Shown here piece by piece: positions 1 to 64,000 of a DNA stretch of 64,000 nt (within the stretch, counting starts at the first letter, position 1; every line of letters starts with the position of its first letter). The notes beneath the pieces were generated by a model, which did not search any database, was not told where the DNA came from, and saw only the letters and a program-made list of their open reading frames with translations. The position numbers and the translations under genes are program-made. The DNA comes from Alphaproteobacteria bacterium (lineage in GTDB: Bacteria > Pseudomonadota > Alphaproteobacteria > JAVJVX01), in the NCBI GenBank assembly GCA_040220875.1, contig JAVJVX010000009.1, positions 372,001 to 436,000 on the forward strand, written 5' to 3'.

Positions 1-139
1 TCTTATCTGGTTTCGACCTCGTAGCCGACAGCATGGAGGCGGTGCGCCCGCGGTTCCCCCTCCCTAAGGAGGGGATAGAGGGGCGAAGCCGGACTAAAAA
101 TCCCTAAAAAATATGGGGAATTGAGGCCGTCGCTGACGC
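1..139. other. Intergenic edge with a short GC hairpin
   Basis: No coding potential is visible. A perfect 7-bp stem (CCCCTCC at 57-63, GGAGGGG at 68-74, loop CTAA) lies downstream of the stop of the leftward regulator gene. No T-run follows it on either strand, so a Rho-independent terminator is not supported. The bases between the hairpin and the gene are AT-rich. Confidence 0.4.
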
Positions 140-2911
140 CTACCGCACAAGCGCAAGCTTACGGGAAAGGATGATAGCCTGCATCCGGGAGTGAACGCCA
201 AGCTTGGAAAACACGTTCTGAAAATGCCATTTCACAGTGGTATTTCGAATGCCAAGCTCTCGGGCAATTTCGCTGGTGGTCAAGCCTGCAGCCGCCAGGT
301 CGAGTACTTTCCGCTCCGTCCCTGTCAGGCTGATCTCGTTGTCCCCGAATTGACGCCATGCCAGACTTCGCTGGCAATCGGTTTCCAGGGGAACTGACCG
401 ACCAGTTACCTCGAGGAAACGATCGAGAAAGTGGTTGGAGGGTTTGAGTGGCAGCGCCGGATGAGGTTCGCTCCGCCCGCGACGAAGTCCCTCAACCAAC
501 TCCGCTAAGTCCTGCCCCTCATCGACCAGAGTGGTTAGGTAGGCCCGCTCTTCGGCGTTGGCCAGCACTTCACGAAGGACCTTGTGGGCTGCGGGCGGCC
601 CTTTTGTCTTTAAAGTTGCATCGGCCAGAAGGATGTTAAGGCGAAGCTCAATACCATCCAGCCCGCTCCCCCTTACTTCAGTTAGGAGTGTCCGAATCCA
701 GCGAGCTGCCCGATCACTAGAGCCGGCAGCCAAGAGATATCGCACGAAACACAGATAAAGGGGCCAGTCTCTATAGCAACAGTTAAAGCCGGGAGGTGGG
801 CTGATTGCTCCCAAGGGAGCCTCGAGCCCCTCGAGTAATTTAAAAGACTCCTGGATATCACCCACACGAATTAGAGCATTCGCCTTTACAATACGCACGT
901 CAATGTTCTGCACACTAAACGGCAAAAGGGACCGGCACTCCCGCGAAAGGCTCTCTGCCTCCTCAATGGTACTCAAGGCCCTGTCATATCTGTTTTCTCT
1001 GAGATCGAAAGCCACGTTGCACAGCTTGATAAGAATTTTCCAGTCCGCACGAAGGGATTGCGCGTTGAGCCGCTCTGCCAGGCGTAAATGTGCACGGCCT
1101 TCTGAGAGGTTACTTTGCTCCAGTTCGTATTGGGCCAATAAGATATGCACGGGCTCGAGTGCCGGCGTATCGCTCTCTTCCAACCGAGCGGCTGTCTTTT
1201 CCGCCTCCTCGCATAGGCGTAGAATGTCTTTCAGACGACCCTGATCTCTTAAAATGTGTCCTTGAAGGTAAGTAACCGTACTGAAGCTGTTTATGGAACG
1301 GTCTTCAAGGAACTGCCGCTTTGCTTTTTCAAGGGCACCGGTTGCCTTGAGGATCTCGTCACGACGCAAATAAATCAGAGCTTGGCCATAGGAGGCCATC
1401 CCGGCCGAGAAGGTGAGCTTCGATCGGCGACGCCCCTCAATTTCCCGTGCCTTCTTGATGTCTGCCCAGTGGGCGTCAACCGAAAGCTGAAGGATCAGAC
1501 GCAATGACTCCATTTCATCTTCAAGGGCATTGATCTGATCAAAATCATATTGTCCCTCATTTTTGTTTTTGTGCATCTCCGCTATGAGGCTTTCCGCCTT
1601 GTCCGCGACGCAACGGGCCTTCTCAATCTCTCCCACCAATAGATGAGCCCAGGCTCGTAGATAAACGACGTTGGCATAACGGTCCCGGAGGTCAGGGGGA
1701 AGCTCTTCGACAAAGTCGATAAAGAGCTCCTGATGTCCTTCATGCAAAAGCTGACGGCCACATTTGTCGACTAACACAGCCGCTCGATCAAAGTATTTGG
1801 CTCGGAGAGCGTGACGAGCGGCTTCAGTCGTCCGGTCATGATCTTCGAACCAGCGGCTCGCACGCAGGTGAAGAAGCTTTCTCCGGTCGGGCATCAAGCG
1901 GGCAAGCCTGCGCTCGAGAAAATCCAGAAAAACGGCATGAAACCGGAACCACTCATTTTCGGCATCAACGAAAAATAGGAACAAGTTCTTGTCATATATC
2001 TTAGTAATGAAACTCTCACTGTCGTCATGCCCCCGGAGTGCATTTGCCAAGCTGGGTGAGACCTCGTCCACGACAGAAATGTCCAACAGAAAGAGCTGCT
2101 CATCCTTGGGTAGCTTGGAAAACACGCTCTCTTCAATAAACTCGTGCAGCATACCCAGGGTATCCTTGGAAACATGCCGAAGCTGCTCGATGTCACTCGA
2201 CGTTTTCCCCGAGACCGCGGCAAGCTGCAGGCCAATGGGCCAGCCTTCCATGGCCTCGTTCAGATCAAAAATTTCCTCATGGGAAAGACCAGAGATAAAT
2301 CCGTTTTCAATCAAGTGAGACAGATCCTCCTCCCCGAAGCGAAGTAAATCGCTACCCACGGTATTTGCGAGGCCGCGGGCTTTTATCTGCCCAAGCTCCA
2401 GAGGTAGAGCGGCGCGGCTTGCCAAGCTGTAATGGGTATTCGACGGCGAGAATCTGATAAGATATTCAACGGCCTTATGGACCCGAGGATTGCTGATCAA
2501 ATGGTAATCATCAAGCATGACCACGAAATTCCGGTCTGCACCGGCCATGACGTTCAGAAAATCTGTGGCTGGAGAATTCGGGATGCCCCTCTCAAGGGCG
2601 AGGCCACCTCCAATTTTCGACTGATTAATCTGCTCTTGGAGAGCAAAATCCAGATGCTGGTGAAATCGGGCCAAGTTGTTGTCGGCCTCGTCCATAGAGA
2701 GCCAGACGACCGCCACACCATGGGGAATAAGATCTTTGCGCCATTGGGCGAGAAAGGTGGTCTTGCCAAAACCGGCGGGTGCAACAACTAGAGTCAGGAG
2801 AGTTTCCCTGCGGAGGATTTTCTCCGTTATCGGCGCAAAAATCCGCTTCCGATTAATCAGCCGCGTGCCGAGGATCGGCGGACGCAGTTTCGTATATAGG
2901 ATCGATGGCAT
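140..2911 (-). CDS. MalT-type LuxR-family transcriptional regulator (large ATP-binding)
   Basis: A 923-residue regulator with the MalT/LAL architecture. The N-terminal STAND-type NTPase has a Walker A (APAGFGKTT, Lys50) and a Walker B (VMLDDYH, Asp134-Asp135). A long helical TPR-like middle follows, and a C-terminal LuxR helix-turn-helix of about 60 residues (LTTSEIARELGIRNTTVKWHF) binds DNA. Members of this family usually sense a small ligand and activate neighbouring genes with ATP bound. No target operon is visible: the left side is the window edge and the right side is a gene fragment. Base composition is clearly AT-richer than in the core genes, which suggests horizontal acquisition. The ligand cannot be inferred. 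Confidence 0.9.
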   Translation of the reverse strand: MPSILYTKLRPPILGTRLINRKRIFAPITEKILRRETLLTLVVAPAGFGKTTFLAQWRKDLIPHGVAVVWLSMDEADNNLARFHQHLDFALQEQINQSKIGGGLALERGIPNSPATDFLNVMAGADRNFVVMLDDYHLISNPRVHKAVEYLIRFSPSNTHYSLASRAALPLELGQIKARGLANTVGSDLLRFGEEDLSHLIENGFISGLSHEEIFDLNEAMEGWPIGLQLAAVSGKTSSDIEQLRHVSKDTLGMLHEFIEESVFSKLPKDEQLFLLDISVVDEVSPSLANALRGHDDSESFITKIYDKNLFLFFVDAENEWFRFHAVFLDFLERRLARLMPDRRKLLHLRASRWFEDHDRTTEAARHALRAKYFDRAAVLVDKCGRQLLHEGHQELFIDFVEELPPDLRDRYANVVYLRAWAHLLVGEIEKARCVADKAESLIAEMHKNKNEGQYDFDQINALEDEMESLRLILQLSVDAHWADIKKAREIEGRRRSKLTFSAGMASYGQALIYLRRDEILKATGALEKAKRQFLEDRSINSFSTVTYLQGHILRDQGRLKDILRLCEEAEKTAARLEESDTPALEPVHILLAQYELEQSNLSEGRAHLRLAERLNAQSLRADWKILIKLCNVAFDLRENRYDRALSTIEEAESLSRECRSLLPFSVQNIDVRIVKANALIRVGDIQESFKLLEGLEAPLGAISPPPGFNCCYRDWPLYLCFVRYLLAAGSSDRAARWIRTLLTEVRGSGLDGIELRLNILLADATLKTKGPPAAHKVLREVLANAEERAYLTTLVDEGQDLAELVEGLRRGRSEPHPALPLKPSNHFLDRFLEVTGRSVPLETDCQRSLAWRQFGDNEISLTGTERKVLDLAAAGLTTSEIARELGIRNTTVKWHFQNVFSKLGVHSRMQAIILSRKLALVR

Positions 2912-2997
2912 CTTAGCCCCCGGAAGTCCGACAATGGTATCTCAACGCGGGGAGCGAATAAATGATCGCCATGTGTGCCCTTATCAGGCTGATATAT

Positions 2998-3453
2998 TTA
3001 AAAAATATTCGGTACCCCACATCCTGACCGTCTGGATGCGTCGTCACCATTCACGGCAACCGCAACTGCACTGCCGCCGGCACCGTTGCCTCGATGGAAA
3101 CCAGCCACAAAGGTTGTGGCTGTCAGTGTGACGCGGACGTCGAGGGGCGGATACAGTTCAAAGGCCCTCGGCTCGCGCGAGAAATTCCAAAGCCGGAACA
3201 GGCACCATTCGGATCTGCGCTCGTCCGCCACTGTGAGTCCGTTGCGTGTGATGTGGAACGGCGTCCGTTCCCACCCTTTCGTCGTCTTTACCTCGATCAG
3301 GCGTGACCGACCGTCCGACGCAAAACTCGCGATGTCGTAGCCTGCGCCATCCCCGTCTTCCTCGGATACCCAACGGATCCTTCGCGCCAGGTCATCACGC
3401 CCCGCCGATCGTACCGATGCCTGCTCATGCGCCAGCACGAGCTCCTCGCCGGC
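2998..3453 (-). pseudogene. 5'-truncated DUF3883-domain gene fragment
   Basis: The reading frame encodes most of a DUF3883 domain (protein NO VEIN C-terminal type): GDGAGYDIASF, then LIEVKTTKG and a Phe/Tyr-rich end (ELYPPLDVRVTLTATTF). The IEVKTT block resembles the D/ExK strand of PD-(D/E)XK nuclease-like folds. Family similarity begins at about 3453 (GEELVLAHEQAS). Immediately upstream the sequence becomes a TonB fragment on the other strand, so the normal N-terminal part is missing. A GTG at 3438 is the only nearby start. About 25 residues follow the usual domain end. In other genomes DUF3883 often sits at the C-terminus of large ATPase or helicase-like proteins, some of them in defence islands, so this is probably a remnant. 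Confidence 0.6.
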
Positions 3454-3644
3454 AGGAGGGCATGGTCCTTTTGTATTTCGTGATCGATCGCGGCGGACGC
3501 GTCCTGGAATACGGCGTGCCGCAGAGCTTTGGGCACGGGCTCCTGGACGACGCCGTCAGGGCCATGATCGAACGCGCCCAGCCCTTGCCGCACCCGCCGG
3601 AAACGGTTGCGGGACTCCGCCTGGAACTTGTCGTACCGGTCTGA
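3447..3644 (+). pseudogene. TonB C-terminal domain fragment
   Basis: This frame reads RRQEGMVLLYFVIDRGG, then VLEYGV, SFGHGLLDDAVRAMIERAQPLP and LELVVPV before a stop. That is the typical C-terminal domain of TonB/TolA-like energy transducers, which contact TonB-dependent outer-membrane receptors. The TM anchor and proline-rich linker are absent: similarity stops at about 3447, where the DUF3883 fragment begins on the opposite strand. No start codon with a ribosome site is convincing. I infer a tonB-like gene that lost its 5' part to the same rearrangement that removed the 5' part of the DUF3883 gene. Confidence 0.65.
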
Positions 3645-3895
3645 TTCGTCCTGCGATAAACAATCTTGTCGTCGCTTTTCTGCCGGAACCCCTGGCACAA
3701 GCCCGGGCCTGGTCAATGCCAATGGCGCAAAGGGCGTGAGCGGCGGGGCAGCCTGGACCGAAGCGCAAGAGATCACGCGCAGGGATGGCTTCGCCAGCGC
3801 CCTACGGAGAAGCGAAAGATGGACGGACGAACTCGGACTGCTTGTGGCGCTGCACGGGGACGGGGCTGGCCAGGGAAGAAACCGGCTTCCGGAGA
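3645..3895. other. Non-coding stretch beside tRNA-Ser
   Basis: About 250 bp lie between the TonB fragment and the 3' end of the tRNA. Open frames exist on both strands, but none has a recognisable domain, a ribosome site or a sensible composition. I see no direct repeat of the tRNA 3' end here, so an attachment site cannot be claimed. Confidence 0.4.
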
Positions 3896-3988
3896 TGGCG
3901 GAGGGGAAGGGATTCGAACCCTCGGTACGGCTTAAAACCGTACAACGGTTTAGCAAACCGCCGCCTTCGACCACTCGGCCACCCCTCC
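3896..3988 (-). tRNA. tRNA-Ser (anticodon GCU)
   Basis: Read on the minus strand, the acceptor stem GGAGGGG (from 3988) pairs with CCCCTCC, followed by discriminator G and an encoded CCA (3896-3898). The anticodon loop reads TTTGCTAAA, giving GCU, which decodes AGC/AGU. A long variable arm (GTACGG/CCGTAC) and the T-loop GGTTCGAATCC complete a class II serine tRNA of 93 nt with CCA. Its 3' end faces the accessory block at 1-3450. Confidence 0.95.
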
Positions 3989-3997
3989 GTCCGGCTG

Positions 3998-4027
3998 GTT
4001 CTACCCAGCGGGGTCGCGGATTGTCAA
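3998..4027 (-). promoter_or_regulatory. Candidate sigma-70 promoter for tRNA-Ser
   Basis: On the minus strand a perfect TTGACA (4027 down to 4022) is followed after 18 bp by TAGAAC (4003 to 3998). Initiation about 7 nt further on would fall just before the tRNA 5' end at 3988. Placement and a perfect -35 support it; the -10 matches 4 of 6 bases. Confidence 0.5.
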
Positions 4028-4063
4028 CGAATCCCGGCTCTGGCCGGAACCTCTATATCCCGC

Positions 4064-4693
4064 TCAGGTCAAACGCGCCAGCGCCGTCTTGAGTGACCGG
4101 TTCTCCGTCGCCAGGCGATCGATCTGTTCGCGCAGGGGCGCCAGGGCGGCGTCCATCTCCTCGAGGGTCAGGCGCTGGGGGATGTGTTGCGGGCAATTCC
4201 AATCGAGGGCCGCGATGGCGATGACGACCGCCCGCTCCGGCCGGGCGTCATAGCCAGGGGTCATCAGGCCGGCGACGAGATCGGGATCGGCCGCGAGTTC
4301 GACGAGCCGCGCGCGGCCCCAGATTTTCAGCCGGCGGCGATTGGCATAATCCATCAGGATCATCGAGATCCGGTCGTCGTCCGCGAGGTTGCCGGTGCTC
4401 AGATACTGCCGGTTGCCGCGGTAATCGGCATAGGCGATCGTGCGCTCATCGAGCACGCGCAGAAACCCGGCCGGCCCGCCGCGGAACTGGACATAGGGCC
4501 AGCCGCTCGCCGACACGGTCGCCTGATAAAACCCGTCACGATCGGCAATGAAGCCCGCCTCTTCGGGCCCCAGCCGGTCGCCGGGGGACGCATCGGCCGC
4601 GAGAAACCTGTCATATGCCGCGGCCGAGCCCTGACGGGCCTGCACCTCGCGCACGGCCGGCGTAAAGGCGATCTCCGCAAATGCGCGTGTCAT
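4064..4693 (-). CDS. Pyridoxamine 5'-phosphate oxidase-family (PPOX) flavin-fold protein
   Basis: A 209-residue protein with the split-barrel FMN-binding PPOX fold. An N-terminal segment is followed by GFYQATVSASGWPYVQFRGG, the RTIAYADYRGNRQYLSTGNL strand block and MDYANRRRLKIWGRARLVE, all typical of general-stress or pyridoxamine-oxidase-like members. The last about 30 residues form a leucine-heptad helix (LREQIDRLATENRSLKTALARL) that may mediate dimerisation. True PdxH is not implied: this subfamily has no fixed substrate. It lies 72 bp downstream of the DUF1348 gene on the same strand and is probably cotranscribed with it under the divergent TetR regulator. A ribosome site AGGA precedes the ATG. 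Confidence 0.85.
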   Translation of the reverse strand: MTRAFAEIAFTPAVREVQARQGSAAAYDRFLAADASPGDRLGPEEAGFIADRDGFYQATVSASGWPYVQFRGGPAGFLRVLDERTIAYADYRGNRQYLSTGNLADDDRISMILMDYANRRRLKIWGRARLVELAADPDLVAGLMTPGYDARPERAVVIAIAALDWNCPQHIPQRLTLEEMDAALAPLREQIDRLATENRSLKTALARLT

Positions 4694-4715
4694 GATGTTT
4701 TTTCCTGCTCGCTTT

Positions 4716-4744
4716 TGTGTGTTCTTTTTTTATGTGTGTTCTTT
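4716..4744. repeat. Short direct repeat in the DUF1348-PPOX gap
   Basis: The 12-mer TGTGTGTTCTTT occurs at 4716-4727 and again at 4733-4744, a 17-bp period in an otherwise GC-rich neighbourhood. It lies in the 72-bp gap upstream of the PPOX start. It looks like slippage of a pyrimidine-rich tract; no function is evident. Confidence 0.5.
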
Positions 4745-4765
4745 GCCGCCCGGACCCGTCCGCCG

Positions 4766-5230
4766 CTACAGGCCGAGCTCCGAAAGCCCCGGATGACCGT
4801 CCGGGCGACGGCCAAGCGGCCAGTGAAACTTGCGCTCGGTCCCGGCAATGGGCCGATCATTGATGCTGGCGATCCGGCGGCGCATGAACCCGTCGGCATC
4901 AAACTCCCAATTCTCGTTTCCATAGGAGCGGAACCAGGTGTTGCTGTCGTCGCGCCATTCATAGGCGAAACGCACGGCAATGCGGTCGCCCGCGCAAATC
5001 CACAATTCCTTGATCAGCCGATAATCGAGCTCCCGCGCCCATTTCCGGGCGAGGAAGGCCTCGATCTCCCCCCGGCCATTCACAAATTCGGCCCGATTGC
5101 GCCACTGGCTGTCAGGCGTGTAGGCCAGGGCGACCCGCGCGGGGTCCCGGGAGTTCCAGGCGTCTTCGGCGGCCCGCACCTTGGTCCGGGCGCTCTCTTC
5201 GGTGAAAGGGGGTAAAGGCGGGCGGCTCAT
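4766..5230 (-). CDS. DUF1348 family NTF2-like protein
   Basis: A protein of about 154 residues from the DUF1348 family, which has the small NTF2/SnoaL-like alpha+beta barrel fold. Recognisable blocks are [65 protein letters not shown] and the ending of the family ([19 protein letters not shown]). The start at 5230 is preferred because GGGAG precedes it at good spacing and it matches where family members begin. An upstream ATG at 5287 would run through the operator-like repeat. Members have no established reaction. The gene is divergent from a TetR regulator and leads a probable two-gene unit with the PPOX gene. Confidence 0.85.
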
Positions 5231-5268
5231 CCGGTAATCTCCCTGGCACGGCTCGATCGAGAACCAAT

Positions 5269-5284
5269 ATGTACCGATCAGTAC
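5269..5284 (-). promoter_or_regulatory. Operator-like site 1 (TetR candidate), DUF1348 side
   Basis: Read on the minus strand the site is GTACTGATCGGTACAT. It is close to an inverted repeat (GTAC at both ends of a 14-bp core with one mismatched pair). It matches 13 of 16 bases with site 2 in front of the TetR gene, in opposite orientation. It lies about 40 bp upstream of the DUF1348 start. Confidence 0.55.
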
Positions 5285-5402
5285 CATTTGTAAACCCGGT
5301 TTTGCCTGGCCATCCCGCTAAAATCTTACCGGCCTTAAATTATTATCTCTATATTACTGATATTTAAAGTAGTTACCTTGAGCCCTTCCAGGTAATCTGA
5401 CT

Positions 5403-5418
5403 ATACTGATTTGTACAT
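5403..5418 (+). promoter_or_regulatory. Operator-like site 2 (TetR candidate), regulator side
   Basis: The sequence ATACTGATTTGTACAT matches site 1 at 13 of 16 positions and ends 16 bp before the preferred tetR start, next to the GGAGG ribosome site. Binding here would block the regulator's own transcription or translation start. A partial copy (TACTGAT) is at 5355-5361 in the same intergenic region. Confidence 0.55.
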
Positions 5419-5433
5419 GTTATGGAGGCAATC

Positions 5434-6036
5434 ATGCGGCCGACGAAGCGCGATGCGCTGGTCCGGAAGGCACTCGAGGTTTTTTATCAAAACGGCTTCC
5501 ATGCGACAGGAATGGACCGGCTCGTCGCCGAGACCGGCATCTCGAAAACCTCGATGTACCGCCATTTCCGCACGAAGGAGGACCTCATCCTCGGCGCCCT
5601 CAGGCTTCGCGACGAGCAGATTCGCAACTGGCTCTTCCGCCGGATGGAGGAACTTGGCGACGCACCCGACGGCCAGCTCCTTGCCATGTTCGACGCGCTT
5701 GGCGAATGGTTTGCCCAGCCGGACTTCCGCGGTTGCATGTTCATCAAGGCGGCGGCCGAGTTTCAGGACACCGACCATCCGATCCATGCCCAGTCTGCCG
5801 AGCACAAGCGACTGATTTTCAATCATGTCCTTCGCTTGGCCACGGATGCCGGGGCTGAAGATCCGGGCCTCCTTGCCCGTCAGCTTCTTCTGCTGAAGGA
5901 AGGGGCGATCGTGACAGCGCATCTCGGACACGCCCAGGATCCAGCGCGAGATGCGAAGGAAGCGGCACGCCACCTGCTCGCCGTTGCGACGTCGCCGGAT
6001 CCGGACAGGCGGTCCGCCCCGCCAGGGCCGGACTAA
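5434..6036 (+). CDS. TetR/AcrR-family transcriptional regulator
   Basis: A regulator of about 200 residues. The N-terminal TetR helix-turn-helix is clear: KALEVFYQNGFHATGMDRLVAETGISKTSMYRHFRTKEDLI (residues about 13-53). A helical ligand-binding C-terminal domain follows, with GCMFIKAAAEFQDTDHPIH. The start at 5434 is chosen because GGAGG lies at 5424-5428; an ATG at 5422 overlaps that site. It is divergent from the DUF1348-PPOX pair, and near-identical operator-like sequences precede both transcription units. The simple inference is an autoregulated repressor of that pair. The inducer is unknown. Confidence 0.9.
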   Translation: MRPTKRDALVRKALEVFYQNGFHATGMDRLVAETGISKTSMYRHFRTKEDLILGALRLRDEQIRNWLFRRMEELGDAPDGQLLAMFDALGEWFAQPDFRGCMFIKAAAEFQDTDHPIHAQSAEHKRLIFNHVLRLATDAGAEDPGLLARQLLLLKEGAIVTAHLGHAQDPARDAKEAARHLLAVATSPDPDRRSAPPGPD

Positions 6037-6416
6037 ACCGCTATCCAGGCGCGATAGGCGGCCTGCATCTCCTCGAGCGCCGCCTCGGCGGCAAGTTCGC
6101 CGGCCGCGACCATCTCGTTATAGGTATTCCGCGCATCGACGAACGCGGCCCAAAGCGCCGCCTGTTCGAGTGGCGAGATCGCCCCCTTTCGTCCCTGGGA
6201 CGAAGGCCCGGAATCCGGCGCCCGGCGTTCAAGAGTTTCCAGCACCTCGCGCAACCGGTCCGCGATATCCGTCGCACCAATCGCATACGCGTGATTGAAG
6301 GCCGCAAGGATCCGGTCCCCCAGACGCCGGCTGTAACGTGGCTCGCCGAGCGAGGCGACCGCCTGATTTATCGGCACGGACCCCGAGGCCCTGGCAAATT
6401 CAGCCGTTTCCTGCAT
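6033..6416 (-). CDS. Small conserved-looking protein of unknown function
   Basis: A 127-residue protein I do not recognise. Blocks include RYSRRLGDRILAAFNHAYAIG, ADRLREVLETLERR and LWAAFVDARNTYNEMV, all predicted helical, ending in an Ala-rich helix. No signal peptide or membrane segment is visible. The start at 6416 is preferred because GAGGGG precedes it; the ATG at 6422 would sit on that ribosome site. Its stop overlaps the end of the convergent tetR gene by 4 bp. Codon use resembles its neighbours, so it is probably a resident gene. Confidence 0.6.
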   Translation of the reverse strand: MQETAEFARASGSVPINQAVASLGEPRYSRRLGDRILAAFNHAYAIGATDIADRLREVLETLERRAPDSGPSSQGRKGAISPLEQAALWAAFVDARNTYNEMVAAGELAAEAALEEMQAAYRAWIAV

Positions 6417-6705
6417 TCTCATCCCCTCCCCCCGTGCGGCCCGGCATCGTTTCGTCGCGCACGGTCCGGCCGATCCTGCGCTTCTCCGGCTTGCCAATTG
6501 CTTAACGCCGGGACCCGGCACGCCGGCCCCGTCCGGCGACCTCACGCCCGCCTCGCCGGAAATCCTCCGTCGGCCAGGCTTCATTTACCCGGTGTTAAGC
6601 CTAACGCGCCAACCATCAGCCCTGACGGGCGATGGCAGGGGCAATATAGAAATCTGGATCTGGGTATTGGGGCCGCAGAGAACCGGCTGGCTGAAGGAGA
6701 CTTCA
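6417..6705. other. Divergent intergenic region with a candidate rightward promoter
   Basis: About 290 bp lie between two small genes. On the plus strand CTGACG (6622-6627) and TATAGA (6645-6650) are 17 bp apart and would give a leader of about 50 nt for the 66-residue gene at 6706. Nothing else is recognisable apart from GC-rich sequence. Confidence 0.4.
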
Positions 6706-6906
6706 ATGCTTTCCAAACGATCGAAAGAGATCCTGATCGACCTGATCGAGATCAAGCTGGGCTATCTCGAATGTCACGACCGCGAGGACGCCCGGGAAAA
6801 GAGGGCGCTGGAAACCTGTCTGTCGGAACTCCGTGGCGAACCTGCCGCCCGGGACCGGCGGGAGCGCCCGGCCCGAGAGGCGGACGCCCTGACCGCATTC
6901 GCCTGA
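6706..6906 (+). CDS. Small hypothetical protein (66 residues)
   Basis: A short charged protein, MLSKRSKEILIDLIEIKLG then ECHDREDAREKRALETCLSEL, predicted to be mostly one amphipathic helix, ending in an Arg-rich tail. The ATG at 6706 has AAGGAG 7 nt upstream. A sigma-70-like promoter lies about 50 bp before it. I do not recognise a family. The ribosome site, promoter and codon use make it a plausible real gene. Longer upstream starts in the same frame lack a ribosome site. Confidence 0.5.
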   Translation: MLSKRSKEILIDLIEIKLGYLECHDREDAREKRALETCLSELRGEPAARDRRERPAREADALTAFA

Positions 6907-6934
6907 GTCGGGGCCGGGAGCGCGAGCGGCAAGC

Positions 6935-7564
6935 CTATTTACGGGGCGGCGTCGGCACGCTCATCCCTCGCTCGACGGCCGGTCGGCGCGCGATCGAATC
7001 ATACCAGCGCCGGACATTGGGGAAGTCGGCGAAATCGATCCCCTGCCAGTCGTGACGCTGCAGCCAGGGAAACGTAGCCATGTCTGCGATGGAATAATCG
7101 CCGGCAAGGAACTCGCTCTCACCAAGCCTCTTCTCGAGCACCCCGTAAAGCCGCCGGGCCTCGTTGGCGTAGCGCTCCTCTGCGTAAGGCGCCTTGCCCG
7201 GGTTGAAATGCAGGAAATGATGCGCCTGCCCCAACATGGGCCCCACCCCGCCCATCTGGAACATGAGCCACTGAATGACGTCGTAGCAACCGCGCACCTC
7301 GCGCGGCAGGAACCGTCCGGTTTTTTCGGCCAGATAGATCAGGATCGCGCCGGATTCAAACAACGCATAGGGTTCGCCATCGGCCGAGCCCCGATCCACG
7401 ATGGCGGGAATCTTGTTGTTCGGGCTGATCGCGAGGAAATCCGGGGCGAACTGCTCATCAGCCGTAATGTTGACCGGATGAACCTCGTAGTCGAGCGCGG
7501 TCTCCTCCAGCATGATGGAAACCTTGCGCCCGTTGGGGGTGGACCAGGTGTAGAGATCGATCAT
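6935..7564 (-). CDS. Glutathione S-transferase family protein (YfcG/Nu-class-like)
   Basis: A 209-residue cytosolic GST. The thioredoxin-like N-terminal domain opens with [18 protein letters not shown], the TxxTPNGxK signature of the Nu class (E. coli YfcG/YghU), whose members act as glutathione-dependent disulfide-bond reductases. [12 protein letters not shown] and [15 protein letters not shown] form the glutathione-binding cis-Pro and ESxAI elements. The C-terminal helical domain contains [17 protein letters not shown]. The gene stands alone between a small unknown gene and gatB, both of which can be read independently. Confidence 0.9.
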
Positions 7565-7614
7565 TCGCCGCTCCCCTTCGCCGCCTTCATCGCCGGCGCC
7601 AAGCCTCGGGCACG

Positions 7615-9063
7615 TCAGCCCTGAAGCATTTTTTTCAGCAATTCGTTGACCATCTTGGGGTTGGCCTTGCCCTGGGTGGCCTTCATGACCTGACCGACGA
7701 ACCAGCCGAACAGTTTTTCGCTCCCCGCCCGGTATTCGGCCAGCTTTTCCGATTCCTTTTCGAGTATTGCCTGAATCGTCTGCTCTAGTTCGCTCGTATC
7801 AGTGATCTGCCGAAGCCCCTTCTCGTCGACGATGGCGGCCGCGCCCTTGCCGGTCTCGAACATCTCGTCGAACACATCCTTGGCAATCCGCCCGGAAATC
7901 GTGTCGTCCGAGATCAGATCCACCAATTCCCCGATGGCCCTGGCGGAGACGGGCGATTCGGTCACCGCCAGCCCCGCCTTGTTGAGCCGCCCGAACAGCT
8001 CGGAAATGACCCAGTTGGCGACGAGCTTGGAATCGCGCCCCTCGGCCGCGGTCTCGAAATAGGCCGCCGTCTCCTTATCCACCACGAGTACGCCCGCGTC
8101 ATAGGCCGACAGCCCGAAATCGGAGATAAATCGCTCTTTCTTCTGGTCCGGCAGCTCGGGCATGGCGGCCCGGATCTCCTCGACCCATTTCTCCTCCAGC
8201 TCGAGCGGGAGCAGGTCCGGATCGGGGAAGTAGCGGTAATCATGCGCCTCCTCTTTCGAGCGCATGGGGCGCGTCACGCCCTGGCCGGTGTCAAAAAGGC
8301 GTGTTTCCTGGTCGATCTTGCCGCCGCCCTCGATAATTTCGATCTGCCGGCGCGCTTCGTAATCGATGGCCTGGGAAACGAACCGCACCGAATTGACATT
8401 CTTGATTTCACAACGTGTCCCCAGGGGATCACCGGGGCGGCGGACCGACACGTTGGCGTCGCACCGCATGGATCCCTCGTCCATGTTGCCGTTACAGCTA
8501 CCGACATAGCGTACGATGGACCGCAGCTTGCGCAGGTAGGCGGCCGCCTCGTCCGGGCTGCGCAGTTCTGGCTTGCTGACGATTTCCATCAGCGCGACCC
8601 CCGCGCGGTTGAGGTCGACATACGTATAGTCCGGATGCTGATCGTGCAGGCTTTTCCCTGCGTCCTGTTCCAGATGCAGCCGCTCGATCCCGATGTTACG
8701 CGATGTGCCATCCTTGAGATCGATCTGAAGAAAGCCCTCACCCACGATCGGCAGTTCGTGTTGAGAAATCTGATATCCCGTGGGCAGATCCGGATAAAAA
8801 TAGTTCTTCCGGGCGAAGACGGAGAACAGGTTGATGCTGGAGTTCAGGCCGAGGCCCGTGCGGACCGCCTGTTCGACACAAAAATCATTGATGACCGGCA
8901 GCATGCCCGGCATGCCCGCATCGAGATATGCCACCTGGGAGTTGGGCTCGGCCCCGAAAACGGTGGCGGCGCCCGAGAACAGCTTGGCCCTGGAAATGAC
9001 CTGACAATGGACTTCTAGTCCGATCACCACTTCCCATTCGCCGGTATTTCCCTTGTAAAGCAT
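7615..9063 (-). CDS. gatB: Asp-tRNA(Asn)/Glu-tRNA(Gln) amidotransferase subunit B
   Basis: A 482-residue GatB, the kinase/transamidase subunit that phosphorylates misacylated Asp-tRNA(Asn) or Glu-tRNA(Gln) and amidates it with ammonia from GatA. Visible blocks are [49 protein letters not shown], the [12 protein letters not shown] loop, and a C-terminal YqeY-like tail ([24 protein letters not shown]). Length is normal. Its ATG overlaps the gatA stop by one base (TGATG), showing translational coupling in a gatC-gatA-gatB operon. Confidence 0.98.
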
Positions 9064-10544
9064 CAGCCCTGCTCTCCGATGGATGAGGGCCGCGTCTCGA
9101 ATCCGGCGGCCGCTTCCAGCGCCGCGCCGGCGCGCAGCACCGTCTCCTCGTCAAAGGCGCGACCGATCAACTGCAGGCCAAGCGGGAGCCCGCCCGACGA
9201 GATACCCGACGGAACCGACAGGCCCGGCAGCCCGGCGAGAGAGGCTGGCACGGTAAAGATATCGTTGAGATACATGGCGAGCGGATCGTCCACCTTGTCA
9301 CCGATGGCGAAGGCCTCCGTCGGAGTCGTCGGCGACAGAATGAGGTCGACATTCTCGAACGCCGTTGCGAAGTCCTGTGCGATCAGGGTGCGCACTTTCT
9401 GCGCCTTCAGATAATAGGCATCGTAATATCCCGCGGACAGGACGTATGTGCCGATAAGCACCCGGCGCTTGACCTCAGCGCCGAAACCGGCGGCCCGTGT
9501 CTTTTCATACATATCGAGCAGGTTATCGCCCTCGACCCGGAGCCCATAGCGCACGCCGTCATAGCGCGCGAGATTGCTCGACGCCTCGGCCGGCGCAACG
9601 ATGTAATAGGCGGGCAGTGCCATGTCGGTGAGGGGCAGGCTGATATCGACAATCTCGGCACCCGCCGCCTTCAGCCAGGCAGCGCCATCGGCCCAGACTT
9701 TTTCGACCGCGCCATCCATGCCCTCGATCCGGTATTCTCGGGGGATGCCGATTTTCAGACCCTTCACACCCTTTTCGAGAGCGGCCGCATAGTCCGGCAC
9801 CGGCCGGTTGACCGAGGTGGAATCTTTTGGATCATGTCCGGCCATGGCGCGCAGCATCAGGGCCGCGTCCTCGACCGTGCGGGTCACCGGGCCGGCCTGG
9901 TCCAGGCTCGAGGCGAAGGCGACGATGCCCCAGCGCGAACACCGCCCGTAGGTGGGCTTGAGGCCGACGACGCCGCAGAACGCGGCCGGCTGACGGATCG
10001 AACCGCCGGTATCCGTGCCCGTGGCACCGACGGCCAGCCCGGCCGCCACCGCGGCGGCAGACCCGCCGCTGGACCCGCCTGGCACAAGAGGCCGGTTGTC
10101 ACCCGCCCGCCGGCGGGGGTTTTCGACCGGGCCATAATAGCTTGTCTCGTTGGACGAGCCCATGGCGAACTCGTCCAGATTGAGCTTGCCAAGCATTACC
10201 GCGCCGGCATCCCAGAGCTTTTGCGTCACCGTCGATTCATAAGGCGGGCGAAATCCATCCAGAATGTGCGAGCCGGCGCTGGTCAGCGTGCCTGCCGTGG
10301 CGAAGAGGTCCTTGATGCCGAGGGGAACTCCTTCGAGCAGCCCGGCCTCTCCCGCCTCGCGCCGCTTGTCGGACGCCTCGGCCATGGCGAGCGCCCTTTC
10401 CGGCGTCTCGGTAATGAAGGCATTGAGCGCGCGATGTGCTTCCATGGCGGAGAGATGCGCCCGTGTCAGCTCCACGGCGGAGACATCGCCCGCCTCAAGG
10501 GCAGCCCGGGCCCCGGCGATGGTGAAGTCGGTCAACTCGGCCAC
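9063..10544 (-). CDS. gatA: Asp-tRNA(Asn)/Glu-tRNA(Gln) amidotransferase subunit A
   Basis: A 493-residue amidase-signature enzyme that frees ammonia from glutamine for GatB. The Ser-cisSer-Lys triad elements are present: the Lys in [10 protein letters not shown], the Gly/Ser loop in [15 protein letters not shown] and the catalytic Ser in [16 protein letters not shown]. It is the middle gene of gatCAB, 3 bp after the gatC stop, and overlaps gatB by 1 bp. Confidence 0.98.
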
Positions 10545-10547
10545 GCT

Positions 10548-10835
10548 CTACTCCACCACCTTGGGCACGGTGAAGAATCCATGATCGGAGCGGGGTGCGT
10601 TCCCCGTGACCGCCGCAGCGTCCCCCTCTTCACTGACCACGTCCTGGCGACAGGGCAGCGACATCTCGACCACGCTGGTCATGGGAGACACGTTTTCCGT
10701 ATCGACGGCGGAAAGTTTTTCGACCCAGCCGAGAATCTTGGACAACTCGTCCGAAAGCTGGTCGAGCTCGGAATCGTCCACCCTGATCCGTGCCAGGTGA
10801 GCCACCCGCGCTACGGTAGCCTTATCCAAAGCCAT
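10548..10835 (-). CDS. gatC: Asp-tRNA(Asn)/Glu-tRNA(Gln) amidotransferase subunit C
   Basis: A 95-residue GatC, the small belt subunit that wraps the GatA-GatB interface. Typical features are the N-terminal VARVAHLARIRV, the helix ELDQLSDELSKILGWVEKL and the C-terminal ending with DHGFFTVPKVVE. It is the first gene of the operon. A GGAGAG ribosome site precedes its ATG, and it is divergent from ruvX across about 100 bp. Confidence 0.95.
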   Translation of the reverse strand: MALDKATVARVAHLARIRVDDSELDQLSDELSKILGWVEKLSAVDTENVSPMTSVVEMSLPCRQDVVSEEGDAAAVTGNAPRSDHGFFTVPKVVE

Positions 10836-10937
10836 GAGGTAAATCTCTCCTCGCCCGCCGGCCGGGCCTATGATCGGAAAATGCCCGGAATCGGGCGGAA
10901 ACCGCCCTCTTCGGGCGCGCGGAAGGTATCATCGGGC

Positions 10938-11402
10938 ATGGGTATCTGCAAGCCTACGGACCTGCGCCTCCATCTCGCCCCGGGCCAGCGCCTGATGGGG
11001 CTGGACGTGGGGGAAAAAACGATAGGGCTGGCATTTTCTGACCCGGACCTTACCGTGGCCAGCCCGCGTCTGACCTTGCGCCGGCGCAAATTTACCGAGG
11101 ACGCAGCTCAAATCAGCGAGTTCGTCCGGGCGGAAAACGTGGGGGCGCTCGTAATCGGCCTCCCGGTCAACATGGACGGCAGTGAAGGGCCGCGCTGCCA
11201 GTCGACCCGTGACTTTGCGTCCAACCTGCTGGAAAAGATCGATATTCCCGTTGCCTTCTGGGACGAACGGCTCTCGACCCGGGCGGTCGAACGCGAGATG
11301 ATCCGCGCTGACCGCTCGCGGCGCAAGCGGGCCCGGACGATCGACAGCCAGGCCGCCGCCTATATCCTGCAGGGCGTGCTGGACCGTCTCAGACACGGCT
11401 GA
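10938..11402 (+). CDS. ruvX: Putative pre-16S rRNA nuclease / Holliday-junction resolvase-like YqgF
   Basis: A 154-residue RNase H-like fold protein of the RuvX/YqgF family, implicated in 16S rRNA 5'-end maturation. Core motifs are [15 protein letters not shown] (first catalytic Asp), [27 protein letters not shown] (catalytic Glu) and the C-terminal [15 protein letters not shown] (last acidic residue). The start at 10938 fits family length. An in-frame ATG at 10881 would add an unsupported 19 residues. It is divergent from gatC and upstream of pyrB. Confidence 0.93.
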
Positions 11403-11466
11403 AAGCCCGGGTTTGCGCGTTCCGGCAGGCGTCAGGGCCGAATTGGACCTCATTGAGCCTAATTGG

Positions 11467-11495
11467 TTGCCGCGCGGGACCGTGCGGGATATATA
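11467..11495 (+). promoter_or_regulatory. Candidate sigma-70 promoter of pyrB with a near-leaderless start
   Basis: TTGCCG (11467-11472) and TATATA (11490-11495) are exactly 17 bp apart. The pyrB ATG is at 11507, so initiation about 7 nt after the -10 would leave only about 5 nt of leader and no Shine-Dalgarno sequence. I see none in the bases before the ATG. Confidence 0.5.
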
Positions 11496-11506
11496 GTGCG
11501 GCTTTA

Positions 11507-12481
11507 ATGAGCGCAAGCGAGCCAGACGCGCGGTTTTCACACCGCCACCTCCTCGGCATCGAGGACCTGACGCCTGAGGAGATCGGGTTTCTCCTCGATC
11601 TCTCCGACTCTTTCGTTGACCTGAACCGCGAAGCGGACAAGAAGCGAACCACGCTTCACGGCCGCACGCTCATCAACCTGTTTTTCGAGACATCAACGCG
11701 CACGCGCACCTCTTTCGAGTTGGCCGGCAAGCGACTTGGGGCCGATGTCATCAATATGGCCATCGCCTCGAGCGCGATCAAGAAGGGCGAGACGCTGATC
11801 GATACGGCGATGACGCTGAACGCCATGCATGTGGACGTGCTGGCCGTGCGTCATCCCGATAGCGGCGCCGTCAAGCTGCTCTCGGAGAAAGTGAACTGCT
11901 CCGTCATCAACGCAGGCGATGGCAGTCACGAGCACCCGACCCAGGCCCTTCTGGATGCGGTCACCATTCGGCGCCGGAAAGGGCGCATCGAGGGGCTGAA
12001 AGTGGCGATCTGCGGCGACATCCTCCACAGCCGTGTGGCCCGGTCAAATATCTTTCTGCTGAATACTATGGGTGCCCAGGTCCGCGTGGTGGGACCGCCG
12101 ACGCTTCTCCCATCGGGGATCGAGCGTCTCGGCGTGCAGGTCTTCACACACATGGAAGACGGGCTTCACGATTGCGACATCGTGATGATGCTGCGCCTGC
12201 AGACGGAGCGCATGCAGGGCATTTATGCCCCCTCCACTCGCGAATATTTCCGCTTCTACGGCCTCGATGCGGCGAAACTTGATGTCGCCAAGCCGGATGC
12301 GCTGGTCATGCACCCGGGGCCAATGAACCGGGGAGTCGAGATCGACAGCGAACTGGCCGACGACATCAACCGCAGCGTGATCCGCGAACAGGTGGAAATG
12401 GGTGTCGCGGTGCGCATGGCCTGCCTGGAGGTCCTGGCCCGAAACAACCGGGCGGCGCTGGAAAGGGCGCAGGCATCATGA
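11507..12481 (+). CDS. pyrB: Aspartate carbamoyltransferase catalytic subunit
   Basis: A 324-residue ATCase that joins carbamoyl phosphate and aspartate in the second step of pyrimidine synthesis. Visible are the carbamoyl-phosphate loop [18 protein letters not shown], the [12 protein letters not shown] block, [16 protein letters not shown] in the Asp domain, and [13 protein letters not shown]. The start at 11507 follows family alignment. No ribosome site is visible, and a promoter ends 11 bp upstream. The last 4 bp overlap the dihydroorotase-like gene (ATGA), the arrangement seen when PyrB forms a complex with an inactive PyrC homologue. No pyrI is present nearby. Confidence 0.96.
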
Positions 12482-13788
12482 CCGCGGGAGAGACCTTCTC
12501 CGGGCCGGAAATGACGGCCTATGTAAACGCGCGATTGCTTGATCCGGCGACGGGGCGCGATGAAACCGGCATTCTCCTGACGAAGGGCCGGGAAATTGCG
12601 GATATAGGACCATCCGTCGCGGTGCCTGAAGGTGCCCGGCGGATCGATTGTCTGGGCGCCTGCCTGGCGCCCGGGCTGATCGACATGCGCGTCCAGGTGG
12701 GCGAACCCGGCAGCGAGCACAAGGGCACATTCCAGACAGAAGGCCTGGCTGCCGCAGCGGGCGGGGTGACCACCATCGTCTGCCTGCCCAATACCGATCC
12801 ACCCATAGACGATGTCGCGATGGTCGAGTTCGTCGCCCGACGGGGAGCAGAGTCCGGCGTCGTAAATGTCAGGAGTTACGCACACCTGACCCGCGCCGGC
12901 GCCGGCGCGGAGCTGACGGAAATCGGCCTGCTGGCCGAGGTCGGCGCACTCGCGCTTACCGACGGCACGCGCTGCGTCGCCGACGCGGCCGTGATGCGCC
13001 GTGCCCTCGCTTATGCCACCGGCTTCGACGTGCTGGTGATGCAGCATGCCGAAGAGCCGTCACTCACAAATGGCGGCGACATGAACGCGGGCGAGATCGC
13101 CACACGGTTGGGCTTGCGCGGCATGCCGCCCGCGGCAGAAGCCATGATGATCGAGCGCGACCTTCACCTCGTCCGGATGACCGGCGCCCGGTATCATGTG
13201 GGCCACGTTTCCACCGCCCTGGCGGTCGGCGTCATTCGCGCGGCCAAGGCCGAGGGGCTGCAGGTGACCTGCGACACGGCTCCGCCTTATCTCGCTCTCA
13301 ACGAGCTCGCCGTCAGTGATTACCGGACCTTCGCGAAGCTTTCGCCGCCGCTGCGTAGCGAGGCGGACCGGCGCGCCATCGTGGAGGGCGTCGTGGACGG
13401 CACCATCGATGCGATCGCGAGCGACCACACGCCTCAGGATGAGGATGACAAGCGCCTCCCGTTCAGCCAGGCGGAGTTCGGCGCGGTTGGTCTCGAAACC
13501 CTGCTGGCGGTCTCGCTCGGCCTGGTCCATGACGGCGACCTCGACCTCAACACCCTTTTCGCGCGCCTCTCGCTTGCCCCGGCCCGGATTCTCAGGCTGC
13601 CGGGTGGCACCCTGCAACCGGGTGCCCCGGCGGATCTTTGCCTGTTCGATCCCGACCGCGCCTGGCGGGTGAAGGCCGATCGCCTGATGGCCAAATCGAA
13701 GAACACACCTTTCGACAAAAAGCCGCTTCAGGGCCGGGTCCTGCGCACAGTCGTCGGCGGTAAAACTGTTTTTGAGATCGGGGCCTGA
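12478..13788 (+). CDS. pyrC: Dihydroorotase-like protein (PyrC homologue lacking the HxH zinc site)
   Basis: A 436-residue amidohydrolase of the class I dihydroorotase type, overlapping pyrB by 4 bp. The usual metal-binding DxHVHxREPG block reads [10 protein letters not shown] here (from about residue 64), so both zinc-ligand histidines of HxH are replaced by Arg and Gln. Later blocks remain: [19 protein letters not shown] and IASDHTPQ with its Asp. In Pseudomonas such PyrC' proteins are catalytically inactive but needed to assemble the ATCase dodecamer. I infer the same structural role here, with the working dihydroorotase encoded elsewhere. Residual activity cannot be excluded. Confidence 0.85.
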
Positions 13789-13794
13789 TCCATC

Positions 13795-14412
13795 ATGCCC
13801 GATCCCGCCCTGTCCGGTTTCTATTATCTGGCCGCTCTCATGGCCGGCTACCTCCTCGGCTCGATTCCGTTCGGCCTGATCCTGACACGGCTCGGCGGCA
13901 CGGAAGATCTGCGCCAATTGGGATCGGGCAATATCGGCGCGACCAATGTGCTGCGCACGGGCCGCAAGGGGCTGGCGGCGACCACGCTTCTGCTCGACGG
14001 CCTGAAAGGTGCCACCGCCGCCTGGCTCGGCCTGACCTACGGCATGGACATGGCCGCGCTGGCCGGGTTTGGCGCCGTTTTGGGCCATCTCTACCCTGTC
14101 TGGCTGAAGGGACGCGGGGGCAAGGGGGTAGCCACCGGGCTGGGGGTCATGGCCGGCCTGTCACCCTGGACGGCGCTGGGCGCTGCCGCTCTCTGGCTCG
14201 CCATGACGCTTGTTTTCCGATTCTCCTCGCTGGCCGCCCTCACCGCCTTCGCCGCACTGCCGATCCTCGCCTGGTATCTCGCTGATTTTCGCGTCTTTCA
14301 ACTCGCTCTTGCGGTCTCCGCGCTGGTCTGGTGGCGCCACCGGGCCAATCTGGCTCGGCTGCTCTCGGGCACGGAGCCGCGTATCGGCGGCAAGCCCCGG
14401 CAGGAACGCTGA
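13795..14412 (+). CDS. plsY: Acyl-phosphate glycerol-3-phosphate acyltransferase
   Basis: A 205-residue integral membrane enzyme that transfers acyl groups from acyl phosphate to glycerol 3-phosphate, the first step of phospholipid synthesis. PlsY signatures are present: GYLLGSIPFGLILTRL, LGSGNIGATNVLRTG, GHLYPVWLKGRGGKGVATGLG and a series of hydrophobic segments. Length is typical. It starts 6 bp after the pyrC-like stop and is followed 1 bp later by dprA, so it belongs to a pyrB-pyrC-plsY-dprA run. Confidence 0.95.
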   Translation: MPDPALSGFYYLAALMAGYLLGSIPFGLILTRLGGTEDLRQLGSGNIGATNVLRTGRKGLAATTLLLDGLKGATAAWLGLTYGMDMAALAGFGAVLGHLYPVWLKGRGGKGVATGLGVMAGLSPWTALGAAALWLAMTLVFRFSSLAALTAFAALPILAWYLADFRVFQLALAVSALVWWRHRANLARLLSGTEPRIGGKPRQER

Positions 14413-14413
14413 C

Positions 14414-15562
14414 ATGGCGGGGCCGGGTGCCGGTTCGCCCGAAGGCCGCCCCCTTTCGGCGGCGGCGCGCCTCGACTGGCTGCGTTTGATCCGGAGCGAG
14501 AATATCGGCCCCGTTACCTTCTTCCGCCTTCTTGAGCATTTCGGCACGGTCGAGGCCGCGCTGCGCGGCGCACCCGAGATGGCGCGTCGAGGCGGCCGGC
14601 AACGGCCCATCCGTATTCAGCCGCACGCCGAGGCAGCGGCCGAGTTTGAAAAGCTCGAAAAATTCGGCGGCCGCCTTCTGGCCGCATGCGAGCCCGACTA
14701 CCCCGCCCCTCTCAGGGCGATCCATGACCCGCCGCCGGTGCTGACGGTTATGGGGCATGCCGGCCTGCTCACTCGCGAGATAGTCGCAATCGTGGGGGCG
14801 CGCAATGCGTCAGCCAACGGGCGGCGCTTTGCCCGCAACCTGGCGGCGGAGCTTGGTCAGGCCGGCGTCGTCGTGGCCTCGGGCCTGGCCCGGGGCATCG
14901 ATGCCGAAGCCCATGCGGGCGCGCTCGAATCCGGCACGGTCGCGGTGGTCGCGGGCGGTATCGATGTGCCCTATCCGACGGAAAACAGGAGCCTATACGA
15001 GAAGATCGCGGCGCTGGGCGCAATCGTGGCGGAGCAGCCCCTCGGCACAGTCCCGCAGGCGCGGCATTTCCCCCGGCGCAATCGCATTATTTCCGGCCTG
15101 TCGCAAGGCGTCGTCGTGGTCGAGGCAACACGCCGTTCGGGCTCTCTCATCACGGCCCGCCAGGCGCTGGATCAGGGACGCGATGTCTTTGCCGTGCCGG
15201 GCACGCCGCTCGATCCGCGCGCCCAGGGCCCGAACGATCTGATCAAGAACGGTGCAATCCTGATCGAGGGGGCAAAAGATATTCTGGATGAACTCCGCAG
15301 CCGCCGGCCGCAGCGGATCACCGAGCCCAAAGGCCTTGATTTCTCGGAAAAACCGGCCGCATCCCTCCCCGAAAGCGAGGTCGAGGCGGCTCGTCCCGAA
15401 ATCCTCAGCCGGCTCGGGCCGAGCCCTGTCGACGTTGACGAATTGCTTCGGCAATGCCAAGTGTCTCCGGCCATTTTGGCGACCGTGCTGCTCGAACTGG
15501 AGTTGGCCGGCCGTCTCGAACGCAGCGCCGGCGGGCGGGTCGCGCTTGTCGCCGGGCTTTGA
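14414..15562 (+). CDS. dprA: DNA-processing protein A (DprA/Smf)
   Basis: A 382-residue DprA, which loads RecA on incoming single-stranded DNA. An N-terminal SAM-like region (LSAAARLDWLRLIRSENIGPVTFFRLLEHFG) precedes the Rossmann-like core: VAIVGARNASANGRRFARNLA, ASGLARGIDAEAHAGAL and HFPRRNRIISGLSQGVVVVEA. A C-terminal winged-helix (DML1-like) domain covers about the last 60 residues. The start at 14414 is 1 bp after the plsY stop, indicating coupling. Presence of dprA alone does not prove natural competence. Confidence 0.95.
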   Translation: MAGPGAGSPEGRPLSAAARLDWLRLIRSENIGPVTFFRLLEHFGTVEAALRGAPEMARRGGRQRPIRIQPHAEAAAEFEKLEKFGGRLLAACEPDYPAPLRAIHDPPPVLTVMGHAGLLTREIVAIVGARNASANGRRFARNLAAELGQAGVVVASGLARGIDAEAHAGALESGTVAVVAGGIDVPYPTENRSLYEKIAALGAIVAEQPLGTVPQARHFPRRNRIISGLSQGVVVVEATRRSGSLITARQALDQGRDVFAVPGTPLDPRAQGPNDLIKNGAILIEGAKDILDELRSRRPQRITEPKGLDFSEKPAASLPESEVEAARPEILSRLGPSPVDVDELLRQCQVSPAILATVLLELELAGRLERSAGGRVALVAGL

Positions 15563-15677
15563 TTGGCCTCATTAACCTGCGGCTAACCTTGCCCCGCGCA
15601 ATGTCGTCGCGCGCCGCGCGCATTGGGCCGAGAACGGAATTGGAACGTTTTTTTTGAAGAGGGGCAAATAGGCCGCC
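15563..15677. other. dprA-topA intergenic region
   Basis: A 115-bp gap. A T-run (TTTTTTTT near 15648-15655) precedes the topA ribosome site GAGGGG. I see no good stem before the T-run, so I do not call a terminator. The topA promoter is probably here but has no clear consensus pair. Confidence 0.3.
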
Positions 15678-18374
15678 ATGAAGGTCGTTGTCGTCGAATC
15701 CCCGGCCAAAGCCAAAACCATCAACAAGTATCTTGGTGACGACTATAAGGTCCTCGCCAGCTACGGCCATGTGCGCGACCTGCCTCCCAAGGAAGGCTCC
15801 GTCGACCCCGAGCATGATTTTGTCATGAAATGGCAGTTGTCGGGCAAATCGGCCGAACGGGTCCACAATATCGCCAAGGCGCTCAAGGGCGCCGATCAAC
15901 TCCTCCTGGCGACAGATCCCGACCGCGAGGGCGAGGCGATCTCCTGGCATGTGCGCGAACTCCTGGAGCGTGAAGGCGCGCTCAAGGACGTGGACGTCAA
16001 GCGCGTCGTCTTCAACGAAATTACCAAGAACGCCATTCTCGATGCGGTCGAACACCCACGCGATCTGAATCGCGAACTGATCGACGCCTACCTCGCGCGC
16101 CGCGCGCTCGACTACCTCGTCGGATTCACCCTCTCCCCCGTACTCTGGCGCAAGCTGCCGGGATCGAAATCCGCCGGTCGTGTGCAGTCGGTCGCACTCC
16201 GCCTGATCTGCGAACGGGAAGCGGAAATCGAATCATTCGTCGCCCGCGAATACTGGTCGATCGAGGCGGTTTTCCGAACACCGGACGGCAAGAACGTCGT
16301 GGCGCGCCTGACCCATCTTGATGGCAAGAAACTCGGCAAGTTTGACTTGTCCAATGAAGACGAGGCTACTGCGGCCGCGCGCATTGCGGAAAACGCCAGC
16401 TTCCGCGTCGCCACCGTCGAGAAGAAACAGACGACGCGAAATCCCTATCCCCCCTTCACCACGTCGACCCTGCAACAGGAGGCCTCCCGCAAGCTGGGGC
16501 TGGGGGCGGCGCGCACCATGCGACTGGCGCAGGACCTCTACGAAGGCGCCCGTCTTGGTGGCGAGACTGTGGGGCTCATCACCTATATGCGGACCGACAG
16601 CGTCACCATGGCTCAGGAAGCCGTGCACGGCGCTCGTCGCGTGATCGCAAGAGAATACGGCGACCGCTACGTGCCGGACAGTCCGCGCCTGTACAAGAGC
16701 AAGGCCAAGAATGCCCAGGAAGCCCATGAGGCGATCCGGCCGACGGACCTCGGCCGCAGCCCGGCGCGAGTGGCCGGCCACCTGGACCGGGACCACTTGC
16801 GGCTCTATGAGCTGATCTGGAAGCGGGCCCTTGCCAGCCAGATGGCGAGCGCGAAGATCGACCAGGTCTCGGCCGACATCGGGGCCGACGACGGCCGCGC
16901 CGTTTTCCGGGCAACAGGGTCTACCATCGCCTTCGACGGTTTCCTGACCCTTTATCAGGAAGGCCGTGATGACCCGGATGACGAGAACGGCGATTCGCGC
17001 GCGTTACCTCCGCTCAGCGAAGGCTCGGCACTGGCCCGCGAAGCCGTCAAGCCCGAGCAGCACTTCACCCAGCCACCCCCGCGCTATACCGAAGCGAGCC
17101 TCGTCAAGCGACTTGAGGAACTGGGGATCGGCCGGCCATCGACCTATGCGGCGATACTTCAGGTATTGCAGCAACGCAAATATGTCGAACTCGATGCCAA
17201 GCGCCTGGTCCCGCAGGACCGCGGCCGCCTTGTCACATCGTTCCTGACGAGCTTTTTCGAGCGCTACGTCGAATACGACTTCACGGCCGATCTTGAGAAC
17301 CAGCTCGATGACATCTCGGCCGGCAAGGTCGACTGGAAAACCGTTCTCCAGGATTTCTGGATCGCCTTTAAAAAAGCGGTCGACGCGACGTCGGAGCTTC
17401 GGGTGCGCGATGTCCTTGATGAACTGGATCGCGAGCTCGGACCGCATTTTTTCCGCGAAACCAAGTCTGGCGTCGATCCGCGCAAGTGCCCGGCCTGCGG
17501 CGAAGGGCGCCTGAGTCTCAAGCTTGGCAGGTATGGGGCATTCATCGGCTGCTCGCGCTACCCCGATTGCGGCTACACCTCGCCCCTGTCGGTGGACGGC
17601 CGGGACGATGGCGCCGTGGTGGGGCCGGAAGGGCTCAAACTGCTGGGCGCAGACCCGGAGACCGGACTCGACGTGTCGCTGCGCCGCGGGCCCTATGGCT
17701 ATTACATTCAGCTTGGCGAGGCCAGCAAGGAGAAGGGCAAGGCCAAGGAGAAGCCGAAGCGTGCCTCCATTCCAAAAAATTTCGATCCGGCCGAAATCGA
17801 TCTGAAAACCGCGCACGGCCTCCTCAACCTTCCGCGCGAGGTGGGGCGGCACCCCGAAAGCGGCAAGACAATCACGGCCGGAATAGGTCGCTTCGGCCCG
17901 TATTTGAACCATGACGGAAACTATGTTTCGCTGAAGAACGACGACGATGTGCTCTCCATCGGGCTCAACCGGGCGGTGACGCTGATCGCCGAGGCCCCGC
18001 AGAAGCGAGGTGGAGGCCCCGGGCGCGAGATCGGCCCGCACCCCGAGGACTCCAGGCCGATCATGCTGAAAAAGGGGCGCTTTGGTCCCTATCTCAGCCA
18101 TGGAAGCACACGCGCGAGCCTGCCGTCGGGAGAGGACGAGGACAAACTCGGCCTCGAGCGCGCGGTCGAACTTCTGGCGGAACGGTCGGCCAAATCGGGG
18201 AAAAAAACGACGGGCCGAAAGACTGCCAAAAAGGCTGCCAAAAAGACGGGGCCAAAGAAAAAAACCGCCAAGAAATCAGCCCGCAAGAAGACGGCGCCCA
18301 AAAAGCAGACCGACAATAAGGCGGAAACGGGAGAGAGCGACTCCGCCAAATCAAGCTCTGCCGATGATTCGTAG
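15678..18374 (+). CDS. topA: DNA topoisomerase I
   Basis: An 898-residue type IA topoisomerase that relaxes negative supercoils. The TOPRIM domain opens with VVVESPAKAKTINKYLG and contains ATDPDREGEAISWH. The active-site tyrosine is Tyr303 in GLITYMRTDS. GIGRPSTYAAILQ and the gate domains follow. One four-Cys zinc motif lies at about residues 600-630 (CPACG and CSRYPDCG), then two FGPYL-type C-terminal repeats. The last about 65 residues are a Lys/Ala-rich basic tail (KKAAKKTGPKKKTAKK), as in many alphaproteobacteria, likely for DNA or RNA-polymerase contact. rnr begins 15 bp downstream. Confidence 0.97.
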   Translation: MKVVVVESPAKAKTINKYLGDDYKVLASYGHVRDLPPKEGSVDPEHDFVMKWQLSGKSAERVHNIAKALKGADQLLLATDPDREGEAISWHVRELLEREGALKDVDVKRVVFNEITKNAILDAVEHPRDLNRELIDAYLARRALDYLVGFTLSPVLWRKLPGSKSAGRVQSVALRLICEREAEIESFVAREYWSIEAVFRTPDGKNVVARLTHLDGKKLGKFDLSNEDEATAAARIAENASFRVATVEKKQTTRNPYPPFTTSTLQQEASRKLGLGAARTMRLAQDLYEGARLGGETVGLITYMRTDSVTMAQEAVHGARRVIAREYGDRYVPDSPRLYKSKAKNAQEAHEAIRPTDLGRSPARVAGHLDRDHLRLYELIWKRALASQMASAKIDQVSADIGADDGRAVFRATGSTIAFDGFLTLYQEGRDDPDDENGDSRALPPLSEGSALAREAVKPEQHFTQPPPRYTEASLVKRLEELGIGRPSTYAAILQVLQQRKYVELDAKRLVPQDRGRLVTSFLTSFFERYVEYDFTADLENQLDDISAGKVDWKTVLQDFWIAFKKAVDATSELRVRDVLDELDRELGPHFFRETKSGVDPRKCPACGEGRLSLKLGRYGAFIGCSRYPDCGYTSPLSVDGRDDGAVVGPEGLKLLGADPETGLDVSLRRGPYGYYIQLGEASKEKGKAKEKPKRASIPKNFDPAEIDLKTAHGLLNLPREVGRHPESGKTITAGIGRFGPYLNHDGNYVSLKNDDDVLSIGLNRAVTLIAEAPQKRGGGPGREIGPHPEDSRPIMLKKGRFGPYLSHGSTRASLPSGEDEDKLGLERAVELLAERSAKSGKKTTGRKTAKKAAKKTGPKKKTAKKSARKKTAPKKQTDNKAETGESDSAKSSSADDS

Positions 18375-18389
18375 GCGAGGCCACCCGAC

Positions 18390-20708
18390 GTGGTGAAAAA
18401 GAAAAAGTCATCCGGCACACTTCCTTCCCGGGACGAGATCCTGGCGTTTGTAAAGTCGAGCCCCACGCCAGTCGGCAAACGTGAAATCGCGCGCGCTTTC
18501 AATATCAAGGGATCTGACCGGATTCCGCTCAAGCACCTCCTCAAGGAACTGCGCGAGGAAGGACTGATCGATTCCGGCCGGAAGCGAAAAGTCCGACCCA
18601 AGGGCACGCTTCCCGATGTGGGCGTGATACATATCACCGGCATTGATGAAGATGGCGAATTGATCGGCGCGCCGGCCGTCTGGCACGAAGAGACGCCGCC
18701 ACCGCCGATCTTCGTCGCGCCCGACCGCAAAGGCCGGCCGACCCTGGCCGAGGGCGACCGCATACTGGCGCGGCTGACCCGACAGGCGGACGGCAGCTAC
18801 GAAGCCAGCCCGATCCGGCTTATCGGTCCAGCGCCGAAACAAATCGTGGGCGTTCTCAGTCTCGATCCGGCGGGCGCCCGCCTCCAGTCGACCGACCGGC
18901 GCCACAAACAGGATTTCATCGTCGACAGCCAGGATACGTTGAATGCAGCCAGCGGCGACCTTGTCCTAGCGGAGATGAGCCCCGGGCGCTATCGCGGCCA
19001 GCCCCGGGCGCGCGTGACCGAGGTCGTGGGCCCGATGGGAGACCCGAGGACGGTCAGCCTCATCGCAATCAAGACCCACGATATTCCCGAGGAGTTTTCC
19101 AACGCCGCCCTCGAGGAGGCGCGCGCGGCGCAGCCGGTCCACGAGCCGGGCCGGCGCACCGATCTCCGCGACATCCCCCTGGTCACCATCGACGGCGCGG
19201 ACGCCCGCGATTTCGACGACGCCGTCTGGGCTGAGCCCGATCCCGATCCCGATAATGCGGGCGGCTTCCATCTCATCGTCGCCATCGCCGACGTCGCCAA
19301 CTATGTGCGCGCCGGCAGCGCCCTCGACAAGGCCGCCTTCGCGCGTGGCAATTCCGTCTATTTTCCGGACCGGGTCGTCCCGATGCTGCCCTTCGAGTTA
19401 TCGGCCGATCTATGTTCGCTGAAACCGGGGGAATCTCGGGCCTGTCTCGCGGCCCATCTCTGGATCTCCGAGACCGGGCAGTTACGCCGGCACAAATTCG
19501 AACGCGGCCTCATGCGCTCGGCCGCACGACTGACCTATGAACAGGTCCAGGCGGCTCAGGACGGGCAGCCCGACGATCTGACCGGGCCCCTCGAGGCCGA
19601 GATCCTGACCCCTCTTTACAGCGCTTACCGGGCCCTGGCACGCGCCCGCGCCAAGCGCGGCACCCTCGATCTCGACCTGCCCGAGCGCACGGTTCGCCTC
19701 GGCGAGGACGGACGCATCGAGCGCATCGAAATCCGTGCACGACTCGACAGCCACCGGCTGATCGAGGAATTCATGATCGCGGCCAATATCGCTGCCGCCG
19801 AAACACTCGAAGGGCGACATTGGCCCTGCATGTACCGCGTGCATGCACCGCCCGATCCGGTCAAGGTGGAATCCCTGACCGAAGTGCTCGACGGGATGGG
19901 CTATCATCTGGACCCGAACCGGCTGACACGACCGCGCGCGTTTGCTGAGGTGCTTGACAAGGTATCGGGCGATCCGAACGAAACCCTGATCAACGAACTT
20001 ATTCTGCGAACCCAGTCCCAGGCGGTCTACACACCCGAAAACCAGGGCCATTTCGGTCTCGCCCTTGCCAGGTACTGTCACTTCACCTCACCGATCCGGC
20101 GCTACGCCGATCTCTTGGTGCATCGCGCCCTGATTTCTGCGCTCCGGCTGGGCGAGGACGGGATTGACCCCGCCGATGGCGGCAAGTTCGAGGACTGGGG
20201 CGAGCAGATCTCGGGAACCGAACGGCGCGCCCAGGCGGCGGAACGCGACGCCATGGACCGCTACCTCGCCGCCTTCCTGTCAGGCCGCGTTGGCGATGTG
20301 TTTGACAGCCGGATCACCGGGGTCACCCGGTTTGGCCTTTTTGTCCGGCTGGTAAAGGAGGGCGCGGAAGGACTCGTCCCCGTGCGGGCATTGGGGGACG
20401 AATATTTCTTCCATGACGAGAAGCGGCATGCGCTTATCGGGCAGCAAACGGATACGGTCTATGTTTTGGGCGACCAGGTGAAAGTCCGGCTGCGCGAAGC
20501 CGATGGCGTGACGGGTGGCCTGATCCTGGATCTCCTGACCGAAGCGCGGGCACGGCCCCGGTCGATCCCCGCGCCGGATTCCCCAAGATCCGGCGGCCGT
20601 CTCACCTCGCACCGGAGACCGCCGCACAGGGGGCGCAGCAAATCCGGCCCCTCCGGCAAACAACCCGGGCCACGAGGCAAGCCCGGAAAACGGCGCCCCC
20701 GGCGCTGA
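18390..20708 (+). CDS. rnr: Ribonuclease R (3'-5' exoribonuclease)
   Basis: A 772-residue RNase II/R family enzyme that degrades structured RNA. The order is an N-terminal winged-helix region (REIARAFNIKGSDRIPLKHLLKEL), cold-shock domains, an RNB catalytic domain with the metal site DGADARDFDDAVWA and ADVANYV, the HFTSPIRRYADLLVHR block, and a C-terminal S1 domain (GVTRFGLFVRLVKEGAEGLVPV). A basic, Gly/Pro/Arg-rich tail ends the protein. Translation starts at one of two adjacent GTG codons 15 bp after topA. Confidence 0.96.
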   Translation: MVKKKKSSGTLPSRDEILAFVKSSPTPVGKREIARAFNIKGSDRIPLKHLLKELREEGLIDSGRKRKVRPKGTLPDVGVIHITGIDEDGELIGAPAVWHEETPPPPIFVAPDRKGRPTLAEGDRILARLTRQADGSYEASPIRLIGPAPKQIVGVLSLDPAGARLQSTDRRHKQDFIVDSQDTLNAASGDLVLAEMSPGRYRGQPRARVTEVVGPMGDPRTVSLIAIKTHDIPEEFSNAALEEARAAQPVHEPGRRTDLRDIPLVTIDGADARDFDDAVWAEPDPDPDNAGGFHLIVAIADVANYVRAGSALDKAAFARGNSVYFPDRVVPMLPFELSADLCSLKPGESRACLAAHLWISETGQLRRHKFERGLMRSAARLTYEQVQAAQDGQPDDLTGPLEAEILTPLYSAYRALARARAKRGTLDLDLPERTVRLGEDGRIERIEIRARLDSHRLIEEFMIAANIAAAETLEGRHWPCMYRVHAPPDPVKVESLTEVLDGMGYHLDPNRLTRPRAFAEVLDKVSGDPNETLINELILRTQSQAVYTPENQGHFGLALARYCHFTSPIRRYADLLVHRALISALRLGEDGIDPADGGKFEDWGEQISGTERRAQAAERDAMDRYLAAFLSGRVGDVFDSRITGVTRFGLFVRLVKEGAEGLVPVRALGDEYFFHDEKRHALIGQQTDTVYVLGDQVKVRLREADGVTGGLILDLLTEARARPRSIPAPDSPRSGGRLTSHRRPPHRGRSKSGPSGKQPGPRGKPGKRRPRR

Positions 20709-20872
20709 AATGACGGCAAACCACCCCACCGGGCGGCGCAATTAACTGATTTTTGGCTGGTCTGGCTATGATAATCTCGATTGGAGGCCGGGCCCGGCCC
20801 GCGGCTGCCAGGTGCGGAGCGCGCCAGCGACCGGCGCAAATGCCCGAACCCTTGTTCCTGCCGTAAAACCCG
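20709..20872. other. rnr-S41 peptidase intergenic region
   Basis: A 164-bp gap with no gene. A -10-like TATGAT/GATAAT cluster lies near 20767-20774 but has no well-spaced -35, so a promoter for the protease gene is likely but not resolved. No terminator hairpin with a T-run is seen after rnr. Confidence 0.3.
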
Positions 20873-22498
20873 ATGAGAGCGGCCCGGATGACATCTCGCG
20901 ACGATAACCGGAAAAAGCCGGCGAGGACTTCCCTCCACGTTTGCCGGGCCATGCTGTTGCTCGGGGCCATGGTCCCGGTGCTGGCCGCCTGCGCGACACC
21001 GAACCGGATCGTCAGCAATCGTGGTGTTGTCGATTCCGATGCGAGCGAGGTGCTGGCCGTGGGGTATCGCAACATTGCCGAGCGCTATATCGATCCCATG
21101 CGGCCGCAGCAGATCGCCCGGAACGCGCTCGAAGGGCTGAGCCATATCGACGGCAATATTTCGGTTCGGGTCGAGGGCGATGATCTGATGCTGGTATCGG
21201 ACACCCATGTCCGTGGCCATTACCGCATCCCGGCCGAGGACGATGTCGAGGGCTGGGCACGCCTGACCTTCGATGTGATCGATGCCGGCCGCGCGGTTTC
21301 TCCCAATCTCAGAAAAGCATCGGACGAGGAACTCTATACGGCCGTGTTCGACGCCGCGCTCGATGACCTGGACGGCTTCTCCCGATATGTCGGGGCATCG
21401 GCGGCAGACAACACGCGCGCGCACCGGACCGGGTTTGGCGGGCTTGGCGTAAGGCTCCGCCACGAAGACGGGATCCTCACGATTCTCGATGTCTATGACG
21501 ACAGTCCCGCGGCCACGGGCGGGCTGGAGGCCGGCGATTCCATCAGCCATATCGACGGCCAGCCGGTACGCGACCTGACACCGACCGAAGCGGTGGACAG
21601 GCTGCGCGGCCCGATCGGAAGCCATATCAACCTGACCATCAAGAAGAAGAACGGCAACCGCACCGTGGAGCTGCGTCGTGCGCTGATCGTGCCGCGCACC
21701 GTGTCCATGGTGCAGGAGAACCGGATAGCCACGATCCGCATCGATTCCTTCAACCGGCGGACGGCCCGTAACGTGGCCCGCTTCATCCGCCGGGCCGAAC
21801 AGGACACGCTGGGCACTCTGAAGGGGCTCATTCTCGATTTGCGCGATAACCCGGGCGGCCTGCTCGACCAATCGGTCCTGGTCGCCGACATGTTCCTCGA
21901 TCACGGCCAGATCCTCAAGACCAAGGGACGCCACCCGCAAAGCAGTCAGAATTTCGGCGCCGATTCCCGCGACGTCGCCCTTGGCGTTCCGATCGTGGTC
22001 CTGATCAATGGCGGTTCGGCGTCGGCTTCCGAAATCGTCGCCGCCGCCCTTCAGGACCAGGGCCGCGCCGTCGTTGTCGGTTCAAAATCCTATGGCAAGG
22101 GCACGGTGCAGAATGTGGTCCGCCTGCCCAATAACGGGGAAATCATCCTCACATGGTCGCTGATCTATACCCCGTCCGGTTATATGCTGAACAAGCTCGG
22201 CGTCCTGCCTACACTGTGCACCAGCTCGGCCGGGGACGGGGCAGCACCGAGTGTGAGCCAGATCGACGCCCTGCTCGACGCCGAAATTGCCAAACCCCGC
22301 ACGAGCCTGACCTCCTGGCGCTACGCCAGTGCGGACACGCGAAAACTGATCGAGGCCACCTGCCCGGCCGTCTCCAAGAATTCGGACCGGGATCTCCAGA
22401 TCGCCCGGCTCCTTCTCGAGCATCCGGTCCTGTACGCCAAGGCGCTGATGCTTTCCGGCCCGGAAATCTCGACGGCCCAGGCCGCAGACACGGATTAA
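20873..22498 (+). CDS. S41-family C-terminal processing peptidase, predicted lipoprotein
   Basis: A 541-residue carboxyl-terminal protease. The N-terminus has a positively charged stretch, a hydrophobic run and a lipobox-like LAAC, so it is probably a membrane-anchored periplasmic lipoprotein. A PDZ domain (GVRLRHEDGILTILDVYDDSPAATGGLEAGD) precedes the S41 core, with LRDNPGGLLDQSVLVADMF, the serine block NGGSASASEIVAAALQDQ and the lysine block SYGKGTVQ, consistent with a Ser-Lys dyad. Two in-frame starts (20873, 20888) both keep the signal. The substrate is unknown. Confidence 0.9.
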   Translation: MRAARMTSRDDNRKKPARTSLHVCRAMLLLGAMVPVLAACATPNRIVSNRGVVDSDASEVLAVGYRNIAERYIDPMRPQQIARNALEGLSHIDGNISVRVEGDDLMLVSDTHVRGHYRIPAEDDVEGWARLTFDVIDAGRAVSPNLRKASDEELYTAVFDAALDDLDGFSRYVGASAADNTRAHRTGFGGLGVRLRHEDGILTILDVYDDSPAATGGLEAGDSISHIDGQPVRDLTPTEAVDRLRGPIGSHINLTIKKKNGNRTVELRRALIVPRTVSMVQENRIATIRIDSFNRRTARNVARFIRRAEQDTLGTLKGLILDLRDNPGGLLDQSVLVADMFLDHGQILKTKGRHPQSSQNFGADSRDVALGVPIVVLINGGSASASEIVAAALQDQGRAVVVGSKSYGKGTVQNVVRLPNNGEIILTWSLIYTPSGYMLNKLGVLPTLCTSSAGDGAAPSVSQIDALLDAEIAKPRTSLTSWRYASADTRKLIEATCPAVSKNSDRDLQIARLLLEHPVLYAKALMLSGPEISTAQAADTD

Positions 22499-22567
22499 GA
22501 CGTTATTTCAATCCATTATGCGGCCGGTCGAGGCCCGGAGACGGGAACCCGCCGCTTGCCGCCGGAC

Positions 22568-22595
22568 TTGACAGGCGCGGCGCGGCCGCTATGTT
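22568..22595 (+). promoter_or_regulatory. Sigma-70 promoter of rpmG
   Basis: A perfect TTGACA (22568-22573) and TATGTT (22590-22595) are spaced by 16 bp, predicting a leader of about 30 nt before the rpmG ATG at 22634. It is one of the best promoter matches in the window. Confidence 0.65.
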
Positions 22596-22633
22596 CGGGC
22601 GCCTCAATCGCCACCAGAGAGCGGACCAGGGTC

Positions 22634-22801
22634 ATGGCCAAAGCCAACACGATTACAATCAAACTCGAAAGCACCGCGGACACGGGCTACTTCTACGTGG
22701 CGAAGAAGAACCCGCGCAAGATGACGGAAAAAATCGAGAAAAGAAAATACGACCCGAAGGCCCGCAAGCACGTGATCTTCAAGGAAACGAAGATCAAATA
22801 A
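22634..22801 (+). CDS. rpmG: 50S ribosomal protein L33
   Basis: A 55-residue L33 ([20 protein letters not shown], then [24 protein letters not shown]). It lacks the zinc-binding cysteines, so it is the zinc-independent form. The start at 22634 matches family length exactly. It has its own strong promoter in the gap after the S41 peptidase gene and ends 12 bp from the convergent pleD stop. Confidence 0.97.
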
Positions 22802-22813
22802 GCGGGTCAGGCG

Positions 22814-24238
22814 CTATCTGGCCGCCGCCGCGTCACCGGACCCGCCACCGTGCGGCCGTCCGGCACTGACCGTCTCGATCCTGACACAGTTGCCACCGGC
22901 GAATTTCGCCTGATACATGGCTGTATCTGCCAGGCCCAGCAACTCGACCGGACTGACGGCCGCCGCCTCGGTCAACGCAGCGCCGACACTCATCGTAATG
23001 GCGAGACTGGCCTGTCCCGGTTTGACAGGCTCGATGGCAAGCCCCCTGATTGCCTCACAAAGACGATCGGTCACTCGCAAAAGCAAGTCCTCGCTCATAT
23101 CCGGCGTGACGACGACAAACTCATCCCCCCCAAGCCGCGCCACCATGTCGAACTCGCGCACCCGCTCACGCAATATCCTGGCGACCTCCATGAGGACGCG
23201 GTCCCCCACCGCATGGCCTTGGGAATCGTTAATCTGTTTGAACGAATCGATGTCCATAAAGATCAGCCCAAGTGACGAGCCCGGGCGCATCTGTGCCAGC
23301 TTCTTTTCAAGGTGCACCTCGAAATAGCGCCTGTTGTAGACCCCCGTCAGTGGATCCGTCAGAGCCAAATCGAGACTCCGGGCATAACCGTCCTTCAGCC
23401 AGCGATGGTACTTGTGGCGCGCGACCTGCGTCTTGGCACGGGCTGTGAGCTCCGCTCGATCCAGCGGACGCACGACATAGTCGTTGACGCCAAGGTCGAG
23501 CGCCTTGAAAAGCTCTTCCTGCATCTGCTCGTTCCCGATCACGATGATGGGGACCGATCGACTCTCGGGACGCGCGCGCAATTGTGAACAGAATCGCACC
23601 GCGCCGCCCCCTTCGACGGAGCCGACCACGAGCAGATCGTAATCCGCCTGGGCCAGCCGCGCGAACGCCTCGTCATTGCCCTTGGCCGATTCTATGTCAG
23701 CGCCTGCCTGAGCGAATATTTCACACAGATGGGCACGCGCTTCGTCATACTCGTCGACTGCCAGCACCCGGGCGCCCCTGATCCCGAGATCCCGCATTTT
23801 TGCCAGTTCCTCGGAACCGCCGAACTGGCCGAATGATTCCTCGCGCACGCGCCATTCGTCCATGGTCTGCTTGAAACGGATGAGAGATTTCAGGCGGGAA
23901 AAAAGGGCTTCGTCGCGCACCGGCTTGGTCAGGAAATCGTCGGCGCCCACTTCGAGGCCGCGGAGCCGGTCGGCCCGGTCAGAGAGGGCGGTGACCATAA
24001 CGACAGGAATGTGTGAAGTCGCAGGATCCGCCTTGATTCTTTCACAGACCTCAAACCCGTCCATGCCCGGCATCATGACATCGAGGAGAACGACGTCAGG
24101 CGCCGCCTCGCGGACCTGACGCAACGTTTCCTCGCCGTCATAGGCGGAAATGATGCTGTAGTACTCTGCGGTGAGCTTCGCTTCCAGCAACCTGACGTTC
24201 GCTGGAACGTCGTCCACAATAAGAACTAAGCCAGTCAT
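22814..24238 (-). CDS. pleD: PleD-type response regulator diguanylate cyclase
   Basis: A 474-residue REC-REC-GGDEF protein that makes cyclic di-GMP. The first receiver has its acidic pocket and phospho-Asp (VVLLDVMMPGMDGFEV) and the KPV lysine. The second receiver lacks the Asp at the matching place (DLLVVGSVEGGG), so it is a degenerate dimerisation adaptor, as in Caulobacter PleD. The GGDEF domain has an intact active site (RLGGDEFVV) and an RxxD inhibitory I-site (REFD) five residues before it, so product inhibition is expected. It is 18 bp downstream of divK, the conserved cell-cycle pair that governs polar development. Confidence 0.96.
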   Translation of the reverse strand: MTGLVLIVDDVPANVRLLEAKLTAEYYSIISAYDGEETLRQVREAAPDVVLLDVMMPGMDGFEVCERIKADPATSHIPVVMVTALSDRADRLRGLEVGADDFLTKPVRDEALFSRLKSLIRFKQTMDEWRVREESFGQFGGSEELAKMRDLGIRGARVLAVDEYDEARAHLCEIFAQAGADIESAKGNDEAFARLAQADYDLLVVGSVEGGGAVRFCSQLRARPESRSVPIIVIGNEQMQEELFKALDLGVNDYVVRPLDRAELTARAKTQVARHKYHRWLKDGYARSLDLALTDPLTGVYNRRYFEVHLEKKLAQMRPGSSLGLIFMDIDSFKQINDSQGHAVGDRVLMEVARILRERVREFDMVARLGGDEFVVVTPDMSEDLLLRVTDRLCEAIRGLAIEPVKPGQASLAITMSVGAALTEAAAVSPVELLGLADTAMYQAKFAGGNCVRIETVSAGRPHGGGSGDAAAAR

Positions 24239-24256
24239 TTGCGCTGCCAGTCAAAC

Positions 24257-24622
24257 TCATCCGAGGAATTTTCGGACCGTATCGATGAAATTGGAAACGG
24301 AGATCGGCTTTGCAATGTAGGCTTCACAACCGCCATCTCGGATCTTCTGCTCATCCCCCTTCATGGCGAAGGCGGTTACCGCGATGACCGGGATATGGCG
24401 CAACACCTCGTCGCCCTTGATCCACTTGGTGACCTCGAGGCCGGATACTTCCGGCAATTGAATATCCATGAGAATGAGGTCGGGCGAATGCTCGCGCGCC
24501 AGTTTCAGGGCTTCCAGCCCCTCCCGGGTCTGAACGGTCTCGTAGCCATGAGCCTCCAGCAAGTCCCGGAAAAGCTTCATGTTCAGTTCGTTGTCCTCGA
24601 CAATCAGAACCTTCTTTGACAT
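24257..24622 (-). CDS. divK: Single-domain response regulator DivK
   Basis: A stand-alone receiver of 121 residues: [20 protein letters not shown], phospho-Asp in [27 protein letters not shown] and the KPIS lysine. DivK is the diffusible cell-fate switch that controls PleC/DivJ/DivL and thus CtrA. The start at 24622 is preferred; an upstream ATG would add 11 residues outside the fold. It is first in a divK-pleD operon, with a possible CtrA-type box upstream. Confidence 0.95.
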
Positions 24623-24715
24623 CAATTTTCCCGACTGTGTCTCGGCCGCCGTCATCCGCCTGATCCCCGCATACCCTTCGCCCCAAGGAACCTGACCGAT
24701 GGTCGCGGAAGCGGG

Positions 24716-24730
24716 TTAATTTTCCCTTAG
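24716..24730. promoter_or_regulatory. CtrA-box-like sequence upstream of divK
   Basis: TTAA, seven bases, then TTAG (24716-24730) matches the Caulobacter CtrA consensus TTAA-N7-TTAA except for the last base. It lies about 95 bp upstream of the divK start in a locally AT-rich region (24717-24776). It is only a pattern match. Confidence 0.3.
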
Positions 24731-24796
24731 ACTTTACGATCTTAATCCTAGACTGCCCGGCGTGGTTAACAAGCCTTATGCCCGGGAGGCGCTGGC

Positions 24797-25597
24797 CTAG
24801 CAGGCAGGCTCGGGCAGGAATTCGAACTCCTCGAGGCTGGCGCGGACGGTAAAGTTACCGAAATCCAGCACCATTGCCTCCGCCACCCCGTTCTCAAAGA
24901 GCCGGACGCTCATCTCGTAATCGGGCGCGCCATTCCGGTTGTCGGGGTCGTAGAAGGCGATCTGGACGTTCCATCGTCCGATATCGGGCAGGCCCAGACC
25001 CGAGTCTGGCACCTTGCCCGGCGGAATGTGCGAAAGGACCAGGACGCTGGTGTCACTCGACCCCTGGGGCGTGCTGCCATCGAATACGGTGCGCGAAAAC
25101 TGGCGTTTTCCGGCTCCGGCCATGTCGAGAATTTCCAACAGATGCCGGGTCGGAAAGACCGTTCCGGCCGACAGATCGACGGTTCCCTTCTCCGGCGCCG
25201 TGAGGATCACCTGTCCTGGCCCGCCCGGCCGTTCCAGGGTCGCATGCCCGGCCCGACGTTCCGCCGCCCGGCCGTCCCGGTTGGTCTGCGTGGCGAAGCG
25301 GAATTGAAGTCCGTCGAAACTCTCCCAACTGGTATAGGCCGTGTCCGTGTTGATCGCCGCCCCCTCTCGGGGGAACGCCGCCATCTTGATCCGCTGCGAA
25401 GACAGCCACCCATCACAGGATTTTCCGACCTCGACCCACATCCTGCCATCGGCGCGGATGATATCGCTGCCCGGCCGGGCCCCACCCGGCTCCAGCGTAT
25501 AGCTGGCCCGGTGAGGCGCCAGGGTTGCAGCCAGAACGACTCCACCATGCGCAGACAGGCAGAGAAACACCAGGATCGTGGCGGTTGCGGCACGCAT
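24797..25597 (-). CDS. eipB: Cell-envelope integrity protein EipB (DUF1849)
   Basis: A 266-residue secreted protein with a cleavable signal peptide (MRAATATILVFLCLSAHGGVVLA, shortened at ALA-type cleavage near residue 24). The mature part is the DUF1849 fold: LAPHRASYTL, ADGRMWVEVGKSCDGW, TDTAYTSWESFDG and a late EMSVRLFENGVAEAMVLDFG block. EipB in Brucella is a periplasmic beta-spiral protein that maintains the envelope and has a conserved disulfide. Two cysteines here, one at about residue 60 (KSCDGW) and one at the very C-terminus (PEPAC), fit that disulfide. It starts 5 bp after the aspS stop. Confidence 0.88.
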   Translation of the reverse strand: MRAATATILVFLCLSAHGGVVLAATLAPHRASYTLEPGGARPGSDIIRADGRMWVEVGKSCDGWLSSQRIKMAAFPREGAAINTDTAYTSWESFDGLQFRFATQTNRDGRAAERRAGHATLERPGGPGQVILTAPEKGTVDLSAGTVFPTRHLLEILDMAGAGKRQFSRTVFDGSTPQGSSDTSVLVLSHIPPGKVPDSGLGLPDIGRWNVQIAFYDPDNRNGAPDYEMSVRLFENGVAEAMVLDFGNFTVRASLEEFEFLPEPAC

Positions 25598-25602
25598 CAG
25601 GC

Positions 25603-27408
25603 TCAGCCTTCCCTTTCCGCCGCCTCAGGCTTTCGCACAGGGGGCTTGCGGATATCGACGTGAAGCTCGCGCAGGCGTTCTGCGCCAAGCGCGGAGGGCG
25701 CCCCCAACATGAGATCTTCTGCCTGCTGGTTGAGCGGGAAGGCTACCACCTCCCGAAGATTGGGCTCGCCCAGGAGCATCATCACAATCCTGTCGATCCC
25801 GGGGGCCGCGCCGCCATGGGGCGGTGCCCCCAGCTTGAAAGCGCTCAATAGTCCGCCGAACTTCTCTTCCAGATCTCCAGCGCTGTAGCCGGCGATCTCA
25901 AAGGCCCGGTACATGATTTCCGGCAAGTGGTTACGGATGGCGCCGCTCGACAGCTCGATGCCGTTGCACACGATATCGTACTGATACGCCTTGATTTCAA
26001 AAGGTGGCAGTGCATTGAGAGCCTCAAGTCCCCCTTGAGGCATCGAGAAAGGATTATGGCTGAACTCGACGGCGCCCGTGATTTCGTCCTGTTCATACAT
26101 CGGATAATCGACGATCCAGCAAAACCGGAACGTGTCCTTTTCCAGGAGGTCCAGCTCCAGCCCGACCCTGTTTCGCGCCGCCGCCGCCAGCCGGGCTGAT
26201 TCCTTCGGGTGACCGCAGGCGAAAAACACCGCGTCCCCGTCGGTCAGCCCCGCGGCCTCCCGGAGCCGGGCCAGCCGCGCCTCGTCGAGCCGCTTGGCGA
26301 TAGGCCCCTTCACCTCGCCTCCGTCGAAAATAACGTAGCCCAGGCCCGCCGCCCCCTGCTCGCGCGCCCAGTCGTTCATCTTGTCGAAATAGCTCCGCGG
26401 CTGCCTGGCCGCCCCGGGCGCCGGAATGGCCCGGACCAGAGCGCCTCCGCTGATCTGACTGGCGAAAATCTGGAAATCGGAATCGCGGAATATCTCAGTC
26501 ACATCCGCATTGACGATGGGGTTGCGCAAATCGGGCGTGTCGTTGCCATATTTCAGCACCGCTTCCTCGTACGGGATCCGTGGAAACGGCAGTGGCGTCA
26601 CGGCCTTGCCGCCACTAAATTCCTCAAACACACCGTGGATTACCGGCTCGATCGCGTTGAACACATCTTCCTGTGTCACGAAGGACATCTCAAAATCAAG
26701 CTGATAGAACTCCCCGGGCAGCCGGTCCGCCCGGCTGTCCTCGTCTCGAAAACAGGGGGCGATCTGGAAGTAACGATCGAAACCGGCAATCATCAGCAAT
26801 TGCTTGAACAACTGCGGCGCCTGGGGAAGCGCATAGAATTTTCCCGCATGCACGCGCGAGGGTACAACGTAATCCCGTGCGCCTTCGGGCGAGCTCGCCG
26901 TCAGGATCGGCGTTTGCAATTCGTTGAACCCGGCCTCGACCATACGGCGGCGGATGCTGGAAATGATCGCGCTCCGCAGTGTCAGATTACGGTGCATGCG
27001 CTCGCGCCGCAGGTCGAGGTAGCGATACGTCAGCCGCACATCCTCGCCATAATCCTGATCGCTGTTGACTTGCAGCGGCAGCGGATCGGATGCCGACAGC
27101 ATCTCGAACTCGCGGACACGAAGCTCCACCGCACCGGTCGCCAATTGCGGATTAACCGTATCGGCGGAGCGCGCGGCGAGCGGGCCGGTCACCGAGACGA
27201 CGCTTTCCAGCCGCCAATTCGAAATTTCGGAAAAGCCGGGGTCGCCGGCCTCGACAACACATTGCGTCAGCCCGTAATGGTCGCGCAAATCGACAAACAA
27301 AAGATGACCGTGATCTCGAATCCGGTGTACCCAGCCGGATAGCCGGACGACCTCGCCGACATGGGACTCGCGTAACTCGCCGCAAGTATGAGTGCGGTAG
27401 GGATGCAT
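25603..27408 (-). CDS. aspS: Aspartate--tRNA(Asp/Asn) ligase, probably non-discriminating
   Basis: A 601-residue bacterial class II AspRS. The N-terminal OB-fold anticodon domain reads [22 protein letters not shown]. Class II motifs and the bacterial insertion follow, with [45 protein letters not shown] and [16 protein letters not shown]. His33 in RDHG takes the place of the Leu typical of discriminating enzymes, the pattern linked with charging both tRNA(Asp) and tRNA(Asn). gatCAB in the same window provides the matching amidotransferase. The start at 27408 is set by the fold and a GAAGAGGT ribosome site; longer in-frame starts lack support. Confidence 0.95.
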
Positions 27409-27641
27409 TGATTGAACCTCTTCAGGCGGCCACCGGATTCCTGCCCGCGGCCGGGAAAATCGGCGAAAAACCCCGCCTGCCCGGCCACCGGACGAGACGC
27501 TAAACCGCATGGAACAGACCCGATTGTCAAGGGGAGCCGGCGGCGGCCGGGTCCCGGGACAGACCGGTCGGGGGCCCAATGCCCCGGCCTCCGGGAAGGA
27601 AGGTTTTGCAAGCGTGCGGAATTTGTGTATCTCTCCACCCC

Positions 27642-28790
27642 ATGGACCTGATCACCGAGACCGCCGCACTCGCGGAGTTCACCGAGAAGCTCGCCACCGA
27701 ACCCTTCGTCACTGTTGACACGGAATTCGTCCGGGAACGGACCTATTGGCCGCGCCTGTGCCTCTTGCAGCTCGGCGGAGCCGACCGGGCGGTCGCGGTC
27801 GACGCGCTGGCGCCGGGGATCGATCTCTCGCCGGTCGCGGCTCTGTTCGCCAGTTCCGGCCCGGTCAAGGTCTTTCATTCAGCCCGACAGGACATAGAGA
27901 TCTTCGTCAATCTCTGGGGCGAGGTGCCGACCCCCCTTTTCGACACGCAGGTTGCCGCCATGGTCTGCGGTTTCGGCGACTCGGTGGGGTATGAGAAACT
28001 TGTGAACAAAATTGCCAGGGCCAAACTCGACAAGGCAAGCCGGTTTACCGATTGGGCGCACCGGCCGCTGACCGAACGCCAGCTAAAATACGCACTTGGC
28101 GACGTCACCTATCTGCGTGAGATTTACTGCTGGCTTGAGAAAGAGCTGGCGCGAACAGGGCGCGCGGCCTGGGTCAGCGAAGAAATGGAAATTCTCAAGA
28201 GGCCGGAAACCTATCTGGTCCACCCCGAGGATGCCTGGCGGCGGCTCAAGACGCGCAGCACCGATCCCCGTTTTCTGGCCATCGTGCGCGAATTGGCCGC
28301 CTGGCGGGAAGAGGCGGCACGGACGCGCAACATACCGCGCAACTGGATCATCAAGGATGACGTCCTGCTCGATATCGCCGCCCGCAGCCCCCAGTCACCG
28401 GATGAACTGCGCCAGTCGCGACGGGTACCCAAGGATTTCAGCGAAAGCAAGCTGGCGCCGGCAATTCTGGAGGCGGTTGCCCGTGGCCGCGCTCTTCCGG
28501 CCGAGGAATGTCCGATGGTCGACGGGCGACCCGATCTGCCTGCCAACAAGCGCCCCCTTGTGGAATTGATGAAGGTCCTTCTCAAGTTGAAATGCGACGA
28601 GCACGATGTCGCGCAGAAGCTGGTGGCCAGCAGCGAGGATCTGGAACGAATCGCGCTCGATGACAGTGCAGCGGTTCCGGCCCTCCAAGGCTGGCGACGG
28701 CACGTCTTCGGTGATGATGCGCTCGCGCTCAAGCAGGGGCGGATCGCGCTGACGGTCGATTCCCGCGGACTGCGCCAGATTCCGATCTAG
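27642..28790 (+). CDS. rnd: Ribonuclease D
   Basis: A 382-residue DEDDy exoribonuclease for tRNA 3' maturation. Catalytic acids are in [21 protein letters not shown] (Exo I), [15 protein letters not shown] (Exo II) and the [13 protein letters not shown] block with the family Tyr/Asp (Exo III). An HRDC domain follows ([25 protein letters not shown]) and a second, weaker one ends the protein. Length is normal. Its stop overlaps the end of the convergent hdaA gene by 4 bp. Confidence 0.95.
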
Positions 28791-29500
28791 TCGCCTTCCG
28801 CCCTGCCCTGGTCCTCCAGGACAGCCCGCGCCAACGGCACAGAAACCTTCTGCCCGCGCGCCAGCGACACCGCATCGAGGCGGGCTGCGATATCCCTGGC
28901 GGCTTCGAACGAGCGCTCGATCCGCGCCAGAAGATAGCGCATCACGTCATCCCCGACCCGGACCTGGCGGTCCGAAAATGCCTTGGAAATCACGGCAGCC
29001 AGCAGGTGATCGTCGGGCGGGGCTATCGTGGCCGCCCCCATCGCCGTCAGCCGCGACGCCAGATCCGCCGGCTCGGCACGCCAGTGCCCGGCCGGCCGCG
29101 TCGCGGTCAGCAGCACACTGGCGCCATTTTCCCGAATGAAATTGATGACGTGCAGCAAGTCCCGCCCGTCAGCCACTTGATCCGCGTCATCGATCACAAG
29201 TGCCCGGGCGGCGCGAACTCCTTCGGGTGCGAAAAGTCCCTCGCCAGTCCCCGACTCGAAGCCGCGCAAACTCCCGCCGGCAATGATCGGTGCCCCTGTG
29301 CGCTCGCGAAAGACATGGGCGAGATGCGTCTTGCCGCTTGCCCGCGGGCCGGAAACGACGAGACCCTGGGCAGGCCAGTCGGGCCAGCGATCGATCCAGG
29401 CGATCGCGGCATGGTTCGAGTCCGTCACCAGAAAATCGTCACGACCGAGCGCCGGGCGCGGCGCAAAGACCAACGGCAATTGCCGGCCGCCTGAAGTCAC
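28787..29500 (-). CDS. hdaA: DnaA regulatory inactivator HdaA
   Basis: A 237-residue AAA+ protein homologous to DnaA domain III but without the DNA-binding domain IV. Walker A is GPRASGKTHL (Lys57) and Walker B ALVIDDADQV. Sensor elements lie in LLTATRPAGHW. The N-terminus QLPLVF resembles the clamp-binding motif used by Hda/HdaA to couple DnaA-ATP hydrolysis to the replisome. It is the last gene of a four-gene leftward operon and overlaps the PerM-like gene by 4 bp. Confidence 0.9.
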   Translation of the reverse strand: MTSGGRQLPLVFAPRPALGRDDFLVTDSNHAAIAWIDRWPDWPAQGLVVSGPRASGKTHLAHVFRERTGAPIIAGGSLRGFESGTGEGLFAPEGVRAARALVIDDADQVADGRDLLHVINFIRENGASVLLTATRPAGHWRAEPADLASRLTAMGAATIAPPDDHLLAAVISKAFSDRQVRVGDDVMRYLLARIERSFEAARDIAARLDAVSLARGQKVSVPLARAVLEDQGRAEGD

Positions 29501-30570
29501 TGCTGCGGCCCGGGGCGCGGCCGATCGTCACCGAGATAGAGCCGGCTTTCGCGGTATTTTCCCATGGCAAATCGCAGCAGCACGCCAATTGTGGCGGCGA
29601 CCGGCACGGCTGTGAGAACACCCACGAAACCGGCCACCGCCCCGCCCGCCAGGAGGGCGAAGATGACCCACACGGGATGAAGCCCGACCCGGTCCCCGAC
29701 GAGCTTGGGCGTGAGAAAATTTCCCTCGATCGCCTGGCCCGCGACGAAGATACCGGCAGCCAGGCCGACATACAGGATGTCGCCGAACTGGATGGCGGCC
29801 AGAACCGTCGCCAGCACAAACCCGCCGATCGCGCCAAGATAAGGTACGAAAGACAGAAGACCCGCGATCAGCCCCACAAGAACACCGAATTGCAGGCCCA
29901 GGGCCGTGAGCGCCACGGCATAAAAGATTCCCAACACCAGACAGACGGACCCGACACCGCGCAGAAAGCCCGACAGGGTTTCGTCGATCGCGCGGGCCTG
30001 GGACCTGACCTCGGCCAGATGGTCGCGGGGAACCCATGAATCGATACGGGCGACGATCCGGTCCCAGTCGCGCAGCAGATAGAACGCAACGACCGGCGTC
30101 ACGACAAGGAGAGCAATAACGTTGAAGACATTGAGAATGGCCTGCGTCGCGCCACCGACCCATTTCAGCAGGCCTTCAGCGATCTTGCCTGCGTTCTCAC
30201 CAAGGGAGCCGAATTCGGCGAGCGCAATCTGATCCGTCAACTGTTGCAGGTAAGGGGTGAGGACGGCGGTCAGCTCGGCGACATATTCGGGCAGGTTTTT
30301 GGCCAGTCCGGCTGCCTGGACCGTCACGATTGGCACGATCAGCAACAGCGCCGCCGTCACGATCAGGGTAAACGCAAGCAGCGCCAGTAACGTCGCAAGC
30401 CATCGCGGACACCTTACCGCTTCCAGCCGGTCCGCCAGCGGGTCGAGCAAATACGCGATAAGTGCGCCCAGGACGAACGGCAGGAGGATGGCCTCGAAAA
30501 AATTGAGCAACACGATGAAGACGGCGAGAACGCCGATCCAGATCAGGCCGTGGCGGGTTGCGCGTGTCAT
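29497..30570 (-). CDS. AI-2E family transporter (PerM-like membrane protein)
   Basis: A 357-residue integral membrane protein with about eight hydrophobic segments in the AI-2E/PerM pattern: an N-terminal pair (FEAILLPFVLGALIAYLLDPL), a soluble middle, then the conserved GLIAGLLSFVPYLGAIGG and FLTPKLVGDRVGLHPVWVIFALLAGG blocks. Members export various small molecules or ions; the substrate here is unknown. It overlaps hdaA and the CDP-alcohol transferase gene by 4 bp each, indicating coupled translation. Confidence 0.9.
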   Translation of the reverse strand: MTRATRHGLIWIGVLAVFIVLLNFFEAILLPFVLGALIAYLLDPLADRLEAVRCPRWLATLLALLAFTLIVTAALLLIVPIVTVQAAGLAKNLPEYVAELTAVLTPYLQQLTDQIALAEFGSLGENAGKIAEGLLKWVGGATQAILNVFNVIALLVVTPVVAFYLLRDWDRIVARIDSWVPRDHLAEVRSQARAIDETLSGFLRGVGSVCLVLGIFYAVALTALGLQFGVLVGLIAGLLSFVPYLGAIGGFVLATVLAAIQFGDILYVGLAAGIFVAGQAIEGNFLTPKLVGDRVGLHPVWVIFALLAGGAVAGFVGVLTAVPVAATIGVLLRFAMGKYRESRLYLGDDRPRPGPQQ

Positions 30571-31136
30571 ACCGGTCCTCCCGCTTTATCGATTCCCATC
30601 AGGCCGTTCCATACGTAGAGCGCTCCGGAGGCAAGGGTCGTGGCGGCGACCATGTAAATCAGCACGCTGAGCCAGACTCCTGCGTCGATATAACCGCCAA
30701 GCTTTGCGAGAACAAACCCGGCGAGTGTTATCTGGAGCAACGTGTTCGCTTTCGAGATCAGCAGGGGCTTCATCACGACGTGATCGCGCAGCATGTGCTC
30801 CAGTATGAGGCCCCCGACGATGACCGCATCGCGGAAAACCACCAGAATGACAAGCCAGTCCGGTATATAGCCCTTGAGACCAAGTGACACGTAGATGCTC
30901 ACGAGCAGCGCCTTGTCGGCAAGCGGATCGATATACGCGCCCAAAAGAGACCTCAGGTCGAATGTCTTGGCAATGAAGCCATCAACCCCGTCCGAGATTC
31001 CCGCCAGGATAAAGACCCAGAATGCGGCCACCAGATGGTCCTCCAGCACAAGCCATATCACGAGGGGCGCGCACATCAGCCTGAGCAAGGTGATGATGTT
31101 GGGAATCGTGAAGGAGTAGCGGTAACTGTCGACCAT
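30567..31136 (-). CDS. CDP-alcohol phosphatidyltransferase family protein
   Basis: A membrane enzyme of about 189 residues with the CDP-alcohol signature DGxxDGxxA(R/K)x8Gx3Dx3D, here SDGVDGFIAKTFDLRSLLG and AYIDPLADK, with Lys in place of the usual Arg. Several TM helices surround it (PNIITLLRLMCAPLVIWLVLE at the start). Such enzymes make phosphatidylglycerophosphate, cardiolipin or related lipids; sequence alone does not fix the acceptor. The start at 31136 sits 2 bp after the DUF2066 stop; an upstream ATG would overlap that gene. Confidence 0.88.
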   Translation of the reverse strand: MVDSYRYSFTIPNIITLLRLMCAPLVIWLVLEDHLVAAFWVFILAGISDGVDGFIAKTFDLRSLLGAYIDPLADKALLVSIYVSLGLKGYIPDWLVILVVFRDAVIVGGLILEHMLRDHVVMKPLLISKANTLLQITLAGFVLAKLGGYIDAGVWLSVLIYMVAATTLASGALYVWNGLMGIDKAGGPV

Positions 31137-31138
31137 CG

Positions 31139-32308
31139 CTACCGGTCCGCCCCGTCGGCCGCCAGAACCCACCAGTTCTGCTTGCGGGTAAGACTCAGGT
31201 CTTTTTGCGCCAGCGCCACTTCCAGTTGCTCGCGATCACCGAGATAGGTCAACAGCACCTGCGCCTCGGTCCGAGACATCGCGATCAACTGGCTGTTCTT
31301 CACAAAAGCGACGTCGGCCAGCCGGTCGCGCACCGTGATCCAGTTGGACAAAGCCTGTAGGGGCACAAACGCCAGGATCTGCTCGTCTGTGCCGAAGCGC
31401 AGCAGGTTCCGCTCCTTCCAGCGCTGGTCGATATAGGAAGCCAGGCGGTTGGCCGCTCCCAGGAGCAGATTGGCGTTGGTCTGCCCGGGCGCGCCCTCGA
31501 TCCGGTCTACGATGGTCTGGTCGGGCAGGGCCGCGCCATACCAGCCGCCGCTCAGATCCACAATTTTCGGACGCGGCGAAGCACCCGCGCCGTCCGCCGG
31601 GGCCGCGTCCGACCCGGCCTCACGGAGCCGGGCCACGGCCACAAGGACCGAGCCCGCATCGTAGCGGGCCGCGATGTTGTCCAGCGCCGTGTGGTTGGCC
31701 GACAGGGCGGCCTCGGCCGACAGGGCAGACATGTCCAGAAGGTCGCCGAGCGGCAGCATGAACGGGACCAGCCCGTCCGGCAGCGGCCTTTCGGCCCAGG
31801 CATTGAACCAGAGGTTATCAGGCTCCCAGAGGAGCGGGCCGGATCCGGACATCAGCACCGGCAGCACCAGGACAGGCTTGCTTTCCGTCTCGGCATAACT
31901 GATGCCGCGCTGGCGCAGCAATTGCCGGATCCGCTCGGCATCGAAACTGACGGACAGGGTGGCGAGGTATCGCACGTCCGATGCCTTTTCAGACTGGATT
32001 TCGACGCCCTTGACGTAGTCGCCCAGCCGGGCCGCCAGCGGGTCGGGCAGTCGCGCGTGATCGGCCGTCTGTGTCAGCCGACGCAGCAGCCGCCCCAGCG
32101 CCGCGCGCTGGCCGTGCTCGAGTGCGACCTCGCGCGCCTCGGTGGAACTGGCCGCCCGGACATCCACCTCCACCCCGTCCACCGTGAAAAGCTCCCCCGC
32201 CTGTGCCGGTGGCACCAGGGAAAGGCAAGCCGCACCGATCAGAAACAGGCAGTGGACGAATACGAGCAGATGGGGCTTTTTTTGCGTACCGACGACCATT
32301 GAAAACAC
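31139..32308 (-). CDS. DUF2066 family exported protein
   Basis: A 389-residue protein with an N-terminal signal (hydrophobic [24 protein letters not shown] cleavage at about residue 37). The mature N-terminal part contains [35 protein letters not shown], characteristic of DUF2066. The function is unknown; a periplasmic location is inferred. It heads the operon DUF2066 - CDP-alcohol transferase - PerM-like - hdaA, and is divergent from purM, with promoters in or near the first codons (32299-32326). Confidence 0.82.
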
Positions 32309-32326
32309 TTTGGGATACAGTATGGT
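32299..32326 (+). promoter_or_regulatory. Candidate sigma-70 promoter of purM
   Basis: TTGAAA (32299-32304) and TATGGT (32321-32326), 16 bp apart, predict a leader of about 47 nt before the purM ATG at 32380. The -35 overlaps the first codons of the divergent DUF2066 gene. Confidence 0.4.
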
Positions 32327-32379
32327 CTTTCACGCTCGCCCCGCAGGGGCCGAGCGTCAAGAACGATAGCTACCCTATC

Positions 32380-33468
32380 ATGAGGGATGACGCCATAATT
32401 AGCCGCACCTACAAAGACGCCGGGGTCGATATCGATGCGGGCAGCCGGCTGGTGGACGCCCTGAAGCCCTTGGCCCGGGCCACCCGGCGCCCCGGCGCCG
32501 ACAGTGATCTCGGCGGGTTCGGCGCGGTCTTCGATCTCAAGCCGCTGGGCTATCGGGACCCCCTTCTGGTGGCAGGCACGGACGGGGTCGGGACCAAGCT
32601 GCGCATCGCGATCGAGGCCGGGCGTCTGGAGACGGTCGGGATCGATCTTGTCGCCATGTGCGTCAACGATCTCGTCGTCCAGGGGGCGGAACCCCTTTTC
32701 TTCCTCGATTACTACGCGACGGGCGCGCTCTCCGTCGCCGACGCCACGCGGGTCATCGGAGGCATCGCCGAAGGCTGCAAGACGGCCGGCGCGGCACTGA
32801 TCGGCGGCGAGACGGCGGAGATGCCGGGTATGTACGCCGGCGCGGATTTTGATCTTGCGGGTTTTGCGCTCGGCATCGTCGAGCGGGAGCGCCTGCTGAC
32901 GGGCGCAGCAGCGCGGCCGGGTGACGTGGTGCTCGGCCTCGGCGCATCGGGGCCTCATTCGAACGGGTATTCGCTGATACGCAAGATTGTCTCCGAGAGC
33001 GGGCTCGGTTATGACGCCCCCGCCCCGTTCGCAACGGACGACGAACTCGATACCCCCTCGCTCGGCGAGGCGCTGCTGGTGCCGACGCGGATCTACGTGC
33101 GGCCCTGCCTTGAGGCCCTGTCGGCAGGCGGCGTCCACGCCCTCGCCCACATCACCGGCGGCGGTCTCGTGGAAAATATCCCGCGGGTTCTGCCCGGGGA
33201 GGTGACAGCCGTAATCGACGCCGGCCGCTGGCCACTGCCGCCCGTCTTCCGCTGGCTGATGGAGACAGGAAAAGTGGTGCCTCGGGAAATGGCACGCACC
33301 TTCAATTGCGGCATTGGCATGGTCGTCGCCGTGGCGCCGGATCGCGCCGGAACACTCCGCGACATCTTCGAAACGCACGGCCTGTCCGTCCACGAAATCG
33401 GGCGGCTGGAGCCACGGGAGGCTGCGGCCATCAGGTTTGAAAACCTCGAAGCCTGGCAGCGGGACTGA
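32380..33468 (+). CDS. purM: Phosphoribosylformylglycinamidine cyclo-ligase (AIR synthetase)
   Basis: A 362-residue AIR synthetase, the fifth step of purine synthesis, closing the imidazole ring with ATP. Signatures are [14 protein letters not shown] at the start, [63 protein letters not shown] and [15 protein letters not shown]. The start at 32380 is fixed by family alignment. purN follows after 10 bp, the usual pairing. Confidence 0.97.
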
Positions 33469-33478
33469 CGGGGCCGGC

Positions 33479-34126
33479 ATGAGGACGGCGATTTTCATCT
33501 CCGGGCGGGGCAGCAACATGCGGGCCCTGATCGATGCGGCCGCCACCGACGATTTTCCGGCCGAAATCGCGCTCGTGATCTCGAACACGCCGGACGCGGC
33601 CGGGCTCGAGTACGCGGCAGAGTGGGACATCCCGACCCGGGTGCTCAATCATCGCGACTTCGACGAACGGGGGGATTTCGATAACGCGCTCCACGACATC
33701 GTCGCGGCCGCCGGAATCGAGCTGATTTGCCTGGCGGGTTTCATGCGCCTCCTTGGCGAGGAGTTCATCCAGAAATGGCCCGATAGGATCATCAACATCC
33801 ACCCCTCACTCCTGCCTGCCTTTCGGGGTTTGAACACCCACGAACGCGTCCTGAGCACGGGCGTTCGCTTTACCGGCTGCACTGTGCATCTCGTTCGCCC
33901 CGAGATGGATGACGGTCCCATCATCGGACAGGCCGTGGTCCCCGTCCAACCCGACGACGGCCCCGAGGACCTGGCCGAGCGCGTGCTCGCGGCAGAGCAT
34001 CGGCTCTACCCGTATTGCCTTTGGCTGGTCGCCTCGGGCCGGACCCGGGTTCAGGGCGCCACGGTCGTTCTGGAAAATACACAAACGCCCGACACGGTCC
34101 TGCTCAACCCGCTCCCGGACCGGTGA
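33479..34126 (+). CDS. purN: Phosphoribosylglycinamide formyltransferase
   Basis: A 215-residue 10-formyl-THF-dependent GAR transformylase, the third step of purine synthesis. Visible are IFISGRGSNMRALIDAA, the catalytic block NIHPSLLPAFRG with Asn and His, and GCTVHLVRPEMDDGPII with the catalytic Asp. It forms a purM-purN operon. The C-terminal end is about 10-15 residues longer than in E. coli. Confidence 0.96.
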   Translation: MRTAIFISGRGSNMRALIDAAATDDFPAEIALVISNTPDAAGLEYAAEWDIPTRVLNHRDFDERGDFDNALHDIVAAAGIELICLAGFMRLLGEEFIQKWPDRIINIHPSLLPAFRGLNTHERVLSTGVRFTGCTVHLVRPEMDDGPIIGQAVVPVQPDDGPEDLAERVLAAEHRLYPYCLWLVASGRTRVQGATVVLENTQTPDTVLLNPLPDR

Positions 34127-34294
34127 GCGATCCCCCGGCGGAGAAATACCCGGCGAGATCTTGCCGAAGAGAAGCTTGACTTGCCCGACGGAAGCCTCAA
34201 AAAATGTGCCCGGTCCTGACGGAGCGACAGGCCGACTCGCGGGACACGCTACCGAAGCGCCACACCCGGTGGGCGCAGGAAGGGAAAGATAGAC

Positions 34295-34417
34295 ATGGCG
34301 GCACAACCCGATCTCAAAGAGCACCAGCAGACCTGGCACGGTGTCGTGAAGTTGATGGCTGCGCTGGCCGCTGTCAGCCTCATCACACTGGGGCTGATGG
34401 CGATCTTCCTGGTTTAG
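34295..34417 (+). CDS. aa3-type cytochrome c oxidase subunit IV-like small membrane protein
   Basis: A 40-residue peptide, MAAQPDLKEHQQTWHGVVK then one hydrophobic helix (LMAALAAVSLITLGLMAIFLV). The motif HxxTWxGFxK/HGVVKL followed by a single TM segment is that of the bacterial aa3 oxidase subunit IV (COX4_pro_2) family. GGAAGGG precedes the ATG. It stands apart from any oxidase genes, between purN and the convergent ndk. In many alphaproteobacteria this gene is likewise detached from the ctaCDE cluster. The short length limits certainty. Confidence 0.75.
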   Translation: MAAQPDLKEHQQTWHGVVKLMAALAAVSLITLGLMAIFLV

Positions 34418-34426
34418 GCCGGGCGC

Positions 34427-34849
34427 CTACCCCGTGATTTCGATCTCGGCGAAGAAATAGCCGATCTCACGCCTGGCGGAGTCAGGCGAGTCCGAGCCAT
34501 GCACCGAGTTCGCCTCGATCGATTCGCCGAAATCATGGCGGATCGTTCCCTTCTCCGCCTTGTCCGGGTTAGTGGCTCCCATCACATCGCGGTTTTTCTG
34601 GATTGCGCTCTCTCCTTCGAGAACCTGCACGATCACCGGCCCGGATGTCATGTAGGTGCAGAGATCGCTGAAAAACGACCGCTCACTGTGCTCGGCATAG
34701 AATCCTTCAGCCATGGGCATCGTCAGGTGCAGGCGCTTCTGGGCGACGACCCGCAGCCCGGCATCTTCCAGGCGGGCAATAATCTGCCCGGTAATATTGC
34801 GCCGGGTTGCGTCCGGCTTAACGATCGATAGGGTCCGCTCTACAGCCAT
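34427..34849 (-). CDS. ndk: Nucleoside diphosphate kinase
   Basis: A 140-residue NDK that balances NTP pools through a phosphohistidine. [31 protein letters not shown] and the active-site block ANSVHGSDS (His117) are present. The start at 34849 matches family length. It lies 85 bp after holC on the same strand. Confidence 0.97.
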
Positions 34850-34934
34850 TGCTTCAATCACTCCTTTGCCTCGGGTTGCGGCCTTATATCCGGGCAGAGG
34901 GCATTCGGCAAGGTTGAGGCCGGGCCGGCCGTCA

Positions 34935-35390
34935 TCAGGCCGAGGCCTGTTTCTCCCAGCCGCCCCCTTCGGTCTGCCGCCAGTAAGTCAGGCCATGGCC
35001 CGCAGCCGTGGCCGCTCGCCACCGCTCGCGGGCGGCCACGACCGCCGCCTCGTCCCGGCCATCGAACAGATCCAGGCACCGCGCATACGTTGCGAGCCTG
35101 TCCGAATTCATTCCATCCAGCAGAAACAGCACGCTGGCGGTGTTGGGGTTTTCGTCTTCGGTGGTCAGATAGATTGGCTGGCGCGCCGCCTCGCCATCTT
35201 CGGCCGCTCCGTGCGGCAAAAAGGACTTTGGATCATAGGTCCAGAGATGGGCGTTGAGGAACTTCACCCGCTCTTCCGAGCCCGCGAGGATAACGGCCCG
35301 GCCGCCCGCCTCCAGCATCTTTTCCAGAAGTCTGGGAAGCGCGCGCTCCAGCGGGCTCACCAGCAAATGGTAGAAGCCGATATCCGTCAT
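34935..35390 (-). CDS. holC: DNA polymerase III subunit chi
   Basis: A 151-residue Hol[36 protein letters not shown] at the start, then [17 protein letters not shown] and a C-terminal [17 protein letters not shown]. Chi links the clamp loader to SSB. It begins 10 bp after the pepA stop, the usual pepA-holC arrangement in proteobacteria. Confidence 0.92.
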
Positions 35391-35400
35391 CGCCCGCCTG

Positions 35401-36900
35401 CTATTTTTCGTAGTGCTCGGCAACGAAGCGATCGAGCAGCCGTACGCCGAACCCCGTACCGCCCCTGGGCACGGTGGGCGCATCCTTTCGGCTCCAGGTC
35501 GTGCCCGCGATGTCGATATGAACCCACGGGACCTTGTTCACGAAGCGCTGCAGGAACTGCGCCGCCGTAATGCTGCCGGCCCAACGCCCGGTCCCGATGT
35601 TCCTGATGTCGGCCGCATCGCCTTCAATCTGCTTGTCGTAAACTTCGTCAAGCGGCATATGCCAGATTTTCTCGCCTGTCGCTTTCGAGGCTTTTTCCAG
35701 CTGACGAACCAGTTTTTCGTCGTTGGAGAAGACACCGGCGTATTCCTCGCCCAGCGCCACGAGGATGGCCCCTGTCAGGGTCGCCAGATCCACCATCGCC
35801 TGAGGCTTGAACCTGTCCTGCGTGTACCAGAGGGCGTCCGCCAGCACGAGGCGGCCTTCTGCATCCGTATTCAGCACCTCGATGGTCTGGCCCGACATCG
35901 AGGTTACGATATCGCCAGGCCGTTGCGCGTTGCCGTCGGGCATATTCTCGACGAGGCCGACCACGCCCACGGCATTCACCTTCGCCCGGCGGCCGGCCAG
36001 GGCCTTCATGAGACCGATGACGACACCGGCGCCGCCCATGTCCCATTTCATATCCTCCATACCCTGAGCCGGCTTGATCGAGATCCCGCCGGTATCGAAG
36101 GTCACGCCCTTGCCGATAAACGCCACGGGCTTGGCGTTTTTGGCCCGGGAGCCGCCCGGCCATTGCATCACCACGACGCGCGGTTCACGCGCGCTGCCCT
36201 GCGCGACACCAAGCAAGGCCCCCATGCCGAGTTTGCGGAGTTGAGCAAGTGTCAGCACCTCGACCTTGATCCCCAGCCTGGTCAGCTCTTGTGCCCGCTT
36301 GGCTAGGGACTCGGGATAAAGAATATTCGCCGGCTCGGAAACGAGATCGCGGGTCAGGAACACGCCGTCCGCCACCTTGTCGAACCCCTCGAACTCATGA
36401 CGCGCCCTGGCCGCGTCCCGCAACTGAATATCGAGGCGGGCCAGCTTCCCGTTTTGCCCTTCTTTTTTCCGGGTACGGTACTTGTCGAAATTGTAGGCGC
36501 GAAGCCGCGCGCCAAAGGCAAACTCGGCCGCGGCCGATGCGCCCTTGATCTTGGCCCGGGGCAGATCATCGAGCGCGACATGAACAGTCTCCTCGCCAAG
36601 CGTATTGAAGAAGGCCTGGCACTTGCCCCCCAACCGCTGGACACCCAGCGCGTCCAGTTTCCCGGGCTGGCCGACACCGACCAGGATAAGCCGCGCGGGC
36701 CCGTTTTCGCCCGGCTGCTCGATCACGAGGAACTCGTCCGCTTTGCCGGATTTTCTGGCGCTTCTCAGGCTGTCAGCGAGGCGACCGCCGGTCGCCTTGT
36801 CCAGCGCGCGGGCCGAGGGAGAGAGTTTGCCGCCCTCCATGACAAAGACGGCGAGCGCGCCCTTCGGCGTCTTGGGGGGAGCGGAAAACGTGACCTTCAT
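35401..36900 (-). CDS. pepA: Leucyl aminopeptidase (PepA, M17)
   Basis: A 499-residue cytosol aminopeptidase with two metal ions. The N-terminal macro-like domain is followed by the catalytic domain: VAFIGKGVTFDTGGISIKPA, MKWDMGGAGVVIG, the signature NTDAEGRLVLADAL and MVDLATLTGA. E. coli PepA also binds DNA for Xer recombination and pyrimidine control; whether that holds here is unknown. The leader between the upstream hairpin at 36992-37009 and the ATG has no strong Shine-Dalgarno sequence. Confidence 0.96.
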   Translation of the reverse strand: MKVTFSAPPKTPKGALAVFVMEGGKLSPSARALDKATGGRLADSLRSARKSGKADEFLVIEQPGENGPARLILVGVGQPGKLDALGVQRLGGKCQAFFNTLGEETVHVALDDLPRAKIKGASAAAEFAFGARLRAYNFDKYRTRKKEGQNGKLARLDIQLRDAARARHEFEGFDKVADGVFLTRDLVSEPANILYPESLAKRAQELTRLGIKVEVLTLAQLRKLGMGALLGVAQGSAREPRVVVMQWPGGSRAKNAKPVAFIGKGVTFDTGGISIKPAQGMEDMKWDMGGAGVVIGLMKALAGRRAKVNAVGVVGLVENMPDGNAQRPGDIVTSMSGQTIEVLNTDAEGRLVLADALWYTQDRFKPQAMVDLATLTGAILVALGEEYAGVFSNDEKLVRQLEKASKATGEKIWHMPLDEVYDKQIEGDAADIRNIGTGRWAGSITAAQFLQRFVNKVPWVHIDIAGTTWSRKDAPTVPRGGTGFGVRLLDRFVAEHYEK

Positions 36901-36938
36901 GAAAGACTCGCATGTAAAGGAGGAGGACCGGGGACGAA

Positions 36939-36959
36939 CGGGGCCCGGCCTGGGCCCCG
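36939..36959. other. GC-rich 8-bp hairpin in the pepA leader
   Basis: CGGGGCCC (36939-36946) pairs with GGGCCCCG (36952-36959) around loop GGCCT. It lies 39 bp upstream of the pepA ATG and could fold in pepA mRNA. Confidence 0.45.
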
Positions 36960-36983
36960 GGGGACTTTACCGGAACAGGCCCG

Positions 36984-37009
36984 AATTAAAAGGCCCGCCG
37001 CTGCGGGCC
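36984..37009 (-). terminator. Terminator-like hairpin between lptF and pepA, minus strand
   Basis: On the minus strand GGCCCGC (37009-37003) and GCGGGCC (36998-36992) form a perfect 7-bp stem with loop AGCG, immediately followed by TTTTAATT. That is the form of a short intrinsic terminator acting leftward, upstream of pepA. It could be an attenuator in the pepA leader or could stop antisense transcription from the lptF side. Confidence 0.45.
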
Positions 37010-37055
37010 CGGCACGCAAATCCCTTCCGGCTATAGGTTTTTTGCCGCGCATGTC

Positions 37056-37061
37056 TATAAT
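37056..37061 (+). promoter_or_regulatory. -10 element directly before lptF
   Basis: A perfect TATAAT (37056-37061) ends 5 bp before the lptF ATG at 37067, so a transcript would start at about the ATG itself (leaderless). No good -35 is seen 16-18 bp upstream, which weakens the call. No Shine-Dalgarno precedes the ATG. Confidence 0.35.
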
Positions 37062-37066
37062 CGGGT

Positions 37067-38200
37067 ATGCATGCACTGACGAAATATATTTCCCGTCAAT
37101 TACTTATTACCCTTTCCGTGGGTACGGTCGCACTCACGGCGGCCGTCTGGCTGACCCAGTCACTCCGCCTCGTGGACATGATCGTCAACCGCGGCCTGCC
37201 GGTTTCCGAGTTCCTGCGCCTGGCGCTTCTGATGCTGCCGACATTCCTGGTGATCATCTTGCCGATCGCGATGTTCGCGGCCGTCCTTTTCACGTACAAC
37301 CGGCTGGTCAGTGACAGTGAGCTCGTGGTCATGCGGGCGGCCGGTCTCAGCCATTTCGGCCTCGCCAAGCCGGCGCTGCTGGTGGGCATGACCGTGGCCG
37401 TATTCTGCTACGTTCTAACTCTCTACCTCATGCCGATGTCGTATCGCGAGTTCAAGGATCTGCAGTTTGCACTGCGCAGCGACTATTCCACGGTCATGCT
37501 GCGTGAAGGGACGTTCAACACGCTGCGCGACGATCTCACCGTTTATGTGCGCGAGCGCAAAAGCAACGGCGAGTTGCTAGGCATTCTGGTGCATGACCAG
37601 CGCATCCCGGATCAGCCGGTGACGCTTATCGCCGAGCGTGGCGCCCTGGCCCGGACCAGTGACGGGCCGCGCGTCATCATGTTTAACGGGAACCGCCAGG
37701 AGGTGGAGCGCGATCGCGGGCAACTTTCTCTCCTTTATTTTGACCGGTACGCTCTCGATGTCGGCCGCCTCGGCGGTGGCGAGGGACAGCGCTGGCGCGA
37801 GCCGCGCGAACGGTTCGTGACGGATCTTCTGGCGCCGGGAGACGGGCCGAATGACATGCTGTACCGCGACGAGCTCATCGCCGAGGGCCACCAGCGCCTC
37901 GCCTCCCCCCTCTACGCGCTGGCCCTGACGCTGGTCGGCCTCGCCGCGGTGCTTTTCGGCACCTTCGAGCGCCGAGGACAGGCGCGGCGGATCATCGCGG
38001 CCGTCGTCGTCGGCATTGCCATAGAGGGTATTGCATTGGGGATGGTCAATCTTTCGGTGCGCCAGTCCTGGGCGATCTTTGCGGTTTACGGCCTGCCGCT
38101 CGGTCTTATATTGGGCGGCCTCTATCTCTTGCGTGAGCAGCCCGTCCTTTCCGCCGACACGACGCGGGCGAAAAGCGGCGACGGGATTCCAACCTCCTAA
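37067..38200 (+). CDS. lptF: LPS export ABC transporter permease LptF
   Basis: A 377-residue YjgP/YjgQ permease. Three TM helices at each end (ITLSVGTVALTAAVWLTQSL, LLMLPTFLVIILPIAMFAAVLF, then a C-terminal set) flank a periplasmic jellyroll of about 150 residues. With LptG and LptB it lifts LPS from the inner membrane to the Lpt bridge. It is first of lptF-lptG-lptD-surA-pdxA-rsmA and is divergent from pepA. Confidence 0.93.
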   Translation: MHALTKYISRQLLITLSVGTVALTAAVWLTQSLRLVDMIVNRGLPVSEFLRLALLMLPTFLVIILPIAMFAAVLFTYNRLVSDSELVVMRAAGLSHFGLAKPALLVGMTVAVFCYVLTLYLMPMSYREFKDLQFALRSDYSTVMLREGTFNTLRDDLTVYVRERKSNGELLGILVHDQRIPDQPVTLIAERGALARTSDGPRVIMFNGNRQEVERDRGQLSLLYFDRYALDVGRLGGGEGQRWREPRERFVTDLLAPGDGPNDMLYRDELIAEGHQRLASPLYALALTLVGLAAVLFGTFERRGQARRIIAAVVVGIAIEGIALGMVNLSVRQSWAIFAVYGLPLGLILGGLYLLREQPVLSADTTRAKSGDGIPTS

Positions 38201-38216
38201 CCGGCGACGAGGCGTC

Positions 38217-39311
38217 TTGCGGCTCTCATCCACCTTATCCATCTATATCGGCCGCCAGTTCCTGCTCTGGTTCGCGATCGTCTTCGCTGCGCTGGTGTCG
38301 ATCATCTTCCTGTTTGACATGGTCGAACTCCTGCGTCGTGCCGCGTCCCGGCCCGAGGCCAGTTTCGGGATCATCGTCCAGATGGCGGTCCTGAAATTGC
38401 CGCTCATGGCGCAAAAACTATTGCCTTTCGCGGTGCTTTTCGGCGGGATGTTCGCTTTCTGGCGACTGACCAAGAGCCAGGAGCTGATCGTCGCCCGCGC
38501 CGCGGGGATCTCGGCCTGGCAGTTCCTCTTTCCCGCCCTCGTCGCGGCCGGCCTCATCGGCGCCTGCGCGGTCACCGTCTTCAACCCTATCGGTTCGGCC
38601 ATGGCCTCGCGCTTCGAGCAGCTCGAGGGACGCCTGCTGCGGGGGCAATCCAGCCTCCTCGCGGTGTCCTCGGGCGGCGTCTGGCTGCGCCAGGCGGACA
38701 GTTCGGGTCAGGCTGTAATCCACGCCGACCGGGTCGTGCCGGATTCCGTCGAGTTGCGGGACGTGATCTTCTTTCTCTACAAGGCGCGGGATAATTTCGA
38801 TGGCCGGATCGATGCGATGGGCGCGACGCTGCAGCCCGGCAAATGGGTTCTCGAGGATGCCTGGATCAGCCGGCCGGGGCGACGGGCGGAATTCCAGGCC
38901 CGGTTCGAGGTGAAAACCAATCTGACGGCGGATGGCATCCAGGACAGTTTCGCCCCGCCGGAAACCATGTCCTTCTGGGAATTGCCTGGATTTATCCAGC
39001 GGCTCGAGTCGGCCGGCTTCACCGGCATGCGCCATCGGCTGCATTGGCACGGCCTGCTCTCCTCTCCGCTGCTCCTGGCGGCGATGCTGCTTTTCGCAGC
39101 CGCATTCTCGATGCGCTTTACGCGCCGGGGCGGCGTTTTGCCCATGGTGATGTCCGGGATCACTGTCGGATTCCTGCTCTATTTCCTGTCGGATCTCGTG
39201 TTCGCCCTCGGGTTGGCAGGCAACCTGCCGGTCATTCTGGCGGCCTGGACCCCCGCCGGCGTCAGCACCCTTATGGGCGTGGCAGTGCTCTTCCACCTGG
39301 AAGATGGCTAA
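38217..39311 (+). CDS. lptG: LPS export ABC transporter permease LptG
   Basis: A 364-residue partner permease of LptF with the same six-TM, central jellyroll layout: LSIYIGRQFLLWFAIVFAALVSIIFLFDMVELLRR at the start and a C-terminal GGVLPMVMSGITVGFLLYFLSDL. No ATG or GTG lies near the fold start; TTG at 38217 with GAGG upstream is the best candidate, 16 bp after lptF. The last 8 bp overlap lptD. Confidence 0.92.
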   Translation: MRLSSTLSIYIGRQFLLWFAIVFAALVSIIFLFDMVELLRRAASRPEASFGIIVQMAVLKLPLMAQKLLPFAVLFGGMFAFWRLTKSQELIVARAAGISAWQFLFPALVAAGLIGACAVTVFNPIGSAMASRFEQLEGRLLRGQSSLLAVSSGGVWLRQADSSGQAVIHADRVVPDSVELRDVIFFLYKARDNFDGRIDAMGATLQPGKWVLEDAWISRPGRRAEFQARFEVKTNLTADGIQDSFAPPETMSFWELPGFIQRLESAGFTGMRHRLHWHGLLSSPLLLAAMLLFAAAFSMRFTRRGGVLPMVMSGITVGFLLYFLSDLVFALGLAGNLPVILAAWTPAGVSTLMGVAVLFHLEDG

Positions 39312-41502
39312 GCCCATGCGCGGCCTTCTGGTCATCGCCTCGCTCATCCTCGGGGCCGCCCTGCTGCCCCCCGCCGCCCTGGCCCAGACCGGGCTGCGAG
39401 AGCTTCCCATCGCCTTTACGGCGAACGAAGTGCAGTTCGACGAAAAAGAAGGGCTGGTCACGGCCGAAGGCAATGTCGAAATCAGCCGCACGGGCCGCAC
39501 TCTTTATGCCGATCGCGTCACCTATAACCAGAATACGGGAATCGTCACGGCAACGGGCAATGTGCGGGTCGTCGAGCCAACGGGCGACGTCTATTTTGCC
39601 GAATCCATGGAGGTGCGCGAAGACCTGAAAGTGGGTCTCATCGAAACGCTGCGCCTTCTGATGGTCGACAAGACCCGGGTTGCGGCGGAATCCGCGGTTC
39701 GGACGGAGGGAAATCAGACTGAGTTGAGCCGGGCCGTCTTTTCGCCCTGCCGGCTGTGCGAGGAAGATCCGTCACGCCCGCCGGTCTGGCAGATCAAGGC
39801 GGTAAAGGTCGTCCATGATCAGGACGAACATATGATCGAGTACAAGGACGCCGTCCTTGAGATCGCGGGGGTGCCGGTATTCTACACCCCATATTTCGCC
39901 CACCCGGACCCCACCGTGGAGCGGAAGAGCGGCTTTCTCGCGCCAACGATTACTTCGTCGGACGATCTGGGCCTGTTTGTCCGGGTGCCGTATCACTTCG
40001 CCTTTTCCGAATACGAAGACGCCACAATCGAGCCCTTTCATGCCTCCAAGGAGAACCCCGGCGGCTTCGTTCAGTATCGTCGACATTTCGGCAACGGACA
40101 GCTCCGGTTTGAAGGGAGCTTGACCGCGTCCGATCTGATTACGAAAAACGGCCGTGAAAAACTCGATACGCTGCGCGGCCATATGAATTTTCGTGGCGAT
40201 TTCGATTACGACAAGACCTGGCGCTGGGGCTTCGACGTAAACCGAGTTACCGACGACACTTATCTCAGGCGCTACGACATCTCGAGCGCTTCGGATTTGA
40301 CGTCGCGGGGTTTTGTCGAAGGGTTCCGCGACCGCAGCTACGCGTCAGCCGAGGTCTACGCCTTCCAGGGGCTGCGCACCAACGACGTCCGCGGCGAGTT
40401 CCCGCAGGTCGCGCCCCTGCTCAACTACAATCTGGTTACCGACCCCACCTCCTATGGCGCCTACTGGACCCTCGATGCCAACGCCATGTCCCTGACACGC
40501 ACGGAGGGAGCCGACAGCCGGCGGATGTCGCTGAAAGGCGGGTGGCATCTTCGGACTATCGGAACGCTGGGACAGGTGGTCGATTTCTCCGCCACGGTGC
40601 AGAGCGATCTGTATTCCGTGAGCGACGTGACCAATGAAGAGGACCCCACGGATACCGAATTTTCCGGCCTTCTCGGCCGGATTTTTCCACAAGCCTCGTT
40701 TTCCGTGCGCTACCCGCTGGTCAGCACGGCCGGGTCCCTGCGCCAGTTGGTGGAGCCGGTCGTCGCCATTGTAGCGGCCCCCAACGGGAATAATTCGCCC
40801 CTTATTCCCAACGAGGATAGCCGCGCGCTTGAGTTCGACGAGACCGATCTCCTCATCGCCGACCGCTTCAGCGGGCTCGACCGCGTGGATAGCGGCCAAC
40901 GTGTGGACTATGGCCTGAATCTCGGGCTCTATGGCCCGAGAGGCGGCAGCATTACCGCCTTTCTTGGCCAGAGCTACCGTCTCCGGGAGGCCTCCGAATT
41001 CTCGGCCGGCACAGGACTCGAAGAGCAGGTCTCGGATGTCGTCGGCAATGTGAAGCTGACGCCCAGCAACTATCTCGATCTGGTCTATCGCTTTCGCTAT
41101 GACGCGGATGACAGCACCGTAAAACGGAATGAGGTCACGGTTCGCACCGGCCCCAATTTCTTCCGCATCACGGCCGACTATATTTTCCTTGAGGCCAGCC
41201 CGCTTTTCAGCAGCGCAGTCGATCGCGAGCAGATCAGGTATGGCGGCGTCCTGCGGATGACCGAGAACTGGGCCGTAAGAGGGCGAACCACCCGCGACCT
41301 CACCGGCGATAACAACACGCTGAGCATGGCTTACGGGCTGAGATATACCGACGACTGCCTCGATGTGGCGGTCGAACTCAAGCGCGACTTCTTCCAGGAC
41401 CGCGATCTCGAACCGGAGGACAAGATCGTCTTCCAGATCTTTTTCAAGCATCTGGGCGGCGGCTCGCTGGCCCCGGCCGGTTTCGGTGCCGAGGACGACT
41501 AG
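39304..41502 (+). CDS. lptD: LPS-assembly protein LptD
   Basis: A 732-residue outer-membrane protein. A signal peptide (cleaved after ALA at about residue 28) leads to the OstA/LptA-like beta-jellyroll (FTANEVQFDEKEGLVTAEGNVEIS, ATGNVRVVEPTGD), then the LptD C-terminal beta-barrel. Cysteines include a CRLC pair after the jellyroll and one in the barrel end (YTDDCLDV), candidates for the disulfides that control LptD assembly. It receives LPS from the bridge and inserts it in the outer leaflet with LptE, which is not encoded here. Confidence 0.94.
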   Translation: MAKPMRGLLVIASLILGAALLPPAALAQTGLRELPIAFTANEVQFDEKEGLVTAEGNVEISRTGRTLYADRVTYNQNTGIVTATGNVRVVEPTGDVYFAESMEVREDLKVGLIETLRLLMVDKTRVAAESAVRTEGNQTELSRAVFSPCRLCEEDPSRPPVWQIKAVKVVHDQDEHMIEYKDAVLEIAGVPVFYTPYFAHPDPTVERKSGFLAPTITSSDDLGLFVRVPYHFAFSEYEDATIEPFHASKENPGGFVQYRRHFGNGQLRFEGSLTASDLITKNGREKLDTLRGHMNFRGDFDYDKTWRWGFDVNRVTDDTYLRRYDISSASDLTSRGFVEGFRDRSYASAEVYAFQGLRTNDVRGEFPQVAPLLNYNLVTDPTSYGAYWTLDANAMSLTRTEGADSRRMSLKGGWHLRTIGTLGQVVDFSATVQSDLYSVSDVTNEEDPTDTEFSGLLGRIFPQASFSVRYPLVSTAGSLRQLVEPVVAIVAAPNGNNSPLIPNEDSRALEFDETDLLIADRFSGLDRVDSGQRVDYGLNLGLYGPRGGSITAFLGQSYRLREASEFSAGTGLEEQVSDVVGNVKLTPSNYLDLVYRFRYDADDSTVKRNEVTVRTGPNFFRITADYIFLEASPLFSSAVDREQIRYGGVLRMTENWAVRGRTTRDLTGDNNTLSMAYGLRYTDDCLDVAVELKRDFFQDRDLEPEDKIVFQIFFKHLGGGSLAPAGFGAEDD

Positions 41503-41706
41503 CCGAACAGCACGGCCGCGCCCGCCAGATCAGCTCTTTTGCCTCTCTTGCCCAAGAAAAAACGCCTCTGTTCGGCCATCTTTGGCCCTTTAATTACCTG
41601 GCCGCGCTGAATATAAAGGGGCTAGTGGGATGAAGCGTAAGCCGTTCGAGCCGCCCGATCTCGGGCCTGGCCACGCGACAACGCGCAAAATTGCGATGAT
41701 ACAGCC
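41503..41706. other. lptD-surA gap with a possible 26-codon leader frame
   Basis: A 204-bp gap. A 26-codon frame (41630-41710, MKRKPFEPPDLGPG to MIQP) ends in TGA overlapping the surA ATG (ATGA). A TATAAA lies near 41612-41617. It may be a coupled leader peptide or chance; no known leader motif is seen. Confidence 0.3.
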
Positions 41707-42999
41707 ATGACACCGGTAACGAAGTGGCCCGCATGGGCCCTGGCCACCCTGCTGCTTGCCGTTCTGTGCACGCAGCAGCCGGCCAAAGCCGAGCTGAGGC
41801 AGGATGATACCGCGGTCGTTATCGCGGCCGTGGTGAATGACGACGTGATCACCGAGTATGACGTGATTGCCCGCATGCGTCTCGTCATGCTCTCGGCGCG
41901 CATCCCGGACACGCCCGAGAACCGGGAGCGGCTGCTTCCTCAGGTCCTTCGCAGCCTGATCGACGAGCGGCTCCAGATCCAGGAAGCGCAAAGGCTTGAA
42001 ATTTCCGTCGAAAAGGACGAGCTCGAGGCCGCCATCCGGCGCATCGAGGAAGGCGCCGAACTTGGCGAGGGCGGGCTGGAACAGATGCTGGAGGACAATG
42101 GCATCCCCGACGATGCCGTCCTCAACCAGATCCGCGCCAACCTGGCCTGGCTCAAGATCATCGGCGAGACTGTCCGTCCGCTGATCCAGATCGGCGAGGA
42201 CGAAATCGACGAACGCCTGGAAAGCATGAAAAGCCAGCGCGGCCGCCCTGAAAATCTGGTATCGGAAATTTTCCTGCCCGTCACTCTTCCCCGCGACGAG
42301 GAACCAGCCAAGCAGGCGGCCGAGGAGATCATATCCCAGGTCAGGCGCGGCGTGCCCTTCGAGGAACTCGCGCGACAATTCTCGCAAGGCGCCACGGCGG
42401 CTACCGGCGGCGATATCGGGTGGGTGCGCCAGGGCTATTACGAGCCGGAACTCGATGAAGTGCTCGAAAGCATGTCGCTTAACACCGTGTCCGAGCCCAT
42501 CCGCACCGGCAAGGGCTACCACATCCTGCAGCTGCGCGACCGGCGGGTTTCGATCCCGGATGAAACGGATGCCACGGTCGTATCGCTCAAGCAAATTGTC
42601 TGGCAGCTGAAGGATCTGGCGACCGCGGACGAAATCGCCGGGCGGGTCGCGTCGGCCAGGTCCGTTCGCAAGGAGATCTATGACTGCCCAACCATGGATC
42701 TCGCCATCGAGCGTCTGGACAACCCGCTGTCGGGCGATCTCGGCCAGATGCGGGTCGGCGATCTGCCACAGAAGCTGCGCGAAGCCGTGATCGATCTCGA
42801 GGTCGGCCAGATCAGCGAGCCGATCGTGACCGATCAATCGGTACTTTTGCTCATGGCCTGTCAGCGTGACGAGGCCGATTCGGTCATGCCGGATCGCGAC
42901 GAAATTGCAGAATCCATCAGCCGCCAGCGGCTCGATCTTCTGGCGCGGGACTATCTGCGCGATCTGCGCCAGTCGGCCTTTCTGGACGTGCGCGTGTGA
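41707..42999 (+). CDS. surA: SurA-like periplasmic peptidyl-prolyl isomerase / chaperone
   Basis: A 430-residue exported protein with a signal peptide (hydrophobic LATLLLAVLCTQQPAKA). The N-terminal chaperone domain (VVNDDVITEYDVIARMRL, RQVLRSLIDERLQIQEAQRL type) precedes a parvulin PPIase domain (FEELARQFSQGATAATGGDIGWVRQG, VSEPIRTGKGYHILQLRDRR) and a second, weaker parvulin-like repeat near residues 290-390. SurA escorts outer-membrane proteins such as LptD. The stop overlaps the pdxA GTG by 4 bp. Confidence 0.9.
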   Translation: MTPVTKWPAWALATLLLAVLCTQQPAKAELRQDDTAVVIAAVVNDDVITEYDVIARMRLVMLSARIPDTPENRERLLPQVLRSLIDERLQIQEAQRLEISVEKDELEAAIRRIEEGAELGEGGLEQMLEDNGIPDDAVLNQIRANLAWLKIIGETVRPLIQIGEDEIDERLESMKSQRGRPENLVSEIFLPVTLPRDEEPAKQAAEEIISQVRRGVPFEELARQFSQGATAATGGDIGWVRQGYYEPELDEVLESMSLNTVSEPIRTGKGYHILQLRDRRVSIPDETDATVVSLKQIVWQLKDLATADEIAGRVASARSVRKEIYDCPTMDLAIERLDNPLSGDLGQMRVGDLPQKLREAVIDLEVGQISEPIVTDQSVLLLMACQRDEADSVMPDRDEIAESISRQRLDLLARDYLRDLRQSAFLDVRV

Positions 43000-44039
43000 C
43001 CGTCGCCCCCCTTCCCTTGGCGCTGACCATGGGGGACCCAGCCGGTATCGGCCCCGAGCTCACCCTGGCCGCCTGGCGCCACCGGGCCGAGCTGCCGCCC
43101 TTCGTGGCCTTTGACGATCCCGACAATCTGTCCCGGCGAGCGGCTCTCCTGGGACTGCCCGTCCCGGTAAGAGCGGTAGACACGCCCGAGGAAGCCGCTG
43201 GCGTCCTGCCGGACGCGCTTCCCGTCATGGTCGAGCCCCTGGCCGCGCCGGCGGAGCCCGGCAAGCCCGACGGGGCCGCCTGCCAGGCCGTCACGAACTC
43301 TCTTCGCCGCGCGGTCGCGGCCGCCCGGGCGCGCACGGTCGCAGCCGTCGTGACCAATCCCGTCCACAAGCAGTCGCTGTATGAAGCGGGGTTTTCCTGG
43401 CCCGGACAGACGGAATTCCTCGGCCACCTGACGGGAGTGGTCCGGCCCGTGATGATGCTGCAGGCGACCGGCCTGCGCGTGGTGCCGGTCACGGTCCATC
43501 TCGCGCTCAGGGAAGCAATCGACCGGCTGACCCGTGAAGATATCCTCCATGCCGCGCGGGTCACGGTCGATGATCTGCGCCGACGCCAGGCCATCGGCCG
43601 CCCCCGCTTGGCTGTCGCCGCCCTCAATCCCCATGCCGGCGAAGGCGGCCGTCTCGGCCGGGAAGAGAGCGAGGTGATCGCGCCCGCCGTGGCGGCATTG
43701 CGCGATGAGGGGATCGACGTGTTCGGTCCGGCCCCGGCCGATACCTTGTTCCATGCCGAAGCGCGGGAAAGATACGATGCGGCCATCTGCATGTATCACG
43801 ACCAGGCGCTGATCCCTCTCAAGACCCTGGACTTCCATGGCGGCGTGAATGTCACGCTTGGCCTGCCGATCATCCGCACCTCGCCCGATCATGGTGTCGC
43901 CTTTGACATCGCCGGTTCCGGCCGGGCGCGGCCCGACAGTTTTTTCGCGGCCCTCCGCCTTGCCGCCCGCATGTCAGCCGCCGAAACCGGCGCGCCGCTC
44001 GAGCCCGGCTCTCGCTCCCCGGCCCGCGCCGGCGGCTGA
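42996..44039 (+). CDS. pdxA: 4-hydroxythreonine-4-phosphate dehydrogenase
   Basis: A 347-residue PdxA that oxidises 4-phosphohydroxy-threonine in the DXP-dependent route to pyridoxal phosphate. LALTMGDPAGIGPELTLAAW, TNPVHKQSLYEAGFSWPGQTEFL (metal and substrate His), ALNPHAGEGGRLGREE and MYHDQALIPLKTLDF are typical. It starts with GTG overlapping surA. The end is Arg/Pro-rich and slightly long. Confidence 0.96.
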   Translation: MTVAPLPLALTMGDPAGIGPELTLAAWRHRAELPPFVAFDDPDNLSRRAALLGLPVPVRAVDTPEEAAGVLPDALPVMVEPLAAPAEPGKPDGAACQAVTNSLRRAVAAARARTVAAVVTNPVHKQSLYEAGFSWPGQTEFLGHLTGVVRPVMMLQATGLRVVPVTVHLALREAIDRLTREDILHAARVTVDDLRRRQAIGRPRLAVAALNPHAGEGGRLGREESEVIAPAVAALRDEGIDVFGPAPADTLFHAEARERYDAAICMYHDQALIPLKTLDFHGGVNVTLGLPIIRTSPDHGVAFDIAGSGRARPDSFFAALRLAARMSAAETGAPLEPGSRSPARAGG

Positions 44040-44044
44040 CCCCC

Positions 44045-44896
44045 ATGAGCCGGCTTCCCGAGTTGCCGCCCCTGCGCGACGTAATCCGTCGGTACGATCT
44101 GCGGGCGCTGAGGCAACTGGGACAGAATTTTCTCCTCGATCTTAACCTGACGCGCCGGATCGCGGCGGCGGCCGGTGATCTGACAGATCGCACGGTGATC
44201 GAAATCGGGCCGGGACCGGGCGGGCTTACCCGCGCGCTCCTCGAAACAGCGGTTCGGCAGGTCGTCGCCGTGGAGCGCGACCCGCGGTGCCTGACCGCCC
44301 TGGGCGAGCTCGAGACCGCGGCGGACGGGCGCCTTGTCCTGATCGCGGGCGACGCTCTCGGCTTCCCCGCGGCCAGCACGGGGACGGCGCCGCGCCAGAT
44401 CGTCGCCAACCTCCCCTACAATATCGCGACGCCTCTTCTGATCGGCTGGCTGGCCACGCCCGAGGCCTTCGAGCGCCTGACCCTGATGTTCCAGAAGGAA
44501 GTCGCCGACCGCCTGACCGCGAGCCCCGGCGGCCGGGCCTGGGGGCGGCTTGGCGTGATCGCCAACTGGCGCTGGCGGGCGGAGAAACTGTTCGATGTCT
44601 CGCCCAAGGCCTTCGTCCCCCCGCCCAAGGTGACCTCAAGCATCGTGTCGTTCGTGCCACGCCCGGCCGGGACTTATCCCGAAGCCGATCCCCGGCTGAT
44701 GGAGAAGATTGTTGCGGCCGCCTTCAATCAGCGGCGCAAGATGATCCGACGCAGCCTGACAACACTCGGCCCCGCCGCGACCGAACTGATCCGCGCGGCC
44801 GAGGCGGCCGGGATCGATCCCGAAACCCGCGCCGAGCGTCTCACCATCGAGGATTTCTGTCGTCTCGCGCGGCTGGCGACCACCCTGAGCCTTTGA
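44045..44896 (+). CDS. rsmA: 16S rRNA dimethyladenosine transferase (RsmA/KsgA)
   Basis: A 283-residue SAM-dependent methylase that dimethylates A1518 and A1519 in 16S rRNA. LGQNFLLDLNLTRRIAAAAG, the SAM motif VIEIGPGPGGLTRALL, catalytic NLPYNIATPLL and the C-terminal VPPPKVTSSIV are clear. It is last of the lpt-surA-pdxA-rsmA run and convergent with gmk at 4 bp. Confidence 0.97.
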   Translation: MSRLPELPPLRDVIRRYDLRALRQLGQNFLLDLNLTRRIAAAAGDLTDRTVIEIGPGPGGLTRALLETAVRQVVAVERDPRCLTALGELETAADGRLVLIAGDALGFPAASTGTAPRQIVANLPYNIATPLLIGWLATPEAFERLTLMFQKEVADRLTASPGGRAWGRLGVIANWRWRAEKLFDVSPKAFVPPPKVTSSIVSFVPRPAGTYPEADPRLMEKIVAAAFNQRRKMIRRSLTTLGPAATELIRAAEAAGIDPETRAERLTIEDFCRLARLATTLSL

Positions 44897-44899
44897 GCG

Positions 44900-45541
44900 C
44901 TACTGTCCCGCGATCAGGGATTTGACAAACTCGGCCAGACCCGGCTGGCGGCCGCGCTTGAGCATCTCGGCCCGCAAAATTGCCTGCACGTCGCGCAGAC
45001 AGGCATCGAGATCGTCATTGATGACGATGTAACCATATTCCGCCCAGTGGCTTAGCTCCTCCGGAGCCTTCGCCATGCGGCGGGCGACGACATCATCCGT
45101 GTCCTGGGCGCGCCCCTGCAGGCGGCGCTCCAGCTCGCGCGTCGAGGGCGGCAGGATGAAGATAGTCACCAGATCGGCGCTGGCCTTTGTGTCCAGAAGT
45201 TGCTGCGTGCCCTGCCAGTCGATATCAAAGATGACGATCCGCCCGTCATCGAGCGCCGACTGAATCGGGCTGCGCGGCGTGCCGTAATAGTGATCGAAGA
45301 CCTTGGCCCATTCGAGAAACTCGCCCTTGTCGCGCATTTCCTGGAAAGTCGGCCCGTCGACAAAAATATAATCCTTGCCGGCGACCTCACCCGGCCGGCG
45401 CGGCCGGGTCGTGACGGAGATCGACATGTCGATATTGTCGTGGCTTTCGAGGATGCGACGCGAAATGGTCGTCTTGCCGGCACCCGAGGGCGAGGAGAAA
45501 ACCAGCATGAAGCCACGGCGGCCGATGTGAGGTCGTGTCAT
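44900..45541 (-). CDS. gmk: Guanylate kinase
   Basis: A 213-residue GMP kinase. The P-loop is SSPSGAGKTT (Lys23), the GMP-binding region has VTTRPRRPGEVAGKDYIFVD and FLEWAKVFDHYYGTP, and the lid follows. The start at 45541 suits the fold; an upstream start would add 45 unsupported residues and overlap yicC. It is 5 bp after the yicC stop on the same strand. Confidence 0.97.
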   Translation of the reverse strand: MTRPHIGRRGFMLVFSSPSGAGKTTISRRILESHDNIDMSISVTTRPRRPGEVAGKDYIFVDGPTFQEMRDKGEFLEWAKVFDHYYGTPRSPIQSALDDGRIVIFDIDWQGTQQLLDTKASADLVTIFILPPSTRELERRLQGRAQDTDDVVARRMAKAPEELSHWAEYGYIVINDDLDACLRDVQAILRAEMLKRGRQPGLAEFVKSLIAGQ

Positions 45542-45546
45542 GGGCG

Positions 45547-46440
45547 TCACTCTATATTCTGGACCTGTTCGCGGAACTGCTCGATGAAGGCCTTGAGGGC
45601 GAGCCCCGCCTGGGTAAGTTTCAAGTCGGCCGATTTCGAGCAGATCGTGTTGGCCTCGCGGTTGAGCTCCTGGCACAGAAAATCGAGCCGGCGCCCGACC
45701 GCGCCGCCCGCGCCCAGGAGGTCCTCGAGCGAGGCGAGATGAGCCTTGAGCCGGTCAATCTCCTCGCGCACATCGGCCTTGGTCGCCTGAAGCGCGGCTT
45801 CCTGGGCGACGCGTTCTTCCGGAATGTCGGGGACGGTCTCCGCGAGTTCGGCCAGTTTCTGGAGCAGTCGGGTACTGATCAGTTCGGGCTGGCGGGCGGC
45901 GTGGAGTTCCACCTCCTCGGTGGTGGCCACGATACTGGCCACCAGCACCTGAAGCTTTTCGGCAATGCGCTTGCCTTCCTCCCGGCGCGCGGCGACCAGA
46001 TCGTCGAGCGCGGCCTGGAGCGACGCCCGTACCGGTGCCGCCATGTCGTCGAGGATCTCGCTCAGATCCGGGCTTTCGTCCAGTTGGTCCAGCACACCCC
46101 TGATCTGCAGGAGCCCGTCCAGGCGGGGCGGCGCGATGTCCTGTCCCCGCGCCCGGATCTCGTCGACGATCCCCATGAGGGTGCCGAAGGCCGTGTCGTT
46201 GAGCTTGAGGCGGATATTGCCATCCGGCCCCTGCCAGGTCAGCGCCAGGTTGAGTGCTCCGCGCGAGACCTTTCGGCCGAGTTCGGCGCGAAATTCAGGC
46301 TCGAGCGGATCGAACCCCGCCGGCAGGCGGAAGCGCGCCTCGAGCCCCCGTGCGTTGACCGCCCGTATCTCCCAGGCCCAGCTATACCCGTCCTGCGTTC
46401 CCTGCGCGCGGGCAAACCCGGTCATGCTTGCGATGGACAC
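45547..46440 (-). CDS. YicC/YloC family endoribonuclease
   Basis: A 297-residue YicC family protein: MSIASMTGFARAQG with the WEIRAVNARGLEARFRLP block at the start and the long helical C-terminal half ending LDFLCQELNREANTICSKSADLKLTQAGLALKAFIEQFREQVQNIE. E. coli YicC is an endoribonuclease acting on sRNA and mRNA. It is coupled to gmk, the standard arrangement. Confidence 0.93.
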   Translation of the reverse strand: MSIASMTGFARAQGTQDGYSWAWEIRAVNARGLEARFRLPAGFDPLEPEFRAELGRKVSRGALNLALTWQGPDGNIRLKLNDTAFGTLMGIVDEIRARGQDIAPPRLDGLLQIRGVLDQLDESPDLSEILDDMAAPVRASLQAALDDLVAARREEGKRIAEKLQVLVASIVATTEEVELHAARQPELISTRLLQKLAELAETVPDIPEERVAQEAALQATKADVREEIDRLKAHLASLEDLLGAGGAVGRRLDFLCQELNREANTICSKSADLKLTQAGLALKAFIEQFREQVQNIE

Positions 46441-46568
46441 CTTGGCGCCTCAATGTGAAAAACTGGATCAACCCCGACGGGGGGTTATATCCCGCAACCG
46501 GTGGAAGGCCAAGGGAAGCGCCGGCGCAATCTCCCCGGCCCCGGAAATGCCTTGGCGGAGGTCACACC

Positions 46569-47369
46569 ATGCCCGAAACCGCACTCCGTAATATCCTGAT
46601 CACCGGGGCCAGCAGCGGCATCGGCGCCGCGCTCGCCCGCGAATATGCTGCCCAAGGCGTGTTTCTTGCCCTGGCCGGGCGCGACCGGGACCGCCTGGCG
46701 GAAATTGGCGAGGCCTGCCGTGACCGGGGCGCGGAAGTAGAGCTGGCGGTGCTCGATGTCACCGAGGCCGGCCGCTTGCAGCGCTGGATCGATTCGATCG
46801 ATGCCGATCAGCCGCTCGACCTGGTCATAGCGAACGCCGGCATTTCGGCCGGCAGCGGCCAAAGCGGCATGGCGGAAACGGCCGATCAGGCCCGGCGGAT
46901 CTTCGACGTCAATCTGGCGGGGGTTCTGAACACGGTATTTCCGGTTCTGCCCCGAATGATCGGTCGTGGCCGCGGCCAGGTCGCGGTGATGAGCTCGCTC
47001 GCCGCCTTTCGCGGCATCGCCTCGGCACCGGCCTATTGCGCGAGCAAGGCGGCCATCCGGGTCTGGGGCGAAGGGCTGCGCGGCGCCCTCCGGCCGCATG
47101 GTGTCCGGGTCTCCGTCATCTGTCCCGGCTTCGTCGAAAGCCGGATGACCGCCGCCAACAGCTTTCCCATGCCGTTCCTGATGCCGGCGGAGCGCGCGGC
47201 CCGGCTTATCCGACGCCGGCTCGCGCGCAACAGGTCCCGGATTACCTTCCCCTGGCCCATGGCGGCACTTGTCTGGCTGATGGCCAGCCTGCCGGCCGGG
47301 CTTACCGATGTCCTCGTTCATCGGGGCGCACGCAAGCCACCCGCGATCGATATTCAGTCGGCCGACTGA
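46569..47369 (+). CDS. SDR-family oxidoreductase
   Basis: A 266-residue short-chain dehydrogenase. The NAD(P) motif is ILITGASSGIGAALAREY, then VIANAGIS, and the active site is Ser (VMSSLAAF) with YCASKAAIRVWGEGL (Tyr, Lys). The C-terminal region has FVESRMTAANSFPMPFLMPAE and a final hydrophobic stretch (ITFPWPMAALVWLMASLPAGL), as in membrane-associated SDRs. Substrate unknown. It overlaps the end of convergent mltG by 16 bp. Confidence 0.9.
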   Translation: MPETALRNILITGASSGIGAALAREYAAQGVFLALAGRDRDRLAEIGEACRDRGAEVELAVLDVTEAGRLQRWIDSIDADQPLDLVIANAGISAGSGQSGMAETADQARRIFDVNLAGVLNTVFPVLPRMIGRGRGQVAVMSSLAAFRGIASAPAYCASKAAIRVWGEGLRGALRPHGVRVSVICPGFVESRMTAANSFPMPFLMPAERAARLIRRRLARNRSRITFPWPMAALVWLMASLPAGLTDVLVHRGARKPPAIDIQSAD

Positions 47370-48343
47370 CGCTGCTCGCGCTGCCAGCGCCGCCAGGCAC
47401 GGACATTGCGGTTATGGCTCTCGAGGTCGCGCGCGAAGGCATGGCCACCCGTCCCGTCCGCCACGAAATACAGGGCGTCCGTATTGGCCGGGTCGAGCAC
47501 GGCCGCGATGGCCGCGCGTCCGGGGTTGGCGATGGGGCCGGGCGGGAGGCCCCGGCGGCGATAGGTGTTGTAGGGGCTCTCTGTCCCGAGATCAGTGCGC
47601 GTCAGGGGACGGTCGAGCACGCCGTTGCCGCCGCTTACGACATAGGCCACCGTAGGATCCGATTGCAACGGCAGGCCGGCCCGCAGCCGGTTTACGAAAA
47701 CCCCGGCGACCAGGGGGCGCTCGTGAGCGAGGCCCGTCTCCTTTTCCACGATCGACGCCAGGATCAGCGCTTCGGCCGGGGAGGCGAGCGGTACACCCTC
47801 GGCCCGCGACTCCCAAAGCTCCGCCAGCGTGGCCGTCATCGCCGCCTGCATCCTGCGGACGAGCTCCCGGCGGTCGTCTCCATGGGTGTAGTGGTAGGTT
47901 TCAGGCAGAAGGCTTCCCTCGGCCACGTCCTCGCCCGGATCTCCGATCAGGCCGGGCGCCTCGGCCAGGAGGGTGAGGACCTGGTTCACCGACAGGCCTT
48001 CGGGTACCGTCAACTGACGCAGCACGACGTCTCCGGCGACCAGCCGGGCCAGCGCATCGTACATGCTGGTGCCGGGCGGGAACGCGTATTCGCCCGCCTT
48101 GAGGGCCCCGCTGGCCCCGGCAAGCCGCGCATAGGCCTGGAAGAGCGCCGGCTGGCGGATTACGCCATGGGTCCCAAGCAACGACGCCGTGGCGCGCAGG
48201 GTGGCCCCTTTAGGAACGATCAGGGTGATTTCTTCCCGTGCCGGCCCGTCGCGGTAAACCAGCGCCAGCGCGGCGCCCAGGCAACCGGCGGCAACCGCCA
48301 GCACGGCCGCCGCGATGACCAGTCCGGGAAGATAACGCCGCAT
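47354..48343 (-). CDS. mltG: Endolytic murein transglycosylase MltG
   Basis: A 329-residue YceG-family lytic transglycosylase that cuts nascent glycan strands. An N-terminal TM anchor (LPGLVIAAAVLAVAAGCLGAALAL) is followed by a LysM-like part (VPKGATLRATASLLGTHGVI) and the catalytic domain with ALILASIVEKETGLAHERPLVAGVFVNRL (catalytic Glu), LPLQSDPTVAYV and SPYNTYRRRGLPPGPIANPG. It follows fabF by 24 bp. The 3' end overlaps the SDR gene. Confidence 0.96.
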   Translation of the reverse strand: MRRYLPGLVIAAAVLAVAAGCLGAALALVYRDGPAREEITLIVPKGATLRATASLLGTHGVIRQPALFQAYARLAGASGALKAGEYAFPPGTSMYDALARLVAGDVVLRQLTVPEGLSVNQVLTLLAEAPGLIGDPGEDVAEGSLLPETYHYTHGDDRRELVRRMQAAMTATLAELWESRAEGVPLASPAEALILASIVEKETGLAHERPLVAGVFVNRLRAGLPLQSDPTVAYVVSGGNGVLDRPLTRTDLGTESPYNTYRRRGLPPGPIANPGRAAIAAVLDPANTDALYFVADGTGGHAFARDLESHNRNVRAWRRWQREQRQSAD

Positions 48344-48367
48344 TGCAGCCGCCCCCTGGCGAGACGC

Positions 48368-49633
48368 CTACGGGGCGGCCTGAAAGATGACGGTCGCGTT
48401 GGTGCCGCCGAATCCGAAGGAGTTGGAAAGCGCACGACGGACCGGTCGCTCGCGGGCTTCCCGTGGGACCAGATCAATCCCGTCGCTGCCCTCGCAGGGA
48501 TTCTCCAGATTGATCGTAGGCGGCACCGTCTGAGTGGTAATGGCCATAATCGAAAAGATCGATTCGACCGCGCCCGCCGCACCGAGCATATGGCCAATGG
48601 CCGATTTGGTGGACGACATCGAGATATCTTTCGCGCTGTCGCCGAACAGCCGGCGGACGGCCCCGAGCTCGATCTCGTCACCCAGCGGTGTCGATGTGCC
48701 GTGCGCGTTGACATAATCGATATCGGCCGGCGACAGGTTGGCGCTTCTGAGCGCGTTGCGCATGGAGCGGTAGCCGCCATTGCCGTCCTCGGCTGGCGCC
48801 GTGATGTGATAGGCGTCGCCCGACATGCCGTAGCCTACGATCTCCGCATAAATTTGGGCGCCGCGCGCCTTGGCGTGCTCCAACTCCTCGAGGACGACGA
48901 CGCCCGCCCCCTCGCCCATGACGAACCCGTCCCGGTCCCGGTCCCACGGGCGCGATGCTCTTTCCGGTGTATCGTTGAACCCGGTCGACAGCGCCCGCGC
49001 GGCCGCGAACCCGGCGATGCCGATCCGGCAGATCGCCGCTTCGGTCCCCCCGGCCACCATGACGTCGGCGTCACCGAACTGGATAAGGCGTGAGGCATCG
49101 CCGATCGCGTGCGCACCCGTGGAGCACGCCGTGACGACAGAGTGGTTGGGTCCCTTGAAGCCGTATTTTATCGAGACAAAGCCGGAGGCAAGATTGATCA
49201 GGCAGGAAGGAATGAAGAAGGGCGACATGCGCTTGGGCCCTTTTTCGTAAAGGGTCACGAAGCCGTCGTAGAGACCCGGCAGGCCGCCGATGCCCGACCC
49301 GATCATCACGCCGGTGCGTTCGCGATCATCCTCGCCTTCGGGCGTCCAGCCCGAATCTTCCACCGCCTGTTGCGCTGCCGCCATGGCGTAGAGGATGAAC
49401 TGGTCCATCTTGCGCCGGTCCTTCGGGCCGACCCAGTCATCCGCATTGAAAAGCCCCTCCGCCGTGTCGCCCGTGGGCACCTGACCCGCAATCTTCGAGG
49501 GCAGATCGGAGACATCAAAGGACTGGATTGCGCGGATTCCGGAACGGCCCGCGGTCAGCCGCTCCCAGGTCGGTTTGATACCGACTCCGAGCGGGCTCAC
49601 GATACCCATTCCGGTGACGACGACGCGTTTCAT
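48368..49633 (-). CDS. fabF: Beta-ketoacyl-ACP synthase II
   Basis: A 421-residue condensing enzyme that extends fatty acids using malonyl-ACP. The nucleophile Cys170 lies in SVVTACSTGAHAIGDA, and the two histidines lie in VNAHGTSTPLGDEIE and SAIGHMLGAAGAVE. Length and fold are complete. It is next to acpP in the fabD-fabG-acpP-fabF-mltG series. Confidence 0.98.
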   Translation of the reverse strand: MKRVVVTGMGIVSPLGVGIKPTWERLTAGRSGIRAIQSFDVSDLPSKIAGQVPTGDTAEGLFNADDWVGPKDRRKMDQFILYAMAAAQQAVEDSGWTPEGEDDRERTGVMIGSGIGGLPGLYDGFVTLYEKGPKRMSPFFIPSCLINLASGFVSIKYGFKGPNHSVVTACSTGAHAIGDASRLIQFGDADVMVAGGTEAAICRIGIAGFAAARALSTGFNDTPERASRPWDRDRDGFVMGEGAGVVVLEELEHAKARGAQIYAEIVGYGMSGDAYHITAPAEDGNGGYRSMRNALRSANLSPADIDYVNAHGTSTPLGDEIELGAVRRLFGDSAKDISMSSTKSAIGHMLGAAGAVESIFSIMAITTQTVPPTINLENPCEGSDGIDLVPREARERPVRRALSNSFGFGGTNATVIFQAAP

Positions 49634-49706
49634 GGTTCCAGCGATCGTCTGCTAACTCTACAGGATGAGACCGTACCCCGAGGCAAGCCTGCGCCGGGGC
49701 GACCGG

Positions 49707-49940
49707 TCAGGACTTCTGCTCGATGTAATCGACCGCGTCCTTGACAGTGACGATTTTTTCAGCCGCGTCGTCGGGGATTTCGCACCCGAACTCTTCCTCG
49801 AAGGCCATGACCAGTTCGACGGTGTCGAGGCTGTCCGCCCCGAGGTCGTCGATGAAGCTGGCATTCGGGGCGACCTTGGCTTCATCGACTCCAAGGTGGT
49901 CCACAACGATCTTTTTTACTCGCTCGGCGACGTCGCTCAT
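49707..49940 (-). CDS. acpP: Acyl carrier protein
   Basis: A 77-residue ACP. The phosphopantetheine serine is Ser37 in [19 protein letters not shown]. The N-terminal [18 protein letters not shown] and the acidic composition are standard. It lies 73 bp upstream of fabF. The 173-bp gap to fabG suggests an additional promoter. Confidence 0.98.
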
Positions 49941-50113
49941 CTTTTTGAAAACCCGCTTATTTCAGGATGATTGAGTAGGGAATTGGATATAACGAGTTGT
50001 TGTTTATGCGCCATTTCGGGCCGGCGCAGCAAGTCAGTGTTTTCGGTACGTAACACACTTTATCACCGTTGACCAGCATGGCCCGAAGTCTCGCGATGCG
50101 CCGGATTCGGTCC
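49941..50113. other. fabG-acpP intergenic region, likely acpP promoter
   Basis: A 173-bp AT-richer gap. On the minus strand TTGCTG and CATAAA are about 18 bp apart in the middle of the gap, a weak promoter candidate for acpP. No hairpin terminator after fabG is evident. A strong Shine-Dalgarno for acpP is also not visible (AAAAAG only). Confidence 0.35.
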
Positions 50114-50851
50114 TTAAATCATGGCCATACCGCCATTGACGTGAAGTGTCTGGCCGGTCACGTAGGCGGCCTCCCGCGAGGCCAGAAACGTCACGCAGGC
50201 CGCCACGTCCTCTGGCGTGCCAAGCGACGCCGAGGGAATCGCCGCCACGAGTTTCGCTTTCTGCTCGTCACCCAGGGCGTCGGTCATCGCGGTCTCTATA
50301 AAGCCCGGCGCCACGCAATTGACCGTAATACCGCGGCTGGCCACCTCCTGGGCGAGCGATTTCGACATGCCGACAAGCCCCGCCTTGCTCGCCGCGTAAT
50401 TCGCCTGCCCGGGATTCCCGGTGGTGCCGACGATGGAGGTGATCGAGATAATCCGTCCCCACCGATTTTTCATCATGCCGCGCAAGGACGCCCGGCACAG
50501 CTGGAACGACGCGGTCAGGTTGACATCGATCACTTCCTGCCATTCGGCATCCTTCATGCGCAGCGCCAGATTATCGCGCGTCAACCCCGCATTGTTCACG
50601 AGTATATCGGGTCCGTCGGCCAGCTTCCTCGCTTCCTCGACCAGGGCCGCCGGCGCGCCAGGTTCGCCAAGATCGGCCACCGCCACATAAGCGCCCTCTC
50701 CCAGTTCGGCGGCCAGGGTATCGAGCGCCTCTTGCCGGCGGCCCGCCAGGACCACCCGCGCGCCCTGCCCATGCAAGGCGCGCGCGATCGCGGCCCCGAT
50801 TCCACCCGATGCGCCGGTCACCAGCGCCGTACTTCCCTCAAGCCCGAACAT
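50114..50851 (-). CDS. fabG: 3-oxoacyl-ACP reductase
   Basis: A 245-residue NADPH-dependent SDR for the first reduction in fatty-acid elongation. [19 protein letters not shown], the [14 protein letters not shown] block typical of FabG, the active Ser ([15 protein letters not shown]), [18 protein letters not shown] (Tyr, Lys) and [14 protein letters not shown] at the end are present. It starts 12 bp after fabD. Confidence 0.97.
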
Positions 50852-50863
50852 GATGACTTCCCT

Positions 50864-51811
50864 TCAAAGCGTCGCCAGGAATGCGTCGAGGTCCTCGGGC
50901 GTGGCCACGGTCCGGGCCCCGAGCGACCGATCGATCCGGCGCGCCAGCCCCGCCAGCACCTTGCCGGCGCCGACTTCGACCAATTCCCCGACCCCTTCGG
51001 CCACCAGCCACGCCACACTTTCGCGCCAGCGCACGGTACCGGTAACCTGGCGGACCAGCAATTCGCGGATCTCGACCGGATCCGTCACAGGCGCGGCAGT
51101 GACGTTGGCGACGAGGGGCACCACCGGCGCCCGGACCGTGACCTCGGCCAGGGCTTCTCGCATCTCCTCGGCCGCGGGCGCCATCAGGGCACAATGGAAA
51201 GGAGCGCTGACCGGCAGAAGCACCGCCCGCTTGGCCCCTTTTTCCCCGGCGATATCGATGGCCGCCTGCACGGCAGCGCTGGCGCCACTGATCACCACCT
51301 GACCCGGCGCGTTGTCGTTGGCCGCCTGACAGACGCCGCCCGTTCGTGCCGCCGCCGCCGCGGCAATTTCCTGGGCAGCGGCGAAATCGAGCCCCATCAG
51401 GGCGGCCATCGCCCCCTCGCCCACCGGCACCGCACGCTGCATCGCCTCGCCCCGCCGGCGCAGAAGCCGCGCCGTGTCGGAGACGCTCAGGGCGCCCGCG
51501 GCGGCGAGGGCCGAATACTCGCCCAGGGAATGCCCTGCCACGAAGCTGGCCAACTGGTCGAGGGTCCGGCCGGTCCGGTCCTCGATCACGCGGAAAACGG
51601 CGAGACTCACCGCCATCAGAGCGGGCTGGGCATTGCGGGTCAGGGTCAGTTGATCCTCGGGTCCGGCCGCGATGATCCGACTGAGGGCCTCGCCGAGCGC
51701 CTCGTCGACCTCGTCGAAAACCGCCTTGGCTGCCGGATAGGCCCGGGCCAGATCGGCACCCATGCCGATTGCCTGCGACCCCTGGCCCGGAAACACCAGT
51801 GCTCTCGTCAT
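50864..51811 (-). CDS. fabD: Malonyl-CoA:ACP transacylase
   Basis: A 315-residue transacylase. It opens with [17 protein letters not shown]; the nucleophile is Ser95 in [15 protein letters not shown]; the Arg lies in RRRGEAMQ, and the active His is in the [12 protein letters not shown] block. It is first of the fab cluster and divergent from rpsF across 303 bp. Confidence 0.97.
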
Positions 51812-52114
51812 CTCATGCGCCCCCTACCCTGTCCCTCGACCGGTTTGACCGCGCCCGGTCTTACCCGCTGTCCGCGCCAAGTCAAGCGGCATGGCCGAGA
51901 TCGCCGTGAAGGTGATCGTCGGAACCGCCGGCCCGGCCCGGGCCGGAAGAGAATCGGCGCTGTTTCACCGGTTGCCGGGCCGGGGCTTTTGTGTATAGTC
52001 CCGGCTCCGCTCCTTTCCGGGTCTTCGGGCTCGGATAGGCCCGGGCGGCTGACCGGCACGGCTCCCATGCCTGCCGCAGCGCCGGGCCACGGAACAGCCA
52101 AAGGGAGTTACAAA
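51812..52114. other. fabD-rpsF divergent intergenic region
   Basis: A 303-bp gap with no gene. Rightward, TTGCCG (51972-51977) and TATAGT (51994-51999) at 16 bp form a good promoter for rpsF, leaving a GC-rich leader of about 108 nt that can fold into several stems. Leftward, TTGACT (51885-51880) with a weak TAAGAC (51863-51858) at 16 bp could serve fabD. In many bacteria the rpsF leader binds the S6:S18 pair. The leader here is a candidate for that, but I could not confirm the conserved motif. Confidence 0.45.
51972..51999 (+). promoter_or_regulatory. Sigma-70 promoter of the rpsF operon
   Basis: TTGCCG and TATAGT are spaced by 16 bp, upstream of rpsF-rpsR-DUF2232-rplI. The predicted transcript start is near 52006. 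Confidence 0.55.
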
Positions 52115-52576
52115 TTGGCATATTACGAAACCGTGCTCATCGCGCGGCAGGACGTCTCGTCCTCGGCCGTCGATGCCCTCGTGGACCGGTTCACGGCGGT
52201 CCTCGAAGAAGGCGAGGGAAAAGTCAAGAAGTGCGAGAACTGGGGTCTCCGAAACCTCGCCTACCGGATCAAGAAAAACCGGAAGGGCCACTACGTGCTG
52301 CTCAACATCGATGCGCCGGCCCCCGCCGTCCATGAGATGGAACGGCAGATGCGGCTCGACGAAGACGTGCTCCGCTACCTCACCGTACGCGTCGACGAGC
52401 TGGAGGACGGCCCGTCTCCGATGCTGCGCGCCAAGGAACGGCGCGAGGAGCGCGATCGGGGTGACCGGGATCGCGGGGACCGTGACCGGGATCGCGGGGA
52501 TCGTGACCGGGATCGCGGGGATCGCGGTGGACGCCGGGATCGCGGCGAGCGCAGCGACAGGCAGGGAGAGTCCTGA
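52115..52576 (+). CDS. rpsF: 30S ribosomal protein S6 with an Arg/Asp-repeat tail
   Basis: A 153-residue S6: [24 protein letters not shown], then [26 protein letters not shown] and [22 protein letters not shown]. The only start that fits is TTG at 52115, with AAGGGAG 7 nt upstream. The last about 45 residues are repeats of DRDRGDR, unlike the core S6 length of about 95-110, and are encoded by a 21-bp tandem repeat. The tail alternates Asp and Arg and is probably disordered. The stop overlaps the rpsR ATG. Confidence 0.96.
52463..52525 (+). repeat. 21-bp tandem repeat inside rpsF
   Basis: Three adjacent 21-bp units (52463-52483, 52484-52504, 52505-52525) beginning GACCGGGATCGCGGGGA differ at only one or two positions. 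Each encodes seven residues, DRDRGDR-type. Degenerate copies flank them. In-frame gain or loss of units would only change the tail length. Confidence 0.85.
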
Positions 52577-52827
52577 TGGCACAAGGCGGTAACCCCAGCG
52601 GCGGACGGCGACCGTTTTTCCGGCGCCGCAAGAGCTGCCCATTCTCGGGCCCGAGCGCGCCGAAGATCGATTACAAGGATACGAAGTTGCTTAGCCGCTA
52701 CGTCTCGGAACGGGGCAAGATCGTGCCCAGCCGAATCTCGGCGGTTTCGGTCAAGAAGCAGCGCGAACTGGCGCGGGCCATCAAGCGGGCGCGCTTTCTG
52801 GCACTGATGCCGTACATGGTGAACTGA
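52576..52827 (+). CDS. rpsR: 30S ribosomal protein S18
   Basis: An 83-residue S18: [25 protein letters not shown], then [43 protein letters not shown]. It binds S6 on the platform of the small subunit. The ATG overlaps the rpsF stop by one base (TGATG). Confidence 0.98.
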
Positions 52828-52840
52828 CCGGGCGGCGGCG

Positions 52841-53797
52841 GTGGGTCGATCGGTCCTCTGGGCGTCGGCAGCCGGGCTGACCGCGGCGATCCTCCAACTC
52901 CTCGTTCTGGTAAGCCCGACAGGGGGTCTGCTCTTGGCGTATTTTTCGCCCCTGCCTATCCTGACGGTAGGCCTGTCTCTGGGATCGGTAACTGCACTGG
53001 TTGCCGCTCTGGTGGCGGCAGCAGCGACCACGCTCCTAACCGGGACCGGCTTCAGCGCCTTCATGGCGCTTGGCTTCGGCGTCCCGGCCGCGGGGCTGGT
53101 AGCCCTCTCCCTGCGCCGGCGCGCCGCTTCAGGGGGAGCGGTGTCCTGGTTCCCGGCCGACCGGCTCCTGATGGTGACCAGCCTCGCCACCCTGATCGTG
53201 CTGGCCCTCGCGCTGGCCCAGGGTTTCGGACATTCGGCGGGAGTCCGGGGGATGGTTTCGGATTTCGTGTTCAGCGTCGCGAGCCAACTCGAGGCGCGGG
53301 GCACCGACTTGCAGGCGAACACCCTGACCCGCCTCGTGGCCCTGTTTCCGGGCTTGGCGGCGGTTTTCTGGCTGGCGATGCATCTGATAAATGCAGCCCT
53401 GGCCCAGGGGATCGTCAAACGCCTGGGCCGGAATTTGCGGCCCAGCCCGACGCTGTCGGATACGCGGCTGCCGCGGGCGCTGGCGCTACTGCTGGGGGCA
53501 AGCGCTGTGGCGGGCCTGCTGGCGGGCGGTGCGCTGCAATATTTTGCCCAGAACGCGGTCCTGGTGCTGGCGGTACCGTATTTCATCATGGGACTGTATG
53601 TCGCGTCCCTCGGCCTCGGCCGGTTGCCCCGGCTGGCGCTGATCCCCGCGATCGTCGTGGCGGCGGTGTTCATGCTGGCAATCGAGTACGGCTTCGGCCA
53701 GACGTTGTTTTGGATCTGCGTGGTTTTTGCCCTGTTGGGGCTGGTCGATCAATGGACCCGGCTTCGCGACTGGCTGGCACCCAGCGCGTCTGAATAA
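52841..53797 (+). CDS. DUF2232 family membrane protein
   Basis: A 318-residue polytopic protein with about eight hydrophobic segments, starting at GTG. Blocks such as LLLAYFSPLPILTVGLSLGS and a C-terminal VLVLAVPYFIMGLYVASLGLGRL match the DUF2232 (YybS-like) family found next to rpsR and rplI in many bacteria. The function is unknown; a transport or membrane-assembly role has been suggested only by the fold type. It is 13 bp after rpsR. Confidence 0.85.
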   Translation: MGRSVLWASAAGLTAAILQLLVLVSPTGGLLLAYFSPLPILTVGLSLGSVTALVAALVAAAATTLLTGTGFSAFMALGFGVPAAGLVALSLRRRAASGGAVSWFPADRLLMVTSLATLIVLALALAQGFGHSAGVRGMVSDFVFSVASQLEARGTDLQANTLTRLVALFPGLAAVFWLAMHLINAALAQGIVKRLGRNLRPSPTLSDTRLPRALALLLGASAVAGLLAGGALQYFAQNAVLVLAVPYFIMGLYVASLGLGRLPRLALIPAIVVAAVFMLAIEYGFGQTLFWICVVFALLGLVDQWTRLRDWLAPSASE

Positions 53798-53812
53798 AAG
53801 GAGACTAGGATC

Positions 53813-54388
53813 ATGGAAGTCATTCTTCTGGAGCGCGTGGAAAAACTTGGCCAGATGGGCGATGTCGTCAGGGTCAAGCCCGGCTTTGCACGCAACTACC
53901 TGTTGCCGGAAAAGAAGGCGCTCAGGGCCACCAAGGAAAACATCGCCTATTTCGAGACCCAGCGGACCCAGCTCGAGGCTGTAAACCTGGATCGGCGCAA
54001 GGAAGCCGAAACCGTCGGCCAGAAGCTCGACGGGCTCGACGTCACACTTATTCGCCAGGCCGGCGATACCGGCCAGCTTTACGGCTCGGTCACCACAAGA
54101 GATATCGCCGATGCGCTGATCGAGGCCGGTTTTACCGTGGCCCGGCGCCAGATCGACCTCAATCAGCTCATCAAGACGCTCGGCATCACCGATGTGGCTG
54201 TTGCACTGCATCCCGAGGTCAAGGTCACAGTGCACGTCAATGTGGCCCGATCCGAGGACGAGGCGGCGCGCCAGCGCCGGGGCGAGGTGATCAACGCCGT
54301 GGGCGAAACGGTCGAGAGCGAAGAGGAGGCGGAAATGGCTGAAAAGCCGGAATCCGGCTCTCTGGCGGTAGAGACACCTTCGGAATAG
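53813..54388 (+). CDS. rplI: 50S ribosomal protein L9
   Basis: A 191-residue L9: [40 protein letters not shown] (N-domain), a connecting helix, and the C-domain with [20 protein letters not shown] and [18 protein letters not shown]. An acidic tail of about 35 residues extends beyond the usual 150. It ends the S6 operon, before an intrinsic terminator. Confidence 0.98.
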
Positions 54389-54413
54389 GTATTCACCAGC
54401 GCATTGGTGGAAG

Positions 54414-54439
54414 CGGGGCCCGTCGGGCCCCGTTTTTTT
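54414..54439 (+). terminator. Intrinsic terminator after rplI
   Basis: A perfect 8-bp GC stem, CGGGGCCC (54414-54421) and GGGCCCCG (54425-54432), with a 3-nt loop and followed by seven T (54433-54439). This is a textbook Rho-independent terminator, 26 bp after the rplI stop. Confidence 0.92.
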
Positions 54440-54521
54440 CGGCCCTTTCCCGGTAGTGACAACGCCCCGGCAACTCCGCCAGAATGACACGGGCGAAGAC
54501 GCACAATGCCGGGGCAGGACG

Positions 54522-55757
54522 ATGTTGGCAAAAGCGCTTTTCGATCGACTGATCACGACCGGTCGGCTGACCGTTGAGGACGCGCGCGGCCGCCGTCATG
54601 TTTTCGACGGCAACACCTCGGGGCCGCACGTCAGGATCAGGCTGCACGACCCGAGCCTCCACCATCGGCTCGCCCTGCGCCCTCGGCTCGCATTCGGCGA
54701 AGCCTATATGGATGGCACCCTGACAGTCGAAGACGGCGGATCGATCTACGACTTGCTGGGACTCCTGATCCGCAACCAGCAGGCGGCGGATCTCGGCTGG
54801 ATGAGCCCTCTCGGGCGTGGACTGGGCACGCTGGCGCGTCCCCTGGCTCAGCGGAACTGGACCCGCCGGGCGCGCCGTAACGTCGCGCATCATTACGACC
54901 TGTCGGGCGAGCTCTACAGATTGTTTCTGGATGACGACCGGCAATACTCCTGCGCCTATTTTCGCTCTCCCGAGAGCACGCTGGAGGAGGCACAGCTGGA
55001 CAAGAAGCATCACCTGGCCGCCAAGCTCGACCTGCGGCCGGGGCAGACCCTCCTCGATATCGGTGCGGGCTGGGGCGGCCTCGCGCTCTACATGGCCGAA
55101 CGGTTCGACGTCACCGCCACGGGCATCACCCTCTCCTCCGAACAACTCGCCGTCGCCCGCGAACGGGCGGAAAAGCACGGCATCTCCGGCCGACTCCGGT
55201 TCGAACTCAAGGACTACCGCGAGATCGAGGGACCCTTTGACCGGATCGTCTCCGTCGGTATGTTCGAGCATGTCGGCGCGCCATTCTATGACGTTTTCTT
55301 CCGGAAGGTCCGGGACCTGCTGAGCGAAGACGGCGTGATGGTGCTCCACTCGATCGGCCGCCTGGACCCGCCGGGCGACACGAACCCCTGGATCCAGAAA
55401 TATATTTTCCCCGGCGGCTACGTCCCGGCCTTGTCAGAGACCCTTGCCGCCGTGGAGCGCGCCGGCCTCTTTGTCACCGATATCGAAATTCTTCGCCTGC
55501 ATTACGCCGAGACCCTGAACGAGTGGCGCCGGCGCTTCCTGGCAAATCGGGACAAGATCGAAGCGCTTTATGACCAGCGCTTCTGTCGCATGTGGGAGTT
55601 CTACCTTGCCGCCAGCGAGGTCGGGTTCCGTTATGACGGGCTCATGGTCTTTCAACTTCAACTGACCCGCGACATCACAACGCTGCCGATTACCCGCGAA
55701 TACATGGTGGACCGCGAGCGCGAGATCAGCGAACCAGGCGCCAGCGCAGCAGCCTGA
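54522..55757 (+). CDS. Cyclopropane-fatty-acyl-phospholipid synthase family protein
   Basis: A 411-residue SAM-dependent enzyme of the CFA synthase family, which methylenates cis double bonds in membrane lipids. An N-terminal lipid-binding region (LAFGEAYMDGTLTVEDGGSIYDLL) precedes the methyltransferase domain with NVAHHYDLSGELYRLFLDDDRQYSCAYF, LLDIGAGWGGLALYMAERF and VSVGMFEHVG. The start at 54522 suits the family. It follows the rplI terminator and so has its own promoter, not seen clearly. Confidence 0.92.
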   Translation: MLAKALFDRLITTGRLTVEDARGRRHVFDGNTSGPHVRIRLHDPSLHHRLALRPRLAFGEAYMDGTLTVEDGGSIYDLLGLLIRNQQAADLGWMSPLGRGLGTLARPLAQRNWTRRARRNVAHHYDLSGELYRLFLDDDRQYSCAYFRSPESTLEEAQLDKKHHLAAKLDLRPGQTLLDIGAGWGGLALYMAERFDVTATGITLSSEQLAVARERAEKHGISGRLRFELKDYREIEGPFDRIVSVGMFEHVGAPFYDVFFRKVRDLLSEDGVMVLHSIGRLDPPGDTNPWIQKYIFPGGYVPALSETLAAVERAGLFVTDIEILRLHYAETLNEWRRRFLANRDKIEALYDQRFCRMWEFYLAASEVGFRYDGLMVFQLQLTRDITTLPITREYMVDREREISEPGASAAA

Positions 55758-55798
55758 GTTTCAATCCCGTGGAAAGCGGGGATAACTTTAGATCCATA

Positions 55799-55836
55799 AA
55801 TTTAGGTCGCGCCCGGGAATTTAGGTCGCGCCCGGG
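55799..55836 (+). repeat. Perfect 19-bp tandem duplication upstream of dnaB
   Basis: The 19-mer AATTTAGGTCGCGCCCGGG occurs twice head to tail (55799-55817 and 55818-55836) with no mismatch, ending 23 bp before the dnaB ATG at 55860. It contains a CCCGGG palindrome. A duplicated binding site or a recent slippage event is possible. Confidence 0.85.
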
Positions 55837-55859
55837 AAACGTTCTGATAAAGTCGCCCC

Positions 55860-57365
55860 ATGCCCAGCGACAACAGCTCCATTACCGTCTCTCTCCATGA
55901 ACGCGCGAAGGACGAAACCGACTACAGGGTCCTGCCGCACAACTACGAAGCGGAGCAGGCGCTTCTCGGGGCGATCCTGGTGCGCAACGCGGCCTTTGAC
56001 CGGGTTTCGGATTTCCTTCAGCCCGAGCATTTCGCCGATCCCGTGCATGGCCGCATTTTCGCGGCCGCCATGCAGCTGATCGCGCGCGGCCAGCTCGCCA
56101 ACCCGGTCACGCTGAAAGGCTTTTTCGAGACAGACGGCGAACTGTCGAAAATCGGTGGACAGAAATATCTCGCCCGCCTGGCAGCCAGCGCGGTCACGGT
56201 CATCAACGCGGCCGATTACGGCCGGACGATCCACGACCTCTACCTGCGCCGGCAGCTCATCGCGCTTGGCGAGGATGTGGTCAACGAAGCCTTCGAAACG
56301 AGCATCGAACAGCAGGCGACGGAACAGATCGAATCAGCCGAACAGCGGCTGTTCGACCTCGCGACCGCCGGCACGGTGGAGGGCGGATTCCAGACCTTCG
56401 AGCGCAGCCTGCAAAGCGCAATCCAGGCGGCCGAACACGCCTATCAGCGCGATGGCCAGCTCACGGGTGTTTCCACCGGGCTCAGGGATCTCGATGGAAT
56501 CCTTGGCGGGTTGCACAGTTCGGATCTCGTGATCCTCGCCGGCCGCCCATCGATGGGCAAGACCGCGCTGGCCACCAACATCGCCTACCACGCGGCCAGG
56601 ACGCACCGGACAGAATCCCGCGACGGCGTGCCCGAAACCGTTAATGGCGGCGTTGTTGGATTCTTTTCCCTCGAAATGTCGGCTGAACAGCTCGCCACGC
56701 GGATCCTCGCCGAGGAATCCGGTCTCTCGTCGGACAGGATCCGCCGCGGGGACGTCAGCGCCGACGGGTTTCAGAGTCTCGTGCAGGCGTCGGCCGAACT
56801 CGCGCAACTGCCCTTCCATATCGACGATACGCCTGCCCTGACGGTCTCGGCCTTGCGAACCCGGGCGCGGCGCCTCAAACGCACACAGGGGCTCGATCTT
56901 GTGGTCATCGACTACCTGCAACTCCTGAGGCCGACCGTGGGGACGCGGGCCGACAATCGGGTGCAGGAGATTTCCGATATCACGCGGGGCCTAAAGGCGC
57001 TCGCCAAGGAACTCAACGTGCCCGTCCTGGCCCTTTCCCAGCTTTCGCGCGCCGTCGAGCAGCGCGACGACAAGCGGCCCCAACTGGCCGATCTCCGGGA
57101 ATCCGGCTCGATCGAACAGGACGCCGATGTGGTGATGTTCATTTACCGCGAGGAATATTACCTCGAGCGCAAGGAACCCAGCCCCGGCACGACGGATCAC
57201 GCCACCTGGCAGGAAAGCATGGAAAAGGTTCACAATCTGGCCGAGGTGATCATCGCAAAGCAGCGCCACGGGCCCGTCGGTCGCGTCACGCTGCACTTCG
57301 CCGGCGCGTCGACGAAGTTCAGCGACTATGTCCGGGACGACCGCCTGCCCGACGCGCCCCACTAG
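55860..57365 (+). CDS. dnaB: Replicative DNA helicase DnaB
   Basis: A 501-residue hexameric 5'-3' helicase. The N-terminal DnaB domain (LPHNYEAEQALLGAILVRNAAFDRV) binds primase, and a linker leads to the RecA-like motor with Walker A AGRPSMGKTALATN (Lys234), GFFSLEMSAEQLATRIL, Walker B VVIDYLQLLRP and ADLRESGSIEQDADVVMFIYREE. No intein is present. alr follows after 19 bp. Confidence 0.98.
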   Translation: MPSDNSSITVSLHERAKDETDYRVLPHNYEAEQALLGAILVRNAAFDRVSDFLQPEHFADPVHGRIFAAAMQLIARGQLANPVTLKGFFETDGELSKIGGQKYLARLAASAVTVINAADYGRTIHDLYLRRQLIALGEDVVNEAFETSIEQQATEQIESAEQRLFDLATAGTVEGGFQTFERSLQSAIQAAEHAYQRDGQLTGVSTGLRDLDGILGGLHSSDLVILAGRPSMGKTALATNIAYHAARTHRTESRDGVPETVNGGVVGFFSLEMSAEQLATRILAEESGLSSDRIRRGDVSADGFQSLVQASAELAQLPFHIDDTPALTVSALRTRARRLKRTQGLDLVVIDYLQLLRPTVGTRADNRVQEISDITRGLKALAKELNVPVLALSQLSRAVEQRDDKRPQLADLRESGSIEQDADVVMFIYREEYYLERKEPSPGTTDHATWQESMEKVHNLAEVIIAKQRHGPVGRVTLHFAGASTKFSDYVRDDRLPDAPH

Positions 57366-57384
57366 CGCCTGGAACGGACACATC

Positions 57385-58578
57385 ATGGCCGCGCGTGAGA
57401 CTGATCCTTCCATCAGTACCGACGCAGACCGCCGCGTGTCCGGCGAGACCGCAAGCAGTATCCTCACCATCGATCTGGACGCGCTGAAGCGGAATTACGC
57501 ATTCCTCCGCCGCGCCAGCGGCACCGCGGAAACCGCCGCAGTGGTAAAGGCGGACGCCTACGGGCTGGGGATCGAACGGGTGGGGCCGGCCCTTTGGCGC
57601 GCTGGCTGCCGGCGCTTCTTCGTTGCCACCCCGGCCGAGGGCGTGACACTGCGCCGCCTGCTGCCGGATGCCGTCATCTTCGTCTTTGATGGCCCGACCG
57701 GTCAGCCGGGCCTTCTGGCGCTGCACCGGCTGGTTCCGGTGCTGAACACGTTCGACGACATCGCGGCCTGGGAACCCTGGGCGCGGACGGGACCGCCCCA
57801 GGGGCCGGGCGGGCGGAAAACCGGCGCCACCCTGCCGGCGGCGGTCCATGTCGATACGGGGATGAACCGGCTGGGCCTGCCAGTTGCCGGCTTTCGGGAG
57901 CTGATCCGCGATCCGGCGCGTCTGGACCGGCTCAATATCTGTCTCGTGATCAGCCACCTGGCCTGCGCCGACGAACCGGCGAACCCCAAGAACCACGACC
58001 AGCAAGCCCTGTTCGCCCGACTTGTCGCCGAAACCCCCGGGTTGCCCGCCTGCCTTGCCAACTCGGGCGGGGTGCTGATGGGCGCCCCCTTTCACTTCGA
58101 TCTGACACGCCCGGGCATAGCGCTTTACGGCGGGGTGCCGGCGCTCGACCGGCCGGAAAACGGGTTCGCCGAACTCGCTCAAGTGGTTCATCTCAAAGCC
58201 AGAATCCTGCAAATTCGCGAGATTGACAGTCCCGAGACCGTTGGCTACGGTGCCGCATTCCGCGCCGAGGGGGCCATGAAAATTGCAACCGTCGCAGTGG
58301 GTTACGGCGACGGCTACCCGCGCGCCCTGTCCCATAGGGGAAGCGCCCTCGTCAATGGAATCCGCGTGCCGCTGGTGGGTCGAGTTTCGATGGATCTGAG
58401 CACTTTCGACGTCTCCGCGGTGCCATCCCACGCCTGCCGGCCGGGCGATTTTGTGGACCTCATCAGCCCGGCGCACACGGTGGACGACCTCGCGGACGAA
58501 GCGGGGACCATTGCCTACGAAATTCTGACATCGCTGGGGCGGCGCCATACGCGCGTCTATGTCGAGGAGACGCGTTGA
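57385..58578 (+). CDS. alr: Alanine racemase
   Basis: A 397-residue PLP enzyme that makes D-alanine for peptidoglycan. The PLP lysine is in AAVVKADAYGLGI. The partner Tyr region (SPETVGYGAAFRAEGAMKIATVAVGYGDGYPR) and GRVSMDLSTFDVS are typical. The start at 57385 lies 19 bp after dnaB, a conserved pairing. Confidence 0.95.
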   Translation: MAARETDPSISTDADRRVSGETASSILTIDLDALKRNYAFLRRASGTAETAAVVKADAYGLGIERVGPALWRAGCRRFFVATPAEGVTLRRLLPDAVIFVFDGPTGQPGLLALHRLVPVLNTFDDIAAWEPWARTGPPQGPGGRKTGATLPAAVHVDTGMNRLGLPVAGFRELIRDPARLDRLNICLVISHLACADEPANPKNHDQQALFARLVAETPGLPACLANSGGVLMGAPFHFDLTRPGIALYGGVPALDRPENGFAELAQVVHLKARILQIREIDSPETVGYGAAFRAEGAMKIATVAVGYGDGYPRALSHRGSALVNGIRVPLVGRVSMDLSTFDVSAVPSHACRPGDFVDLISPAHTVDDLADEAGTIAYEILTSLGRRHTRVYVEETR

Positions 58579-59355
58579 ATGATGGAGTTCGTCGCCAATA
58601 TCGGGCGGCTCACCCTGGGCTTTTTTGAGGTCACGGGGCGGATCACCCAGTTCACGATCACATCTTTGTCGCACTGTCTGCGCCCGCCCTACTACCCGCG
58701 GCTGATGCTGCGCCAGATGATCGATATCGGCTATTACTCCCTGCCCGTCGTGGGACTGACGGCGATCTTCACCGGCATGGTGCTGGCGCTGCAGAGCTAT
58801 ACCGGGTTTTCCCGCTTTTCCGCCGAAAGCGCCATTCCCAACGTGGTGGTGGTCTCCATCACGCGAGAACTGGGCCCGGTGCTGGCGGGGCTCATGGTGG
58901 CGGGCCGCATCGGCGCGGCCATGGCGGCCGAAATCGGCACTATGCGCGTGACCGAGCAGGTCGATGCCCTGACGACGCTTTCCACCGACCCCTATAAATA
59001 TCTTGTCGTGCCCCGGCTGCTCGCCGGGCTGACGATGCTGCCGCTTCTCGTCCTCGTGGCCGATATCATCGGCGTCTTCGGCGGCTATCTGGTCAGCGTC
59101 TACAAGTTGGACTTCAACGCCGCCACCTATATGCGCAACACGATCGATTTCATGGAGACGATGGACGTGGTCTCGGGCCTGGTGAAGGCGGCGGTTTTTG
59201 GCTTTATCATTGCGCTGATGGGCTGTTATCACGGCTTTCACTCGCGCGGCGGTGCCCAAGGGGTGGGCGCGGCGACCACGGCGGCCGTGGTCTCCGCCTC
59301 GATCCTGATCCTCTCCTTCAACTACCTGATCACCGAATTGTTCTTCGCGCGTTAG
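58579..59355 (+). CDS. mlaE: MlaE-family ABC transporter permease
   Basis: A 258-residue permease of the lipid-asymmetry (Mla) type with five to six TM segments. ALQSYTGFSRFSAESAIPNVVVVSITRELGPVLAGLMVAGRIGAAMAAEIGTMRVTEQVDAL is the family hallmark region. Start and alr stop are adjacent (58578/58579). With MlaF it moves phospholipids between membranes. No mlaD-type MCE gene follows here. Confidence 0.95.
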   Translation: MMEFVANIGRLTLGFFEVTGRITQFTITSLSHCLRPPYYPRLMLRQMIDIGYYSLPVVGLTAIFTGMVLALQSYTGFSRFSAESAIPNVVVVSITRELGPVLAGLMVAGRIGAAMAAEIGTMRVTEQVDALTTLSTDPYKYLVVPRLLAGLTMLPLLVLVADIIGVFGGYLVSVYKLDFNAATYMRNTIDFMETMDVVSGLVKAAVFGFIIALMGCYHGFHSRGGAQGVGAATTAAVVSASILILSFNYLITELFFAR

Positions 59356-59363
59356 GGCGACAG

Positions 59364-60134
59364 ATGACGACACCAAAAATCTCGATTCGCGGTCTGAAAA
59401 AGGCGTTCGGCAACAAGGAAGTCCTGGCCGGCCTCGACCTCGACGTCATGCCCCGCGAATCTCTGGTGGTCATCGGAGGGTCGGGATCGGGCAAGTCCGT
59501 GCTGATCAAATGCGTCCTCGGCATCATCGAGCCTGATGCCGGCACGATCGAGATCGACGGCGAAAATATCCTCGACCTCAAGGGGCCTGACCGCGCCCGC
59601 GTCCTGCGGAAGTTCGGCATGCTTTTCCAGGGCGGCGCGCTCTTCGACAGCCTGCCGGTCTGGGAGAATGTCGGATTTGGCCTGATCGCGGGTGAGGGCA
59701 TGTCGCGCCAGGCGGCGCGCGAGATCGCGGTCGCCAAGCTGGCCGATGTGGGCCTCCAGCCCGAGGTGGCCGACCTTTTCCCGGCCGAGCTCTCGGGCGG
59801 CATGCAAAAGCGCGTCGCCCTGGCGCGGGCCATCGCGGCCGAGCCCGAGATCATCTTCTTCGACGAGCCAACGACTGGCCTTGACCCGATTATGGCCGAT
59901 GTCATCAACCGCCTGATCGTCAAGTGCGTGCGGGATCTGGGCAGCACGGCCTTGTCGATCACCCATGACATGGCCAGCGCCCGAACGATCGGCGACAAGC
60001 TCGCCATGCTGTATGAGGGCAAGATCATCTGGCACGGCCCGATGCGCGAAATCGACAATAGCGGCGATGCCCATGTGGATCAGTTCATCCACGGCCGGGG
60101 GGAAGGCCCGATCCAGATGAAGGTCCGCGCTTGA
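59364..60134 (+). CDS. mlaF: MlaF-family ABC transporter ATP-binding protein
   Basis: A 256-residue ABC ATPase. Walker A is GGSGSGKSV (Lys44), the signature LSGGMQKRVALARAIAAEPEIIFFDEPTTGLDP combines ABC motif and Walker B, and a switch His lies in SITHDMASAR. It is 8 bp after mlaE and is its energy-coupling partner. Confidence 0.96.
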   Translation: MTTPKISIRGLKKAFGNKEVLAGLDLDVMPRESLVVIGGSGSGKSVLIKCVLGIIEPDAGTIEIDGENILDLKGPDRARVLRKFGMLFQGGALFDSLPVWENVGFGLIAGEGMSRQAAREIAVAKLADVGLQPEVADLFPAELSGGMQKRVALARAIAAEPEIIFFDEPTTGLDPIMADVINRLIVKCVRDLGSTALSITHDMASARTIGDKLAMLYEGKIIWHGPMREIDNSGDAHVDQFIHGRGEGPIQMKVRA

Positions 60135-60173
60135 CCCCATTTATTGGCTCCGTGTCCCACTTTCCGGGTGGCC

Positions 60174-61571
60174 ATGGCTAGAGGTGCCACGCTTTACGTC
60201 TGCCAGCAATGCGGCGCCACGGCTCCAAAATGGGCGGGGCGCTGCGAGGCCTGTGGCGCGTGGAACACCATGGCCGAGGAAACCGGTGTCGACATGACGC
60301 CGAAAGGCGCTACCCGACGCGCGCGCGGCAAGGCCATACAGTTCACCAAGCTGACCGGCGCATCCGAAAATCCTCCGCGTCTCAAATCCGGGCTCGATGA
60401 GTTCGATCGCGTGACCGGCGGCGGGCTCATCGCCGGCTCCGCCATCCTGATCGGCGGCGATCCCGGTATCGGAAAATCCACCCTGATGCTTCAGGCCGCC
60501 GCCGCCCTCTCCCGCCAGGTGCCGGTCGCCTACATCTCGGGCGAGGAGGCGATCGGCCAGATCCGCATGCGCGCGAGCCGGCTGGGACTGGCCGACGCGC
60601 CGCTCGAACTTGCGGCGGCCACACGGGTCGAGGACATCATTGCCGGTATCGAAGGGCCTGACGGTCCGAAGGTGGTGGTGATCGATTCGATCCAGACGAT
60701 GTTTGTGGATGCGCTCGATTCCGCGCCCGGCACTGTGGGCCAGGTCCGTGGATCGGCGCAAAGCCTGATCAAACTCGCCAAGCAGCGGGGCCTCACGCTC
60801 CTGCTCGTGGGCCACGTCACCAAGGAAGGCACCATCGCCGGTCCCAAGGTGCTGGAGCATATGGTCGACACCGTTCTCTATTTCGAGGGCGAGCGGGGCC
60901 ATCATTTCCGTATCCTGCGTTCGGTCAAGAACCGCTTCGGCCCGGCCAATGAAATTGGCGTTTTCGAGATGACGGCAGGCGGGCTCGAAGGCGTGGCAAA
61001 CCCGTCCTCGCTGCTGTTGGCCGAGCGCCACGACGACGTTCCCGGAGCGGCGGTTTTTGCCGGGATCGAGGGCACCCGCCCGGTTCTGGTGGAAATCCAG
61101 GCCCTGGTGGCCCCCTCGCCGCTCGGGACCCCGCGGCGCGCCGTGGTGGGCTGGGATTCCAACCGGCTTTCCATGATCCTGGCGGTGCTGGATACGCGCT
61201 GCGGGCTGGGATTTTCCGGTCAGGACGTATACCTCAACGTGGCCGGCGGCCTCCGGATTTCAGAACCCGCGGCCGATCTCGCCGTGGCCGCCGCGCTTGT
61301 TTCGGCCGCCGCTGGCAGGCCGGTCCCGCCCGACGCGGTGGTTTTCGGCGAGATCGGGCTCGCCGGCGAGATCCGGGCCGTTGGACAGGCCGATGCCCGA
61401 CTCCTCGAAGCCGCCCGGCTGGGTTTCACCCAGGCCTGGGCACCCAAGAACAAGAACGGCAAAAAGATGGCCGACGGGATCCGGGTTACGCCGCTCACCT
61501 ATCTGAGCGACCTGGTGGCCGCCCTCGGGCCGCCGGGCGACAGGCGGGGACGGGCCGCCCTTCCGGGCTAA
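60174..61571 (+). CDS. radA: DNA repair protein RadA
   Basis: A 465-residue RadA/Sms. The N-terminal zinc finger has Cys10, 13, 24 and 27 (CQQCG and CEACG). The RecA-like core has Walker A GGDPGIGKST (Lys101), and the RadA-specific KNRFGPANEIGVFEM motif follows. The C-terminal Lon-like domain includes VAGGLRISEPAADLAVAAAL. It drives branch migration in recombination. The start at 60174 suits the zinc finger. Confidence 0.97.
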   Translation: MARGATLYVCQQCGATAPKWAGRCEACGAWNTMAEETGVDMTPKGATRRARGKAIQFTKLTGASENPPRLKSGLDEFDRVTGGGLIAGSAILIGGDPGIGKSTLMLQAAAALSRQVPVAYISGEEAIGQIRMRASRLGLADAPLELAAATRVEDIIAGIEGPDGPKVVVIDSIQTMFVDALDSAPGTVGQVRGSAQSLIKLAKQRGLTLLLVGHVTKEGTIAGPKVLEHMVDTVLYFEGERGHHFRILRSVKNRFGPANEIGVFEMTAGGLEGVANPSSLLLAERHDDVPGAAVFAGIEGTRPVLVEIQALVAPSPLGTPRRAVVGWDSNRLSMILAVLDTRCGLGFSGQDVYLNVAGGLRISEPAADLAVAAALVSAAAGRPVPPDAVVFGEIGLAGEIRAVGQADARLLEAARLGFTQAWAPKNKNGKKMADGIRVTPLTYLSDLVAALGPPGDRRGRAALPG

Positions 61572-61588
61572 CCGCGGAGACACGACGC

Positions 61589-62188
61589 ATGCAAATGGAA
61601 ATTATCACGGCCGTGGACATCCTCATCCTCGCGATCATCCTGATCTCGACGGTGCTGGCCTTCATGCGCGGCTTTGTCGGGGTCGTGCTGGGCCTCGCGG
61701 GGCTTGTCGGCGCGGTTTTCGCGACCATATATGGGGTCCCGCTGATAAAGCCGCTATTCCGCGATCTTATCGGGATCGCGATGGCGGCCGACCTGGTGGC
61801 CGTGATCACCGTTTTTATCGCCAGCTATCTGGTCCTCTCGATGGTTGCCAGGTTCATCAGCGGGCGGGTGGGCGACAGCGGCCTCTCGGGGCTGAACCGG
61901 TTTCTTGGCGCGGGGCTGGGCGCGCTGCGCGGGCTCGTGATTGTCTCGGCGCTTTATCTCGGGGTGGCCTGGATTTGGACAGCGGACGAGCAGCCTGACT
62001 GGTTGCGAGAGGCAAGGCTCATCGGCGTTCTGGAGACCGGCGCCGAAATACTTGGCTGGTTCGCGCCCGAAGAGACAACGACCGTCACCACGGCTCCACG
62101 ACCGGGCGCGGCTGCGCCGGGCGGCGAAAAAGGGTATAAGCTGGAAGAGCGGCAGCGGCTTGAACAGGTGATCGAGGATCTCAATTAG
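61589..62188 (+). CDS. cvpA: CvpA family membrane protein
   Basis: A 199-residue protein with four hydrophobic segments in its first about 140 residues (AVDILILAIILISTVLAFMRGFVGVVLGLAGLVGAV, then FIASYLVLSMVARFISGRV) and a soluble tail, matching CvpA. In E. coli it is linked to colicin V production and envelope stress. It sits directly before purF, overlapping it by one base, the conserved order. Confidence 0.92.
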   Translation: MQMEIITAVDILILAIILISTVLAFMRGFVGVVLGLAGLVGAVFATIYGVPLIKPLFRDLIGIAMAADLVAVITVFIASYLVLSMVARFISGRVGDSGLSGLNRFLGAGLGALRGLVIVSALYLGVAWIWTADEQPDWLREARLIGVLETGAEILGWFAPEETTTVTTAPRPGAAAPGGEKGYKLEERQRLEQVIEDLN

Positions 62189-63654
62189 TGGCATCCAATC
62201 TTCGCACGACGAATCCCTTCGACGAAGACAAGTTCCGCGAGGAATGCGGCGTCTTCGGCATCTGGGGCCATAGCGATGCGGCGGCGCTGACGGCACTGGG
62301 CCTGCATGCGCTCCAGCATCGCGGGCAGGAAGCCGCCGGGATCGTCTCGTACGACGGCGAGCAGTTCCATTCTCACCGGGCGCTGGGGCATGTCGGCGAC
62401 AATTTCGGCACCGAAAAGGTGATCGAGCAGCTCCTCGGCCGCTTCGCTATCGGCCACAACCGCTATTCCACGACCGGCGACACCGTTCTGCGCAACGTGC
62501 AGCCGCTATTTGCCGAATTCGCCTTTGGTGGCCTCGCGATCGCCCATAACGGCAACCTGACCAACGCTTTTCAGGTGCGCCGGCGCCTCGTGGAGACCGG
62601 CTGCCTGTTTCAATCGACCAGCGATACGGAAGTCATCGTCCATCTCATCGCGACCAGTCACAAGAGCACGGTCGTCGACAGGGTGGTCGATGCCCTGCGC
62701 CAGGTGGAGGGTGCTTATTCGCTCGTCGCCCTCACACGCAAGAAGCTTATCGGCGTGCGCGATCCTCACGGCGTGCGCCCGCTGGTCCTGGGCAAGCTGG
62801 AAGGCTCCTTCATCCTCGCGTCGGAGACCTGTGCCCTCGACATCATCGGGGCGGAACACGTTCGCGACGTCGAGCCGGGCGAGCTGATCGTCATAGATTC
62901 CAACGGCCTGACATCGATCAAGCCGTTCCCCGAAGTCAATCACCGGTTCTGTATTTTTGAGTATATCTACTTTGCCCGGCCGGACAGCGTCATCGAAGGC
63001 TCGAACGTTTATCTGGCGCGCAAGCGGATCGGCCAGCAACTTGCCCGGGAGAACCCTGTCGACGCCGATTGCGTGGTGCCGGTTCCCGATTCGGGCGTGC
63101 CGGCCGCCATCGGCTACGCCGAAGAAGCGAAGATTCCCTTCGAGCTCGGCATTATTCGCAACCACTATGTGGGGCGGACCTTCATCGAGCCGACCGACAG
63201 CATTCGCCATCTCGGAGTCAAGCTGAAGCATAACGCCAATTCGGGTCAGCTCCGGGGGCAGCGCGTCATCCTCGTGGACGACAGTATCGTGCGGGGCACG
63301 ACCTCCAAGAAGATCGTCGAAATGGTGCGTCAGGCCGGTGCGAAGGAAGTGCATATGCGCATCGCCAGTCCGCCCACCATCAATTCGTGCTTTTACGGCA
63401 TAGACACACCCGAGCGCAGCAACCTCATCGCCTCCAACCATTCGGTCGAGGAAATGGCACGCCTGATCGGCGTGGACAGTCTGGCCTATCTGTCGATGGA
63501 CGGGCTGTATCGCGCCATGGGCGAGGCAGGCCGGAATGCGGCGACGCCCCAGTATTGCGATGCCTGCTTTACGGGCGAATATCCTATCCGCCTGACCGAT
63601 ATGCTGGAGGGCACCAAGCCGCGCCAGCTCTCGCTTCTTTCGGATGCCCGCTGA
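62188..63654 (+). CDS. purF: Amidophosphoribosyltransferase
   Basis: A 488-residue PurF, first step of purine synthesis. A short propeptide is followed by the nucleophile Cys20 in EECGVFGIWG. The N-terminal glutaminase domain has LQHRGQEAAGIVSYDG. The PRTase loop is VILVDDSIVRGTTSKKIV. VVPVPDSGVPAAIGYAEE and INSCFYGIDTPER are also present. It starts with GTG, sharing one base with the cvpA stop (TAGTG). Confidence 0.97.
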   Translation: MASNLRTTNPFDEDKFREECGVFGIWGHSDAAALTALGLHALQHRGQEAAGIVSYDGEQFHSHRALGHVGDNFGTEKVIEQLLGRFAIGHNRYSTTGDTVLRNVQPLFAEFAFGGLAIAHNGNLTNAFQVRRRLVETGCLFQSTSDTEVIVHLIATSHKSTVVDRVVDALRQVEGAYSLVALTRKKLIGVRDPHGVRPLVLGKLEGSFILASETCALDIIGAEHVRDVEPGELIVIDSNGLTSIKPFPEVNHRFCIFEYIYFARPDSVIEGSNVYLARKRIGQQLARENPVDADCVVPVPDSGVPAAIGYAEEAKIPFELGIIRNHYVGRTFIEPTDSIRHLGVKLKHNANSGQLRGQRVILVDDSIVRGTTSKKIVEMVRQAGAKEVHMRIASPPTINSCFYGIDTPERSNLIASNHSVEEMARLIGVDSLAYLSMDGLYRAMGEAGRNAATPQYCDACFTGEYPIRLTDMLEGTKPRQLSLLSDAR

Positions 63655-63658
63655 GCCC

Positions 63659-64000
63659 ATGACCGGTGAGGCGACCCCACAGCCGCTCGCCGGCCGACTT
63701 GCCCTCATCACGGGGGCGGGACGCGGCATCGGCGCGGCCGTCGCGAAACGGTTTGCGGCCGAAGGCGCACAACTCATTCTGGTCAGCCGGACCCAGGGAG
63801 CGCTCGAGGCGCTGGATGACGAGTTGCGCGAGGCCGGTTTCGAGCCCCCGACCCTTGTCCCGCTCGACCTTGAGGACCTGGACTCGATCGACCGGATGGC
63901 AACCAGCGTGGCTCAGCGCTTTGGACACGTCGACATCCTCGTTGCCAACGCGGCCATTCTGGGCGAACTCACACCCGTCGCCCACATGGACCCCGACATG
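63659..64000 (+). CDS. SDR-family oxidoreductase, 5' part only
   Basis: The first about 114 residues of a short-chain dehydrogenase, cut off by the window edge. LAGRLALITGAGRGIGAAVAKRFAAEGAQLILVSR is the NAD(P) motif, then LEDLDSIDRMATSVAQRFGHVDILVANAAILGELTPVAHMD. It starts 4 bp after purF and may be cotranscribed. Closest types are YciK-like or general FabG-like oxidoreductases; the specific member cannot be fixed from this part. Confidence 0.9.
   Translation, partial: MTGEATPQPLAGRLALITGAGRGIGAAVAKRFAAEGAQLILVSRTQGALEALDDELREAGFEPPTLVPLDLEDLDSIDRMATSVAQRFGHVDILVANAAILGELTPVAHMDPDM

Follow-up and report, generated by a model that had tools for sequence, protein, structure and literature searches.

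Accessory DNA that differs in GC from its surroundings and ends beside a tRNA gene is a feature of tRNA-associated genomic islands (Islander database, PMC4383910). Ser is listed among the tRNA genes that serve as prophage sites in Rhodobacteraceae (PMC8224337). In the Paracoccus virome, the largest cluster of prophage integration modules is reported to contain 11 of the 15 serine recombinases, and for most serine recombinases in that survey the sites were not identified (PMC6536676). Neither of the latter two sources is among the seven papers found with the term DUF3883 and, judging by titles and the starts of abstracts, none of the papers found describes a module like the one considered here.

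The present locus was found in a window of 64,000 nucleotides (C9:372001-436000), the window being the whole stretch of DNA analyzed, taken from a source genome of 2.54 Mb in 9 contigs. Like the tRNA-associated islands, the window contains accessory DNA of differing GC that ends beside a tRNA gene; unlike them, its genome gave no match to Pfam Recombinase, its contig no integrase, and a displaced 3' end of a tRNA was not found either. The junction studied here joins parts of two genes. The first resembles the DUF3883/NOV_C genes of alphaproteobacterial serine-recombinase modules in its order and strand with respect to tRNA-Ser and in its DNA, the identity to the module genes reaching up to 85% over 3075-3453, but it lacks about 160 codons, its stop and the module neighbors. 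The second has the C-terminal domain common to the TonB family (TIGR01352 / PF03544), but it is devoid of the N-terminal part, stops early and has no ExbD nearby.

Two truncated genes meet at one sharp junction

The genomes available for comparison, 57 relatives and 384 drawn from the class, are all related at the level of class only. Comparisons with relatives indicated that two 5'-truncated genes are joined back to back at one sharp junction (Table 1). When the minus strand was aligned by blastn with 80 DUF3883 relatives, the right edge of the alignment fell at 3453 in 57 of them and at 3454 in 21 (78/80 together), the two exceptions ending at 3393 and 3410. Base agreement with these relatives fell from 85% at 3447-3453 to 23% at 3454-3463. 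On the plus strand, the agreement of the TonB frame with its relatives was 23/25 at codon 3447 and 0/25 one codon earlier, and it did not exceed 3/25 anywhere in the 15 preceding codons; this comparison used 25 of the 29 relatives fetched, L139, L140, L141 and L145 being left out. These results confirmed the original prediction that the similarity of both genes ends at the same place. The common edge, which had been put at about 10 bp (3447-3456), was narrowed to the 7 bp of 3447-3453.

Under a random-junction model at 64% GC, an overlap of at least 7 bp has a p of ~6e-4, an optimistic value since codon bias is ignored. Within the DUF3883 family, however, the overlap is variable at two positions, 3448 (46/80 relatives agreeing) and 3451 (32/80), and the true homology is therefore possibly shorter than 7 bp.

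Table 1. Features surrounding the junction (window coordinates).
Feature	Position	Strand	Basis or remark
MalT-like LuxR-family regulator, rightmost gene of the low-GC block	140..2911	-	TPR_MalT and GerE above cut-off
Family stop position and ~16 bp of 3' flank of the DUF3883 gene	3075..3093	-	Aligns with the 4 closest relatives out of 80
3' part (118-120 codons) of a 278-281-codon gene with C-terminal DUF3883/NOV_C	3094..3453	-	PF13020, relatives
Junction, up to 7 bp fitting both ancestral genes	3447..3453	none	Edges of both alignments
3' part of a tonB-like gene	3447..3659	+	TIGR01352, PF03544, alignment to relatives
Spacer from the tonB remnant to tRNA-Ser	3660..3895	none	Between the two
tRNA-Ser (GCT)	3896..3988	-	Beyond the tonB piece

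Both pieces lack the 5' part of their gene and are decayed

The DUF3883 piece matched Pfam NOV_C (PF13020, DUF3883) with E = 3.9e-22 over profile positions 2-89 of 91, which represents a nearly complete domain. In intact relatives, NOV_C likewise sets in near residue 160 of the 278. The break thus coincides with the start of the domain, and the cut is evident from the whole gene, not from the domain. Of the 18 relatives read through, 17 had an intact frame of 281 codons, or 278 counted from the ATG, and one had 399. The window piece aligns with intact relatives from their codon 163 on, so that some 160 codons at the 5' side are missing. A search of the source genome with a 281-aa relative matched residues 159-281 at the window piece, and this query did not find the 5' half of the gene in the genome, save for a weak match on C6 (E 0.126). 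It had been proposed that each gene lacks its N-terminal part; this is correct in that both genes are 5'-truncated, but it is the DUF3883 gene that is cut, its NOV_C domain being almost whole.

At the other end of this piece, the family stop position (3091-3093) is now a sense codon, and the frame reads through. The similarity to the module has a second edge at ~3075, about 16 bp beyond the gene, the accessory DNA thus being composite in its turn. Past this edge, the small ORF and the recombinase expected next in the module are missing.

The tonB piece matched TIGR01352 (tonB_Cterm, E = 5.9e-11) and Pfam TonB_C, the matches setting in at profile position 8-12 (12 of 79 for TonB_C). Its closest TonB relative showed 63% over 65 aa. 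The N-terminal anchor/linker of TonB is absent, the codons before 3447 being unrelated to those of the 25 relatives. The frame contains an ATG at 3462 and is interrupted by an early in-frame stop (3642-3644), five codons ahead of the family stop position (3657-3659); one TGA lies within the PF03544 match. Both pieces are therefore decayed, the tonB piece having an early stop and the DUF3883 piece having lost its own.

A full TonB query run against the genome matched only this fragment. The genome's other TonB, on C7, was detected by the family model and missed by this query, whose silence on the tonB 5' half is therefore weak evidence. No ExbD was found near the tonB piece, the sole ExbD found being on C3. 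In L122 and L123, which come from two genomes of one genus, a TonB gene runs towards an opposite-strand tRNA-Ala(CGC), a similar layout with a different tRNA.

The junction lies between a low-GC block and tRNA-Ser(GCT)

The DUF3883 remnant lies 442 bp from tRNA-Ser(GCT), with the order and orientation of the module kept. The chance of lying within 500 bp of one of the four Ser tRNAs is about 4e-4; a tRNA scan placed those for CGA, GGA and TGA at other sites of the genome. No terminator-like site passed the scan of the spacer, and the spacer is devoid of the end sequence that trails tRNA-Ser in module-bearing relatives, this sequence being absent directly after the CCA of tRNA-Ser(GCT).

On the left, a low-GC block of roughly 25 kb extends from ~C9:350000 to about position 3000 of the window, with a GC of 0.49-0.57 (about 53%). 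Its flanks are mostly at 0.59-0.67, with dips to 0.54-0.58. GC steps from 0.52 (2501-3000) to 0.64 (3251-3750) at the block edge, and the tonB piece has the backbone-like value. The regulator at the right end of the block matched the MalT model NF003420 with E 2.8e-84, yet under the cut-off of this model. A catabolic-type cluster lies to its left: two of the seven block proteins scanned were Rieske oxygenases, and the other five were one each of DUF1329, FAD-binding, short-chain dehydrogenase, luciferase-like and amidohydrolase proteins. Inspection of L146 by eye revealed a second MalT-like gene with similar oxygenase/DUF1329-like genes further left, in DNA of normal GC.

DUF3883 genes usually end a mobile module in relatives

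In its family, the DUF3883 gene is usually an end gene of a mobile module. Many alphaproteobacteria (L039, L045, L052, L053, L149, L182 and others) carry the DUF3883 gene together with a small HTH-like ORF, a serine recombinase and, in L182, DUF2924. The serine recombinase was present in 51/80 loci and the small ORF in 62/80, some loci stopping at contig ends. The position of tRNA genes was assessed in those 74 loci whose upstream DNA spans 1100 bp or more. A tRNA-Ser (GGA, TGA, GCT or CGA) was found upstream on the same strand in 36 of them, with its 3' end 826-879 bp ahead of the position equivalent to window 3447. One locus had tRNA-Arg and 37 had no tRNA within 1.5 kb upstream, indicating that tRNA-Ser is not the invariable site of the module or of the gene. 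The six loci excluded from this count include L043, with tRNA-Ser at the usual distance; L049 and L056, with tRNA-Ser beyond 1.5 kb upstream, were scored as having none.

A start like CATTCAGATACTGAATCC was seen by eye directly after CCA in 12/22 tRNA-Ser flanks, across four anticodons. The module end, also judged by eye, consists of a GC-rich repeat and then T's shortly beyond the tRNA CCA. L039 and L038 are 95.6% alike, L038 having no recognized tRNA at this place, and the DNA that they have in common starts within the final 10 bases of the tRNA in L039. We infer that the module's recombinase itself acts at tRNA-Ser.

Among 43 IMG/VR loci, the recombinase was present in 41 and tRNA-Ser in 8, and a full DUF3883 gene was outermost at the contig end in 14. 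One IMG/VR contig contains DUF3883, a phrog_14161 protein, a Resolvase/Recombinase protein matching phrog_95 (integrase) and DUF2924. Remoter DUF3883 relatives were found in 1204 plasmid records, of which 1184 are under 60% identity, and a 64% relative on a Paracoccus plasmid has Tni and IS genes as its neighbors instead. The DUF3883 gene has no firm phage assignment: neither the remnant nor the intact L182 protein had a PHROG match, and deposited phages contain partial relatives only.

In the window, the remnant retains the same-strand placement of DUF3883 3' of tRNA-Ser. The module end, the small ORF, the recombinase and the DUF2924 gene are all missing beside it, and Pfam Recombinase (PF07508) gave 0 matches in the whole genome at E up to 1.

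Search for the ancestral arrangement

The nearest genome by GatB was G204 (71% identity), and one further genome of its order, G095, was compared. Both have TonB, and neither has tRNA-Ser within about 1.5 kb of it. More broadly, a scan of 28 of the 29 TonB loci (L125 was left out) showed no tRNA-Ser within about 1.5 kb of TonB, and no TonB was found in 19 tRNA-Ser loci and one non-tRNA locus, mostly scanned over 1.5 kb on each side. A pre-deletion state was thus not observed among these relatives of class level. The TonB piece was absent from 80 + 43 DUF3883 loci, as were DUF3883, the small ORF and the recombinase from the 29 TonB loci. Two arrangements had been named beforehand as arguing against a junction, namely the same short genes in this order or a continuous ancestral gene across the site; neither was seen in these DUF3883 and TonB loci.

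Discussion

Taken together, these findings suggest that 3447-3453 is probably a fossil recombination junction, at which a deletion or other illegitimate joining fused the tails of a DUF3883 module gene and of a tonB-type gene next to tRNA-Ser(GCT). The accessory region on the left would have carried the DUF3883 gene, terminal gene of a serine-recombinase module of the type known from sites just 3' of tRNA-Ser, and the tonB-type gene would have stood between it and tRNA-Ser(GCT). The joining, presumably a deletion, would have used a short GC-rich homology of at most 7 bp and removed both 5' halves with the intervening DNA, thereby fusing the tails. The remains show no evident function and are in decay. 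The resident status of tonB and the order of these events are likewise presumptive. As in microhomology-mediated deletions, both partners lose similarity sharply at one place and share a short homology (≤7 bp) at the join.

The order tRNA-Ser / tonB / DUF3883 is not given by simple integration of the module, whereas it does result if a deletion fuses tRNA-adjacent tonB to a DUF3883 gene lying to its left. Simple integration of the module into tRNA-Ser(GCT) was rejected: the module end is absent after CCA, and the order would place tonB beyond the module. Nor did the deletion take a Ser tRNA with it, GCT, CGA, TGA and GGA all being still in the genome. The original prediction of a resident tonB cut by accessory DNA was upheld as to the exactness of the junction, the mobile-element origin of the DUF3883 piece and the backbone-like GC of the tonB piece; it did not find support as to the residency of tonB at tRNA-Ser, as tonB did not adjoin tRNA-Ser in any relative scanned.

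We considered whether the locus could have grown by accretion at a tRNA-Ser hot spot, tonB having come with a second element between tRNA-Ser and an older DUF3883 module, and a later deletion having fused both. Successive integration at one tRNA is expected to yield the order tRNA-Ser / tonB / DUF3883 / block, and the module adjoins tRNA-Ser in 36/74 loci. Yet the second element was not found: besides the lack of Pfam Recombinase matches, none of the five Phage_integrase matches (tyrosine integrases) in the genome is on C9. Furthermore, the 25-base 3' end of the tRNA-Ser, searched for as an att repeat with up to 3 mismatches, was confined to the four Ser tRNAs, and the GC of the tonB piece is backbone-like. 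We regard this course of events as unlikely.

Insertion of the low-GC block into tonB, with the DUF3883 piece as the block end on arrival, appears improbable. The block does stop only ~400 bp left of the junction, but the DUF3883 piece is itself cut, with its second edge at about 3075, and a search of the rest of the genome did not reveal the 5' half of tonB, though this is a weak test.

The absence of the junction from all loci compared would also be consistent with a chimera in the source assembly. This is very improbable, as the site is inside a 519-kb contig and an artefact would not account for the decay of both pieces. A 7-bp overlap is, in addition, far below what assemblers use. Finally, the nearly complete NOV_C starting at the junction and the ATG at 3462 in the TonB frame would fit two functional single-domain proteins lying back to back by chance, a hardly credible reading given that full-length relatives extend past the break in both families, that the tonB piece is without an N-terminal region and stops early, and that the DUF3883 piece overruns its stop.

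On this reading, the junction is a case of ordinary genome erosion. It is a clean example of accessory DNA eroding beside a tRNA, with two decaying gene tails and a short overlap. The integration module that emerged as a by-product is possibly undescribed and matters more, because a serine recombinase with a fixed neighbor at tRNA-Ser genes of four anticodons suggests a testable attachment site. Our tentative proposal, which we put slightly below even chances, is that the DUF3883 piece is a fossil left by a widespread integration module, as yet unnamed, which consists of the DUF3883 gene, the small HTH-like ORF, the serine recombinase and DUF2924. The end of the module would abut the 3' end of tRNA-Ser genes with these four anticodons, and DUF3883 would be its fixed terminal gene. 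The window would then record the wearing away of this module at a tRNA hot spot.

Among deposited phages, the closest counterparts of the intact module's recombinase were in Acidithiobacillus phage AcaML1 (50% over 98%) and Wolbachia phage WO (~41% over 93%). In contrast with the recombinase, full-length DUF3883 relatives were not found in deposited phages, the 6 records each covering under half. The term DUF2924 occurs in the Wolbachia literature.
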